64,000 bases of DNA from Ovis canadensis (lineage: Eukaryota > Chordata > Mammalia > Artiodactyla > Bovidae): positions 141,734,501 to 141,798,500 of the forward strand of contig NC_091727.1 in assembly GCF_042477335.2 (NCBI RefSeq), given 5' to 3'. The position numbers and the translations under genes were made by a program. The notes beneath the pieces were generated by a model. That model ran no database searches. It saw nothing but the letters and a program-made list of their open reading frames with translations, and was not told where the DNA came from. Positions 1-64,000 of this stretch are shown in pieces. How positions within the stretch are numbered: position 1 is the first letter of the stretch; every line of letters starts with the position of its first letter.

Positions 1-690
1 CCTTTCCAACTCTTTGTGACCTCTTGGACTACAGCATGCCAGGATTCCTGTGCTTCACCATCTCCCAGAGTTCACTCAAACCTATGTTCATTGAGTCAAT
101 GATGGCATCCAACCATCTCATCCTCTGTCATCCCCTTCTCCTGCTGCCTTTAATCTTTCCCAACATCAGGGTCTTTTCCAATGAATAGTCTCTTCACATC
201 AGGTGGCCAAAGTATTGGAGCTTCAGTTTCATCATCAATCCTTCCAATGAATATTCAGGGTTGATTTCCTTTAGGATTTACTGGTTTGATCTCCTTCCAG
301 TCCAAGGAATTCTCAAGAGTCTTCTCCAACACTACAGTTCAAAAGCATCAATTCTGGTGCTCAGCTTTCTTTATGGTCCAACTCTCACATCCATATACGA
401 CTACTGGAAAAACCATAAGTTTGACTATATTGACCTTTGTCTGCAAAGTAATGTCTCTGCTTTTTAATATGCTGTCTAGGTTTGTAATAGCTTTTCTTCC
501 AATGACCAAGCATCTTTTAATTTCATGGTTGCAGTCTGCGGTGGTTTTGGAGCCCAAGGAAATAAAGTTTGTCATTGTTTCCATTGTTTCCCCATCTATT
601 TGCCATGAAGTGATGGGACTGGATGCCATAATCTTAGTTTTTTTTTTTAATGTTTAATTTTAAGCCAGCTTTTTCACTCTCTTCTTTCAC
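1..690 (-). mobile_element. BovB (RTE) LINE, 3' fragment
   Basis: The minus strand encodes the C-terminal part of BovB reverse transcriptase (348-629: PITSWQIDGE, SRDITLQTK, YGCESWTIKKAEH). The first ~260 bases match the BovB 3' end (GCCACCTGATG-type text read in reverse, 'catctcatcctctgtcatcc'). It is cut by the window start. A 4-nt shift and a damaged end at about 640-650 (T-run) break the frame. Confidence 0.9.
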
Positions 691-736
691 CTATTTTATT
701 TTACTACTCTACCAAATATAGTACCTTATATAGAAT

Positions 737-951
737 GGAGCTTTCCCAGTGGCTCAGTGGTAAAGAATCTGCCTGCAATACATGAAACGTGGCAGGAACC
801 GCAGACTCAATCCCTGGGTCAAGAAAATCCCCTGAAGGAAATGTCAACCCACTTCAGTATTCTTGCCTGAGAAACCCCATGGTCAGAGGAGGCTGGTGGG
901 CTACAATCCATGGGGTTGCAAAGAGTCAGACACAACTGAGGGACTAAACAC
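737..951 (+). mobile_element. Bov-tA SINE
   Basis: A tRNA-like head (cccagtggctcagtggtaaagaatctgcctgcaa, with internal pol III A/B-box-like text around gactcaatccc) is joined to a BovB-derived tail ending gagtcagacacaactgagggact. It is diverged and carries an internal insertion near 780-800. Confidence 0.85.
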
Positions 952-3658
952 ATACAAATACAAACACACAGAGAATGAGCTCTCACATATTAGGAGACTT
1001 ACATAGACAAGCTAGAGTGTCCAGCTATATTTTTAGGTCACATGCCTTGTGACCTACTCATTCACTTCCTTTATAGGTATCTGTTTTCAGTGAGTAAGAA
1101 ATGGGAAGAAAAGTGATGGTTTAGGATTGTGATTACTTTCTTCAATTATATTTAAATGTTGTATGTCTTCACTAAATTTTAAGCTCTAGTGAGGACAGAC
1201 ACCAAGGTTGTCCTGGTCACCACCGTGGCTCCCACCCCAGCCTGCACCCCACCTCCCATGGAATCACTTGACTAATTATTAGGGATGGTGATTTGTTTTA
1301 TAGGAGATAGGTCTACCTAAGGCACAACTCTTCTACTAACTGAAAGTTGTTCAAATACTTGAGAAAAAACTAAATACACAGGATCCAAAGATGGATATTT
1401 ACTTCAGGATCAAAAAGCTTAAATTTCAAAGCCCAGTGGAAATAGAATTAGGAAACAGGTAAGTTAGGAATAAGTAAGAAGGTGGGAAAGAACTCTGGGG
1501 TAAATATTTAAAATACTACTTGATAAAAAATGGTAGGTCTGACTAAAAGCCCAGAGTTAGAATGAATAGTCATTGCCTTTCTGAGCAACAATGAAATTTA
1601 GTTTAGAAGTATAGATTTTATATCTCAAAGTACTGAGAATCATTTATTTTTTCATATAACACTCCCATCTGTGAAATGTTTATGAACTCCCCAAGGTAAT
1701 TAGTTTCTTGGAACATTTCCAGGTGGTATATTCCTCCTTTCTATGACTCCTGGGAATACATAAAATACAGGACAAACACTTTTGCCACAAAGTTATATTA
1801 GGAAATTCTCAGCAACTGCTATTATAACTCATAGATATTTCACCCCTGAACACAGTTGCTTTACAAATGAAATGAGGAAGGAGGATAGGCAGGTTGAAAG
1901 TAAGGCCTATACTAATATAAAGGTTAAAGCTCCTTTCACCCTACTTTCTTCCAGACTGCTTCTGCTCTTGGCTATGTGACTTGCTTTGGCCAATGAGATA
2001 TTAGCAAGATTAATGTAGGCAGAGACTTTCAAAGTTCAAGTGCATTTTTTTCCCTTTCTTTGACCTTTGCCAATGTCATGACAAGATGTCTGGGCAGGCT
2101 TGCTGGAAAAATGTCAGAAACAAATGGAAGAATGTTAAGTTATCTAAGAAGATTCCACGCTGCACAAACTAGTCCCTAGTTGACCCATCAGCTGACTACA
2201 CATACATTAGTGGTCCCAGTGGCAGTCGGCCACGGTTGGCCTAGATCAGCAGAACCACCCAGTGACCCATAGACTGATAAAAGAGTTGTTCTTTATTTAC
2301 TGTAAGTGGTGGTACACAGTATATAACCAACATTCCTACTGTATGTGGAGCCATTTTCTGTCTTTATCTTCAAGAACTTCCATGCCTGCAAACCTTGCTT
2401 AGTTCCTTAGAATTGATAAGTTGCTCTTACCTGTAAGAACTTCAGATGTTGCAGTTATCTGGGCTCCTCATCTGTCCCCTGCCTACCTATAGCTATGTTT
2501 GAAGTTTCAGAATCTCTGTCTTAACCCTGCCTAAATACTGAGCTGTCTTTTTTCAAGTTTACCTTTTGGAAGTTTATCTATGGAGACAGAATTAAAAACC
2601 TTCAAAAGTGGGGAAGACTTTCTATTTGATATGTTAGGCAATAGATTCTTAGGTAGAGTAGTGACATGACAAAGGGTTATTTAAGTAAAATCTGTCTGGA
2701 AGCTGTAAGCCTGATGAATTTGAGTGTGAAAAGACTAGAGTTAGTATCTTTAGTTGATAGTTTAGTTCAGATAGATGAGGGAATGATTGTACATCTGAGT
2801 CCTGGACAGGTTTGAAAAGTGAGACTGAATGAATGTATGGATCTTTGCTGGGGAAGCAAATGAGTACACTGTTTTGTTGATATTCTAATATGAAGAATTT
2901 TTTAAGAATTGTTGCTGAATTTTTCTCTGAACTCTCCAATATAGTTTATATCGTTTGTAGTTTTCTAACTAGATCCTGGCCCTGGGGTTTCTATTATAAA
3001 CTTTAAAAATAGACTAGACTGAAATCACATAAGATTAAAATGGCAACATTCATGTGTGTAATGAATGCCAAGAAAAAGCCTTCCACCTGGAATTATTGTG
3101 ATAATTTAAAACCAATCCAGCCAGCATCCTGAGATATAGATATAATGTTGAGTCCTTCCAACACAGGAATTTGCTCTATATTTGGTAGCAAAGAGTTTCA
3201 CATATTCTGAAATATATGTAACCTGAAAGTATTAAGGTTTTGACAGTATAGCCTCAAAATTAACTAAACATGATAATAATAATGACAACTTCTAAACTTA
3301 GTCTACTGTGATTAGCAGCCTCTCTCAGAAATAGCAAATAATAAAGAAAAGGAAGTGATGGGGCAAGATATTTAGTCTGCCATTCACTACCTTGTACAGA
3401 CTGAGAAATAACTGGCTTATTTGCATAGTGAAGATCCCTTCTCTTTTCTATAAATAGACTCTCCCCCCCACTAATTCTTCCGAGTGAATGAATTACGTTT
3501 AGAGATATTGTTGAATATTCATCCCCAGAGTTCTCTCTTGTACTTGATATTTTATAGGCAAGTCACATTCATTAATTTTTTTGTAATTTGTTTTGATAAA
3601 TAAAAGGTTGAATTGAACCCCTCTCTAGGAAGAAGAGACTGATTTCCAAATTTTACAA
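952..3658. other. AT-rich intergenic stretch without a recognisable gene
   Basis: No host coding exon is visible. About 1930-2330 looks like an ancient mammalian repeat (text such as tgtgacttgctttggccaatgagat and agatcagcagaaccaccc), but I cannot name its family. The rest appears to be single-copy. Confidence 0.5.
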
Positions 3659-3659
3659 G

Positions 3660-3690
<31 letters not shown>
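3659..3690. repeat. (TA)n microsatellite
   Basis: Alternating TA with one CAT interruption. Confidence 0.9.
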
Positions 3691-3809
3691 GAGCATGGTT
3701 GAAAATTTCCTAAACAAAAATGAAACCCAGAACATATTCAAGCATGAACTGCCCAAATAGATCATCTCTGCTATTAAAACTTCTTTGAACAATTATCATA
3801 CTTTTAGAA

Positions 3810-4090
3810 AATTTTTATTGTATTAATTTGTGCTGTATAGCAAACTGTCAGCTACACACATATATGTATATATAATTTTTCATACTCTTTTCCATTATGG
3901 TTGACTGCAAAATATTAAATATAGTTCCTTGTGCTATACAGTAGAACCTTTTTTTAAAATTGATTCTATATATAATTGCTTGCATCTGCTGATCTCAAAT
4001 GCCCAATTCATCCCTCCCCCATACCCTGTCCCACTTAGCAACCACAAGTCTGTTTTCTATGTCTGTGAGTCAATAAGATACTACACATTT
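3810..4090 (-). mobile_element. L1 LINE 3'UTR fragment
   Basis: Plus-strand text such as ttccattatggttgactgcaaaatattaaatatagttcc and gtgctatacagtagaacc is the reverse complement of the ruminant L1 3'UTR. There is no coding part. Confidence 0.8.
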
Positions 4091-4225
4091 GTCACCTTTT
4101 CTAAATGGCCATGGTCTATTAAACAGGTAGTAAAAACAATAGATTTAGATAGGAATTTTTCTAGTCTAATATCCTTCAGTGATATATTTAGTACACATAT
4201 TGAATATTGTGAGTATAAAAGTAAC

Positions 4226-4304
4226 GGAGGTGGGAGGGGGGTTCATGTTTGGGAATGCATGTAAGAATTAAAGATTTTAAAATGTAAAAAATAAAAAACT
4301 AAAA
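4226..4304 (+). mobile_element. Extremely 5'-truncated L1 3' end (79 bp)
   Basis: Only the G-rich 3'UTR motif (ggaggtgggaggggggttca) and an A-rich tail are present. ATAAAAGTAAC occurs perfectly on both sides (4215-4225 and 4305-4315) as an 11-bp target-site duplication. The same 3' end is seen at 31870-32030. Confidence 0.8.
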
Positions 4305-4315
4305 ATAAAAGTAAC

Positions 4316-4733
4316 CAGAAAATGAAAGAGCCAATGCAGACTTATATTAGCAAAATAAGCATAGACTTGTTGATATGATTCCCAAATCCTCTAGAATTGA
4401 TTTGGTCAATTTGGCTGGATGTCCTTAAAAGAACTTCTTAAGACCTGAGAAAGTATTTTACTGTACTAATAGCTTGAGTCCCAGAGATAAGGCAAGAGCA
4501 GATGAAGGACATTTTAATGTAGTTATATTAATCTGCCTTATTTTTTGAATACATGATCACTTCTCATCTGATTTGTTCTATTTGACAAGAAATTGAGTGC
4601 TGTGAAAATTTGCAATTGAATACAAACTTTAGAAACAGAATATGATACAGATTCAAGGGAATGAGAAAAGAAATTGGGCATATGGAGAAATATCATGCTA
4701 TCTAATGATGACCATATAGGTTTTATATTTTTA
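4316..4733. other. Intergenic, no gene seen
   Basis: AT-rich sequence between an L1 end and a solo LTR. I see no coding or repeat signature. Confidence 0.4.
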
Positions 4734-4739
4734 TATATC

Positions 4740-6370
4740 TGCCAGGAGCCAGCGTGAGGAACTCCGCCCATGGCAAAGGTCATAAGGAACGAGGCTTGGC
4801 ATACGCAAAGGCGTGATCAAGCCTCAGGAAACCCCCTGTTCCCGAGCATCTAACCCCAAAACCAGAGTCTGTTTTATGCTCTCACCTATACCTCTGACTT
4901 TACGGGGGGCTCTCCCCCATAACCGTTTCTCTCATAGAAGGAGTAAACGTGCAGCTCCAAGGCAATAAAAATTCCTGGGCATGACAAGAGTATTTCAGCT
5001 TACGGAATCCTCTGAAGGTTATCTAGCCCACCTGTATAGGTTCGTCCAGCCACATGTGATTGTTTACAGCCTCCCAACCTGAGAGGCATGAGATGTTTTA
5101 GACTTACTAAAGGCAAATTCTTTTGGGGAATTAGAAATTATTAGTATAGTGGGTTGGTTAGGAATTATATTGGTGAAGGGTTCTTCATTTGTTGTGTCAA
5201 TAATTGCTGCTAATTCCCTGCTCTGGGTGGGACAAGGATGTCTCAGGTCAAACCTCTCTGCTGACAGACTAGCTTGTGTGACAGGATTATCCATACTCCT
5301 GCCACATGATTGTTTACTACCTCTTAACCATAAACAGCACAGAAAGTTTTGGAGTATTTTGAGTCTTAATTAGCACAGGGCTTTTTCTTCTTGTTGAGTC
5401 AATGATTGCCGCCAGGCCTCCATATCCTTAGGCACCTGGGAATATATTAATCAATGTATTTGGAATATAGCAAAGGAAATATAGTAGTTTGATGTTAGCA
5501 ATACTAGACTTTTTGAGTTAATGGATTTTCTCTTTTGTAATAGATTACTGTACTTTGTTATAAATCACTGTGTCCTTGCTATGTTAAAATGTAACTTTAT
5601 CACTATCTTAAGACCAAATAGATCTTAAGGGGAACATTGGTGAAAAGATTTTCACTTGTTGGGCTGATGTTTGCTGCTAAATCTCCATGTTCCCTACCCT
5701 TATAATGAATATAACTAACATATAGGAGAAATAAGTTTTAACCTTTAAGCATATAGCAGAAATAAGTATTAGCCTTTAAGATTAATCATGTTAACCTTGG
5801 GTTAAATAAATTCCTTTCTTGATTGTAACTCACTACACCCTCACCCTATAGGAATGTAACTTTACTTGGAGGGTGGTGCCTGGTTTAAGAAAAAACACCC
5901 TTGGAAGAAATAAGTTTTTTGGTTATCAGAAAGAAGGGATCATAAAATGTTAGCAGGTCTCACTCATGGCCAGAAGATGATGTACCTTTTTTTATACATT
6001 TATGTGAAGCACCTGATTTTGATAAAGGTCAGGACTGCTGACTCCCACGTGACTCTATATTCATCCCTATGTGTAACAAAAGGTATATAAGCAAACCCAA
6101 AAATAAAGGATCGGATCAGTTTCCAGAAAGACTGATTCCCCCATGTCGCTTCTTTCTTGCTCCCGTTTTTCTGGCTGAATTCCCATCTGGAGCATGGATG
6201 CTATTCCACGTAATCCAAGTTATTCAGCCTCTTTTTCTCCACTAATCTTCCTACTACACTATCCATTTCTAATCTCTCTATATCTGTGATTAAATATGTA
6301 TTTTTCCAAAGACGCCGACTCCGTCCCCACCTTCGAATCACCCTGGATCCACCGGGGCTGGACCCCGGCA
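4740..6370 (+). mobile_element. Solo LTR of a ruminant ERV2/ERVK-type endogenous retrovirus
   Basis: The unit begins TGCCAGGAGCC and ends CCCCGGCA (TG...CA), with TATATC on both sides (4734-4739, 6371-6376) as a perfect 6-bp target-site duplication. A TATA box (TATATAA, 6084-6090) and AATAAA (6102-6107) place the promoter and poly(A) signal near the 3' part, so the LTR points to the right. No gag, pol or env sequence adjoins. Length is 1631 bp. Related LTRs lie at 49901-51149 and from 62885. Confidence 0.88.
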
Positions 6371-6519
6371 TATATCTTCATACAATTTTTTGAAAACCAA
6401 CTATTTATTAGGGACATATTCATACACAGTAACTCATAAATAATCTGCATGCATTGTGAGGGAGCTTCAAAGTTACCCACATCATTATGTTTTCCTAATA
6501 TCGATAGATGATATTCCTT

Positions 6520-6630
6520 TATTATTTTTTAATTGGAGGATAATTCCTTTACAATGTTGCATTGGTTTCTGCCATACAACAACGTGAATCAGCCATCAAG
6601 TATACATATGTCCTCTCCCAACTCTTATCA
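6520..6630 (-). mobile_element. L1 3'-end fragment
   Basis: Text such as acaatgttgcattggtttctgccatacaacaacgtgaatcagcc is the reverse complement of the terminal L1 3'UTR. An A/T-rich patch follows to 6680. Confidence 0.65.
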
Positions 6631-6699
6631 AAATTATTTTATTTTTAATTTTAAAGTTTAATAATTAAAAAAAAAAAACAAAGACAATTGGTTGAAGAA

Positions 6700-6908
6700 A
6701 GTGAAAGAGTTATTTGCTCAGTCGTGTCCATCCCTTTGGGACCACATAGACTGTAACACACCAGGCTCCTCTGTCCATGGGATTTTCCAGACAAGAATCC
6801 TTGAGTGGGTTGCCATGCCCTCCTCCAGTGTATCTTCCCGAAACAGGGATCAAACGTGGGCCTCTTGAAATAGGCAGATTCTTTACCATCTCAGCCATCA
6901 GGGAAGCC
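6700..6908 (-). mobile_element. Bov-tA SINE
   Basis: It begins gtgaaagagttatttgctcagtcgtgtcc (tail side) and ends ccatcagggaagccc (reverse of the tRNA-like head). Diverged copy. Confidence 0.88.
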
Positions 6909-7208
6909 CATATAAATGGTACTTTCTCACTATTGGTGTCAAATACCTCAAGATATTGAAGATCTAATTCAATTTAATTATTTACTGAGTGCCAATAAGT
7001 ATGCGTCACAGGTGGAGTATGACAGTGAAAAGGATAGCATACTAACACCCCAAGATGTTGCAATTCAGTTTCGGATGCACACAATCAAGGAACAATTTCA
7101 GTAAAATTCTATTTTGGTCATTTATGAGAAATAATTTAAAATTCTCGTGAATATCTCTTCTTAATTTCCCTAATTGGCCAAATACACCAAAATTTACAGT
7201 TCCCTGAA

Positions 7209-7422
7209 AGGTGAAAGTGTTATTTGCTCAATCGTGTCTGACTCTTGGCGACCTCATAGACTGTAGCCTGTCAGACTCCTTTGTCTATGGGGTTTTCCAA
7301 GCAAGAATACTCGAGTGGGTAGCCATCCCCTTCTCCAGGGGGTCTTCCTGACCCAGGGATTGAACCTGGTTCTCCTGCATTACAGGCAGATTCTTTACCA
7401 ACTGAGCCACCAGGGAAGCCCT
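7209..7422 (-). mobile_element. Bov-tA SINE
   Basis: Same arrangement as the copy 500 bp upstream, from tgaaagtgttatttgctcaatcg to gagccaccagggaagccct. This copy is closer to the consensus. Confidence 0.9.
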
Positions 7423-8365
7423 AGACTTAAGCTAAACTATCTCAGAGCTTATTATTAACTAGGATGTAGGAGTTATGGGTAGTATTTATACTGAGTCCCT
7501 TTAAACTGATCATATTATATCCAGAGGCTGCTCCAGTTTCCAAGATCATTGCAACTTTCAGCTTGACTGGAACAAATAAATGAAAAATAAATCACCTTCC
7601 TGGTTATTGTTGTACAATTGATCCTAGATACATGACAGAATATGAAAGCTATAACTTAGGCACATTAATACAGATAGGTTGTGTTGCCTGTTTGCTTCCT
7701 AAAAACTGTTTCTTTTCATTTCAAAAGAAATAATACCTAACCCCTAAATATTGTTTAGGAATTTTCATTAATATTGATGCAGAGTGAGCTACCTGATAAA
7801 TATGTTGTGATCACTTGGATAAGAAGCTAACAATAAAGATTAGAATGTGAAAAGCATAGGTAGCAGTTATAATTCAAGGATGAGTAAAAATGCCAGCATA
7901 CCTAGGGTTATCAATCATTAAGATTAGAAAATCTATGAGGTAGGTACTTCAAAAGTGCTTCAATATGTGGATTCACTTCAATCCTTGCCAAGTCACTTAC
8001 AACTCCTAAACAAAGGACCATTTAATCAGCTTTGCATTTGACTGGACTGAGATTGCATAGCTTCAATGTAATTTTCAGTTTGGCTGAACACCAATAGAGA
8101 TTCATTCATTCTAGCTCATATAGTGTGTGATGCATTCAACTTCTTTACCATTCACTCAAAGAAAAGAAAGGAGAGGGCAAATATCCATCCCTCAGCAGAT
8201 TTTGTGGTGGTGTAGATGTGGTGGTGGTTGTTGCTGTTGTTATTTTACTGCTAAGTGGCAGCTGTGTTCTCATTTAATGGAAATAGTGGCAAAATGCTTT
8301 TTTGAGGTAAAATATGTCTTTGTGAACTATGGAAGGTATTTTTTTGCAATTGTTTCAATTGCTTT
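7423..8365. other. Intergenic, no gene seen
   Basis: AT-rich, apparently single-copy. A short GGTGGTGGTTGTTGCTGTTG patch (8219-8240) is low-complexity only. Confidence 0.4.
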
Positions 8366-8380
8366 AAGAAGATACACATT

Positions 8381-8592
8381 CTACAGACTTTCCTGGTGGT
8401 CCAGTGATCAAGAATCCATCATCCAATGCAGGGGATGCGGGTTTGGTCCCTGGTCAGGGAACTAAGATTCCATAAGCTCTTGAGCTGCAAGTACTGAGCT
8501 AGTGCTCTAGAGCCCCCAGATCACAACTAGAGAAGCCCATGCACTGCAACAAAGAGCCCACAGGCCCCCATCTTCCCCCACCCCTCAAAAAT
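8381..8592 (+). mobile_element. CHR-2-type tRNA-derived SINE (cetartiodactyl)
   Basis: The head reads gactttcctggtggtccagtgatcaagaatcc and continues as ggggatgcgggtttggtccctggtcagggaacta, with the typical 'ctagagcccccagatcacaactagagaagccc' body and an A-rich end. A perfect 15-bp target-site duplication (AAGAAGATACACATT) lies at 8366-8380 and 8593-8607. Confidence 0.88.
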
Positions 8593-8607
8593 AAGAAGAT
8601 ACACATT

Positions 8608-9174
8608 TTAGTCTATTTGTAAAAACCTATTATGTGCTGGCCATTTTCAGTAGATGTGTATGTGTATAAGAAAGATGAACCTGAAATCCCTGAAGGCCTA
8701 AGAAAGTTGTTTTTAATCTAAACTGTGGGTTTTTTAGGGGTTGTGGCATTTTCCCCCAGGCTATCTAGTACCAGCTTTCAAAACTGTGAGAGAGTTATCC
8801 CACTCTAAAACCAACAATTTAATTCAAGCCATGTTTCCTTCATATTTCCATGTTAAAATAATCCATGCATAGGTATATACATGTAATACACATATATGTA
8901 CACTTATCAGATCACCACAATAGCTCAAATAACATTTAAAAAACAAAGAAGGAATATTAAAATATAAATGATGAATGTCACAATTTTCAGAGAATTCTAG
9001 ATGGAACTTATGAAGCATTCTTAGCTGAGTATAGAACTTGGCAGTGTTTGGAGACAGTAGCAATAAGTATAGACCAAAGGTCCATGAAGTTTGCTTCATC
9101 TGCACAAGGTTCCTGAGCAGCTTCCTGGGAGTCCAGCAATAAGCTAGATGCTAAGGAGAACAGAGAAAAGAACA
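8608..9174. other. Intergenic, no gene seen
   Basis: AT-rich single-copy-like sequence. I see no motif I can support. Confidence 0.4.
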
Positions 9175-9330
9175 TAGTCTAGTGATAAGAACAAAAATTG
9201 GAAGTCGAGAGATCTGGATTCTAATCTTGTTACAGTCTTCCCTGAATCTCAATTGTCTCATCGTGTGTACAATGAGGAAAGGGCACAGGATGAATGCCCT
9301 TTGGATTTTTTACAGGCTTAAGGTCATATG
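9175..9330 (+). mobile_element. MIR SINE fragment
   Basis: Core-like text runs tagtgataagaacaaaaattgg, gagatctggattctaatc and ctcaattgtctcatcgtgtgtacaatgaggaaag, matching the MIR order (tRNA head, core, 'ctcatctgtaaaatgagga'). Confidence 0.65.
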
Positions 9331-9789
9331 ATCTGACTCAAGAGAAATAGAAGGCATTGATTCCTAACCTAGGAACGAAAAGCCACTTTGGAGAGGCTTG
9401 TTTATTAGAGAGGCTTTGTTAGACTAGCAAACATGAAGCTATTAGTGAAGTGTTTAAAAAATAGCATGAACAAATGCTAGATAATATAGAATATAATGTA
9501 CGATATCAGGTAAGATTTATACTCATGCTGTGGAAAAGAAGGTTTTTTGGAGGATGCATTCTATACTTTGGGTCTTGCAGGTTGAGTAAGAAGAGTAGAA
9601 AATATTATTTGCTTAAAAAGCCATGGAACAACATAGTTGGATTTCAACATTAATATTTAAACTATAATTAAAATGACCTAGTAACTTATATTGGTCTACA
9701 AGAAAGGAAGGCAATGTTCAGTATTTTAAAAGTGAACTAAATGCTTTTAGAACTTTGAGTTTATGTAACATCCCTTGCTATTACCTTGG

Positions 9790-9835
9790 CATTTCTTTCG
9801 TTTTAAAAATTTTGTTAAAATATAATTGGTTTACT
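9790..9835 (-). mobile_element. Terminal L1 3' end, left part of a split element
   Basis: gttaaaatataattggtttac is the reverse of the last L1 3'UTR bases. The remainder resumes at 13836 after the inserted LTR and BovB. Confidence 0.65.
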
Positions 9836-9980
9836 GCTGGGAGCCACGTTAGGCATTACTGACAAAATGGAGGCACGGCCCCAACCCCTCTCCTAATCTT
9901 GCAGGCACAGTCCCAGGATGAAGGAGTTAGGCCTTGTGATTCTGACTTGTTCTTTCCTTTCTTTGGCCTGTGCACTAAGT
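9836..9980 (+). mobile_element. ERV LTR, 5' part (split by BovB)
   Basis: It starts TGCTGGGAGCCACGTTAGGC and runs to about ctttggcctgtgcac. It is followed by BovB; the matching LTR right part with TATA box, AATAAA and a terminal CA is at 13673-13815. Confidence 0.7.
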
Positions 9981-12900
9981 GCAGGCGGCTGCGGCCAGCA
10001 CACTAAGCCCAGCCGAGAGGAGCTACACCACCCCCGATGTCAGGGGCAGCAGCCTAGAGTGCCAGGCTGCAATGGCACAGTAACAGCCAAGAGGAACTAC
10101 CCTGCATCCGAGGTCAGGGGCAAATGCTGAGAGGAGCTACCCCACATCCAAGACCAGGGACAGCGGCCAGGAGGAGCTACGCTGCATCCGAGTCCAGGAG
10201 CGGTGGCCAGGAGGAGTAACCCCACATCCAAGGAGCGGTGGCTGAGTGGGTGAAGGAGGGCCTAGAGGAGCCATCCCACGTTGAAGGTCAGGAAGGGTGG
10301 CGGTGAGGAGATACCACTCGTCCAGGGTAAGGAGCAGTGGCTGTGCTTTGCTGGAACAGCCTTAAAGAGATACCCCATGCCCAAGGTAAGAGAAACCCAA
10401 GTAAGATGGTAGGTGTTGCAAGAGGGCATCAGAGGGCAGACACAATGAAACCATACTCACAGAAAACTAGTCAATCTAATCACACTAGGACCACAGTCTT
10501 ATCTAACTCAATGAAACTAAGCCATGCCCGCAGGGCAATCCAAGACTGGCGGGTCATGGTGCAGAGGTCTGACAGAATGTGGTCCACTGGAGAAGGGAAT
10601 GGCAAACCACTTCAGTATTCTTGCGTTGAGAACCCCATGAACAATATGAAAAGGCAAAATGATAGGATACTGAAAGAGGAATGCCCCAGGTCATTAGGTG
10701 CCCAATATGCTACTGGAGATCAGTGGAGAAATAACAATAGAAAGAATGAAGGGATGAAGCCAAAGCAAAAACAATACCCAGCTGTGGATGTGACTGGTGA
10801 TAGAAGTAAGGTCGGATGCTGTAAAGAGCAATATTGCATAAGAACCTGGACTGTCAGGTCCATGAATCAAGGCAAATTGGAAGTGGTCAAACAAGAGATG
10901 GCAAGAGTGAATGTCAACATTCTAGGAATCAGCAAACTAAAATGGACTGGAATGGGTGAATTTAACTCAGATGACCATTATATCTACTACTGTGGGCAGG
11001 AATCCCTCAGAAGGAATGGAGTAGCCATCATGGTCAACAAAAGAGTCCAAAATGCAGTACTTGGATGCAATCTCAAAAACAACAGAATGATCTCTGGTCG
11101 TCTCCAAGGCAAACCATTCAATATCACAATAATCCAAGTCTATGGCCTGCCAGTAATGCTGAAGAAGCTGAAGTTGAACGGTTCTATGAAGAGCTGCAAG
11201 ACCTTTTAGAACTAACACCTAAAAAGGCTGTCCTTTTCATTATAGGGGACTGGAATGCAAAAGTAGAAAGATATGAAACACCTGGAGTAACAGGCAAATT
11301 TGGCTTTGGAATGTGGAATGAAGCAGGGCAAAGACTAATAGAGTTTTTCCAAGAAAATGCACTGGTCATAGCAAACACCCTCTTCCAACAACACAAGAGA
11401 AGACTCTACACATAGACATCACCAGATGGTCAACACGGAAATCAGATTGATTATATTCTTTCCATCAAAGATGGAGAAGCTCTATACAGTCAACAAAAAC
11501 AAGACCAGGAGCTGACTGTGGCTCAGATCATGAACTCCTTATTGCAAAATTCAGACTTAAATTGCAGAAAGTAGGGAAAACCATTAGACCATTCAGGTAT
11601 GACCTAAATAAAATCCCTTATGATTATACAGTGGAAGTGAGAAATAGATTTAAGGGACTAGATCTGATAGATAGAGTGCCTGATGAACTAAGGAATGAGG
11701 TTTGTGACATTGTACAGGAGACAGGGATCAAGACCATCTGCATGGAAAAGAAACACAAAAAAGCAAAATGGCTGTCTGGGGAGGCCTTACAAATAGCTGT
11801 GAAAAAAAGAGAAGCGAAAGCAAAGGAGAAACAGAAAGCTATAAGCATCGGAATGCAGATTTCCAAAAAATAGCAAGAGATAAGAAAGCCTTCTTCAGCA
11901 ATCAATGTAAAGAAATAGAGGAAAACAACAGAATGGGAAAGACTAGAAATGTCTTCAAGAAAATTAGAGATACCAAGGGAACATTTCATGCAATCATGGA
12001 CTCGATAAAGGGCAGAAATGGTATGGACCTAGCAGAAGCAGAAGATATTAAGAAGACGTGGCAAGAATACACAAAAGAACTGTACAAAAAAGATTTTCAC
12101 GACCCAGATAATCACGATGAGGTGATCACTCATCTAGAGCCAGACATCTTGGAATGTGAAGTCAAGTGGGCCTTAGAAAGCATCACTACGAACAAAGCTA
12201 GGGGAGGTGATGGAATTCCAGTTGAGCTGTTTCAAATCCTGAAAGATGATGCTGTGAAAGGGCTGCACTCAATATGCCAGCAAATTTGGAAAACTCAGCA
12301 GTGGCCAAAGCACAGGAAAAGGTCAGTTTTCATTCCAATCTCAAACAAAGTCAATGCCAAAGAATGCTCAAACTACCACACAATTGCACTCATCTCACAT
12401 GCTAGTAAAGTAACACTCAAAGTTCTCCAAGCCAGGCTTCAGCAATACGTGAACCGTGAACTTCCAGATGTTCAAGCTGGTTTTAGAAAATGCAGAGGAA
12501 CCAGAGTTCCAATTGTCAGCGTCCGCTGGATCATGGAAAAAGCAAGAGAGGTCCAGAAAAACATCTCTTTCTGAATGATTGACTATGCCAAAGCCTTTGA
12601 CTGTGTGGATCACAATCAACTGTGGAAAATTCTGAAAGAGATGGGAATACCACACCACCTGACCTGCCTCTTGAGAAACCTGTATGCAGGTCAGGAAGCA
12701 ACAGTTAGAACTGGACATGGAACAACAGACTGTTTCCAAATAGGAAAAGGAGTACGTCAAGGCTGTAAATTGTCACCCTGCTTATTTAACTTATATGAAG
12801 AGTACATCATGAGAAACGCTGGACTGGAAGAAACACAAGCTGGAATCAAGATTGCTGAGAGAAATATCAATAGCCTCAGATATGCAGATGACACCAACCT

Positions 12901-13672
12901 TATGTCAGAAAGTCAAGAGGAACTAAAAAGTTTCTTGATGAAAGTTAAAAAGGAGAGTGAAAAATTTGGCTTAAAGCTCAACATTCAGAAAATGAAGATC
13001 ATGGCATCCGGTCCCATCACTTCATGGCAAATAGATGGGGAAACAGTGGAAACAGTGTCAGACTTTATTTTGGGGGGCTCCAAAATCACTGCAGATGGTG
13101 ACTGCAGCCATGAAATTAAAAGACACTTACTCCTTGGAAGGAAAGCTATGATCAACCTAGATAGCATATTCAAAAGCAGAGACATTACTTTGCCGGCTAA
13201 GATCCATCTAGTCAAGGCTATGGTTTTTCCTGTGGTCATGTATGGATGTGACAGTTGGACTGTGAAGAAGGCTGAATGCCGAACAATTGATGCTTTTGAA
13301 CTGTGGTGTTGGAGAAGACTCTTGTGAGTCCCTTGGACTGCAAGGAGTTCCAACCAGTCCATTCTGAAGGAGATCAACCCTGGGATTTCTTTGGAAGGAA
13401 TGATGTTAAAGCTGAAACTCCATTACTCTGGCCACCTCATGCGAAGAGTTGACTCATTGGCAAAGACTCTGATGCTGGGAGGGATTGGGGGCAGGAGGAG
13501 AAGGGGCCGATAGAGGATGAGATGGCTGGATGGCATCACGGACTCGATGGACGCGAATCTGAGTGAACTCCAGGAGTTGGTGATGGACAGGGAAGCCTGG
13601 CGTGTTGCGATTCATGGGGTTTCAAGGAGTCGGAGATGACTGAGCGACTGGGCTGAACTGAACTGAACTGAA
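9981..13672 (+). mobile_element. Nearly full-length BovB (RTE) LINE, inactivated
   Basis: This is the most complete BovB here, about 3.7 kb. It has a GC-rich tandem-repeat 5' region (about 9990-10330), then a broken single ORF: endonuclease domain (10337-11415, with TWTVRSMNQGKLEVVKQE and FIIGDWNAKVE), linker (11562-11873) and reverse transcriptase (11768-13327). The RT keeps the YADD metal-binding motif at 12881-12892 and the FDCVDHNQLWKIL block. Inactivating lesions include at least two frame changes before 11873 and in-frame TGA codons at 12572-12574 (at the usual Cys of the SFC.IDYAKAF block) and 13325-13327. The 3' end is the usual gactgagcgactg(aactg)n. Confidence 0.93.
9990..10330 (+). 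repeat. GC-rich tandem repeats of the BovB 5' region
   Basis: Imperfect units of roughly 45 bp containing gagaggagctaccc, catccgaggtcagg and gcagcggcc recur about five times. The same array begins the BovB copy at 35484. It probably contains the element's promoter; that role is inference from position. Confidence 0.7.
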
Positions 13673-13815
13673 TGCTGTTGTCAAAGTATAAAAGAGAACT
13701 TGAAGCTTGAAATAAACATGTAGCCCCGTACTATGAGTCAGAAACTACATCATCATCGCTGACACCATCCATCTCTTCAGGTTGAATCCCTGGCTGCTGG
13801 AGCTGGTCTCTGGCA
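13673..13815 (+). mobile_element. ERV LTR, 3' part with TATA box and poly(A) signal
   Basis: TATAAAA lies at 13687-13693 and AATAAA at 13711-13716. The segment ends gctggtctctggca, a proper LTR terminus. It continues the LTR that begins at 9836. Confidence 0.75.
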
Positions 13816-13817
13816 AG

Positions 13818-13835
13818 TGGCACCCAAACAGAGAC
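13818..13835 (+). other. Primer-binding-site-like sequence after the LTR
   Basis: Two bases after the LTR's CA, an 18-bp TGGCACCC... stretch resembles a tRNA-Lys primer-binding site with a few differences. The retroviral internal region stops here and L1 sequence follows at once, so only the start of the leader survives. Confidence 0.6.
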
Positions 13836-14590
13836 ATTACTTAATTTCTGCTGTACATCAAATTCATTCATATATGTATATATTCTTTTTCATATTCTTT
13901 TTTATTATGGTTTATCACAGAATATTGAATATAGTTCTGTGTGCTATACAACAGGACATTTTTTATTTATCCAGTCTATCTATGATAGTTTGTATCTGCT
14001 AATCTCTAACTCCAAATCCTTCCTTCCCCCTTCCCCATTCCTTAGCAACCACAAGTCTGTTCTCTATATCTCTGAATCTATTTCTGTTTCATAGATATGT
14101 TCATTTATGTTGCATTTGAGAATCCACAAAAATGTTACATCATATTTATGTTTCTTTGTTTGACTTATTTCATTTAGTATGATAATCTCATCAGTCTATT
14201 CATGTTGCTGCAAATGACATTCTTTCATTCTTTTTTATGGCTGAGTAGTATTCCATTGTATATATGTACCACCTCTTCTTTATCTGTTCATCAGTTAATG
14301 AACATTTAGATTGTTTCCATATCTTGGTTATTGTGAATAGTGCTGCTAAGATATGTTCTTAATGGTGAGTGTATCTTTTCAAATTATATTTTTGTCTGGA
14401 TATATGCCCAGAAATAGGATTGCTGGATCATATGGCAACTCAATGTTTAGATTTTTTGAGGACCTGCCATACTTTTTTCCCATAGTGACTACACCAATTT
14501 GCATTCCCACCTTGGTGATTCTCTTTTATATAAGTAGCAATTATGGTTGGCCTTCCAGAATATATTCTCTAGAAGTTTTCAAAGTTTTAA
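13836..14590 (-). mobile_element. L1 LINE 3'UTR and ORF2 3' end, right part of a split element
   Basis: The reverse complement reads the end of L1 ORF2 (around 14440-14520, text matching gtgggaatgcaaattgg) followed by the 3'UTR to 13836. The last bases are at 9790-9835. Confidence 0.85.
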
Positions 14591-14799
14591 GTAACTACTC
14601 CTTTTGGCAAACATAGAACCCAAAAAGTACTTACTGGGTTATTGATGAAAAGTGATGATACTAAATATCAAGGGAAAGATGAATTATAGCTTCAACACAT
14701 ATAATGTGATTCTTAAGTGTAAGTGTGCATGATACTTTCTGCATGAATGATTTAATTTTATAAAGTCACTTAATACAATTGGTAGAGATCAATAAAAGC

Positions 14800-16512
14800 A
14801 TGGCAATATTTAAGAAAATTAGAGATACCAAGGGAACATTTCATGCAAAGATGGGCTTGATAAAGGACAGAAATAGTCTGGACCTAACAGAAGCAGAAGA
14901 TATTAAGAAGAGGTGGCAAGAATACACAGAAGAACTGTACAAAAAACATCTTCATGACCCAGATAATCTTGATGATGTGATCACTAATCTAGAGCCAGAC
15001 ATCTTGGAATGTGAAGTCAAGTTGGCCTTAGAAAGCATCACTACGAACAAAGCTAGGGGAGGTGATGGAATTCCAGTTGATCTGATTCAAATCCTGAAAG
15101 ATGATGCTGTGAAAGGGCTGTACTCAGTATGCCAGCAAATTTGGAAAACTCAGCAGTGGCCACAGGACTGGAAAAGGTCAGTGTTCATTCCAATTCCAAA
15201 GAAAGGCAATACCAAAGAATGCTCAAACTACCGCACAATTGCACTCATCTCACACGTTATTAAGTAATGCACAAAATTCTCCAAGCCAGACTTCAGCAAT
15301 ACATGACCCGTGAACTCCCTGATGTTCAAGCTGGTTTTAGAAAATGCAGAGGAACCAGAGATCAAATTGTCAACATCCGCTGGATCATGAAAAAAGCAAG
15401 AGAGTTCCAGAAAAACATCTATTTCTTCTTGATTGACTATGCCAAAGCCTTTGACTGTGTGGATCACAATAAACTGTGGAAAATTCTTCAAGAGATGGGA
15501 ATACCAGATCACCTGACCTGCCTCTTGAGAAATCTGTATGCAGGCCAGGAAGCAACAGCTAGAACTGGACAGGGAACAACAGACTGGTTCCAAATAGGAA
15601 AAGGAGTATGTCAAGGCTGCATATTCACCCTGCTTATTTAATTTCTATGCAGAGTACATCAAGAAAAAGGCTGGACTGGAAGAAACACAAGCTGGAATCA
15701 AGATTGCCGGGAGAAATATCAATAACCTCAGATATGTAGATGACACCACCCTTAGGGCAGAAAGTGAAGAGGAACTAAAAAGCCTCTTGATGAAAGTTAA
15801 AGAGGAGAGCGAAAATGTTGGCTTAAAGCTCAACATTCAGAAAACAAAAATCATGACATCCGGTCCCATCACTTCATGGGAAATAGATGGGGAAACAGTG
15901 GAAACAGTGTCAGACTTTATTTTGGGGGGCTCCAAAATCACTGAAGATGGTGACTGCAGCTATTAAATTAAAATACACTTAGTCCTTGGAAGAAAAGTTA
16001 TGACCAACCTAGACAGCATATTCAAAAGCAGAGACATTACTTTGCCGACTAAGGCCCGTCTAGTCAAAGCTATGGTTTTTCCTGTGGTCATGTATGGATG
16101 TGAGAGTTGGACTGTGAAGAAAGCTCAGTGCCAAAGAATTGATGCTTTTGAACTGTGGTGTTGGAGAAGACTCTTGAGAGTCCCTTGGACTGCAAGGAGA
16201 TCCAACCAGTCCATTGTGAAGGAGATCAACCCTGGGATTTCTTTGGAAGGAATGATGCTAAAGCTGAAGCTCCAGTACTTTGGCCACCTCATGCGAAGAG
16301 TTGACTCATTGGAAAAGACTCTGATGCTGGGAGGGATTGGGGGCAGGAAAAGTAGGGGACGACAGAGGATGAGATGGCTGGATGGCATCACGGACTCGAT
16401 GGACGTGAATCTGAGTGAACTCCGGGAGATGGTGATGGACAGGGAGGCCTGGCGTTTTGTGATTCATGGGGTCGCAAAGAGTCGGTCACGGCTGAGCGAC
16501 TGAACTGAACTC
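14800..16512 (+). mobile_element. BovB LINE, 5'-truncated
   Basis: It starts within the linker (KKIRDTKGTFHAKMG) and covers the RT to the 3' end. Open segments are 14779-15267, 15267-15641 and 16000-16503, separated by frameshifts near 15265 and 15630 and a TAA at 15963-15965. The RT active-site motif is YVDD (15733-15744) instead of YADD. The C-terminal segment (16000-16503) is open to the natural end RSRLSD. Confidence 0.92.
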
Positions 16513-16884
16513 AGTCAAAAGAAATAAATGAAATGTTCAGTCATTATTGCCTGCCAGAAATGCAACCATCCGCTGCCCTTTTATGCTGTTCATGATTAGA
16601 ATACTTGTTTGAATTTTTTCTACATATTTCTTAATTTTTAAATAGAAATATGCCTTTTCTTTTTGATGAAATTCATTCCCTAGGAATGAAAATATGAAAA
16701 AAAATGAGTTAAAATATGAATATGATAACTTCTTTCTGTAATTATAAACCATGATGGAGATGACTGTTTTCATGGTATATAGTCACGTGGTACTACACAA
16801 TTAACTTTTAGTGACTCAACATGGTTTTGTGTATAGTGATACCCATTGATTCAGTTACTAAGGGAGGAGAAGAAAACAGAGACT
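16513..16884. other. Intergenic, no gene seen
   Basis: AT-rich sequence between BovB and an L1 fragment. Confidence 0.4.
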
Positions 16885-17345
16885 TTTTTAAATTTTTTGA
16901 AGAACTTCCATACTGTTTTCCATAAGGGTTGGACCAATTTACATTCCCACCAATGAAGTATAAGGGTTCCCTTTTCACCACATCCTCGATAACACCTTTT
17001 GTCTTGTCTGCTTCATAACAGCCATTCTAACAGGTGTGAGATGACATCCCACTATGGTTTTGATTTGCATTTTCTCAATGATTAGCGTCTTTTCATGTTC
17101 CTTTTGGCCATTTTGATGTCCCTCTTTGGAAAAAGAACTATTTTGTTCTTCTGACCATTTTAATTGGATTGCTTGCATTTTTATTAAGTTGTTTGGGTTC
17201 ATTCTATATTTTTGAATATTAACTCCTTATCTGAGATATGGATTTTTTTTTTTACCATTCTGTAGATTATCTTTTCATTGTGTTGTTTCTTTTGCTGTGC
17301 AGAAGTTTTTGAATAGTCCCACTTGTTGATTTTGCCATTTCTTGA
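16885..17345 (-). mobile_element. L1 LINE ORF2 3'-end fragment
   Basis: The reverse complement carries the L1 ORF2 C-terminal region; plus-strand text includes ttccataagggttggaccaatttacattcccacc and aacaggtgtgagatgacatc. Many stops. Confidence 0.8.
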
Positions 17346-17792
17346 TATGGAATAATTAAAATAATACTTATGTGATTTTCACATAAGGTTTTGTTTGCCA
17401 AGAATAAAAACCAAACAAACCATTTTCAGTTTATGAAAGCTGAGATATATAGAATTTGACTAGAATGGATTTGAAGCAGTGGTCAATGGTTTCATGTGTG
17501 AATGTATAATCAATTTCAAATTTTTAATTAAAAAACTCTTATGCTAGAAGAAGCCTACTGGAAACCCTCTGTATATTAGCTGTGTTAAGCCTGTTTAGTT
17601 TCAGAGATAAAAGGGTTTTATTTGCTTGTTTGTTTTAAGGAAGGTGTTACCTTAGGTTCTAAGCAGGAACTGTGGAACATTGTGACATGCCTTATAAGAA
17701 AAAAAAAATTAAAATAGGAATTGGGCTTAGGAGTAACAAGACTAGGAATGGGCTTTAAGGGGGGGGGGGTTACTGTCCTCAAATAAATAATC
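17346..17792. other. Intergenic with short homopolymers
   Basis: No gene is seen. An A-run lies at 17700-17708 and a G10 run at 17760-17769. Confidence 0.45.
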
Positions 17793-17813
17793 CACCCTTA
17801 AGATACCTTTAGA

Positions 17814-18042
17814 CTAGCGCCATGGTGGCTCAGACAGTAAAGTGTCTGCCTGCAATATGGGAGACCCGGGTTCAATCCCTGGGTTGGGAAGCTCCCCTGG
17901 AGAAGGAAATGGCAATCCACTCCAGTACTCTTGCTTGGAAAATCCCATGGATGGAGGAGCCTGGTAGTCTATGGTCCATGGGGTCGCTAAGGGGTCACAG
18001 AGTCGGACACGACTAAGGGAGTTCACTTTCACTTTCACTTTT
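17814..18042 (+). mobile_element. Bov-tA SINE with target-site duplication
   Basis: Runs from catggtggctcagacagtaaag to ggacacgactaagggagttcactttcac. CACCCTTAAGATA is duplicated at 17793-17805 and 18043-18055, and the match continues imperfectly for 8 more bases. Confidence 0.92.
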
Positions 18043-18078
18043 CACCCTTAAGATATCCCTAGAGTCTACCACACTGAA

Positions 18079-18088
18079 GGCTTTAGCT
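18079..18088. repeat. Target-site duplication, 3' side of ID4 retrocopy
   Basis: GGCTTTAGCT lies directly beside the T-rich (A-tail complement) end of the retrocopy and is identical to the repeat at 19907-19916. Confidence 0.85.
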
Positions 18089-18129
18089 ATTTTCTTTTAT
18101 TTTATTTTATTTTTTGGACTCAGAACAAG

Positions 18130-18135
18130 TTTATT
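18130..18135 (-). terminator. Polyadenylation signal AATAAA of ID4 retrocopy
   Basis: The plus strand reads TTTATT. The signal sits 14 nt upstream of the A-rich tail, the normal spacing for cleavage and polyadenylation of the parental transcript. Confidence 0.85.
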
Positions 18136-18486
18136 TTGTGATTAAACATCTCATGCAGTCATGCAGGATCACTAGCTATAACTGTTACTTCCGAGTCTAC
18201 CGGCCACCAGGCAAAACAAAAGCAAATTTAGAGCCAGACCAAACAGAAAAGACATTCAAGATTATCAAGAGCTCTTCAACTGAGCTGAAAAATAATTTTC
18301 CAAAAGAAATATTCCCACAGATTAAAAAAAAACACACACATAATATTTACAAAAAATATTTAATTAAAAATATCTTATAATTACAGTAGTCTATTAAAGC
18401 ATATACTTTCTCACACTTATAGAGCATCTCTATATATACATGGTATGAAATGTCACTCAGTTATCTATACAATATGTAACATTCTT

Positions 18487-18543
18487 GCAGGGAACACAAA
18501 GTTCCCTGCCTCCGTATAAACATCTATTTTAAACAATAGATGT
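18487..18543 (-). other. Two adjacent perfect hairpins in the ID4 3'UTR copy
   Basis: Stem 1 is GCAGGGAAC (18487-18495) with GTTCCCTGC (18501-18509) and a 5-nt loop. Stem 2 is ACATCTATT (18520-18528) with AATAGATGT (18535-18543) and a 6-nt loop. Both are perfect 9-bp stems 10 nt apart. Their role in the parental mRNA, if any, is inference. Confidence 0.55.
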
Positions 18544-18949
18544 CAGAAAAAAAGAAAAATATCTACAATGCTCTGGTATATTAGTAAAGCTTCAAAACAA
18601 AAATTGAGCTCCTTGGTCACAAAGTCGGTTTCTAACAGTCGGATTTACTCTTGATTGTTCTATTTATCAGTCCTGTCACACTTAAGCTTAAAAGTTTAAC
18701 TGCACCTCCAAAAAACACAAAAAATGTACAATTCACAGTGGTTATAAATGGGACAAAAGAGAATACGTATGTAGAATGTTTATGAACGTGCAAAAAAAAA
18801 TTCAACAAAGATGAAAAGTTTTATTTTTCTTCCCTGTCTCTTGGAATGACGAATGAAACGTTTCTAAGATTTGCTGATCTTTTTGTTACATTTTTCCTTC
18901 CTCCGGTTGGCTTTTTCTCTAACTTCTGCTCTCTCCCCCTCCCTCTCTA

Positions 18950-19906
18950 GGGCTCCTGGCTCGGGCTCAGGCGGCCGCACACCTGGGACGCGCGGCTCAG
19001 CGGCAGAGAATGCTGTCGCCCTGCTTGTTCACCGCGCCGGCCGGGTCGGTGTTGAGCGCGGTGAGCGGGGTCCGCGGCGGCGCGGCCGGGCAGGTCCCGG
19101 CCGGGAGGTGCGGCGGCGCGGGCGGCGGCGGCTGCCTCAGCAGAGCCGGGTGCGTCTCCAGCGCCAGCTGCAGAACCAGGATGTAGTCGATAACGTGCCG
19201 CAGGAGCTCTACTTTGCTGACTTTCTTGTTGGGCGGGATGGTGGGCACTAGCCTCCGCAGGCGGCTGTAGCAGTCGTTCATATCGCACTGCAGGCACAGA
19301 GCCGGCTCGTCGGCGGCCGCCTCGGCCGCCTTGCAGCGCGCGGCCGCCGCCGCCGCCGCCGCGGCCGCCGAACCGCCCAGGCTGTGGCCGTGCTCGGCCA
19401 GGCAGCGCAGCGCCAGCTCGCCGCCGCCGCCGCCGCAGCCCGACGGCGCCTTGCGGCCCGAGGGGCGCACCGGGCTCACCGCCTTCATCGCGCGCGCACT
19501 GCGCCCTGCGCCCTGCGCGAGCGGACCCGCTTGGGCGAGCGAGCGAGGCAGGCAAGCTCCGGCCCCCTCCCCTTGTTGGCGGCCGGCTCCGCTCCCCTCT
19601 CCTTCGCGCCCCGCGCTCCTGCTCTGCGCTCGGGGCACCGGAAAGCTCCAGGCGATCGCGCGCCCCACAATTGACCGGAGAATCTCTCTGGGCGACAGCG
19701 GGCGACACTCGGCCGGGACCAAAAGGCAAGGAAAAAAAAAAAAAAATCAAAGGCACCGGAAAGAAAGCAGCCCACCGGGCGCCCGAGTCACTCCCTTCGG
19801 ACCTCCGACTACAGCCAGCCCGCCGCCGCCGCCGCCGCGCTCCCCCAGGCCCGAGGTGTCCCCAGCTCCTATCTCAGACTCACAACCGCACCTCCTCTCC
19901 GCTCCC
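18950..19906. promoter_or_regulatory. CpG-rich island carried by the ID4 retrocopy
   Basis: The coding and 5'UTR part is dense in CpG (GCG, CCG, CGGCGG runs), whereas the flanks on both sides are AT-rich and CpG-poor. In the parental gene this region is the CpG island spanning exon 1. Whether it acts as a promoter here cannot be judged from sequence. Confidence 0.6.
18997..19488 (-). CDS. ID4 (retrocopy): ID4-like HLH protein, intact ORF of an intronless retrocopy
   Basis: This ORF of 163 codons plus TGA encodes a protein near-identical to ID4, which is about 161 residues in human. ID4 is a helix-loop-helix protein without a basic DNA-binding region; it sequesters E-proteins such as TCF3 and TCF12 and blocks differentiation programmes. 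Visible in order: the N-terminus [17 protein letters not shown], a five-Gly run (15-23 region), a ten-Ala tract (41-50), helix 1 (about 69-81), loop with PTIPPNKK, helix 2 (about 91-111), a Pro-rich segment (118-139), and the family C-terminus ending DSILCR. The ATG at 19488 is chosen because it matches the ID4 N-terminus; the frame stays open to 19722 through the 5'UTR. The coding intron that ID genes carry after the HLH is absent ([11 protein letters not shown] is continuous). Odd: helix 2 has Leu95, Arg97 and Val105 where I recall Ile, Gln and Asp in ID4, and Leu128 replaces a His. Identity is near certain; expression is unknown. Confidence 0.93.
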
Positions 19907-19916
19907 GGCTTTAGCT
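19907..19916. repeat. Target-site duplication, 5' side of ID4 retrocopy
   Basis: GGCTTTAGCT abuts the GC-rich 5' end. Read on the minus strand the junction is CTTTAAAAGCTAAAGCC, so the duplication begins at TTT|AAAAG, the preferred nicking motif of L1 endonuclease. Confidence 0.85.
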
Positions 19917-21738
19917 TTTAAAGCAGTTATTCCATCAGAGGGATCATGACTTAATTTGCTTCCAATAAATTCCTAGCTAAATCGATAGAAACATCATCTA
20001 ACATAGGAACTTGAAATGTGTAGAAAGAGAGAGGATGCAATAAATACTGGTAATGGGGAAGTGAGAGGGTGCCAGGCTGGCCCTTTCACACTTTTCTAGA
20101 ATTAACTACGCATGTGCATGAATAACTCAGTGTACGTAGGATAGAGAGCTTTGTGGCCTCCTTACATATGGAAGTCCTCTTGGTGACCTAAGGTATCATC
20201 TCCATGTCACCTCAACTTGCAGTATGATAAAAAAAAATAAAGTATCCTGCTAAAAATTTTATTTAACTAGCTTCAATTCACAATAGTGTTAAGTTTAGCA
20301 GATCCTTGTGACACCTGCTCTGCCTTTGCCAAATTTTAATTACATGCAGCTCTGCTTAGCAAAAGACAAGCATTTTTCTGCATTTGGTGGTGGGAGAAAC
20401 ACTGACTGCTTGGGGACTAGAGTGAGCTCAGCAAGCAAATATCTTTGCGTCTTAAAAAATGCTAGCAGAAAATCACCAATAAAAAGCAGCATACAAAACA
20501 AGAAACAAAACAGAGATAATCTCTTAAAGAAGTGTGGCATGAAATATTTGCTGAAATTCAAATACCTCTCTTCTTCATCTGTACTAGGTTAAATTCCTTT
20601 GAGCAGAAAAAGATGCTACTCTGTTAGTGAAATTTATTTAATGTGACATATTACATCTTTGGGGGAACAGTAGAGAAGGAAATTAAAGCATTCTTAAATC
20701 ATTACCACTGGCTGTGCAATCCTGAAGCCCTGGCAGAATGCGAGAGTGAATCTCAAAAAGAAAATAGAAATAAAGGATTGTAGGTCAAAGTTTTAATGGA
20801 ACAAATCCTGAATCTGAGTACTTACAAACTGAATGACATGTAGTTTCTTTTGTTTAGTTTTAGTTCAAAAAGAAACAAAAATTTTATAGTCATTTTAGCA
20901 GTTACCTTTATTATGTAGTTTTCTTATTTGTGTATAAGGAGAATAAACTAGAAGATGGTAGGTTGTTTCTCTAATAAAAATGCCATTTAAAATAAATCTT
21001 GTATCAGAAGAAGTAGACAAGGTTAAACAGCACTTCTCCTCTCCCCAGTAAGACAGTAAATAATAAAGCTTCAGGAGATTTGAGAAGAGAAGGTACTTTG
21101 GAGGAGGACTGGTTAATCTATGTCTTAATTTGTTACTCCCTGTTTTCCTATTGTAAACAGTAGTGAAAATCATTTTAACAGGGGGCTCTGAACATGCATT
21201 TATAATTATGGAAACTGCATTGTACTCCAAAATTGGACTTGAAGGTTGAAGATCCAAGAAATACTGTGGCTGGTGGCAGCCTTAAAAAATAACATTAAAT
21301 GGGATACTTGCAGAGCATACATATGTGAAGCATACAGTGCAAGACCATTGTTGAGTGATGAGGCCTGTGGCAACCTGGAGAATGAAATGTATGTTTGAAG
21401 ACAGTCAAATTCAGATTCTTAAGAAAATAATGGATTGGCCAAACAAGTGAATCTGTGGGCTAATACCCACCAACAGTTGCTGTTTCACCTTGTGCCCTGC
21501 GACCTGGAAAATAAATGAATAAACATTTCATTTATAAAAGTGACTTTGAAAATCCTATGTGGGCCAGGAACGTGATCCTGAACTTTAACTTTAGGAAGCT
21601 CCTGAGTAGTTCTCTATTATGAGTTGGCAAAGGTATCATAAATGAGTTGATATTTAACCTAGAAATTGAGAGATGGTTTTTTACAGATAATGAATTGGAT
21701 TTTGAATCAGAGCTTGAGTAAAGTCAAAGAGGCAAGGA
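19917..21738. other. Single-copy-like intergenic DNA upstream of the ID4 retrocopy
   Basis: AT-rich, with no recognised repeats or coding exons. Any native regulation of the retrocopy would have to come from here or from its own 5'UTR. Confidence 0.45.
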
Positions 21739-21746
21739 ATATGTTT

Positions 21747-22196
21747 CAGTTCAGTTCAGTTCAGTCACTCAGTCGTGTCCGACTCTTTGCAACCCCATGA
21801 ACCGCAGCACATCAGGCCTCACTGTCCATCACCAACTGCTGGAGGCTACCCAAACCCACGTCCATTGAGTCGGTGATGCCATCCAACCATCTCATCCTCT
21901 GTCGTTTCCTTCTCCTGCCCTCAATCTTTCCCAGCATCAGGGTCTTTTAAAATGAGTCAGCTCTTCGCATCAGGTGGCCAAAGTATTGGAGTTTCAGCTT
22001 CAACATCAGTCCTTCCAATGAACACCCAGGACTGATTTCCTTTAGGATGGACTGGTTGGATCTCCTTGCAGTCCAAGGGACTCTCAAGAGTCTTTTCCAA
22101 CACCACAGTTCAAAAGCATCAATTCTTCGGCTCTCAATTTACTTTATAGTCCAACTCTCACATCCATACATGACTACTGGAAAAAAAACATAGTCT
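21747..22196 (-). mobile_element. BovB 3' fragment with target-site duplication
   Basis: It begins with the (ttcag)n-type terminus and ends within the RT C-terminal region (catccatacatgactactgg). ATATGTTT occurs at 21739-21746 and 22197-22204, a plausible 8-bp duplication. Confidence 0.88.
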
Positions 22197-22204
22197 ATAT
22201 GTTT

Positions 22205-22885
22205 ATGAAACAGCAAATCATCTGGTCTAACAATGATGATAAAAGAGGCTGAGAATATAGGTTGGGGCATTGTGAACAAATTGAACGCCATGCTAAGAAA
22301 TTGGCCATGTCCAAGATGATATGTAGCCAACTGGGAAGATTTATCAGATGGATTCTCAACCACCCATCAATAAGAATGTGTATCCGTGAGGGAAAAAAAA
22401 TTCTGGCACATTTGATGGGCAGTGGATTCTAAGGTCTACAGTCCTTCCAAACATTGTTAATCAACTATACTCCAATATAAAACAAACATACAAAATCAAG
22501 AGAGGAAATGAAATAACCATGACATAGGGATCATCAAAAAAAAAAAAAGTATCAGCGTGAAGAGAACACTTATGTTATCTACTTCAGCTTCCTTTTATTT
22601 CACTGATGGGGAAACTAGGATTAAGGAAGTGATATAATATGATTAAGGTTACACAAATATAAGAACTAGAATATTCTTTCTACTATCCCAAACTATCTCA
22701 TCAAGTTTCAGGCCAATTTCTCTTTGCGTGGTTCTTACATTTTGCTTTTATTTTTGCTGATCTGTGAATTCTTGTAGCTAGGCAAGGCTGCCTATCACTT
22801 CTAAAGACCTATGAAATTTTCTGCCAGTGAAATCAATAGTACTTGATACTCTGCAGTCTCCAGGTGTGAAGAAAGGTTCTTTCAT
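22205..22885. other. Intergenic with small ancient repeat pieces
   Basis: About 22450-22490 resembles an L1 terminal 3' end (gttaatcaactatactccaatataaaa). About 22580-22690 resembles a minus-strand-oriented MIR (tgatggggaaactaggattaaggaagtg). No gene is seen. Confidence 0.5.
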
Positions 22886-22897
22886 GGGATTCTGGCT

Positions 22898-23168
22898 GCT
22901 GCTGCTGCTTCTGCTAAGTCACTTCAGTCATGTCCGACTCTGTGTGACCCCATAGATGGAAGCCCACCAGGCTCCCCCATCCCTGGGATTCTCCAGGAAA
23001 GAACACAGGAATGAGTTGCCATTTCCTTCTCCAGTGCATGAAAGTGAAAAGTGAAAGTGAAGTCATTCAGTCATATCCGACTCTTAGCGATCCCATGGAC
23101 TGTAGCCTACCAGGCTTCTCTGTCCATGGGATTTTCCAGGCAAGAGTGGGGTGCCATCGCCTTCTCTG
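22898..23168 (-). mobile_element. Bov-A2 SINE with target-site duplication
   Basis: Two Bov-A units in tandem, read from gctgctgcttctgctaagtcacttcag to gggtgccatcgccttctc. GGGATTCTGGCT is duplicated at 22886-22897 and 23169-23180. Confidence 0.93.
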
Positions 23169-23476
23169 GGGATTCTGGCTAGCTTCTGCTATTTTAGGTG
23201 AGCTGTGCAAATAATTTGAAATGCATTGTAAATTAACTGTGACATGTCTGTTAGTATAGTCTTGGGCATGCTGATTTGCAAGTAGTCATTCCCTTTTCAG
23301 TGCTGATTCATTTTCTAATCATGGGTTATCTCCCCAAATTTGCATCTAGGCAAGACTGACCTTATTCAAAGGTAGAAGACATAGATGCTTATGTGATGTG
23401 ATTTGAAGTCAAATCCCTATGTAAAGTTTCTAATTCACATGCTTTGGCTCATTCCTTAGGGATTTGCTATAGGCAT

Positions 23477-23746
23477 GCCTGCTGCCAAGTCACTTCAGTC
23501 ATGTCCGACTCTGCGACCCCATAGACGGCAGCCCACTAGGCTCCCCCATCCCTGGGATTCTCCAGGCAAGAACACTGGAGTGGGTTGCCATTTCCTTTTC
23601 CAATGCATGAAAGTGAAAAGTGAAAGTGAATTCACTCAGTCGTATCCGACTCTTAGCGACCCCATGGACTGCAGCCCACCAGGCGCCTCCGTCCTTGGGA
23701 TTTTCCAGACAAGAGTACTGGAGTGGGATGCCATTGCCTTCTCCAT
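23477..23746 (-). mobile_element. Bov-A2 SINE with target-site duplication
   Basis: Two Bov-A units. GCTATAGGCAT is duplicated at 23466-23476 and 23747-23757. Confidence 0.93.
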
Positions 23747-24019
23747 GCTATAGGCATATACATTTTAATAATGTCATATCTTCATTATTGATTATAGCTC
23801 ATATCACTATAAAATGACCCTCCTTATCTCCTTTAATACATTTGCTCCAAATTTTACTTTTATTATATTCATAATGCCATTCCTAACACTTTACATTTGA
23901 GTTTGATTAATGTATCTTTGCAACATATGAATTTTAAGTGTTTTTAGACATTCTGTTTCTTAGAGAGATCACACATTAACCAGGTAGCATATTTAGTGAA
24001 GATGCATTTACCTAATTCA

Positions 24020-24475
24020 CCCATTGTATTAGTTTTGTATTGCTACATAAAGAAAAAAATCATAAATATTATAGTTGAAAGCAGCACACAAATTATTAGC
24101 TCATAGTTCTGTAGGTCAGAAGTCCAACAAAGCTCAACTGATTCTCTGCTGAGGGTCTCACAAGGCTAAAATCCAAGTGTCTTCTGGGTTGAGTTCTTAT
24201 CTGGATGTTCTGGGAAAAGTCTACTTCCAGGGTTTTTCAGGTGTTTGGTCACATTCATTTTCTTGCATTTGTAGGACTTGCCCATTCTCTTTCCAGTTGT
24301 CAATTGGGATTCTCTGTTAGTGCCTGAAAGCTTCTCACATTTCTTCTCCATAACCCCTTCCATCTTGAACCCAACAATGGCCAAATCCTTCTCCTGGTTC
24401 AAATTCCACATGCTTTTCTCTAATTCTCCTGATGTCAGCTGGAGAAAGTTCTCAGCTTGTAAGAGTGCCTATGAT
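24020..24475. mobile_element. Ancient mammalian repeat, family not assigned
   Basis: Text such as tattgctacataaag, agctcatagttctgtaggtcagaagtcc and gggtctcacaaggctaaaatcc is typical of an old dispersed mammalian repeat. I cannot name the class with confidence. Confidence 0.45.
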
Positions 24476-24479
24476 TAGG

Positions 24480-25049
24480 ATAGGCCCACTCAGATAATTT
24501 CAACTTTTTAAGAAGCAAGGCTCCTGCTAAAAGAATGTGGAACTCTCTGTATATTGAAGGAGATAGGAATTATGAATATTTCTGGGGTGAGACAGGACAA
24601 CAAATAGGGATGGTGGTGAGGGATAGAGAGCAACGTGAGGACACAGTGTGGTTGTCAGGCAGAGGGAATGAAGGGTGAGGGGAAGCATGTTGGAAAGTAT
24701 GTAGGAGAAGAGCTTCTACTTTCCACTTCGTTTTCTGCCCTGGTCCAGAGGACAATGTAAATGTGCCTCAAAACCATAGAGCATCTCATATGGGTGATCC
24801 TTTCTTCAGACATGTATTCAAATTGATATGGAAAGAGTGGTACTATTTTTTTCCTATAGAATCTTACAGTGCCTTTTAACCATTGATAGGAAGAAGTAGA
24901 AGAGATGGTCATTCTTCCAGCTTCATGTAATAATAGAGGTAGATCTTCAAAGTAATACTAGCATCATTTATTTGTCATGGAAAGTTCCATTAGGCAAAAT
25001 ACATGTAATTAGATGGTAGCAAAGATCCCAAAGCAGTTTCGCTATTGTG
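24480..25049. other. Intergenic, no gene seen
   Basis: Purine-rich in parts. No coding signature. Confidence 0.4.
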
Positions 25050-25175
25050 AGATTGTTGTTCAGCAGCTAAGTTGTGTCTGACTCTTTTGCAACCCCATTG
25101 ACTGCAACACACCAGGTTTCCTGTCCTTCTCCTGGAGTTTGCTCAAACTCATATCCGTTTTAGTCAGTGATGCCA
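25050..25175 (-). mobile_element. Short BovB 3'-end fragment
   Basis: aagttgtgtctgactcttttgcaacccc ... ctggagtttgctcaaactcatatccg ... cagtgatgcca matches the last ~120 bp of BovB read in reverse, diverged. Confidence 0.75.
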
Positions 25176-26836
25176 AGTAGGGTAATTGCAACAGTACCCT
25201 CAAACTTCTTGACTATAATTTCAAACTATTAAGGTGATGTGTAGACATTAGGGAAGCAACAGCAGACTGATGGACTTGGTGTCCAGCAATTGAGGGTGGG
25301 GCAGCCATCTTTAAAATAGAATCAGAATTCCCCCAAACAGAGTCTTCAACTAGAAGTGAAATGGCAAATTTATATTCATCTTCCAAATTGGATTGGTCAT
25401 CCTGCATTAGTCTCCTCAGCTCTATAATTTAATAAGCAGTCATGGCATCATCTTTGAGCCATAAAAGTTAATAGGAAAAATGGTCAAAGAGAAGTTTTAT
25501 TTTTAGTTTTGCCTTTTTTTTTATTAGTGGAAATTGGTTAAATAATCCAAGATTAAATTGGACTGTGTCCTGTAACTTTGGTATCTTCAATCCTGTCATT
25601 TACTAAATTCCTTCAGAGTTGAATCAATTGATGTAGCTTCCAGTATGCCATGAATAAAGTTATTTAGTCATATCCCATAGATATGATTTCTTTTTCTGTT
25701 TTTGGTTTTTACTTGCCTCCAAGTAACATCATTCCAGTAAATGCTGAGGTGTTCGTTTTTACCAACACTATTTTCTGTGGAGTCTCATTGCTTACGGATA
25801 TGAAAAATTAGAGTTGTGCAGTAACTATAAAGATAAAGGTGTTTTTCTGTGAATAAGGACAGCAATATAAATTGAACTCTGACCTTCAGATTTTTAAACT
25901 TTGATGTCATGCTAAATTTTTTTTTGTTCTTAAAAAGAGAAAAAAAGGGGGATACATTATTATAAAATGCTTTACTATTTAGACCATATTGAAGTGGCAT
26001 TTTATGACTTTCAGAAGTGATAGTAAACCACATTTCACTGATCTTATTTTATAAGTCACAATGCATTTTTAAAGATGGGATACGAATTCATTCTACTGAG
26101 TGTAGTTTGTTCTGTAGATGATAAATATCAAACAGGAGAGAGCAGGTTTTCTAACTATAAAACCATTCTCACCTTGTTTCAGGAGAATTAAAGAATAAAT
26201 AACTCATGAAAAAGTAAAACCAGGAGGGTATACATTTGTATTCTGTGAGAGATTAAAAGCACCCAGCTTTAACTACGATACTGTAGTAGCAATCAAGTAA
26301 CCTGTTACCTATTTTTCCATGGAATAAAAATAAATTCTCCAAAACATGCTTCCCTTTATATATTCTTCATTTCTTCTTACTTCCTCTTCAACTAGGATTT
26401 ATTTGCTATAAGTTCATAGTGGTTAAGTGGTATGTGGACTTCTTTTATGGACTAGAAATGTGCTATATATGCTCCCCAAAGTAGGTTAAAATATCACTTA
26501 ATCACTTTCAAGAAAAGCCTCAAAATATTATCTAGACAACCATCCTGTTATCAGGGTAACCTATACTTTCTCAGATACTTGACCATCACCTTGACTTTAG
26601 AATTATCCCCAATAAATCCTTGTGTTCTAAATTCTACACACAAAATTTAATTGGGGAAAAATGAAACATAGAATCATTTGCCCATTTTACATACACTGGG
26701 CTTGATCCTTTATTATGCCTGAATTAAGGAGAGGCAGGGTACATTTTAAGGCACTCATGATAACCCAAACTCAGGCAGCAAAACTTTCAGGACAAACAAC
26801 CACAGGTCACTAAGAATACCATTTTTGCCCCTGACT
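25176..26836. other. Intergenic, no gene seen
   Basis: AT-rich single-copy-like DNA. Confidence 0.4.
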
Positions 26837-26849
26837 AGGCATACAATGT

Positions 26850-27066
26850 CAGCTTTCCTGGTGGCTCAGACAGTAAAGAATCCGCCTGCAATGCAGAAGA
26901 CCTGGGTTCGATTCCTGGGTTGGAAAGACCCCCTGGAGGAGAGCATGGCAACCTACTCCATTATTCTTTCCTGGAGAATCCCCATGGACAAAGGAGCCTG
27001 GTGGGCTACAGTCCATGGGATCGCAAAGAGTTGGACACAACTAAGCAATTAAACACAGCACAGCAC
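26850..27066 (+). mobile_element. Bov-tA SINE with target-site duplication
   Basis: Runs from ctttcctggtggctcagacagtaaagaatccgcc to the (cagca)n end. AGGCATACAATGT (26837-26849) and AGGCATAAGATGT (27067-27079) are the flanking duplication with two differences. Confidence 0.9.
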
Positions 27067-27079
27067 AGGCATAAGATGT

Positions 27080-28333
27080 ATCATTTCTTTTTGTAGTTAA
27101 TTCCATTAAACCTATGATGTTATTGTTCAGGCCTGGTCCATATAGGTCAGGTGTGTATAATTGTACTTATTAGGAGTATAGGCCCTTGTTATCTTTTCCC
27201 TTAGTCATACAGTGGAGATCTGAATGCACTTATATAAAAATTTTTATCCCTGTTATTGAGGTTAGGGCAGGGATTTATCCCCATAAGGGAATATTTCAAA
27301 TGCAGATACCCTTTTTGATATAATGGATATGTGACTCACTCATGTAGAAATTTGTATTCATTTGGAACTGAGATGTAGTTTCTACCCATATCAGAGTACA
27401 AGAAAGCCCTCAAATCTATCTCACAAGATTCAAGAAAGGTAAATATTAACTAATATGGAAAGTAATGTTAAATCACCTAACAGAATGTAGCTGACGTAAA
27501 GCATAGAGTTTTTGTTTCACCAACATTGTATCAAGTTTTCATGGATGGTTTTCAAAAAAATAATGAAAATGAACCATTCACATTTTAAGACTTATACATG
27601 ATGTCTTTGTAAACGACATCAAAGCATTACATATATACAAACTAGGACTACAAATTAAGCTTTTGGGGGAATAAACAGAACATTTCTGTAAGAACTGATA
27701 TTAGTTTTCACCCCTATAAACTGATAAGGTAAATAAGAAGAAGTAGTAATTGGAAGAAAGACAAGACTTTCATTAAACGTAAGAAAACAAAGTAAAATAC
27801 GTATTTCTCACGGGCTATTCCATTCTTATCCATGAAGAATTTTATAATTCACAAACCTTAGGCCTTGGTTAAAGTATCACTCCTCTTCTACAGTAATAAT
27901 TGACATGAATTCATTTCCAGGAAAGTGCAAAGAAAGTTGGATCCAGACCAGGGCAAGGAAGGTTTCTGACCTCCAGCAAGTAGTCATGCTGTTGAAAACA
28001 TTGCTAGGAAGCGGAGACATTAGTCCAAGTATAGGAGACTAAACCAAGATAAAAAGCTAAAGAAAATTTCCTATCTTCCAAAGCCAAATCTCCATCAGAG
28101 TAAGGAGTTTGCTTAGGTTAATTATCTTCAAGCAAAGATTAGGATCAAATTATTAGAAAACAGTGGCAGGTGTGATTGAGACTTTAGCAACAGTGAGATG
28201 TAATAAAATGATTGGGAACTTGAAGAAAATTTACGCAGATAGTAGGGTACAAACAGAACCAATTAGCTGAATGCTGGTTTCTTCTTGGTCTAATGCAATG
28301 AACTGCTGCATACTGAGGGCAAAAATGGGGGAA
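27080..28333. other. Intergenic, no gene seen
   Basis: AT-rich single-copy-like DNA with no repeat or exon that I can support. Confidence 0.4.
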
Positions 28334-28351
28334 ATTTTATATTTATATTTA

Positions 28352-28420
<69 letters not shown>
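28334..28420. repeat. Compound microsatellite (TATATT)n-(TA)n-(GA)n
   Basis: Three successive motifs: TATATT-type units (28336-28355), TA (about 28356-28385), then GA to about 28419 with one AAAG interruption. Confidence 0.92.
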
Positions 28421-28483
28421 CAAAAGTGAATCCTATTATTTACAAGTAAAACCTTTAGAAAAAAGAAAGGTAAGATAAACTTC

Positions 28484-28712
28484 TGTTGCTGCTGCTAAGT
28501 CACTTCAGTCGTGTCCAACTCTGTGCGAACCCATAGATGGCAGCCCACCAGGCTCTGCCGTCCCTGGGATTTTCCAAGAGCGCTGGAGTGGGTTGCCATT
28601 GCCTTCTCCAATGCATGGAAGTGAAAAAAGAAAGTGAAGCCGCTCAGTCATGTCCGACTCTTAGCGACTCCATGGACTGCAGCCTACCAGGCTCCTATGT
28701 CCGTGGGATTTA
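28484..28712 (-). mobile_element. Bov-A2 SINE, slightly truncated
   Basis: Runs from gttgctgctgctaagtcacttcagtcgtg to cctatgtccgtgggatt. The distal ~45 bp of the second Bov-A unit are missing. Confidence 0.88.
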
Positions 28713-29577
28713 ACTAGGTACAGCTTAATTTAAAAGTTAAGTTTTTAACTTAATTTAAAAACCATCATCAAAGAACATGTAAAAGTTTACATTCTTGTGG
28801 ATTTTATTAAAGACATAGGATCTTATCCATGATTTGGGAGCCTGATCTCAAGCAACTCCAAAGGTAAGAAGGCAATGTCAAAGGTATACTAACAAATGAA
28901 CATATTGACAAATTGCACATACATGGATGTTTAATTTGTTTACTTCCCACAGTAGAAACACATCTTATTTTCCACTCACTTCACTCTGTAGCTCATTCCT
29001 AACAGATTACCTAGGTTGAATCCACCCAGCTTATTCCTTATGAATATGACTACCCCTACCTACCCCCACACCACCCTCCCCCCAAAAAAGCAACTTGGGC
29101 AAACAATGCATGAAGTAAAACCTTTAATAAATTAGATGTCCTTATAACAGGAAATGGAGAATGGTAACATGAAAAAGTTAAGAGAAAGAACTATGTATAT
29201 GGAGAGAATAAAAGTTAGTATGGTGTATAAATGGGGTACAGAAGGTCGACTTAAGACAGAAAAGATGTAAGAGGAATGATAAGGATAGAGTCAACGGAAT
29301 ATAACAGCAATTCTAGCTTGTCTTCTCTGTTCTATTTTCCTGAGGGTACTTTCTCTACATCAGTCTATATCCTGAGGGTTTAGTCTTCGGTTTTCTCTTT
29401 AGCACAAACTCTTAGGTGAAAGAGAAGTCAGTCTACCTGATATTTATGTAAATATTGCCTAGATTCATCATGATTAATGGGCTCCAATATACCTATTGAA
29501 GCACTAATTCTCAACCATGTCTCCTCAAAGAAGCACATGTTAGATTTTACATCTGCCTATGCTTATTGCCAATAAGG
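28713..29577. other. Intergenic, no gene seen
   Basis: AT-rich. A small C-rich patch (taccccctaccacac type, 29050-29085) is low-complexity. Confidence 0.4.
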
Positions 29578-29579
29578 GT

Positions 29580-29630
<51 letters not shown>
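29578..29630. repeat. (GT)n microsatellite
   Basis: About 50 bp of GT with single TATG interruptions at both ends, directly abutting a Bov-tA copy. Confidence 0.95.
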
Positions 29631-29805
29631 CTCAGTTGCTCTTTGCAACCCCATGGACTGTAGCTCGCCAGGCTCCTCCATCCATGGGCTTTTCTAGGCA
29701 AGAATACTGGAGTGGGTTGCCATTTCCTACTCCAAGGGATCTTCCTGACCCAGGGATTCATCTAACATCTCTTGCATCTCATGGATTGGCAGGTGGATTC
29801 TTTAC
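29631..29805 (-). mobile_element. Bov-tA SINE, partial
   Basis: atgctcagttgctctttgcaacccc through gcaggtggattctttaccacat. The head end is cut off and it carries a 10-20 bp internal change around 29760. Confidence 0.85.
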
Positions 29806-29811
29806 CACATC

Positions 29812-30262
29812 ACTTTGCCAACAAAGGTCTGTCTAGACAAAGCTATGTTTTTTCCAGTAGTCATTTACAGATGTTGTGGATGGACCATAAAGAAGGCTGA
29901 GCACTGAAGAACTGATGCTTTTGAACTATGGTGCTGGAGAAAATCCTTGAGAGTCTCTTGGATAACAAGATCAAACCAGTCAGTTCTAAAGGAAATCAAC
30001 TTCGAATATTCATTGGAAAGACTGATACTAAAGTTGAAGGTCAAATGATTTGGCCACCTGATGGGAAGAGCTGACTCATTGGAAAAGACCCTGATGCTGG
30101 GAAAGATTGAGAGCATGAGGAGAAGGAGGCAAAGGAGAATGAGATGGTTGGATGGCATCATCAGTTCAATGGACATGAGTTTGAGCAAACTCCAGTAAAT
30201 AGTGAAGGACAGGGAAGCCTGATGTGTTGCAGTCCATGAGGTCACAAGGAGTTGGACACAAC
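29812..30262 (+). mobile_element. BovB 3' fragment
   Basis: Covers the RT C-terminus and 3' end (gtctgtctagacaaagctatg through gttggacacaactgagtgactgaac). Diverged, with no long ORF. Confidence 0.88.
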
Positions 30263-30338
30263 TGAGTGACTGAACAACAACAACAGCACCTGGGAGCCCC
30301 CAGTGCAACAGAGTCTCCATTAACTGAATGGGGCTTAG
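30263..30338 (+). repeat. Left copy of a long direct repeat flanking a BovB
   Basis: The core at 30286-30338 (starting gcacctgggagccccc) matches 33351-33403 at 49 of 53 positions. A weaker match extends left through tgagtgactgaa. Confidence 0.8.
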
Positions 30339-33331
30339 AAGCAAGATCTGATGCTGTAAAGAGCAATATTGCATAGGAATCTGGACTGTCAGGTCCATGA
30401 ATCAAGGCAAATTGGAAGTGGTCAAACAAGAGATGGCAAGAGTGACCGTCAACATTCTAGGAATCAGCGAACTAAAATGGACTGGAATGAGTGAATTTAA
30501 CTCAGATGACCATTATATCTACTACAGCAGGCAGTACTCCCTCAGAACAAATGGAGTAGCCATCATGGTCAACAAAAGAGTCTGAAATGCAGTACTTGGA
30601 TGCAATCTCAAAAATGAGACAAAGATCTCTGTTCATTTCCAAGGAAACTATTCAATATCACAGTTATCCAAGTCTATGCCACAACCAGTAATGCTAAAGA
30701 AGCTGAAGTTGAACAGTTCTATGAAAACTTACAAGACCTTTTAAAACTAACACCCAAAAAAGATGTCCTTTTCATTATAGGGGACTGGAATGCAAAAGTA
30801 GGAAGTCAAAAAACATCTGAGATAATAGGCAAATTTGGCCTTGGAATGCGGAATGAAGCAGAGCAAAGACTAATAGAGTTTTGCCAAGAAAATGCACTGG
30901 TAATAGCAAACACCCTCTTCCAAAAACACAAGAGAAGACTCTACACATGGGTATTACCAGATGGTTAACACCAAAATCAGATTGATTATATTTGCAGCCA
31001 AAGGTGGAGAAGCTCTATACAGTCAACAAAAACAAGACCAGAAGCTGACTGTGTCTCAGATCATGAACACCTTATTACCAAATTCAAACTTAAATTGAAG
31101 AAAGTAGGGAAAATCACTAGACCATTCAGGTATGACCCACATCAAATCCCTTATGATTATACAGTGGAAGTGAGAAATAGATTTAAGGGCCTAGATCTGA
31201 TAGAGTGCCTGATGAACTATGGAATGAGGCTCATGACATTGTACAGGAGACAAGGATCAAGACCATCCCCATGAAAAAGAAATGCAAGAAAGCAAAATGG
31301 CTGTCTAGGGAGGCCTTACAAATAGCTGTGAAAAGAAGAGAGGAGAAAAACAAAGGGGAAAAGGAGATATAAGAACCTGAATGCAGAGTTCCAAAGAATA
31401 GCAAGGAGAGATAAGAAAGCCTTCTTCAGCGATCAATGCAAAGAAATAGAGGAAAACAACAGAATGGGAAAGACTAGAGATCTCTTCAAGAAAATCAACA
31501 GATGAATGGATAAGAAAGCTGTGGTAAATATACACAATGGAGTATTACTCAGCTGTTAAAAAGAATACATTTAAATCAGTTCTGATGAGATGGATGAAAC
31601 TGGAGCTGATTATACAGAGTGAAGTAAGCCAGAAAGAAAAACACCAATGCAGTATACTAACACATATATATGGAATTTAGAAAGATGGCAATGATGACCC
31701 TGTATGCAAGACAGCAAAAAAGACACAGATGTGTATAGCGGACTTTTGGACTCAGAGGGAGAGGGAGAGGGTGGGATGATTTGGGAGAATGGCATTGAAA
31801 CATGTATACTATCATGTAAAAATCGAATCACCAGTCTATGTCTGATGCAGGATACAGCATGCTTGGGGCTGGTGCACGGGGATGACCCAGAGGGATGTTG
31901 TGGGGAGGGAGGTGGGAGGGGGGTTCATGTTTGGGATCGCATGTACACCCGTGGTGGATTCATGTCAATGTATGGCAAAACCAATACAGTATTATAAAGT
32001 ACAATAAAGTAAAAATAAAAAGTTTAAAAAAAAAAGAAAATTAGAGATACCAAGGGAACATTTCAGGCAAAGATGGGCTCGATAAAGGACAGAAAAGGTC
32101 TGGACCTAACAGAAGCAGAAAATATTAAGAAGAGGTGGCAAGAATACACAGAAGAACTGTATAAAAAGATCTTCATGACCCAGATAATCACGATGGTGTG
32201 ATCACTTATCTAGAGGCAGATATTCTGGAATGTGAAATCAAGTGGGCCTTAGAAAGCATCACTACGAACAAAGCTAGTGGAGGTGATGGAATTCCAGTTG
32301 AGCTATTTTAAATCCTGAAAGATGATGCTGTGAAAGTGCTGAACTCAACATGCCATCAAATTTGGAAAACTCAGCAGTGGCCACAGGACTGGAAAAGGTC
32401 AGTTTTCATTCCAATCCCAAAGAAAGGCAATGCCAAAGAATGCTCAAACTACCGCACAATTGCACTCGTCTCACATGCTAGTAAAGTAATGCTCAAAATT
32501 CTCCAAGCCAGGCTTCAGCAATACATGCACCGTGAAATTCCTAACGCTCAAGCTGGTTTTAGAAAAGGCAGAGGAACCAGAGATCAAACGAGAGATCAAA
32601 GCCTCTTATGAAAGTGAAAGTGGAGAGTGAAGAAATTGGCTTAATGCTCAACATTCAGAAAACAAAGATCGTGCAATCCAGTCCCATCACTTCATGGGAA
32701 ATAGATGGGAAAACAGTAGAAATAGTGTCAGACTTCATTTTGGGGGGCTCCAAAAATCACTGCAGATGGTGACTGTAGCCATGAAACTAAAAGATGCTTA
32801 CTCCTTGGAAGAAAAGTTATGACCAACCTACAGAGCATATTCAAAAGCAGAGACATTACTTTGACGACTAAGGTCCGTCTAGTCAAGGCTATGGTTTTTC
32901 CAGTAGTCATGTATGGATGTGAGAGCTGGACTGTGAAGAAGGCTGAGCGCTGAAGAATTGATGCTTTTGAACTGTGGTGTTGGAGAAGACTCTTGAGAGT
33001 CCCTTGGACTGCATGGAAATCCAACTGATCCATTCTGAAGGAGATCAGCCTTGGGATTTCTTTGGAAGGAATGATGCTAAAGCTGAAACTCTAGTATTTT
33101 GGCCACGTCTTGCAAAGTGTTGACTCATTGGAAAAGACTCTGCTGGGTAGGATTGAGGGCAGGAGGAGAGGGGGACAACAAAGGATGAGATGGCTGGATG
33201 GCATCACTGACTCAATGGATGTGAATCTGAGTGAACTCTGGGAGATGGTGATGGACAGGGAGGCCTGGCGTGCTGCGATTCATGGAGTCACAAAGAATCG
33301 GACATGACTGTGCAACTGAACTGAACTGAAC
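30339..33331 (+). mobile_element. BovB LINE with internal L1 insertion and RT deletion
   Basis: It begins just upstream of the endonuclease domain (gatgctgtaaagagcaatattgc) and ends with (ctgaa)n. The endonuclease start is open at 30397-30585; the rest is broken by stops and frameshifts. An L1 3' end is inserted at 31496-32033. Around 32595 the sequence jumps from the RT N-terminal part (GTRDQ) to GAAAGTGAAAG of the region after YADD, so about 540 bp including the catalytic motif are missing. The C-terminal piece is open at 33110-33307. Confidence 0.92.
31496..32033 (+). mobile_element. Young ruminant L1 3' end inserted in BovB
   Basis: Starts caacagatgaatggataagaaagc, carries the G-rich 3'UTR tract and ends in an A-rich tail with several AATAAA-like motifs. 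AAGAAAAT is duplicated at 31488-31495 and 32034-32041, and BovB resumes exactly after it. Confidence 0.92.
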
Positions 33332-33403
33332 TGAGTGACTGAAAACTAAAGCACCTGGGAGCCCCTAGTACAACAGAGTCTCCATTAACTGAGTGGGACT
33401 TAG
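33332..33403 (+). repeat. Right copy of the long direct repeat flanking a BovB
   Basis: Partner of 30263-30338; the 53-bp core is 33351-33403. Confidence 0.8.
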
Positions 33404-33672
33404 GGACAGGTATCTTTTTAAAGCTCTTTAGGTAAAACTAATCGAAAGCTAGTGTTATAACCAGTGCCAACTCATTTGTTCTAAAAATTTTATGCAGAAA
33501 TACTTAGTTAGGGAGCTAGTTAAAAAGGTAGATGCCTAAGCCTCTTAATTTCTCATTTGGTAGGTATGAGAATTGGTCTAGGACTTCACATTTTAAAAAG
33601 AAAAGTGCAAGTGATACAGATGCACACTGTCCAGTAGCCCACTTTGACAAATTTCTTTGTTTAACATGCTCC
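33404..33672. other. Intergenic, no gene seen
   Basis: Short AT-rich stretch. Confidence 0.4.
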
Positions 33673-33679
33673 CAAAGCT

Positions 33680-34083
33680 TTCAGTTCAGTTCAGTTCAGT
33701 TGCTCTGTCGTGTCCGACTTTTTGAAACTCCATGAATTGCAGCATGCCAGGGCTCCCTGTCCATCACTTTCTCCCGGAGTTCACACAAACTCACGTCCAT
33801 CGAGTCGGTGATACCATCCAGCCATCTCATCCTCTGCCATCCCCTTCTCCTCCTGCCCCCAATCCCTCCCAGCATCAGAGTCTTTTCCAATGAGTCAACT
33901 CTTTGCATGAGGTGGTCAAAGTACTGGAGTTTCAGCTTTAGCATCATTCCTTCCAAAGAATCCCAGGGTTGATCTCCTTCAGAATGGATCAGTTGGATTT
34001 CCATGCAGTCCAAGGGACTCTCAAGAGTCTTCTCCAACACCACAGTTCAAAAGCATCAGTTCTTTGGCACTCAGCTTTCTTCA
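33680..34083 (-). mobile_element. BovB 3' fragment with target-site duplication
   Basis: Begins with (ttcag)n. The minus-strand frame from 34043 to 33696 is open to the natural end ([15 protein letters not shown] ... SKSRTRQSN). CAAAGCT flanks it at 33673-33679 and 34084-34090. Confidence 0.9.
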
Positions 34084-34261
34084 CAAAGCTCTAGTTTTCT
34101 CTGAATGATATATGAAATGTGACTATAAAATAAAGGTAATCCATAAACCCCACTTTAGAAAGTCCTGCCTCAATGCTATGGCTGAATAAATTGATTTAAG
34201 GATTGTCATAGGTGTTGCCCATTTAGAATAATGGAGAATTTTCTACTCATCTTCCTGTTAT

Positions 34262-34852
34262 TTATTCTTAAAAATTTTTGGTGTACAGTTGATTTACAAT
34301 ATTATATTTTAGTGTCAATATAACTGATTCACTTTGCTGTGTGATTTATAGTATACAGCAAAGTGAATAAGTTACACATAAACATGCATCCACTATTTTT
34401 AAGATTCTTTTTCCATATAGGTCATTACAGAGTATTGAGTAGAGTATCCTTTGCTATATAGTATGTCCTTATTAGTTTTATATATAACAGTGTATATATG
34501 TTGATCCCAATGTCTCAAATTGTCACTCCCCCCCCCCATTCCTCTCTGGTAACCATAAGTATTTTTTTTTTAATATTTGTAACTCTATTTATGTTTTGTA
34601 AATAAATGTGTACCATTTTTTAAGATCCCACATATAAGCAGTATCATATGATATCTGTCTGTCTGAGTTACTTCACTCAGTTTGAGAATCTCTTTGTCCA
34701 TCCATGTTGCTGCCAGTGCCATTATTTTGTTCTTTTTTCAATGTGTAAGTAATATGTGTATATATATATACCACACATTTACATGTGTGATGCATACATT
34801 CCATACACATGGAAACAACCTAAATGTCCATTGACAGAGGAATGAAATCAAG
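34262..34852 (-). mobile_element. L1 LINE 3' end fragment
   Basis: gtacagttgatttacaatatta begins the reverse of the L1 3'UTR, and further text (ctttgctatatagtatgtcc, tttgtccatccatgttgctgcc) follows L1 order. Confidence 0.82.
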
Positions 34853-35277
34853 AAGGTCTTCCTGTTATTTAAGAAGAGGTTCTTAGAAGTGAGACTTCAT
34901 TGATTAGAAGAACGAAAATTTCTTAGAAGTGAAAATTCAATGACTGGGTTAGTTTTCTGTCACTTGTTTGCCTGAAACAAATAGACTGCCACATACTTAG
35001 CAGAGAATTGCAGTTCAGAATTTGTAACCATATCAAGCCATATGCAAATCCTGGCATGGCAAGGAAAAGAGACTGCTTTCATAAAGGGGAGAAGAAAGGT
35101 GGAAAGACTATAGGAAACAAAGAGTCTGTGGATTTTCATTGGGCTGAGTCCTTGCCAGGAAAGAAGAGGAGTCTCTCCTCTTCCTGTTGGGCTCTGCTGT
35201 TATCACATGGCATAAGATGTCCTGCTTCTGGTCACCTAGATCTTTTTAACTGAGGTTTCTGTTGATAAGTTTTATAT
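34853..35277. other. Intergenic, no gene seen
   Basis: Mixed composition. No coding exon or named repeat supported. Confidence 0.4.
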
Positions 35278-35478
35278 GTGTTAGTCAATCTCATCCAACT
35301 CTTTGCAACCCTATGGACTATAGCCCACAAGGCTTTTCTGTCCATGAACTTCTCCAGGCAAGAATACTGGAGTGGGCTGACATTCCCTTCTCCAGGAGAT
35401 CTTTCTGACCCAGGGATAAAACCCAGGTCTCCTGCATTGCAGGTGGATTCTTTACCATCTGAGCCACTAGGAAAGCAC
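35278..35478 (-). mobile_element. Bov-tA SINE
   Basis: ttagtcaatctcatccaactctttgcaaccc through accatctgagccactaggaaagc, directly followed by a BovB 5' end. Confidence 0.9.
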
Positions 35479-35483
35479 AGTCA

Positions 35484-36560
35484 CCTGTAACCTGGGCACT
35501 AAGCATGGCCGAGAGGAGCTACCCCATGTCTGAGGCCAGGGGCAGAAGCCAGGAGGACCCCATGCCAGAAGGGCAGAGGCCAAGAGGAGTTACCCTATGC
35601 CAGAGGCCAGGGGCGGCGGCCGGGAGGAACAACCCCATGTCCAAGGAGCGGTGGCTGCACAGGCACAGGAGCGCCTAGAGAAGCCATCCCATGTTGAAGG
35701 TCAGGAAGGGCAGCGGTGAGGAGATACCCCTCATCCCAGGTAAGGAGCATTGGCTGCACTTTGTTGGAGCATCCGTGAAGAGATTCCCCATGCCCAAGGT
35801 AAGAAAAACCCAAGTAAGATGGTAGGTGTTGCAAGAGGGCATCAGAGGGCAGACACAATGAAACCATACTCACAGAAAACTAGTCAATCTAATCACACTA
35901 GGACCACAGCCTTGTCTAACTCAATGAAACTAAGCCATGCCCACAGGGCAACCCAAGACGGGTGGGTCATGGTGAAGAGGTCTGACAGAATGTGGTCCAC
36001 TGGAGAAGGGAATGGCAAGCCACTTCAGTATTCTTGCCTTGAGAACCCCATGAACAATATGAAAAGGCAAAATGATAAGATACTGAAAGAGGAACTCTCC
36101 AGGTCAGTAGTGCCCAATATGATACTAGAGATCAGTGGAGAAATAACTATAGAAAGAATGAAGGGATGGAGCCAAAGCAAAAACAATACCCAGCTGTGGA
36201 TGTGACTGGTGATAGAAGCAAGGTCCAATGCTGTAAAGAGCAATATTGCATAGGAACCTGGAATGTCAGGTCCATGAATCAAGGCAAATTGGAAGTGGTC
36301 AAATAAGAGATGGCAAGAGTGAGTGTTGACATTATAGGAATCAGCGAACTAAAAGGGACTGGAATGGGTGAATTTATCTCAGATGGCCATTATATCTACT
36401 ACTGTGGGCAGGAATCCCTCAGTAGAAATGTAGTAGCCGTCATGGTCAACAAGAGTTCAAAATGCAGTACTTGGATGCAGTCTCAAAAACGACAGAATGA
36501 TCTCTGGTCATCTCCAAGGCAAACCATTCAATATCACAGTAATCCAATTCTATGCCCCAA
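35484..36560 (+). mobile_element. BovB LINE, 5' part only (3'-truncated)
   Basis: Carries the GC-rich 5' tandem repeats (35500-35740), the N-terminal ORF segment (35750-36205) and the start of the endonuclease (36310-36576, ISELKGTGMGEF). It stops at ctatgcccc where the consensus continues, and unrelated old repeat sequence follows. RTE elements are normally 5'-truncated, so this end was lost by rearrangement, not by incomplete reverse transcription. Confidence 0.88.
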
Positions 36561-37174
36561 TTTATATACTGCTTAACAAATTACCATGCATTCAGTGGCT
36601 TAAAAATAGCATATGTTTATTATCTCATAGCTTTTCTGATTCAGATCTCAGGATCTCACAAGGCTGCACTCTAGGCTTGATGAGGTTGTATCATTTCTGG
36701 AGGAAACAAGCTCTGATATTGTGATTCATATTGAAAAACTATGTGTTTGAACTCCACTCATGGTTTCTGGCACAGAGCTCCTAAAATCCTTGGAACTTTC
36801 TAGGTGATGAGAGCCAAAAAATGTCTTTTGTTATGTTGGTGACTTTTGAAAAGCAGCTAAGAATGGGAACTGGTTGCCTGGAGAGCCAACACTGTTATTA
36901 GAGGGTTTAAACATTAGTCCCAGTCCCTGACCTCCATTCTTCAGGGAGGAGACGGTCTGAAGATTGAGTTCCATCATAGTGGCCAATGACTTATTCAATC
37001 ATGCCTGTGTAATGAAGCCTCCATAGCAAACCAAAGACAGGGTTCCAAGTGCTTCTGGGTTGGTGAACACATGAATATTTGGAGAGAATGGTACTCTCAG
37101 AGAAGATGTGGAGCTCCGTGCCCATTCCCCATTCATTATCTCTCCATTCATTTCTTCTATCTGGTTGTTATTGA

Positions 37175-37226
<52 letters not shown>

Positions 37227-37510
37227 AACTGGCAATCTAGTAAGTAAATGTTTCTCAGAGTTCTGTGAACCACTTTAGCAAATTAATCAAACCTAAAGAG
37301 GAAGTTGTGGGAAGCTCTGATTTATAGCCAATGGGTCAGAAGCACAGGTAACAACTTGGGCTTTCAATCGGCATCTGAGGTAGGGGCAGTCTTGTGGGAC
37401 TGATCTCTGAACCTGTGGAATCTAATGTTAGCTACAGATAGTGTCAGAATTGAGTTGAAGTGGAGGACACCCAGCTGGTGTCAGAGAATTGCTTGGTGGT
37501 GTCAAAAGTC
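36561..37510 (+). mobile_element. Ancient LTR-like mammalian repeat, family not assigned
   Basis: Text such as atactgcttaacaaattacc, gcctgtgtaatgaagcctccat, ataataaactggcaatctagtaagtaaatgtttctcagagttctgtg and ccagctggtgtcagagaattgcttgg is familiar from old dispersed LTR-type repeats. An AATAAA lies just after a (TA)n at 37223. Class uncertain; possibly two joined repeats. Confidence 0.5.
37176..37223. repeat. (TA)n microsatellite
   Basis: About 48 bp of pure alternating AT inside the ancient repeat. Confidence 0.95.
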
Positions 37511-37849
37511 CTCACCACACATTGGAATCAGTACTAAAGTAATTTTATTAATACAAACTCTTGGTTATAGGCAGAAATCTGTTACTTGCAATTATAGGAC
37601 TCACCATGCAGTTCTTGGTCACTTTGCTCACAAGCCGCCTCACAACATGGTGGCTTATTTCTTCAAAGCCCCCAGGAGAATACCTCATTCCAGTCAGCTA
37701 AAACAGGTGTGTAAAGTAACATGACACCTTTGCCATATAGCATAACCTGATGAAGGGAGTCCTTTGACATACTCTGTTAACTAGAAGGGAATATGTTCTG
37801 CCAGTTCTCAAGGGAAGGAGATTATACAAAGGCTTGACTTATTTGAGGA
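37511..37849. other. Old repeat-like or intergenic sequence, no gene seen
   Basis: Includes gacatactctgttaactagaaggg and ttctcaagggaaggagattatacaaagg, typical of old repeats. Not assigned. Confidence 0.4.
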
Positions 37850-38382
37850 TATCCTAGAATTCTGCATATGATAATGATTAAATAAAGAAGGATCCTGAAA
37901 GAAACATGGTAAATGGAAAACAAAATCAAGAGGAAGAATTTGAACAATTCTATCATCATGAAAAAACTCAGGGTCCAAGAGGCACAAAGAGTCCCATACA
38001 GGATAAACCCAAGGGGAAACACTCCAAGACACATACTAGTCAAACTAATAAAGACTAAAGACAAAGATTGAATATTTAAAGCAACAAGGGAAAAGTAACA
38101 TGCAACATACAAGGGAAACCCCATACTCTTAACAGCTGATTTTTCAGCAGAAAATCTTCAAGCTGGATTGCAGAAGGGAATGGCAGGATATATTTAAATC
38201 ACTGAAAGGGAAAAATCTACAACCAAGATTATTGTATCTGGCAAGGATCTCATTCAAAATTGATGAAGAAATCAAAAGCTTTTCAGACAAGCAAAAGTTA
38301 AGATAATTCAGTACACCAAACCAGCTTTACAACAAATGTTAAATGGACTTCTATAGTCAAGAAATACAACAGAAGAAAAAAA

Positions 38383-38450
38383 ATATATATATATATATAT
38401 ATATATCTGAAAAATCAACTCCAGACAATTAAGAAAATGGCAATATATAT

Positions 38451-38492
<42 letters not shown>
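38383..38492. repeat. Two (TA)n tracts inside L1
   Basis: TA runs at about 38383-38406 and 38457-38492, separated by ~50 bp of L1 sequence. Confidence 0.9.
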
Positions 38493-38496
<4 letters not shown>

Positions 38497-41306
38497 TTTT
38501 AAATGTAAATGAATTAAATGCTCCAACCAAAAGACACGGACTGGTTGAATGGATACAAAAATAAGACCAATATATATGCTGTCTATAAAAATCCCGCTTC
38601 AGACCTCAAGACACATATAGACTGAAAGTGAGAGAATGGAAAAATATATTCCAGGCAAATAGGAAGCAAAAGAAAGCTGGGGGAGCAATCCTCATATCAG
38701 ACAAAATAGACCTTAAAATACAGAAGATTATAAGAGATAAAGAAGGACACTACATAATGACCAAAGGATCAATCCAAGAGGAAGACATAACAATTGTAAA
38801 TTGCTATGCTCCCAACATAGGGCACTTCAATACATAAGACAAACACTAACAGGCATAAAAGGGGAAATTGACAGTAACATGATAATAGTAGGAGACTTTA
38901 ACATCCCACTCACACCAATGGACTGATCATCAAAACAGAAAATTAATAAGGAAGCACAAGCCTTAAATGATATATTAGATGAAATGTATCTCATTGATAT
39001 TTTCAAGACATTCCATCCAAATGCAGAAAAAATACACCTTCTTCTCAAGTGCACATGGAACATTCTCCAGGATAGACCACAACCTGTGTCACAAATCAAA
39101 CCTCAGTAAATTTAAGAAAACTGAAATCATTTCAAGCATCTTCTCTGACCACAACACTATGAACTACATATCAATTACAAGGAAAACACTGTAAGAAACA
39201 CAAACACATGGAGATTAAACAACACATTTCTAAATAACCAACAGGTTACTGAAGAAATCAAAAGGGAAATCAATAAATTTCTAGAAACAAATGACAGTGG
39301 AAACATGACAACTCTAAACCTATGGGATGCAGCAAAAGCAGTTTTAAGAGGGAAGTTTATACTAATACAATCCTACCTCAAGAAATAAAACCATCGAGTA
39401 GACAACCTAACTTTCACCTAAAACAACTGGAAAAAGAGGAACAAAAATACCCCAAAATTAATAGAAGGAAAGAAATCCTAAAGATCTGAGCAGAAATATA
39501 TGAGAAAAAAAGAAAGAAAGAATAGTAAAGATTAATAAACTAAAAGCTAGTTATTTGAGAAGATAAACAAAATCGACAAACCCGTAGCCAGACTCATCAA
39601 GAAAAAAAGAGAAGAATCAAATCAACAAAATTAGAAATGAAAAAGGAGAGATTACAACAAACAATGCAGAAATGCAAAGGATTATAAAAGACTATTATGA
39701 AAACCTATATGGCAATAAAATGGATAACCTGGAAGAAATGGATAAATTCTTATAAAAGTTCAATCTTCCAAGACTGAACCAGGAAGAAGTAGAAATTATG
39801 AACAACCCAATTACATGCACTGAAATTGAAACTCTGATCAGAAATCTCCCATTAAGAAACCCAAGACCAGATGGCTTCACAGGAGAATTCTATCAAACAT
39901 TTAAACAAGAGCTAATGCCTATCCTTCTAAAACTCTTTCAAAATATTGCAGAAGAAGGAACAATTCCAAATTTATTCTATGAGGCTAGCATCACCCTGAT
40001 ACCAAAACCAGACAAAAACAACACACACACAAAAAGAAAATTAGAGGCCAATATCACTGATGAACACAGATGCAAAAATCCTCAGCAAAATTTTAGCATA
40101 CAGAATTTATCAACACATCAAAAGCTCATACAGCATAACCAAGTTGGGTTTATTTCAGGGATGTAAGGATTCTTCAATACACGGAAATCAATCAATGTGG
40201 AACACCATATTAAAAAATTGAAAGATATAAATCATACGATTAATAGATGCAGAAAAAGCCTTTGACAAAATTCAGCACCAATTTATGCTTAAAACTCTTA
40301 AAAAATGGGCATAGAAGGAACCTACCTCAACATAGTAAAGGTCATATATGATAAGCCTACAGCAAACGTTCTCAATGGTGAAAAACTGAGAACATTCCCC
40401 CTAAGGTCAGGAACAAGACAAGGGTGTTCACTTTCACCGCTATTATTCAACATAGTTTTGTAAGTCCTAGCTATAGCAATCAGAGAAGAAAAAGAAATAA
40501 AAGGAATCCAGATTGGAAAAGAAGTAAAGCTCTCACTGTTTTCAGATGACATGATACTGTACACAGAAAACCCTAAAGCTAGTATGAGAAAATTACTAGA
40601 GCTAATCAGTGAATTTAGCAAAGTTGCAGGATACAAAATCAATACACATAAATCACTTGCATTGAATCATTAACAATGAAATCTCAGAAAGAGAAATTAA
40701 GGTATCAATCCCATTCAACATTGCAAAAAAAAAAAGTATTAAATATCTAGGAATAAACTTACCTAAGGAGACTAAAGAACTGTACACAGAAAATTATAGT
40801 ACACTAATGAAAGAAGTCAAAGATGACATAAACAGGTGGAGAGATATTCCATGTTCCTGGGTAGGAAGAATCAATATTTTTGAAAATGACTCTACTACTA
40901 AATGCAATCTATAGATTCAATGTGATCCCTATAAAATTATCAATATTTTCACAGAACCAGAGCAAAAAACTTCACAATTCATATGGAAACACAAAAGAGC
41001 CCAAATAGCCAAAGCAGTCTTGAGAAAGAAGAATGGAGCTGGAGGAATCAACCTTCCTGACTTCAGGTTATACTACAAAGCTTCAGTCATCAAGACAGTA
41101 TGGTACTGGCACACAAACAGAAATATAGACCAATGGAACAAGATAGAAAACCCAGGAATAACCCATGAACCTATGGGTCCTCTACTTTTGACAAAGGAGG
41201 CAAGAATATACAATGGGAAAAAGACAGCCTCTGCAATAAATGGTGCTGGGAAAACTGGACAGCTCCATGAAAATGAGATTAGAACACTTCCTAACACTAT
41301 ACACAT

Positions 41307-41585
41307 GCTTCTTCTGCTGCTGCTAAGTTGCTTCAGTCGTGTCCGACTCTGAAGCCCCATAGACAGCAGCCCATGAGGCTCCCCCGTCCCTGGGATTCTC
41401 CAGGCAAGAACACTGGAGTGGGTTGCCATTTCCTTCTCCAATGCATGAAAGTGAAAAATGAAAGTGAAGTCGCTTAGTCGTGTCCGATACTTAGAGACCC
41501 CATGGACTGCAGCCCACCAGGCTCTTCTGCCCATGGGATTTTCCAGGCAAGAGTGCTGGAGTGGGGTACCATCGCCTTCTCTGAG
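41307..41585 (-). mobile_element. Bov-A2 SINE inserted in L1
   Basis: Two Bov-A units. CACTATACACAT, part of the L1, is duplicated at 41295-41306 and 41586-41597. Confidence 0.94.
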
Positions 41586-42411
41586 CACTATACACATAGA
41601 TAAGCTCAAAATAGATTAAAGATCTAAGTTCAGAAACTATAAAACTCTTAGAGGAAACATTGGCAGAACACACGATGACATAAATCAATGCAAGATCCTC
41701 TATGACCCACCTCCTAGAGTAATGGAAATAAAAACAGAAGTAAACAAATGGGACCTGATTAAACATAAAAACTTTTGCACAACAAAGGAAACTATAAGCA
41801 AGGTGAAAAGTCAACCCTTGGGACTTTTGGAATGGGAAAAAATGATAGCAAGTGAAACAACTGACAAAGGATTAATTTCCAAAATATATAAGCAGCTCAT
41901 ACAACTCAATACCAGGAAAACAAACAACCCAATCAAAAAGTGGGGAAAAGACCTAAACAGACATTTCTCCAAAGAAGACATACAGATGGCTAACAAACAT
42001 ATGAAAAGATTCTCAACATCACTCATTATCAGAGAAATGCAAATCAAAACTACAATGAGTTATCACCTCACACCAGTCAGAATGGCTGTGATCCAAAAGT
42101 CTACAAGCAATAAATGCTGAAGAGGGTGTGGAGAAAAGGGAACACTCTTGCACTGTTTGTGGGAATGTAAATTGATACAGCCACTATGGAAGCTGCTGTG
42201 GAGATTCCTTAAAATTTAGAAATAAAAGCACCATATGACCCAGCAATCCCACTCCTAGGCATATACCTTGAGGAAACCAAAACTGAAAGAGACACATGTA
42301 TCCGTTTGTTCATTGCAGCACTATTTACAGTAGCTAGAATATAGAAACAACCTAGATGGCCATCGACAGATGAATGGATAAAGAAGTTGCAGTACATATA
42401 CACAATGGAAC

Positions 42412-42624
42412 AGTGAAGTGAAGTGAAGTCACTCAGTCGTGTCCAACTCTTTGCGACTCATGAACTGTAGCCCACCGAGCTCCTCCATCCATGGGATTCT
42501 CCAGGCAAGAATACTGGAGTGGGTTGCCATTTCCTTCTCCAGGGTATCTTCATCACCCAGGGATTGAACCCAGGTCTCCCACATTGCAGGCAGACTCTTT
42601 AACCTCTGCACCACCAGGGAAGCC
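42412..42624 (-). mobile_element. Bov-tA SINE inserted in L1
   Basis: From (gtgaa)n gtcactcagtcgtgtcc to ctgcaccaccagggaagcc. L1 3' sequence resumes directly as agtactcagccataaaaagg. Confidence 0.92.
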
Positions 42625-42759
42625 AAAGTACTCAGCCATAAAAAGGAACACCTTTGAGTCACTTCTAATGAGGTGGATGAACCTAGAACCTTAGGTTCAT
42701 TATACAGAGTGAAGTGAGTCAGAAAGAGAAAGCTAAATACCATTTTCTAATACACATAT

Positions 42760-42890
42760 GGAGAAGGCAATGGCACCCCACTCCGGCACTCTTGCCTGGA
42801 GAATCCCAGGGACTGGGGAGCCTGGTGGGGCTGTCTTCTATGAGGTCGCACAGAGTCGGAAACGACTGAAGCGACTTAGCAGCAGCAGCA
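42760..42890 (+). mobile_element. Bov-A SINE monomer inserted in L1
   Basis: ggagaaggcaatggcacccc through gaagcgacttagcagcagcagca. ACACATAT is duplicated at 42752-42759 and 42891-42898. Confidence 0.92.
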
Positions 42891-43272
42891 ACACATATAT
42901 ATGGAATCTAGAAAAATAGTATTGAATAATTTATTTACAGGGCAACAATGGAGAAACAGACATAGAGAACAGACTTATGGACATGGGGAGAGGGGAGGAG
43001 AGGGTGAGATGTATGGAAAGAGTAACATGGAAACTTATATTACCGTATGTAAAATAAATAGCCAATGGGAATGTGCTATATGGCTCAGGAAACTCAAACA
43101 GGGGCTCTGTATCAAACTAGAGGGGTGGGATGGGGAGAGAGATGGGAGGGAGGTTCAAAAACTAGGGGATATATGTATACCTCTGGCTGATTCATGTTGA
43201 GGTTGGACAGAAAACAGCAAAATTCTGTACAGCAATTATCATTCAATAAAAAATCAATTAATTAAAAAATAA

Positions 43273-43960
43273 TAAAAACCTCAAGAACTGGAGGGTAAAA
43301 ACTCCTCAAAATGAATTTCAAAAAGCATTATTCAAAGGCCAGCTGAATCATAGCTGGATGAAAAACTGTTAAACATACATATAATTCTCTAATGTGGCAT
43401 TATTACCTTTGGGTTTTTTTTTTTTTTTTGACTGTATATAACATCTGTTACTATACTCTTTACATTTTATAATGTTGGAAGATGACCTGTTGGGTGAAAA
43501 CTGAGAAAATTATCTTTGGTGATTTGTATTACCAGTGCTTTTCATTTCATAAGTACTTAAATTTTGCGGAGATGTAATTTTCTTTATATAAAAATATATG
43601 TTATGATTTAAAGCAGTAGGAGTTAAAAACTGCACTTTGTTTCCCGGGAAGCTTTTTCTGCTTCACTGATTATCCAAGGGTAGGTCCCTAATAATAACTA
43701 CTGGTCAGAGAATAGATGCAACCTTGAGTCCTTTCCCATTCAGCAATACCAATGAATTTCATATATGATCTCCAGATTTTATGGGATGAGATGATTGAAC
43801 CAGTGACCCTCACTACTATTGTCTAGATACTGTACCTACTGGAAAGACAATATTAAGCTTGAAAAGTTTGTTATTTAAACTTGAATCCATGTGCTCTGAT
43901 GTGAAATACAGAATGTCAATCACCCGGGTCTTATTGTTTGGGTGATTGACACCTTTGCAG
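43273..43960. other. Intergenic, with T-run and an inverted repeat
   Basis: A T17 run lies at about 43413-43429. A perfect 11-bp inverted repeat (GTCAATCACCC 43915-43925; GGGTGATTGAC 43940-43950) has a 14-nt spacer. No gene is seen. Confidence 0.55.
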
Positions 43961-43963
43961 TTG

Positions 43964-44212
43964 ATTGCTGCTACTAAGTCACTTCAGTCATGTCCGACTC
44001 CGTGCGATCCCGTAGACGGCAGCCCACCAGGCTCTCCCATCCTTGGGATTCTCCAAACAAGAACACTGGAGTGGGTTGCCATTTCCTTCTCCAATGCATG
44101 AAAGTGAAAAGTGAAATTGAAGTCGTTCAGTCATGTTCGGCTCTGTGCGACTCCATGGACTGCAGCCTACCAGGCTCCTCCATCCATGGAATTTTCCAGG
44201 CAAGAGTACTGG
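43964..44212 (-). mobile_element. Bov-A2 SINE
   Basis: gattgctgctactaagtcacttcag through ccaggcaagagtactggg. The last ~25 bp are missing. Confidence 0.9.
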
Positions 44213-44608
44213 GATTAAGCTCTAGTTAATCCTAAATAACCTAAGGTTAGTCATATAATCATATAATTAGGGTTTCTAATATTTTCCACTGGCATCCCTT
44301 AAGCTCTCCATTATATGGTTTGTCTATCCTCTTAACCTAAAGCACCTCTTATAAAGTAACTATCAGATAAAGAAATAAACTTTTTGCATATATATATATA
44401 TATATATATGACACGTGGTATATATTATAATGAATTTAAGCAGGTAGTCTGTTGGCTGCCACACCTTTTCTACCTGTAAATGTCTCATAGATGTCTTAAA
44501 GGGTTACGGACATTCAAGGATTCGTAAGCATTAGATGTATTGTGATTTCAATGGGATGCTGTTAGAGAATTTATATTCCATATAACATGATTAAAACCCC
44601 CTTCCTTT
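44213..44608. other. Intergenic with a short (TA)n
   Basis: TA repeat at 44388-44409. No gene is seen. Confidence 0.5.
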
Positions 44609-44618
44609 GTTTGGGCTT

Positions 44619-45611
44619 CAGTTCAGTTCAGTTCAGTCACTCCATTGTGTCTGACTCTTTGTAACCCCATGAATCGCAGCACACCAGGCCTCCCTGTCCA
44701 TCACCGACTCCCAGAGTTCACTCAGACTCACGTCCATTGAGTCAGTGATGCCATAATGACATCTGATCCTCTGTCATCCCCTTCTCCTCCTGCCCGCAAT
44801 CCCTCCCAGCGTCAGAGTCTTTCCAATGAGTCAACTCTTCGCATGAGGTGGCCAAAGTACTGGAGTTTCAGCTTCAGCATTATTCCCTCCAAAGAAATCC
44901 CAGGGCTGATCTTCAGAATGGACTGGTTTGATCTCCTCGCAGTCCAAGGGACTCTCAAGAGTCTTCTCCAACACCACAGTTCCAAAGCTTCAATTCTTCA
45001 GCACTCAGCCTTCTTCACAGTCCAACTCTCACATCCATACATGACCACAAGAAAAACCATAGCCTTGACTAGATGGACCTTTGTTGGAAAAGTAATGTCT
45101 CTGCTTTTCAATATGCTATCTAGGTTGGTCATAACTTTTCTTCCAAGGAGTAAGCGTCTTTTAATTTCATGGCTGCAGTCACCATCTGCAGTGATTTTGG
45201 AGCCCCCAAAAATGAAGTCTGACACTGTTTCCACTCTTTCCCCATCTATTTCCCATGAAGTGATGGGACCAGATGCCGTGATCTTTGTTTTCTGGATGGT
45301 GAGCTTTAAGCCAACTTTTTCACTCTCCACTTTCACTTTCATCAAGAGGCTTTTTAGTTCCTCTTCACTTTCTGCCATAAGGGTGGTGTCATCTGCATAT
45401 CTGAGGTTATCAATATTTCTCCTGGCAATCTTGATTCCAGCTTGTGTTTCTTCCAGTCCAGAGTTTCTCATGATGTACTCTGCATAGAAGTTAATTAAGC
45501 AGGGTAACAATAAACAGCCTTGACGTACTCTTTTTCCTATTTGGAACCAGTCTGTTGTTCCATGTCCAGTTCTAACTGTTGCTTCCTGACCTGCATATAG
45601 GCTTCTCAAGA
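44619..45611 (-). mobile_element. BovB 3' fragment with relatively intact RT C-terminal half
   Basis: An open minus-strand frame (about 45611 down to 44998) encodes RT from LRSLYAGQEATVRTGHGTTD through RQGC and YADDTTLMAES to [12 protein letters not shown]. The YADD motif is preserved. A small replacement at about 44752-44762 disrupts the 3' end. GTTTGGGCTT is duplicated at 44609-44618 and 45612-45621. Confidence 0.93.
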
Positions 45612-45621
45612 GTTTGGGCTT

Positions 45622-46019
45622 AGGGAGAGTAAAAGCAAAGTTAGATTTATTTTGATGTTCTTGTATTGAATATATTGAAACCAACTGTTAGATGCACTTT
45701 GCAATATGATCTTGAATGTGCAGCCACTAGTTTCTTTTTGTACAGTCTGGTTTGATTTCAGAGTAGCATTACACATGGAAAGAATTGCCTACTGTCTAAC
45801 TCTGGCAAAATTACAAATTCAGTAACTTTAACACAATGAATGTTTTGTTTTTGTTTGATTTTTTACACTCATTAATTTAATTCTGTGAAAAGATTCACAT
45901 GGCTCAACAATGAACAACTATAAACAAAGTGAAAAGTCTTCTGTTAACTCCTGTACCTAGGTCTTACCTCACATTTCACATTTAACTGTTGCTAATTTGT
46001 TTATTCTATAGTTTTCCAT
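45622..46019. other. Intergenic, no gene seen
   Basis: AT-rich single-copy-like. Confidence 0.4.
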
Positions 46020-46320
46020 GTCACTATGCATTGGCTCAATTTCTGCATGTCTTTATGTTGCATTGATCTGTCTGTCAATTCATGCAACTACACCACTGTC
46101 TTTTTACTTTAGGGCTTTATATTAAATTTTAATACCTAAAAAGGCTGGTTTCTCCTGCTTGCCCTTCTGTTTTCAATTTTTCACGATTATTTTTTGCTTA
46201 TTTTTCCATATGAACTCAAGAATCAGCATGTCTAGTTAAAAAACCTGCTGGTATTTTAAGCAGTTTACATATTTATAAGTTGATTTAGGGAACACTGACA
46301 TTTTGACGATATTGTTGTTG
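46020..46320 (-). mobile_element. Old L1 fragment
   Basis: ccatatgaactcaagaatcagcatgtctagttaaaaaacctgctgg and the following gacattttgacgatattg resemble the reverse of an old L1 ORF2 section, heavily diverged. Confidence 0.55.
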
Positions 46321-46694
46321 TCTAGAGAAGCATGCTGATGTCTCTGGATGATAGATTTGCTAATAATACTAAAGGGCAAGTGAAATAAAATTTCCAAATT
46401 TCTGGCTTAGGTTTCTGGATGGATGTGTACTTACAACCAAACAAGTTACAGAGTATAAAATAAGTTGAAATCAACACTTTATATATATATTATGTGTATA
46501 TGTTGGAGAGGAGAAAAAGTGAAGCACTAAATTCACTCAGATTTTACTTTTATTTAAAAATAATTTCAAACACTGAGGCAAGTTATAAGAATAGTATAAT
46601 GAATACCTGCATCTCCTTTACTGAATTTGACTATTAACAGTTTGACTCATTTGCTTTGCCTCATATGTTTCCCCTACTCTCTCTCTCACACATG

Positions 46695-46732
<38 letters not shown>

Positions 46733-47664
46733 TTTTCTGAACCACTCAAAGTAAATACTTCAGTCTGCATTAGCTAAGAATGAGGATGCCCATCTGTGTT
46801 CTGAATTTTTTTAGTTTACCTAATCATAGATTTTTAGCTGGGAATAATTCCTCCACTTTTCTTTGTCTTTTAAGATGTTTACAGCTTTGAAGAAGGCAGG
46901 GCTTTAAAAATAGTAATAGTCATGTTGAGTTTACCTCTTGTTTCCTCATGATTAGATTCAGATTATACAATCTGGGGTGAAATGCTAGATAAATAATGTA
47001 TCCTTCTTATAGTATGACATCCCTAGACACACTATGTACCTCTGCAAATTAATGGTGTTGTTAATTTTATTATTTAGACAAAGTGTTTCTAATTTCTCAA
47101 TGGTAAACTTTTTTTTTTTTTTTTTGCAAATAATAGGTAATCTGTGGGAAGACATTTTAAGACCATAAAGATATTCTAGTCCTGCCTGATCACGTTGGCT
47201 CTTCCAGATTTAGTATACACTGATAATCTTTGTCTGTATCAATCTTTACTATGACAGTTGCAAATGATTATTTTCCTAACTGTAGCAATCCCTATAACTC
47301 TATCATGGATTATCCCACACTTATTCTGTTTATTTATGTTTTTGTTATTATGATAATGGATAATTATTTCTTCAGTGATTTGTAATCCAGTGATGAATTT
47401 ATTCTAGTCATAATGTCAGGGTGCCCATGTGGCCGTGTTTTCCCTCCAGTTAAATTATAATCTTCCCAACAATGGGAACTGTGCTTCTGTCTCCTTCCTA
47501 TTGACTTTCTTTCTTCCTGCACACACAAACACACACACAATCTCCTAGTCCAGAACTATTTAGAGAAGTTATTTACTAAAGACTGAATAAATGACCAAAT
47601 GTCTTGAGGGTGTTGGCAAGGACATTTGTAGCTTCAAGCCATAGGTATGATGCAGGTACTCTCT
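46321..47664. other. Intergenic with a (CA)n and T-run
   Basis: (CA)n at 46687-46728 and a T17 run near 47108-47124. No gene is seen. Confidence 0.5.
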
Positions 47665-47676
47665 GTGAATCACTGT

Positions 47677-47895
47677 GAAAGTGAAAGTGAAAGTGAAGTC
47701 GCTCAGTCATGTCCAACTCTTTGCAACCCCGTGACTGTAGTCCACCAGGCTCCTCTGCCCATGGGATTCTTCCGGCAAGAATACTGGAGTGGGTTGCCAT
47801 TTCCTTCTCCAGGGGATCTTCCCGACCCAGGGATTGAACCCAGGTCTCCTGCATTGCAGGCAGACTCTTTAACCTCTGAACCACCAGGGAAGCCA
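47677..47895 (-). mobile_element. Bov-tA SINE with target-site duplication
   Basis: (gaaagt)n gaagtcgctcagtcatgtcc through ctgaaccaccagggaagcca. GTGAATCACTGT is duplicated at 47665-47676 and 47896-47907. Confidence 0.95.
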
Positions 47896-47907
47896 GTGAA
47901 TCACTGT

Positions 47908-48975
47908 AGTTACCACCAAATAAAATACTGGAAGTTTAAAACAGCCCTGTGATAACTGTTTGGGATAGTGTTAATGGAGAAGCAATCTTTTAAAGCATAC
48001 TTCAAAGGCTATCTTTATACGAGATCCAGATTATAGCATGTAAATAATTGTGCATTTCCCTAAAACCTCAAAATTGAATCTTTGTTCATATACTGTATGA
48101 AATGTCACAGGGCTAAGTTTGGTTGCAATCTTGTTTACTAATCTAGTGTCTAATGCTTCTTGTATTGCAATTAAGTTTTTTAATCTAAAACTTCCTCCAA
48201 TTCTCATTTCCCACATGAATCTCCCTGGTTTGTTTCTGCAGGGTACTCTCTAAAGCAAGAGAAACAGATAATACTTTTCCTGATAACCTCAAAGTCTATA
48301 TAAGACCTTGACTTTGGAGATAGCATATTGTTGGTGGATTAAAAGCAAGTCTCTCTTTTCAGTTCATTTTCAAGAACATGAGTTTTTCCCATATCATTGA
48401 CATTACTTGCACAGGCTCTTGAGAGTTCAGAAGTCCTTCAGGAAAATTTGTGTTTGTGAATATGTATATACAAACACACATCTTTCTATGCCCTGCCATA
48501 TATCTGTTCAATAGAATACACACAGATATGTTTTTTCCCTCCATCTACTTCATTTGTTATTTCCAAGGTGACTCAGTGGCAGAAGGAGTATTTCAGCTTC
48601 AATAAGTGCCCCCTGCCTTTTACTTTTTTGGTTAAAGCATCTCCCTCTTCTATCCTAGCATAGCTTGTGGGGGAAGGTGTTTTCTCTGAAGACATTAGCT
48701 GTTGGTAGTTGTTGTGTTAAGAGACTTGAGTCCATGTTCAGAGATTTTAATTCACTCTCTCTCTATCTTCTAAAACTAACCTCTCCTGACATTTTTTGTG
48801 TGTACTTTATTTCACCAAGGAAACTTCCTCTAATCTAATTTTTGCTGCAAACTTTAGGTTTGGAATAAAGCTTTTTATACAAGCATACATGTACATGTGC
48901 ACAAATAAGTGGAGATAGTCTTAAAGGAAATCACCGGAAAAAAAGAAAAAAAAATCCCTAGTTTTGGGTGAAGCT
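47908..48975. other. Intergenic, no gene seen
   Basis: AT-rich, with no coding or named repeat signature. Confidence 0.4.
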
Positions 48976-51900
48976 TGATATAATTTGGCCTTGGATACAG
49001 AATGAAGCAGGGCAAAGGCTAATAGAGTTTTGCCAAGAAAATGTACTGGTCATAGCAAACATCCTCTTCCAACAACACAAGAGAAGACTCTACACATGGA
49101 CATCACCAGATGGTCAACACAAAAATTAGATTGATTACATTCTTTGCAGCCAAAGGTGGAGAAGCTCTATATAGTCAGCAAAAACAAGACTGGGAGCTGA
49201 CTGTGGCTCAGATCATGAGCTCCTTATTGCCAAATTCGGACTTAAATTGAAGAAAGTATGGAAAAAATCTAGACCACTCAGGTATGACTTAAATCAAGTC
49301 CCTTATGATTATACAGTGGAAGTGAGAAATAGATTTAAGGGACTAGATCTGATAGATAGAGTGCCTGATGAACTATGGACGAAGGTTCATGACATTGTAC
49401 AGGACACAGGGATCAAGACCATCCCCAAGAAAAAGAAATGCAAAAAAGCAAAATGGCTGTGTGAGGGGGCCTTACAAATAGTTGTGAAAAGAAGATAAGT
49501 GAAAAGCAAAGAAGTAAAGGAAAGATTACCCATTTGAATGCAGAGTTCCAAAGAATAGCAAGAAGAGATAAGAAAGCCTTATACAGTGATCAATGCAAAG
49601 AAATAGAGGAAAACAATAAAATAGGAAAGACTAGAGATCTCAAGAAAATTAGAGATATCAAGGGAATATTTAATGCAAAGATGGGCTCAATAAAGAACAG
49701 AAAAGGTATGGAACTAAAAGAAGTAAAAGTTATTAAGAGGTGGCAAAAATACACAGAAGAACTGTACAAAAAAGACCTTCATGACCCAGATAATCATGAT
49801 GGTGTGATCACTCATCTAGAGCCAGACATCCTGAAATGTGAAGTCAAGTGGGCCTTAGAAAGCATCACTACGAACAAAGCTAGTGGAGGTGATGGAATTC
49901 TGCCAGGGTCCAGCCCCGGTGGATCCAGGGAATTCGAAGCAGGGACGGCGTTGGCAAGGAAAGACTTATTTATTTACTAATATAAGATTAGATTAAGAAA
50001 CAATAATATAGTAGGAAAATTAAGTAGAGAAAGAGGGCTGAATAACTTGGATTATGTGGAAAGCCAATAAAGTTCCAGACAAGGAACTTGAACCATCTAC
50101 GTTAGGCCACCGGCGTCTGTTTGAATATCGGAGAGTGCCCCACCTTGGGCTCTCTCTCTTATGGATCTTAGAAGCCAGGACAAATAAGTAGACATGATGA
50201 GCCTCCCTGCTCCAGATGGGAATTCAGCCGGAAAAAGAAAAGAACGACATGGGGAAGCCCAGCATCAGTGCAAGACTCCAAAAACTATTTTCAAAATCAG
50301 CTTATATACTCCAAGTTGTTCATAAAGAAATAGAGTTATGCAGGGGCAGCAGTTCTGACCCTCATTGAGTCAAGGCTTTCTTTTTGCATACCCTCCCATA
50401 TACAAAAGGTCTCAGGTGGTTTACATTATCTTCTGGCCAAGAGGCTTGTTAACATTTTTATGGCTCTCTTCCTGGATAATTGTCCAGAAAACTCCTTTTC
50501 CCTAGAAGTGTTTTTTCTTTACTCTGCATCACCCTCAAAGTACAAAAAATTTACATTCCTATAGAACAAAGGTGCAGGGGGTTATAACAAAGAAAGAACT
50601 TAAAGATCTAGTGTTGCTAATACCAGGTCTACTACCTGTTTTTCTATATACCAACTATACCTAAAAATAAAAGATATGAAAATTTGGCAGCAAGTATTGG
50701 CTCAACAACTGAAACCTTTAATCAGTCCTATTCTAATAATTTTGACTCCTCGGAAGCCTCGACATTCCTAGGATGTTTTATGGTTCCTGTGCCTCCCACG
50801 GTCCGGAGGCCTCAAACAATCACATGCACAGCTTTATGAGTCCTGCAGGCAGGCTAGAAAGCCATCAGAGGGGTTTTTGGATTGAAACACTCATATTATG
50901 CCCAGGAGATTTATTATCTAAAAGCTCTAATTTTTTTTTTTCCAGAAAAAGGTGGTGAGAGTCCCCTGGTAATGACAGAAGAGTAGGTGTAAAGCATAAC
51001 ATAGTAAAGCAGGCAGATTCTGGTCTTGGGGGTGGATGCTCAGGAATTTCCAGGGGGAATCCCTGAAGCTTATCACATCCTTGCGTTTTGTCAGGCTTCC
51101 TTCCACATGACCTTGTCACAGGTGGGATTCCTCATGCTGGCTCTCGGCAGAATTTCAGTTGAGCTATTTCTCATCCTGAAAGACGATGCTGTGAAAGTGC
51201 TGCACTCAAAGTGCCAGCAAATTTGGAAAACTCAGCAGTGGCCACAGGACTCGAATAGGTCAGTTTTCATTCCAATTCCAAAGAAAGGCAATGCCAAAGA
51301 ATGCTCAAACTACCACACAATTGCACTCATCTCACATGCTAGTAAAGTAATGCTTAAAATTCTCTAAGCCATGTTTCATCAATACGTGAACCATGAACTT
51401 CCAGATGTTCAAGCCAGTTTTAAAAAACGCAGAAAAACCAGAGATCAAATTGCCAACATCACTGGATCATCAAAAAAGCAAGAGAGTTCGGGAAAAAAAT
51501 ATCTATTTCTGCTTTATTGATCATGCCAAAGCCTTTGACTGTGTGGATCACAATAAACTGTGGAAATTTCTGAAAGAGATGGGAATACCAGACCACCTGA
51601 CCTGCCTCTTGAGATATCTGTATGCAGGTCAGGAAGCAACAGTTAGAACTGGACATGGAACAATAGACTGGTTCCAAATAGGAAAAGGAGTATGTCAAGG
51701 CTGTATATTGTCCCCCTGCTTATTTAACTTCTATGCAGAGTACATCATGAGAAATGCTGGGGTGGAGGAAGCACAAGCTGGAATCAAGATTGCCAGGAGA
51801 AATATTAGTAAATTCAGATACGCAGATGACACTACCTTGATGGCAGAAAGTGCAGAACTAAAGAACTTCTTGAGGAAAGTGAAAGAGGAGAGTGAAAAAC

Positions 51901-52601
51901 TTGGCTTAAAGCTCAACATTCAGAAAACTAAGATCATGGAATCTGGTCCCATCACTTCATGGTAAATAGATGGGAAAACAGTGGAAACAGTGGATGACTT
52001 TAATTTTCTGGGCTCCAAAATCACTGCAGATGGTGATTGTAACCATGAAATTAAAAGACACCAACTCCTTGGAAGGAAAGTTATGAACAACCTAAACAGC
52101 ATATTAAAAAGCAGAGACATTACTTTGTCAACAAAGGTCTGTTTAGTAAAGGCTATGGTTTTTCCAGTAGTCATGTATGGATGTGAGAGTTGGACCGTAA
52201 AGAAGGCTGAGCACCGAAGAATTGATGCTTTTAAACTGTGGTGTTGGAGAAGACACTTGAGTGTCCCTTGGACTGCAAGATCCATCCATTACATCCTAAA
52301 GGAGATCAGTCCTGGGTGTACATTAGAAGGAGTGATGTTGAAGCTGAAACTCCGATACTTTCACCACCTGGTACGAAGTGCTGACTCTTTTGAAAAGACC
52401 ATTATGCTGAGAAAGATTGAGGGCAGGAGGAGAAAGGGACAATAGAGAATGAGATGGTTGGATAGCATCACTGAGTCAATGGGAATGAGTATATGCAAAC
52501 TCTGGGAGTTGGTGATTGAGAGGGAGGCCTCATGTGCTGAGGTTAATGGGATCACAAAGAGTCGGACATGCCTGAGCAATTGAACTGAACTGAACTGAAC
52601 T
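48976..52601 (+). mobile_element. BovB LINE, 5'-truncated, interrupted by a solo LTR
   Basis: Begins inside the endonuclease (ttggccttggatacagaatgaagc). Open pieces: 49247-49498, 49534-49900 (linker), 51150-51367 (RT start after the LTR) and 51393-51965 (RT with RYADDTTLMAES). The C-terminal part is at 51981-52445. Frameshifts separate them, and a TAA at 51963-51965 interrupts PITSW. The LTR lies at 49901-51149. Confidence 0.93.
49901..51149 (-). mobile_element. Solo LTR of the same ERV2/ERVK-type group, inserted in BovB
   Basis: Starts TGCCAGGGTCCAGCCCCGG (reverse of the LTR end seen at 6350-6370) and ends CTCTCGGCA. The flanks are GAATTC (49895-49900) and GAATTT (51150-51155), a 6-bp target-site duplication with one difference. 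The BovB frame continues across it. A TATATAA (minus) at 50302-50308 marks the promoter. Length 1249 bp, about 380 bp shorter than the copy at 4740. Confidence 0.92.
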
Positions 52602-52621
52602 AAGCTCAGATTAATGTGATT

Positions 52622-54516
52622 AGGGAGGCCTTCCAAATAGCTGTGAAAAGAAGAGAGGTGAAAAGCAAAGGAGAAAAGGAAAGATACAAGCATCTGAATG
52701 CAGAGTTCCAAAGAATAGCAAGAAGAGATAAGAAAGCCTTCTTCAATGATCAATGCAAAGAAATAGAGGAAAACAACAGAATGGGAAAGACTAGAGATCA
52801 CTTCAAGAAAATTAGAGATACCAAGGGAACATTTCATGCAAAGATGGGCTCAATAAAGGACAGAAATGGTATGGACCTAAGAGAAGCAGAAGATATTAAG
52901 AAGAGGTGGCAAGAATACACAGAAGAACTGTACAAAAAGGATTTTCACGACCCAGATAATCATGATGATGTGATCACTAATCTAGAGCCAGACATCTTGG
53001 AATGTGAAGTCAAGTTGGCCTTAGAAAGCATCACTACGAACAAAGCTAGGGGAGGTGATGGAATTCCAGTTGAGCTGATTCAAATCGTGAAAGATGATGC
53101 TGTGAAAGGGCTGTACTCAATATGCCAGCAAATTTGGAAAACTCAGCAGTGGCCACAGGACTGGAAAAGGTCAGTGTTCATTCCAATTCCAAAGAAAGGC
53201 AATGCCAAAGAATGCTCAAACTACTGCACAATTGCACTCATCTCACATGCTAGTAAAGTAATGCTCAAAATTCTCCAAGCCAGGCTTCAGCAATATGTGA
53301 ACTGTGAACTCCCTGATGTTCAAGCTGGTTGTAGAAAAGGCAGAGGAACCAGAGATCAAATTGCCAACAACCGCTGGATCATGGAAAAAGCAAGAGAATT
53401 CCAGAAAAACATCTCTTTCTGCTTGATTGACTATGCCAAAGCCTTTGACTGTGTGGATCACAATAAACTGTGAAAAATTCTTCAAGAGATGGGAATACCA
53501 GACCACCTCACCTGCCTCTTGAGAAACCTGTATGCAGGTCAGGAAGCAACAGTTAGAACAGGACATGGAACAACAGACTGGTTCCAAATAGGAAAAGGAA
53601 TACATCAAGGCTGTATATTGTCATCCTGCTTATTTAACTTATATGCAGAGTACATCATGAGAAACGCTGGACTGGAAGAACATAAGCTGGAATCAAGATT
53701 GCTGGGAGAAATATCAATAACCTAAGATATGCAGATGACATCACCCTTATGGGAGAAAGTGAAGAGGAGCTAAAAAGCCTAAAATGCCTCTTGATGAAAG
53801 TGAAAGAGGAGAGCGAAAAAGTTGCCTTAAAGCTCAACACTCAGAAAACGAAGATTATGGCATCTGGTCCCATCACTACATGGGAAATAGATGGGGAAAC
53901 AGTAGAAACAATATCAGACTTTATTTTGGGGGGCTCCAAAATCACTGAAGATGGTGACTGCAGCCATGAAATTAAAAGACGCTTACTCCTTGGAAGAAAA
54001 ATTATGACAAACCTAGATAATATATTCAAAAGCAGAGACATTACTTTGCCGACTAAGGTCCGTCTAGTCAAGGCTATGGTTTTTGCTGTTGTCATGTATG
54101 CATGTGAGAGTTGGACTGTGAAGAAGGCAGAGCGCTAAAGAATTGATGCTTTTGAACTGTGGTGTTGGATAAGACTCTTGAGAGTCCCTTGGAGTGCAAG
54201 GAGATCCAACCAGTCTATTCTGAAGGAGATCAACCCTGGGATTTCTTTGGAAGGAGTAATGCTAAAGCTGAAGCTCCAGTACTTTGGCCACCTCATGCAA
54301 AGAGTTGAGTCATTGGAAAAGACTCTGATGCTGGGAGGCATTGGGGCAGGAGGAGAAGGGGACAACCGAGAATGAGATGGCTGGATGGCATCACTGACTC
54401 GATGGACGTGAGTCTGAGTGAACTCCGGGAGTTGGTGATGGACAGGGAGGCCTGGTGTGCTGTGATTCATAAGGTCGCAAAGAGTCGCACATGACTAAGT
54501 GACTGAACTGAACTGA
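52622..54516 (+). mobile_element. BovB LINE, 5'-truncated
   Basis: The longest continuous frame here is 52616-53473: linker plus RT N-terminal half through NISFCLIDYAKAFDCVDHNKL. It ends at a TGA where the consensus has TGG (KLW). Downstream pieces are 53489-53725, 53749-54138 and 54178-54375. The YADD-coding text is present at about 53727-53740 in a shifted frame (tatgcagatgacatc, a Thr-to-Ile change after it). Ends (ctgaa)n. Confidence 0.93.
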
Positions 54517-54999
54517 AGAGTCATCTCTTTATACATAGGTGGGAATACCAGCTAGAAATAGCACATAAGCAGGTATAGTTTGTGATGACATTATTATTCT
54601 AGACAGTTTTTTAACATTGTTATTTTAAGGTATAGCCAAAATACTAGGATAATCCAGTAAAGAGGCTAGCATATCAGAATTAGGCATGTTTCCTCACTGC
54701 AATATCAAAAAATGAGTTCAGCTTGCTGTCTCCCTCAAACTTTTCACAAATTTGCTCTCCATTTACCATTTATATTTTGGGAATATTTGAAAATAATATT
54801 TGATGAAGTTTTAAAGATGAAATTTGTTAATATCAGACAAAAGGATTAGTGTCTTTAATTTTGATGCTGTGCCCGCCCCTCTTTTTTTTTTTTTTTTCCT
54901 TTGTACCAAAACAAATATTTTTAAATATATATTTTTGGTCAGTTGAATATTCAGGACCAAGCATCAGAAGTATCTTTTTTTCTTGAAACTTAATTCTTT
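54517..54999. other. Intergenic, no gene seen
   Basis: AT-rich with a T-run of about 16 at 54883-54898. Confidence 0.45.
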
Positions 55000-55002
55000 T
55001 TT

Positions 55003-55180
55003 AGAGTCTTCCTTGGTGGCTCAGCTGGTAAAGAATCTGCCTGCAATGCGGGAGACCTGGGTTTCATCCCTGGGTTGGGAATATCCTCTGGAGAAGGGAA
55101 TGGCTACCCACTCCAGTATTCTGGCCTGGAGAGTTCCATGGGGCCACAAAGCGTCGGACACAATTAAGTGACTTTCACTT
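55003..55180 (+). mobile_element. Bov-tA SINE
   Basis: gtcttccttggtggctcagctgg through ggacacaattaagtgactttcac. Flanking taattctttttta / taattttttttta look like its duplication. Confidence 0.9.
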
Positions 55181-55351
55181 TAATTTTTTTTTAATAGAAA
55201 AATTTACTTTCCTGGCAGTTTCACAATTTGAAAACATATCCTTATCTACATTTTAAAGCAGTCTCTTGCTCTCCAATTTATTTTTACTTTTGTTACAACT
55301 GCCATCTCACCTCCTGTCCTAACCACTTCATATTTAATGTATATATTTCTG

Positions 55352-55561
55352 AACTTCCGTGGTGGCTCAGACGGTTAAGAGTCTGCCTACAATGTGGGAG
55401 ACCTGGGTTCAATCCCTGGATCAGGAAGATCTCCTGAAGAAGGAAACAGCAACGACCTCCAGTATTCCTTCCTGGAAAATCCCATGGACAGAAGAGCCTG
55501 GTAGGCTACAGTCCATGGGGTTGCAAATTGTTGAACACAACTGAGCTACTTCACTTACCCT
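55352..55561 (+). mobile_element. Bov-tA SINE with target-site duplication
   Basis: aacttccgtggtggctcagacgg through gagctacttcacttaccc. TATATATTTCTG is duplicated at 55340-55351 and 55562-55573. Confidence 0.94.
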
Positions 55562-55689
55562 TATATATTTCTGGACTTTATTCTTATGTTTACCTGACTA
55601 CTGTTTTCTTAGAAAACCTTTAAAGTGTTAGTCTAAGTTTGCACGTACTGTTATGCTGAGAGAGGAAGTGCCATTCAGGAAGAAGCATA

Positions 55690-55925
55690 CAAGCCCTGGA
55701 GAATTAGAAACAGCTGCATTCACAAACAGCCCAAGTCTGCCACTGACTAGATGTGGGTTTATACACCAATAACTGTAGCTTCCTCATTTGTACAATGTAA
55801 ACAGTCATCTATTCCATCAAATAGTCATTGCACAGGTTAAATTAAATAAAATAACAGATGTAAACATCTAGTTCAGGTCTGGCAAATAGGTGGTACTTAG
55901 AATATGGTAGTTACTGTTATTTTTA
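55690..55925 (+). mobile_element. MIR SINE fragment
   Basis: ctgccactgactagatgtggg, gcttcctcatttgtacaatgtaaac and ctggcaaataggtggtacttag follow MIR order. Confidence 0.6.
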
Positions 55926-56104
55926 TTTTATCATTGTGTTTTGTTTGGGGTGGAGGGTTCTTCTTTGTTTGTTTGTTTGTTTGTTTTTTAATTGAGAGAC
56001 CAAGAAGAACTAAGCAGCCTGTTCTACTGATTGATATATGGGATTGGAAATAGATTTCAATATTATCTTTGTTTGTCTCCAAGGGCTAGGAAAATTATTC
56101 AAAT

Positions 56105-56154
<50 letters not shown>

Positions 56155-57082
56155 AATAATCTATGTAGGGAATAGTGGTGGCTATTAGCTGATTGGTTTT
56201 CTCCAAAGATGTTGACCATATAGAAATCTGTAAGTACTAGGTGGTAGTGATGGTTATATACTGTTTTCAATTGAAACCTTTATTATGGTTTTAATGAATC
56301 AGTTTAGAAGTCCTATATGTTCACGTGACTGTATAAATGTAATTACAAAAGTGAGTTTCAGCTGAGAAATCTTGGAGACAGCTACCATGTGTCTTTTCCC
56401 TCTTAGCAATATCTGTTTATGGTTTTATTTTTTGTAGGTGCCTTTTTAGCACTTCTGTGACAACCCTTTCCCCAGGCAAATCAGGGAATATCAAAGAACA
56501 GTGAGGGCTGTTAAAAATGGTATGCTGAAACATCATTTTGATTTCCCTTAGGGAACCATTTTGACATTTTATCAGACTGTGTCTAGTAGTCTACACAGAT
56601 TTTACTTATATATAAGACTCAAAATCCATAAATATCAATTGTGTATTTTTTGTATTTGCATTTATATATAACCTTTAATATATTTTAGATCATAGTTCTT
56701 TTGCAGACCAGTGAATTATACAGTCTTATGGCAAGGACTAGCTAGCAAAATTGACAGCTATTACTTTTAAAGCCCCCCTTTTACATATTTGTGTATGTGA
56801 GAAAGAATGTTGCAGATTATGAAAAAGTGTAAATGGAGAGGAGTTAATTAACACCTACTAGTTACTGTTCTTCAAGGTCGACAGTGATTGTAAAACATAT
56901 TATACTGAATAAGTGGATATTAAGAGATTTTTATCAGCTCAGGAAACCAACTACATTCATCGCAAGTATCATCACATCAGAGCTCTTTTCCATAGTATGA
57001 GGATAAGCTTTGGCTAGGACATATTTTTAGAGGTGGCAAACATTTATTTACACATGTGCTTGGACTCTTAGCTATAGACGAA
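55926..57082. other. Intergenic with (TTTG)n and (TA)n
   Basis: (TTTG)n at about 55965-55987 and (TA)n at 56108-56148. No gene is seen. Confidence 0.5.
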
Positions 57083-57094
57083 TGTTTTAAAGCT

Positions 57095-57381
57095 GCTGCT
57101 GCTGCTGCTGCTGCTGCTGCTAAGTCGCTTCAGTTGTGTCCAACTCTGTGCGACATGATAGATGGCAGCCCACCAGGCTCCCCCATCCCTGGGATTCTCC
57201 AGGCAAGAACACTGCAGTGGGTTGCCATTTCCTTCTCCAATGTATGAAAGTAAGAAGTGAAAGTGAAGCCGCTCAGTCATGTCCGACTCTTAGCGACCCC
57301 ATGGACTGCAGCCTACCAGGCTCCTCCATCCATGGATTTTCCAGGCATGAGTACTGGAGTGGAGTGCCATTGCCTTCTCCG
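57095..57381 (-). mobile_element. Bov-A2 SINE with expanded (GCT)n end
   Basis: Begins with about ten GCT units, then aagtcgcttcagttgtgtcc, and ends gtgccattgccttctcc. TGTTTTAAAGCT is duplicated at 57083-57094 and 57382-57393. Confidence 0.94.
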
Positions 57382-57393
57382 TGTTTTAAAGCT

Positions 57394-57562
57394 ATGTACC
57401 ACTAAAAAAGGACTCTAAGCAATCATTAACATAAATTATAGAATCTTGTCTGCACTTCAGGGCTAGTTTCCTAGCAGACAATTGGGAAGATTTAGAACGC
57501 ATTTGTAAGGCTACAAATTGCAGAATTAGCAAGTGAGAAATCTAATGGATTGGGGAAAGAGG

Positions 57563-57564
<2 letters not shown>
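57394..57564. other. Intergenic, no gene seen
   Basis: Short AT-rich interval. Confidence 0.4.

Positions 57565-57619
<55 letters not shown>
57565..57619. repeat. (AT)n microsatellite
   Basis: About 55 bp of uninterrupted AT. Confidence 0.96.
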
Positions 57620-57625
<6 letters not shown>

Positions 57626-58049
57626 AGAAATGTCATTTATTCCATAAATTAGAAATTTTACTATTTTCTAAACTTAATTTCATCTCCAAGGTCCATCTTG
57701 AAAAAAAAAATTTATGCTTTACAATACTAATGTATCATAGTGTGTTAATTAGCAGGAACCCTGCTAGTTTACACAGTGGTGGGAGGGGTCACTCTCCTCT
57801 ACTTCTCTGAAAAGAGATGTTTGATTTTTTGTATAACTGAAATTCAATCAAATTATGCTTCAAGGACTACTATAAAATTTTGAAACTGATGCTGTCTTAC
57901 ATAATTGAGATCTTTAGGGTATATATGAAATAAAAACTGACTGGTTCATGTGAATATTAACACTATAATCATAAAGCCCTAGAGTTGAATGAGGTCTTCA
58001 TAAGACACTTATCACAGAATTAAGAATCTGAGGGTTAAAAAGTTTTTGC
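57620..58049. other. Intergenic, no gene seen
   Basis: AT-rich. Confidence 0.4.
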
Positions 58050-58315
58050 CATAAACTGAATGTGTTCGCCTTCAAATCCATTTGTTGAAACCTGATCCTC
58101 AGTGTTGATGGAATCTTAAGGCGGGGACATTGGGAGATGATTAAGTCATGGGTACAGAGCCCTCAGGAGTGGGAGCCCTCTCCTTTATAAAAGAGACCTA
58201 ACAAAGATCCTTTAAGCCTTCTCCCTTACGAGGAGAGTTAAAAGAGAGTCAGCTTTGAACCAGGAAGCCATTACTAGACACTAAATCTGCCAACATCTTA
58301 ATCTTGGACTTCTAT
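58050..58315 (+). mobile_element. MLT1-type MaLR LTR fragment
   Basis: ataaactgaatgtgttcgcc, aaatccatttgttgaaacctgatcc, ggggacattgggagatgattaagtcatggg, tataaaagagacc and gaaccaggaagccattactagacactaaatctgcc follow MLT1 order. Confidence 0.82.
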
Positions 58316-58320
58316 TTAGT

Positions 58321-59027
58321 TGTCTTCATTGGTCTCATATATGGTTCATCATTACCATCTATGTGAGGAGCTTTACAAAACAGATTCCTGGTTCCAAAAC
58401 AAACCTACTCAATACAATTTCCCAGGAGTTGTAGAGTACAGGAAATTTTTTCCAGTGCCTTTAAGGAATTCTTATGACAAACCAGGTTTGAAAACCATGG
58501 ATTTATGCCAAAGACAATGGAGTTTATCTCTAACTGTATTCCAAAGTGGAAATTCCACTAAGTCCATAGATAATATGTATCTGAAATTAGTTACACACTT
58601 ATGACATAATTTTAAAATGTGTCTTTCCTGCAAGACAAAACTAATAGCCTCCAGCTTGACACACCTCAGAAACAGCCATTTAGCTTTGCTCATTTTTCTT
58701 TAGAAAGTACTAAAAATATTAAAGGTTTGTATTTAATTATCCTTCAGGAACTTTTTCTCTATAACAAACCAGTTCTTTTTCTTATAGGTCCAATTTTTTA
58801 ACTCTTTAATAGCATTTGCTTTTCTCAAAAATCTAGTTTCTTCAAATACGGTGATGTAAACACCAGTAACATACAAAGTCTGAGAAGAATAAAGTTGACT
58901 AACAACTAGTCTTACTAGAATATCCATTTCTAACATCAGATATTTAAAATTGGCAGTTTCAGTTTGGGTCAGCCATTAAGGCTTATAATTATTATTATAT
59001 AAACATTTCTACAGTGTTTACAGCCTG
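58321..59027. other. Intergenic, no gene seen
   Basis: No coding or named repeat signature that I can support. Confidence 0.4.
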
Positions 59028-59839
59028 AAATCAAGATGTCCAGGGAAAATATCGATAACCTCAGATGACACCACACTTATGGCAGAAAGCTATGAGAAAC
59101 TAAAGAGCCTCTTGGTGAAAGTGAAAGAGGGGAGTGAAAAAGCTGGCTTAAAATTTGACATTCAAAAAACTAAGATCATGGCTTCCAGTCCTATCACTTC
59201 ATGGCAAATAGATGGGGAAATGATGGAAACAGTGAGAGACTTTGTTTCCTTGGACTCCAAAATCACTGCAGATGGTGACTGCAGCCATGAAATTAAAAGA
59301 CACTTGCTCCTTGGAAGAAAAGCTATGAGCAACCTAGACAGCATATTAAAAAGCAGAGACATTACTTTACCGACAAAGGTCCGTCTAGTCAAAGCTATCA
59401 TTTATCTAGTAGTTATGTACGGATGTGAGAATTGGACTATAAAGAAAGCTGAGCACCGAAGAATTGATGCTTTTGAACTGTGATGTTGGAGAAGACCCTT
59501 GAGACTCTCTTGGACTGCAAAGAAATCAAACCAGTCCATCCTAAGGGAAATCAGTCCTTAATATTCATTGGACAGACTTATCCTGAAGATGAAGCTCCAA
59601 TACTTTGGCCACCTGATGTGAAGAACTGACTCATTAGAAAAGAGCCTGATGCTGGGAAAGATTGAAAGCAGGAGGAGAAGGGGATGACAGAGGATGAGAT
59701 GGTTTGATGGCATCACCAACGTGATGGACATGCGTTTGAGCAAGCTCTGGGAATTGGTCATAGACAGGGAAGCCTGGCAGGCTGCAGTCCATGGTGTCGC
59801 AAAGAGTAGGACATGACTGATCAACTGAACTGAACTGAT
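59028..59839 (+). mobile_element. BovB 3' fragment lacking part of the YADD motif
   Basis: Starts aaatcaagatgtccagggaaa. At 59060-59070 it reads cctcagatgacacc where other copies have tatgcaga between, so 8 bp covering most of Y-A-D are deleted and the frame shifts. The frame 59079-59483 is then open (AESYEKLKSLLVKVKE ... KKAEHRRIDAFEL). Ends (ctgaa)n. Confidence 0.92.
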
Positions 59840-61339
59840 AGTCAATTCAGACCCAATGAAAATATAACTTAGCCATTACCCTAAGAATAACAACAAACTC
59901 TTGAAGTGGGGCTTTCATATCTTATGTTTTTAGGTAGTATCTAAATGTATACATATAAATAAACACATATATTGCTGTCTGAGGGTTAATTGGGTCATTG
60001 TGATCAAAAACAGTTGTTTTGACATAACTGCCAAATAATTGCATAACCTAATTTCTAACAACTAAAATAACATCCTGGCACTAAGCATGAACGGCATCCC
60101 CCATTAAAAAATAACAAATATATGCTAATTTGCTGAGCTTATATAATATACTGTAATCTGAACCAATCCATACTTTTTTTCTACTGAGATTTTTAACCTA
60201 AATCAACAAATGCACCAGCTGGAACTGGAAAAAAATTATATAGCTTCTAAAAATGAAATATCAATGCAGGGCAAAACTGAAATATCAAAACATCTGCTAC
60301 ACTGATTCTGAATTGGTTGAAACTTTAGTTTAACTTTTTAGTTCAAACAAACAAATGTGGGTATAGCTATTTTTTGTCTGGTTCGATAGACAAGTTAATT
60401 CTCAGAGGGACCAGGGACAAAAGCTCTTAATCAAAAATCACTTAGTTTCATCAAGTTAACTCTGGTAAATTAAAGCTGATTCCTCCTGAACATTTTGTGT
60501 TGGAACAATCTGTATATTGGTCCTTGGTGTTGAATATATACAGACAGACATTCATGATTTCAAATATTACAAAATACCAATTATTTTTTGCATTTTTTAT
60601 TACTCTACCTAGGAATTCTCTTTTACTTTGTGGCAATACAACATGCCTGGTTTTATAGATTTTTCTAAAAAGCATTATGTGGAACAGTATTTCAATTAAT
60701 TCGGTTGGTTGATCTGGAATTTTTAAACTGCAGTTTGGTATTTGGTATAACTTTTAATACCAAAGGGCAGTAAGCATCAAAATCTCCATTGCAAGCCTAT
60801 TCTGGGGTGTGTATGTACAACACCTGATTTCGGTACAGCTATTTCAACTTTTCAAAGCAGTTTCACATCTATTATTCCATTTAATCTCCATCTCCATATA
60901 CTTAACAAAGTGTAATTATTACACATTATATATTTGAAATTCTTCCACCATCAAAGTGATAGCACTTGCTTAGATATTTAAATAAACATTTCCTACTAAA
61001 AATGAAATAATTATCTCATGTTTTCTTTATGTTGTCTCCTCCTGTTTCTTTCTCTTATTCATGATGGTGTATCTGCTCCTGAGCTTTGCTTCTGTGTTAT
61101 TATGCAATATTTGTTTTTAAGTTCCTACTTTGTGCAAGAGGTATAGTTTGCTTTTACTATAGAGCTATCTAGCTTACTACAGGTTAAGGAAAAAACAAGA
61201 GCACAATATATTGGCCTCAGGATATTTGTATTCTAATAAGAATCTAAAGACATTATGATTCTTACTAAGTAAAATTGACTTCTTCCTTACCTTTTAAATT
61301 TAGTCTCACCAGAATCTTGATTTCATGTCTGTCTTTCCT
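59840..61339. other. Intergenic, no gene seen
   Basis: AT-rich single-copy-like DNA. Confidence 0.4.
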
Positions 61340-61445
61340 TCTTGACAATGAATTACCTGAAGGCAGAGATTGAGTCTCATCGATTTTTGATTCCTAGCAT
61401 GAAGCTCAGTGTTACTCATGTACTAGATGTTTGCTGTTTCATGTC
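61340..61445 (+). mobile_element. L2-like 3'-end fragment
   Basis: acctgaaggcagagattgagtctcatcg ... attcctagcatgaagctcagtg resembles the conserved L2 3' end. Confidence 0.55.
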
Positions 61446-62504
61446 ACTCCGTTTTAAATTCTTTAATTTCTCATTGACTTAAAGATAGAATTCAATCCCT
61501 CAGCATATAAGCTAGGGCCTTTGTAATTTCAACCACTAGTCACATGTATTGAGCACTTGAAATATGGCTAGTGTGAACTGAGATGTGCTGTAAAATACAC
61601 ATTAGATTCCAATGAATCAGTACCAAAACTATGCTGTAAAAGGTCTCATGAATAATTACGTTGAAATGAAATTCTGTTGGTATTAAATACAATTTATTAT
61701 TAAAATAAATTTAATTATTTTTTTGCTTTTAGAAATACAATTAGAAAAATTTAAATTACATATGCAGCTTACCTGTGATACTGGCCAACATATTCAAGTC
61801 CCTGCCCATCTCCTTTCCATTATTTTCCACATGAACTTTGTTTCTACCTTTAAAAAGTTTTTTTGCCCTCTTCCAAAAGTGTGTGCTAAGTTCTTGCTTT
61901 GATTCCTTTGCATGTCTGCTTGGTATTCTCTCTCATTTTAGCACATTGGCAAAGGCCTACCCACTGCACTCCACCTTGGACCACTCTGAAGACCTCTTTT
62001 AGATGCCCTGTGTCTGTAATACCACATCATCCTTCACAAAGCCTTATCTAGAACTTAACCATCCTGTACTGTGTTTCTTGCTTACTTCTGCCTCTTTTAA
62101 GCCAGGGGCTGCTTCTCTGAATCTCCTGCTTTGAACATCTTTTTGACTTAGAATAATTCTTAATGTTTGTTGAATAAATGAAAAAAAATACCTGGTTGAA
62201 TATCAAATCTAAAGAGAAACTATAAGGTCTGAATGTAGATGATACCTCTTACCCCAACCAACCACCCTAGACAAAAAAAAAAAAAAAAACAGACCCCCAC
62301 ATTCCCCCCACTTCAAATGCTGGGGAGAAAAAAAAAACAGGAAACAAGCCAGGATAAAGTTGAATATAAATCCAGTAAACATTTATTTTTGAGAAAACAT
62401 TAACTTTCATAAAATAGAAGTCTCAAATCCTTGTGTTATCTTCTTATTGCTACACTGTGAAAAGTTTATGGGGGGAAAAACATTAGTTCTTTTTTTGTAT
62501 TTTT
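61446..62504. other. Intergenic with old repeat pieces
   Basis: About 61540-61600 (attgagcacttgaaatatggctagtg) is old dispersed repeat text. About 62075-62180 ends atgtttgttgaataaatgaa, L2-like. An A18 run lies near 62273-62290. No gene is seen. Confidence 0.45.
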
Positions 62505-62884
62505 ATCTTCCTTTTTATTTATTTATTTATTTTTTTACTTTACAATATTGTATTGCTTTTGCCATACATCAACATGAATCTGCCACGGGTGTACATGTGT
62601 TCCCAATCCTGAACCCCCCTCCCATATCCCTCCCCATATCATCCCTCTGGGTCATCCCAGTGTACCAGCCCCAAGCATCCTGTATCCTGCATCGAACCTA
62701 GACTGGCGATTCATTTCTTATATGATATTATACATGTTTCAATGCCATTCTCCTAAATCATCCCACACTTTCACTCTCCCACAGAGTCCAAAAGACTGTT
62801 CTATACCTCTGTGCCTCTTTTGCTGTCTCGCATACAGGGTTATCGTTACCATCTTTCTAAATCCATATATATGCTTTAGTATAC
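62505..62884 (-). mobile_element. Young ruminant L1 3' end, interrupted by an LTR
   Basis: Reverse complement of the L1 3' end also seen at 31496-32033 (here ttgcttttgccatacatcaacatgaatctgcc, gaacccccctcccatatccctcccc). It stops at gctttagtatac where an LTR begins. Confidence 0.88.
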
Positions 62885-64000
62885 TGCCAGGAGCCTGTGT
62901 GAGGAATCCCACCTGTGACAAAGGTCATGAGGAAGGAAGCCCGACAAAACGCAAAGGTGTAATCCGGCTTTGGGGGTTCCCCCTGGGTTTTCCTGAACAT
63001 CTACCACCCCCCCCCCAAAAAAAAAAAACCCAGAGTCTGCCTGCTTTATTACTGTGCTTTCCACTCTTCAAACATTCTCTGGAAAAAAGTCAACTCAGGG
63101 CTTCCGTCTCCTGCATATGAAAGGAATGTTTCAGCTCAAACCCCTTTGATGGCTCTCTAACTTGCCTGACAGGTTCCCTGGACTTTTACAATTTATGAAT
63201 TGCCTACAGCCCCCCAACTGCAAGAGGCACAAAGCTTAAAGCATCTTAAAGATACAGAGCCTTTTCTAAAGAGCTAAAAATTGTATTGGTGACGGGTTTT
63301 CACTGTTGACTCAATGACTGCTGCCAGGCCTCCATATTCTTTATCTTTTAGGCACCTGGGAAGATATTAATCAATGTAATCAGGATGCAGAAATAGGAAT
63401 ATAGTAGTTTTGATGTTAGCAACACTAGATTTTGTATTAATTACTTTTCTCTTTGTTATAAATCACTGTACTCCTTTTACTTTTTATAAATTGTTGTATC
63501 CTTGCCATGTAAGACTGTAACTTTATTTAGTGCTTTCTGAGAGTGACACCAGACTTTGGGAAGAACAGCATTTTAAGACAAATAAGTCTTCTGGTTGACA
63601 AACTCTTATCAGAAAAGGGCCGTAAAATGTTAATTGGCCTTCTGGCTGGAAGATGAAGTAAATCACCTAAGACTTGTGTATACAACTAAGTATGCAGAGA
63701 AAAAGCAGGGTCTCAATAAGAGTCAGGGCTGCTGACACTGCATAATTTTGTATTACTCATTCATCTCTATGTACAATCAAAAAGTATAAAAAGCCTTCTG
63801 AACAATAATGGATGGACCAGTTTCTTGAACTAGTTTCTTGGAAATCTGGTTTCCCCAGTGTCTCTCTCTCTCTCTCTTTCTCTCTCTCCCTCCCTCTCCT
63901 TTTCTGACTGAATTCCCATCTGGAGTGGGGAGGCTCGCCATGTATACTAACTTGCCCTGGCTTTTAAGTCCCGTGAGAGAGGGAGCCCAAGGCGGGGCAC
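62885..64000 (+). mobile_element. ERV2/ERVK-type LTR, cut by the window end
   Basis: Starts TGCCAGGAGCCTGTGTGAGG, colinear with the LTR at 4740. A TATAAAA at 63785-63791 is followed by a CT-rich tract (63862-63899) and the ctgaattcccatctggag text shared with 6174-6194. The 3' end is outside, so it may be a solo LTR or the left end of a provirus. The six bases before it are GTATAC (62879-62884). Confidence 0.88.

Follow-up and report, generated by a model that had tools for sequence, protein, structure and literature searches.

The target-site duplications of L1-made retrocopies are 7-20 bp long, and the consensus site of the L1 endonuclease is of the TT|AAAA type. L1-made processed pseudogenes and retrogenes, as they are described in part of PMC3747384, carry no introns, have a poly(A) end, and display both a target-site duplication and the cut site. 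All four features are shared by the ID4 sequence reported here. No difference from L1-made processed pseudogenes was found, and the copy is full-length and open, as young ones can be. As a retrocopy it is ordinary: young, processed, and full-length. ID4 is discussed as a spermatogonial stem cell gene in cattle fertility work, and in the accessible part of that paper it is named only as a candidate gene (PMC11720523). No report of an ID4 retrocopy, retrogene, or pseudogene was found in the open-licence PMC literature, in which relevance was judged by the title and the start of the abstract. The significance of the copy is mainly practical: in bovids, reads, primers, and guide RNAs meant for ID4 can be drawn to a near-identical copy without introns.

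Anatomy and setting of the copy

On its minus strand, the window, which is the whole 64,000-nucleotide stretch of DNA that was analysed, contains a copy of a spliced ID4 mRNA that has no introns (Table 1). A preliminary description had given this unit without a strand, and all of its marks were found on the minus strand. The unit does lie at 18079-19916 as that description had it, but this range takes in both 10-bp duplications and is wider than the body of the copy. The intronless open ID4 frame, the 5'UTR of about 418 nt, the 3'UTR, the AATAAA, and the A-rich tail that had been described were all recovered, and their measured lengths are given in the table. Inside the 3'UTR there are a further AATAAA at 18825-18820 and an ATTAAA at 18364-18359.

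Table 1. Positions of the ID4 copy, its parts, and the repeats around it in the window
Feature	Position	Strand	Details
RVT_1 stretches	12575-13324, 15264-15638, 44998-45687 (minus), 51390-51962, 52604-53470		Pfam
SINE	17806-18042		17793-18055 with duplications; copies of CACCCTTAAGATA, a perfect duplication of 13 bp, begin at 17793 and 18043
3' target-site duplication	18079-18088	-	AGCTAAAGCC; counting the last three bases of the tail, 13 bp with one mismatch
Retrocopy body	18089-19906	-
A-rich tail	18089-18115	-	27 nt, in part changed to AAAAT units
3'UTR	18116-18996	-	881 nt
Polyadenylation signal AATAAA	18130-18135	-	14 nt ahead of the tail
Closed exon 2/exon 3 junction, 3'UTR (inferred from reading frames)	18982-18983	-	CCCAG|GTGTGCGGCC
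Open reading frame	18997-19488	-	163 codons + TGA; ID4 protein, 5 Gly, Arg97, Val105
Closed exon 1/exon 2 junction	19041-19042	-	GACCCG|GCCGGC; goat and others have NTDP-VR there
HLH domain	19168-19287	-	Pfam PF00010, residues 68-107, E = 8.9e-15; DNA positions derived from residues
5'UTR of the copied mRNA	19489-19906	-	418 nt, first bases GGGAGCGGAGAGGAGG
5' target-site duplication	19907-19919	-	AAAAGCTAAAGCC when read in copy sense, CTTT ahead (L1-type TTT|AAAA cut site)

The HLH of the copy scores over the Pfam cut-off and matches positions 14 to 53 of the 53 positions of the PF00010 profile. The unmatched first part of the profile is presumably the basic region, which would make the domain an HLH without a basic region. 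Compared with the bovid-like sequence P0002, the copy apparently has 7 nt extra directly 5' of the ATG (19489-19506), and the P0002 reading frame into the ATG matches P0004, P0019, and P0021 (both comparisons read by hand). The extra nucleotides are perhaps an insertion private to the copy or to the species.

Both exon junctions appear closed. The first was read in 130 proteins, which comprise the results of two protein searches (the first contributing its best 120 of 248 matches) and the window's own protein. NTDP is followed by AGA in 29 of them, the window's among these, and by VR in 27; the NTDP motif is absent from 48, and the remaining 26 have other readings. The VR type includes goat P0009 and the bovid-like P0010 and P0011, while argali P0008 leaves ID4 after NTDP for a different predicted sequence. 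From these readings we infer that VR after NTDP marks the start of the intron in parental ID4. Dolphin P0018 and macaque P0038 have NTDP-VCG instead, and P0018 goes on as VCGRLSPSQE, a string that is also encoded in the window, in another frame, after ...CCCAG. Because the dolphin isoform joins NTDP straight to VCGRLSPSQE, the second junction would also be closed in the window, a conclusion drawn from reading frames rather than from a gene model. When the unit was examined for an intron, both putative junctions were closed and the frame reached the spliced end.

Further evidence for retrotransposition comes from the ends of the unit. The duplication had been described as a perfect one of 10 bp. 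An exact 10-bp duplication of AGCTAAAGCC is indeed present at 18079-18088 and 19907-19916, but 13 bp with one mismatch describes it better, and a repeat finder pairs the two ends of the unit as a 13-bp repeat (92%, one mismatch). Two random 25-nt places of the window shared a word of at least 10 in 13 of 20,000 draws, a total that includes draws skipped for lying <100 bases apart. On the 5' side the insertion site reads CTTT|AAAAG, in agreement with the TTT|AAAAG noted before. Once the insert and one of the duplications are removed, TTT|AAAA is left, as expected of the site before insertion. The unit combines the marks of an L1 retrocopy: introns are absent, a tail follows the polyadenylation signal, and a duplication and a TT|AAAA-type site are present.

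The surrounding DNA is repeat-rich, as the preliminary description had stated, with RVT_1 stretches and a SINE in the window. RVT_1 matched five of the 10 open stretches tested; one had a match to an endonuclease family below the cut-off, and the other four had none. We take the RVT_1 stretches to be BovB LINEs, and the element at 17806-18042 to be of the SINE type. The duplication of the SINE ends 23 bp short of the 3' duplication of the retrocopy, and the SINE is a separate insertion near the 3' end. ARAGORN called tRNA genes at 7344-7416 (tRNA-Tyr) and 47818-47890 on the minus strand (tRNA-Cys), and Rfam also matches a tRNA at 7346-7414. Both calls sit in SINE-like sequence, which is presumably a tRNA-derived ruminant SINE, and they are probably not tRNA genes. 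An open stretch of 180 codons at 62578-63117 has no Pfam match. A search for relatives of the window in IMG/VR gave 151 pattern matches, none of which was confirmed.

Parental gene and related sequences

The protein collection used for comparison was clustered at 90% identity. Leu95 occurs in seven of the 120 proteins listed (the best 120 of 248), namely P0002, P0006, P0008-P0011, and P0031, and of the four named carriers, two are from argali, one is from argali x sheep, and one is from goat. On the evidence of the Leu95 carriers and the repeats, the source of the copy is a bovid ID4. Up to NTDP, the copy is identical to goat and argali ID4 except for one Gly fewer (five compared to six), Q97R, and D105V. 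It differs from the bovid ID4 gene in having no introns and in its genomic setting: the goat P0009 and argali P0008 entries sit on 52-Mb contigs, and a table in PMC11720523, a source seen in part, places cattle ID4 on BTA23. The absence of introns, the tail, the duplication, and the private substitutions uphold the earlier view that this is a locus separate from ID4. Likewise, the anatomy and the closest proteins agree with the identification of a full-length L1-type ID4 retrocopy in a bovid.

Two further sequences resemble the copy. P0006 (MJG53_020267), a protein of 156 aa from argali x sheep, is encoded on a 145.9-Mb contig in an open frame; it has five Gly and L30P, and its alanine run is shorter by seven residues. 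P0031 (MG293_005098; argali, 136.6-Mb contig) has five Gly, A45V, E61Q, and a frameshift, and its end TPTRPAR fits the shifted spliced sequence when read by hand. Both would be intronless because their contigs are other than the 52-Mb contigs of ID4 and, in the case of P0031, also because of the shifted end. They are thus probable further ID4 retrocopies in sheep assemblies. With the copy in the window they have in common a bovid ID4 sequence, Leu95, five Gly, and a position on non-52-Mb contigs, whereas the private changes differ. P0002, which lies on a 5-kb contig, is intron-free, has six Gly, and lacks all of the private changes; the contig may represent an mRNA, or else a further copy.

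Age and coding constraint

The region at 18956-19906 has a GC content of 0.73 and a CpG observed/expected ratio (o/e) of 1.04 (130 CpGs in 951 bp). The o/e of the flanks of about 1 kb is 0.15-0.16, and the most GC-rich 500-base step outside the unit within the window has a GC content of 0.588 and an o/e of 0.30. Two or three non-silent base changes separate the copy from the goat and argali protein. Because the non-silent changes are few and the CpG density is high, the sequence points to a young copy. The retained o/e of 1.04 fits youth but would be compatible, too, with an island that is active and unmethylated.

Q97R and D105V are private to the copy, and both are located in helix 2. Among the best 120 of 248 matches, position 97 is Q in all 120 and position 105 is D in all 118 that align there, and 40 of the 163 columns consist to at least 99% of one residue. 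The copy changes two of these columns, those of Q97 and D105, and so does not keep all invariant ID4 residues. Two random missense changes would both fall in near-invariant columns with a chance of about 6% (40/163 squared). Changes at two invariant residues were on this account rejected as proof of lost constraint, and their position in near-invariant columns is suggestive only. With only two substitutions and one codon difference, constraint is neither shown nor excluded.

Does the open frame require selection? In a model that weights each transition four times each transversion, random substitutions in the frame are missense in a fraction of 0.67 and nonsense in 0.015, or 0.60 and 0.005 if CpG changes are weighted 10-fold. 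Assuming 0.08 frameshifts per substitution, the probability of an open frame is 0.83 after two substitutions and 0.57 after six. An open frame is thus likely at such low divergence, and selection is not needed to explain it.

The second protein search, with the overlapping frame, scored only the 7976 candidates sharing most words and returned 11 matches, including one marmot and one macaque entry; none represents bovid coding DNA. Seven sequences and P0002 were aligned, whereas P0125, P0130, and P0038 were set aside; helix 2 is spanned by six of these seven, all with the ancestral residues there. Six sequences have neither the Gly run nor the Leu95 codon of bovids, and a hand reading of their overlapping frame is compatible with CAG as codon 97 and GAC as codon 105. 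On that reading, the copy would have reached GTT at codon 105 in two changes, except if the parental bovid codon is GAT.

Pseudogene, retrogene, or shared older copy

The copy is very probably a young processed pseudogene that was made by L1 from a bovid ID4 mRNA and has been drifting without constraint. A spliced and polyadenylated bovid ID4 mRNA would have been reverse-transcribed and inserted at TTT|AAAA in repeat-rich DNA; the anatomy is a direct observation, and L1 machinery would be the agent. The mRNA-like 5' end suggests that the parental upstream promoter was presumably not carried along. The frame would still be open because few mutations have occurred so far, and the helix 2 substitutions would represent drift. 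One of the two probable sister copies, P0031, is frameshifted and the other, P0006, is open but lacks seven residues, which agrees with a pseudogene; on the other hand, P0006 is itself an ID4 sequence with an open frame, placed in a sheep-hybrid assembly on a contig that is not one of 52 Mb, and this speaks against one. It is improbable that the copy is a functional retrogene, which would use the CpG island that it carries, or a promoter nearby, for its transcription and would encode an ID4-like protein that binds E proteins. Such a role is consistent with a frame that has kept its start, its stop, and an HLH domain over the Pfam cut-off, and with the kept CpG island. Other HLH proteins, MyoD among them, have Arg at the position of Q97 and non-acidic residues at that of D105, so folding need not be abolished by the two changes. 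By alignment count, Q97 and D105 of ID4 correspond to Q66 and D74 of ID2. They are not among the ID2 contacts named in PMC3484135, as far as that source was seen: the hydrogen-bond partners are Y43, L49, Q76, and Y71, the ion ligands are K47, V50, I53, and Q55, and the strings Q66 and D74 are absent from its main text. However, both changes hit residues that are invariant in the ID4 matches listed (the best 120 of 248), and P0031 has a frameshift. It is very improbable that the copy is an expressed bovid-specific ID4 retrogene in which Arg97 and Val105 of helix 2 would have changed the choice of partner, the male germ line being one candidate setting because ID4 acts in spermatogonial stem cells. 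Near-identity with bovid ID4 could also be explained if the window held parental ID4, or if an ID4 cDNA-like sequence had been placed here through an assembly error. This is barely credible, because introns are absent, because the unit has a tail and a duplication and carries two private substitutions besides one codon difference, and because of the contig and chromosome placements of goat, argali, and cattle ID4 described above. The missing introns refute the parental gene as the identity of the unit.

A young pseudogene is compatible with an older shared origin, and both can hold. The copy could be an orthologue or a segmental (DNA) duplicate of an older bovid retrocopy, together with P0006 and/or P0031, a possibility that we regard as rather doubtful. 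It would account for the five Gly of the window, P0006, and P0031, compared to six in P0002 and P0008-P0011. However, the length of the GGC run changes easily, the intron-free P0002 has six Gly, and the window, P0006, and P0031 have no other private change in common. The sheep entries suggest that ID4 copies arose or were kept more than once in bovids. Outside the bovids, an ID4-like protein with Ile95, P0032, has a shifted end ...STPTRPAR as in argali P0031, and it perhaps comes from a further intronless ID4 copy with a frameshift, in a different mammal.
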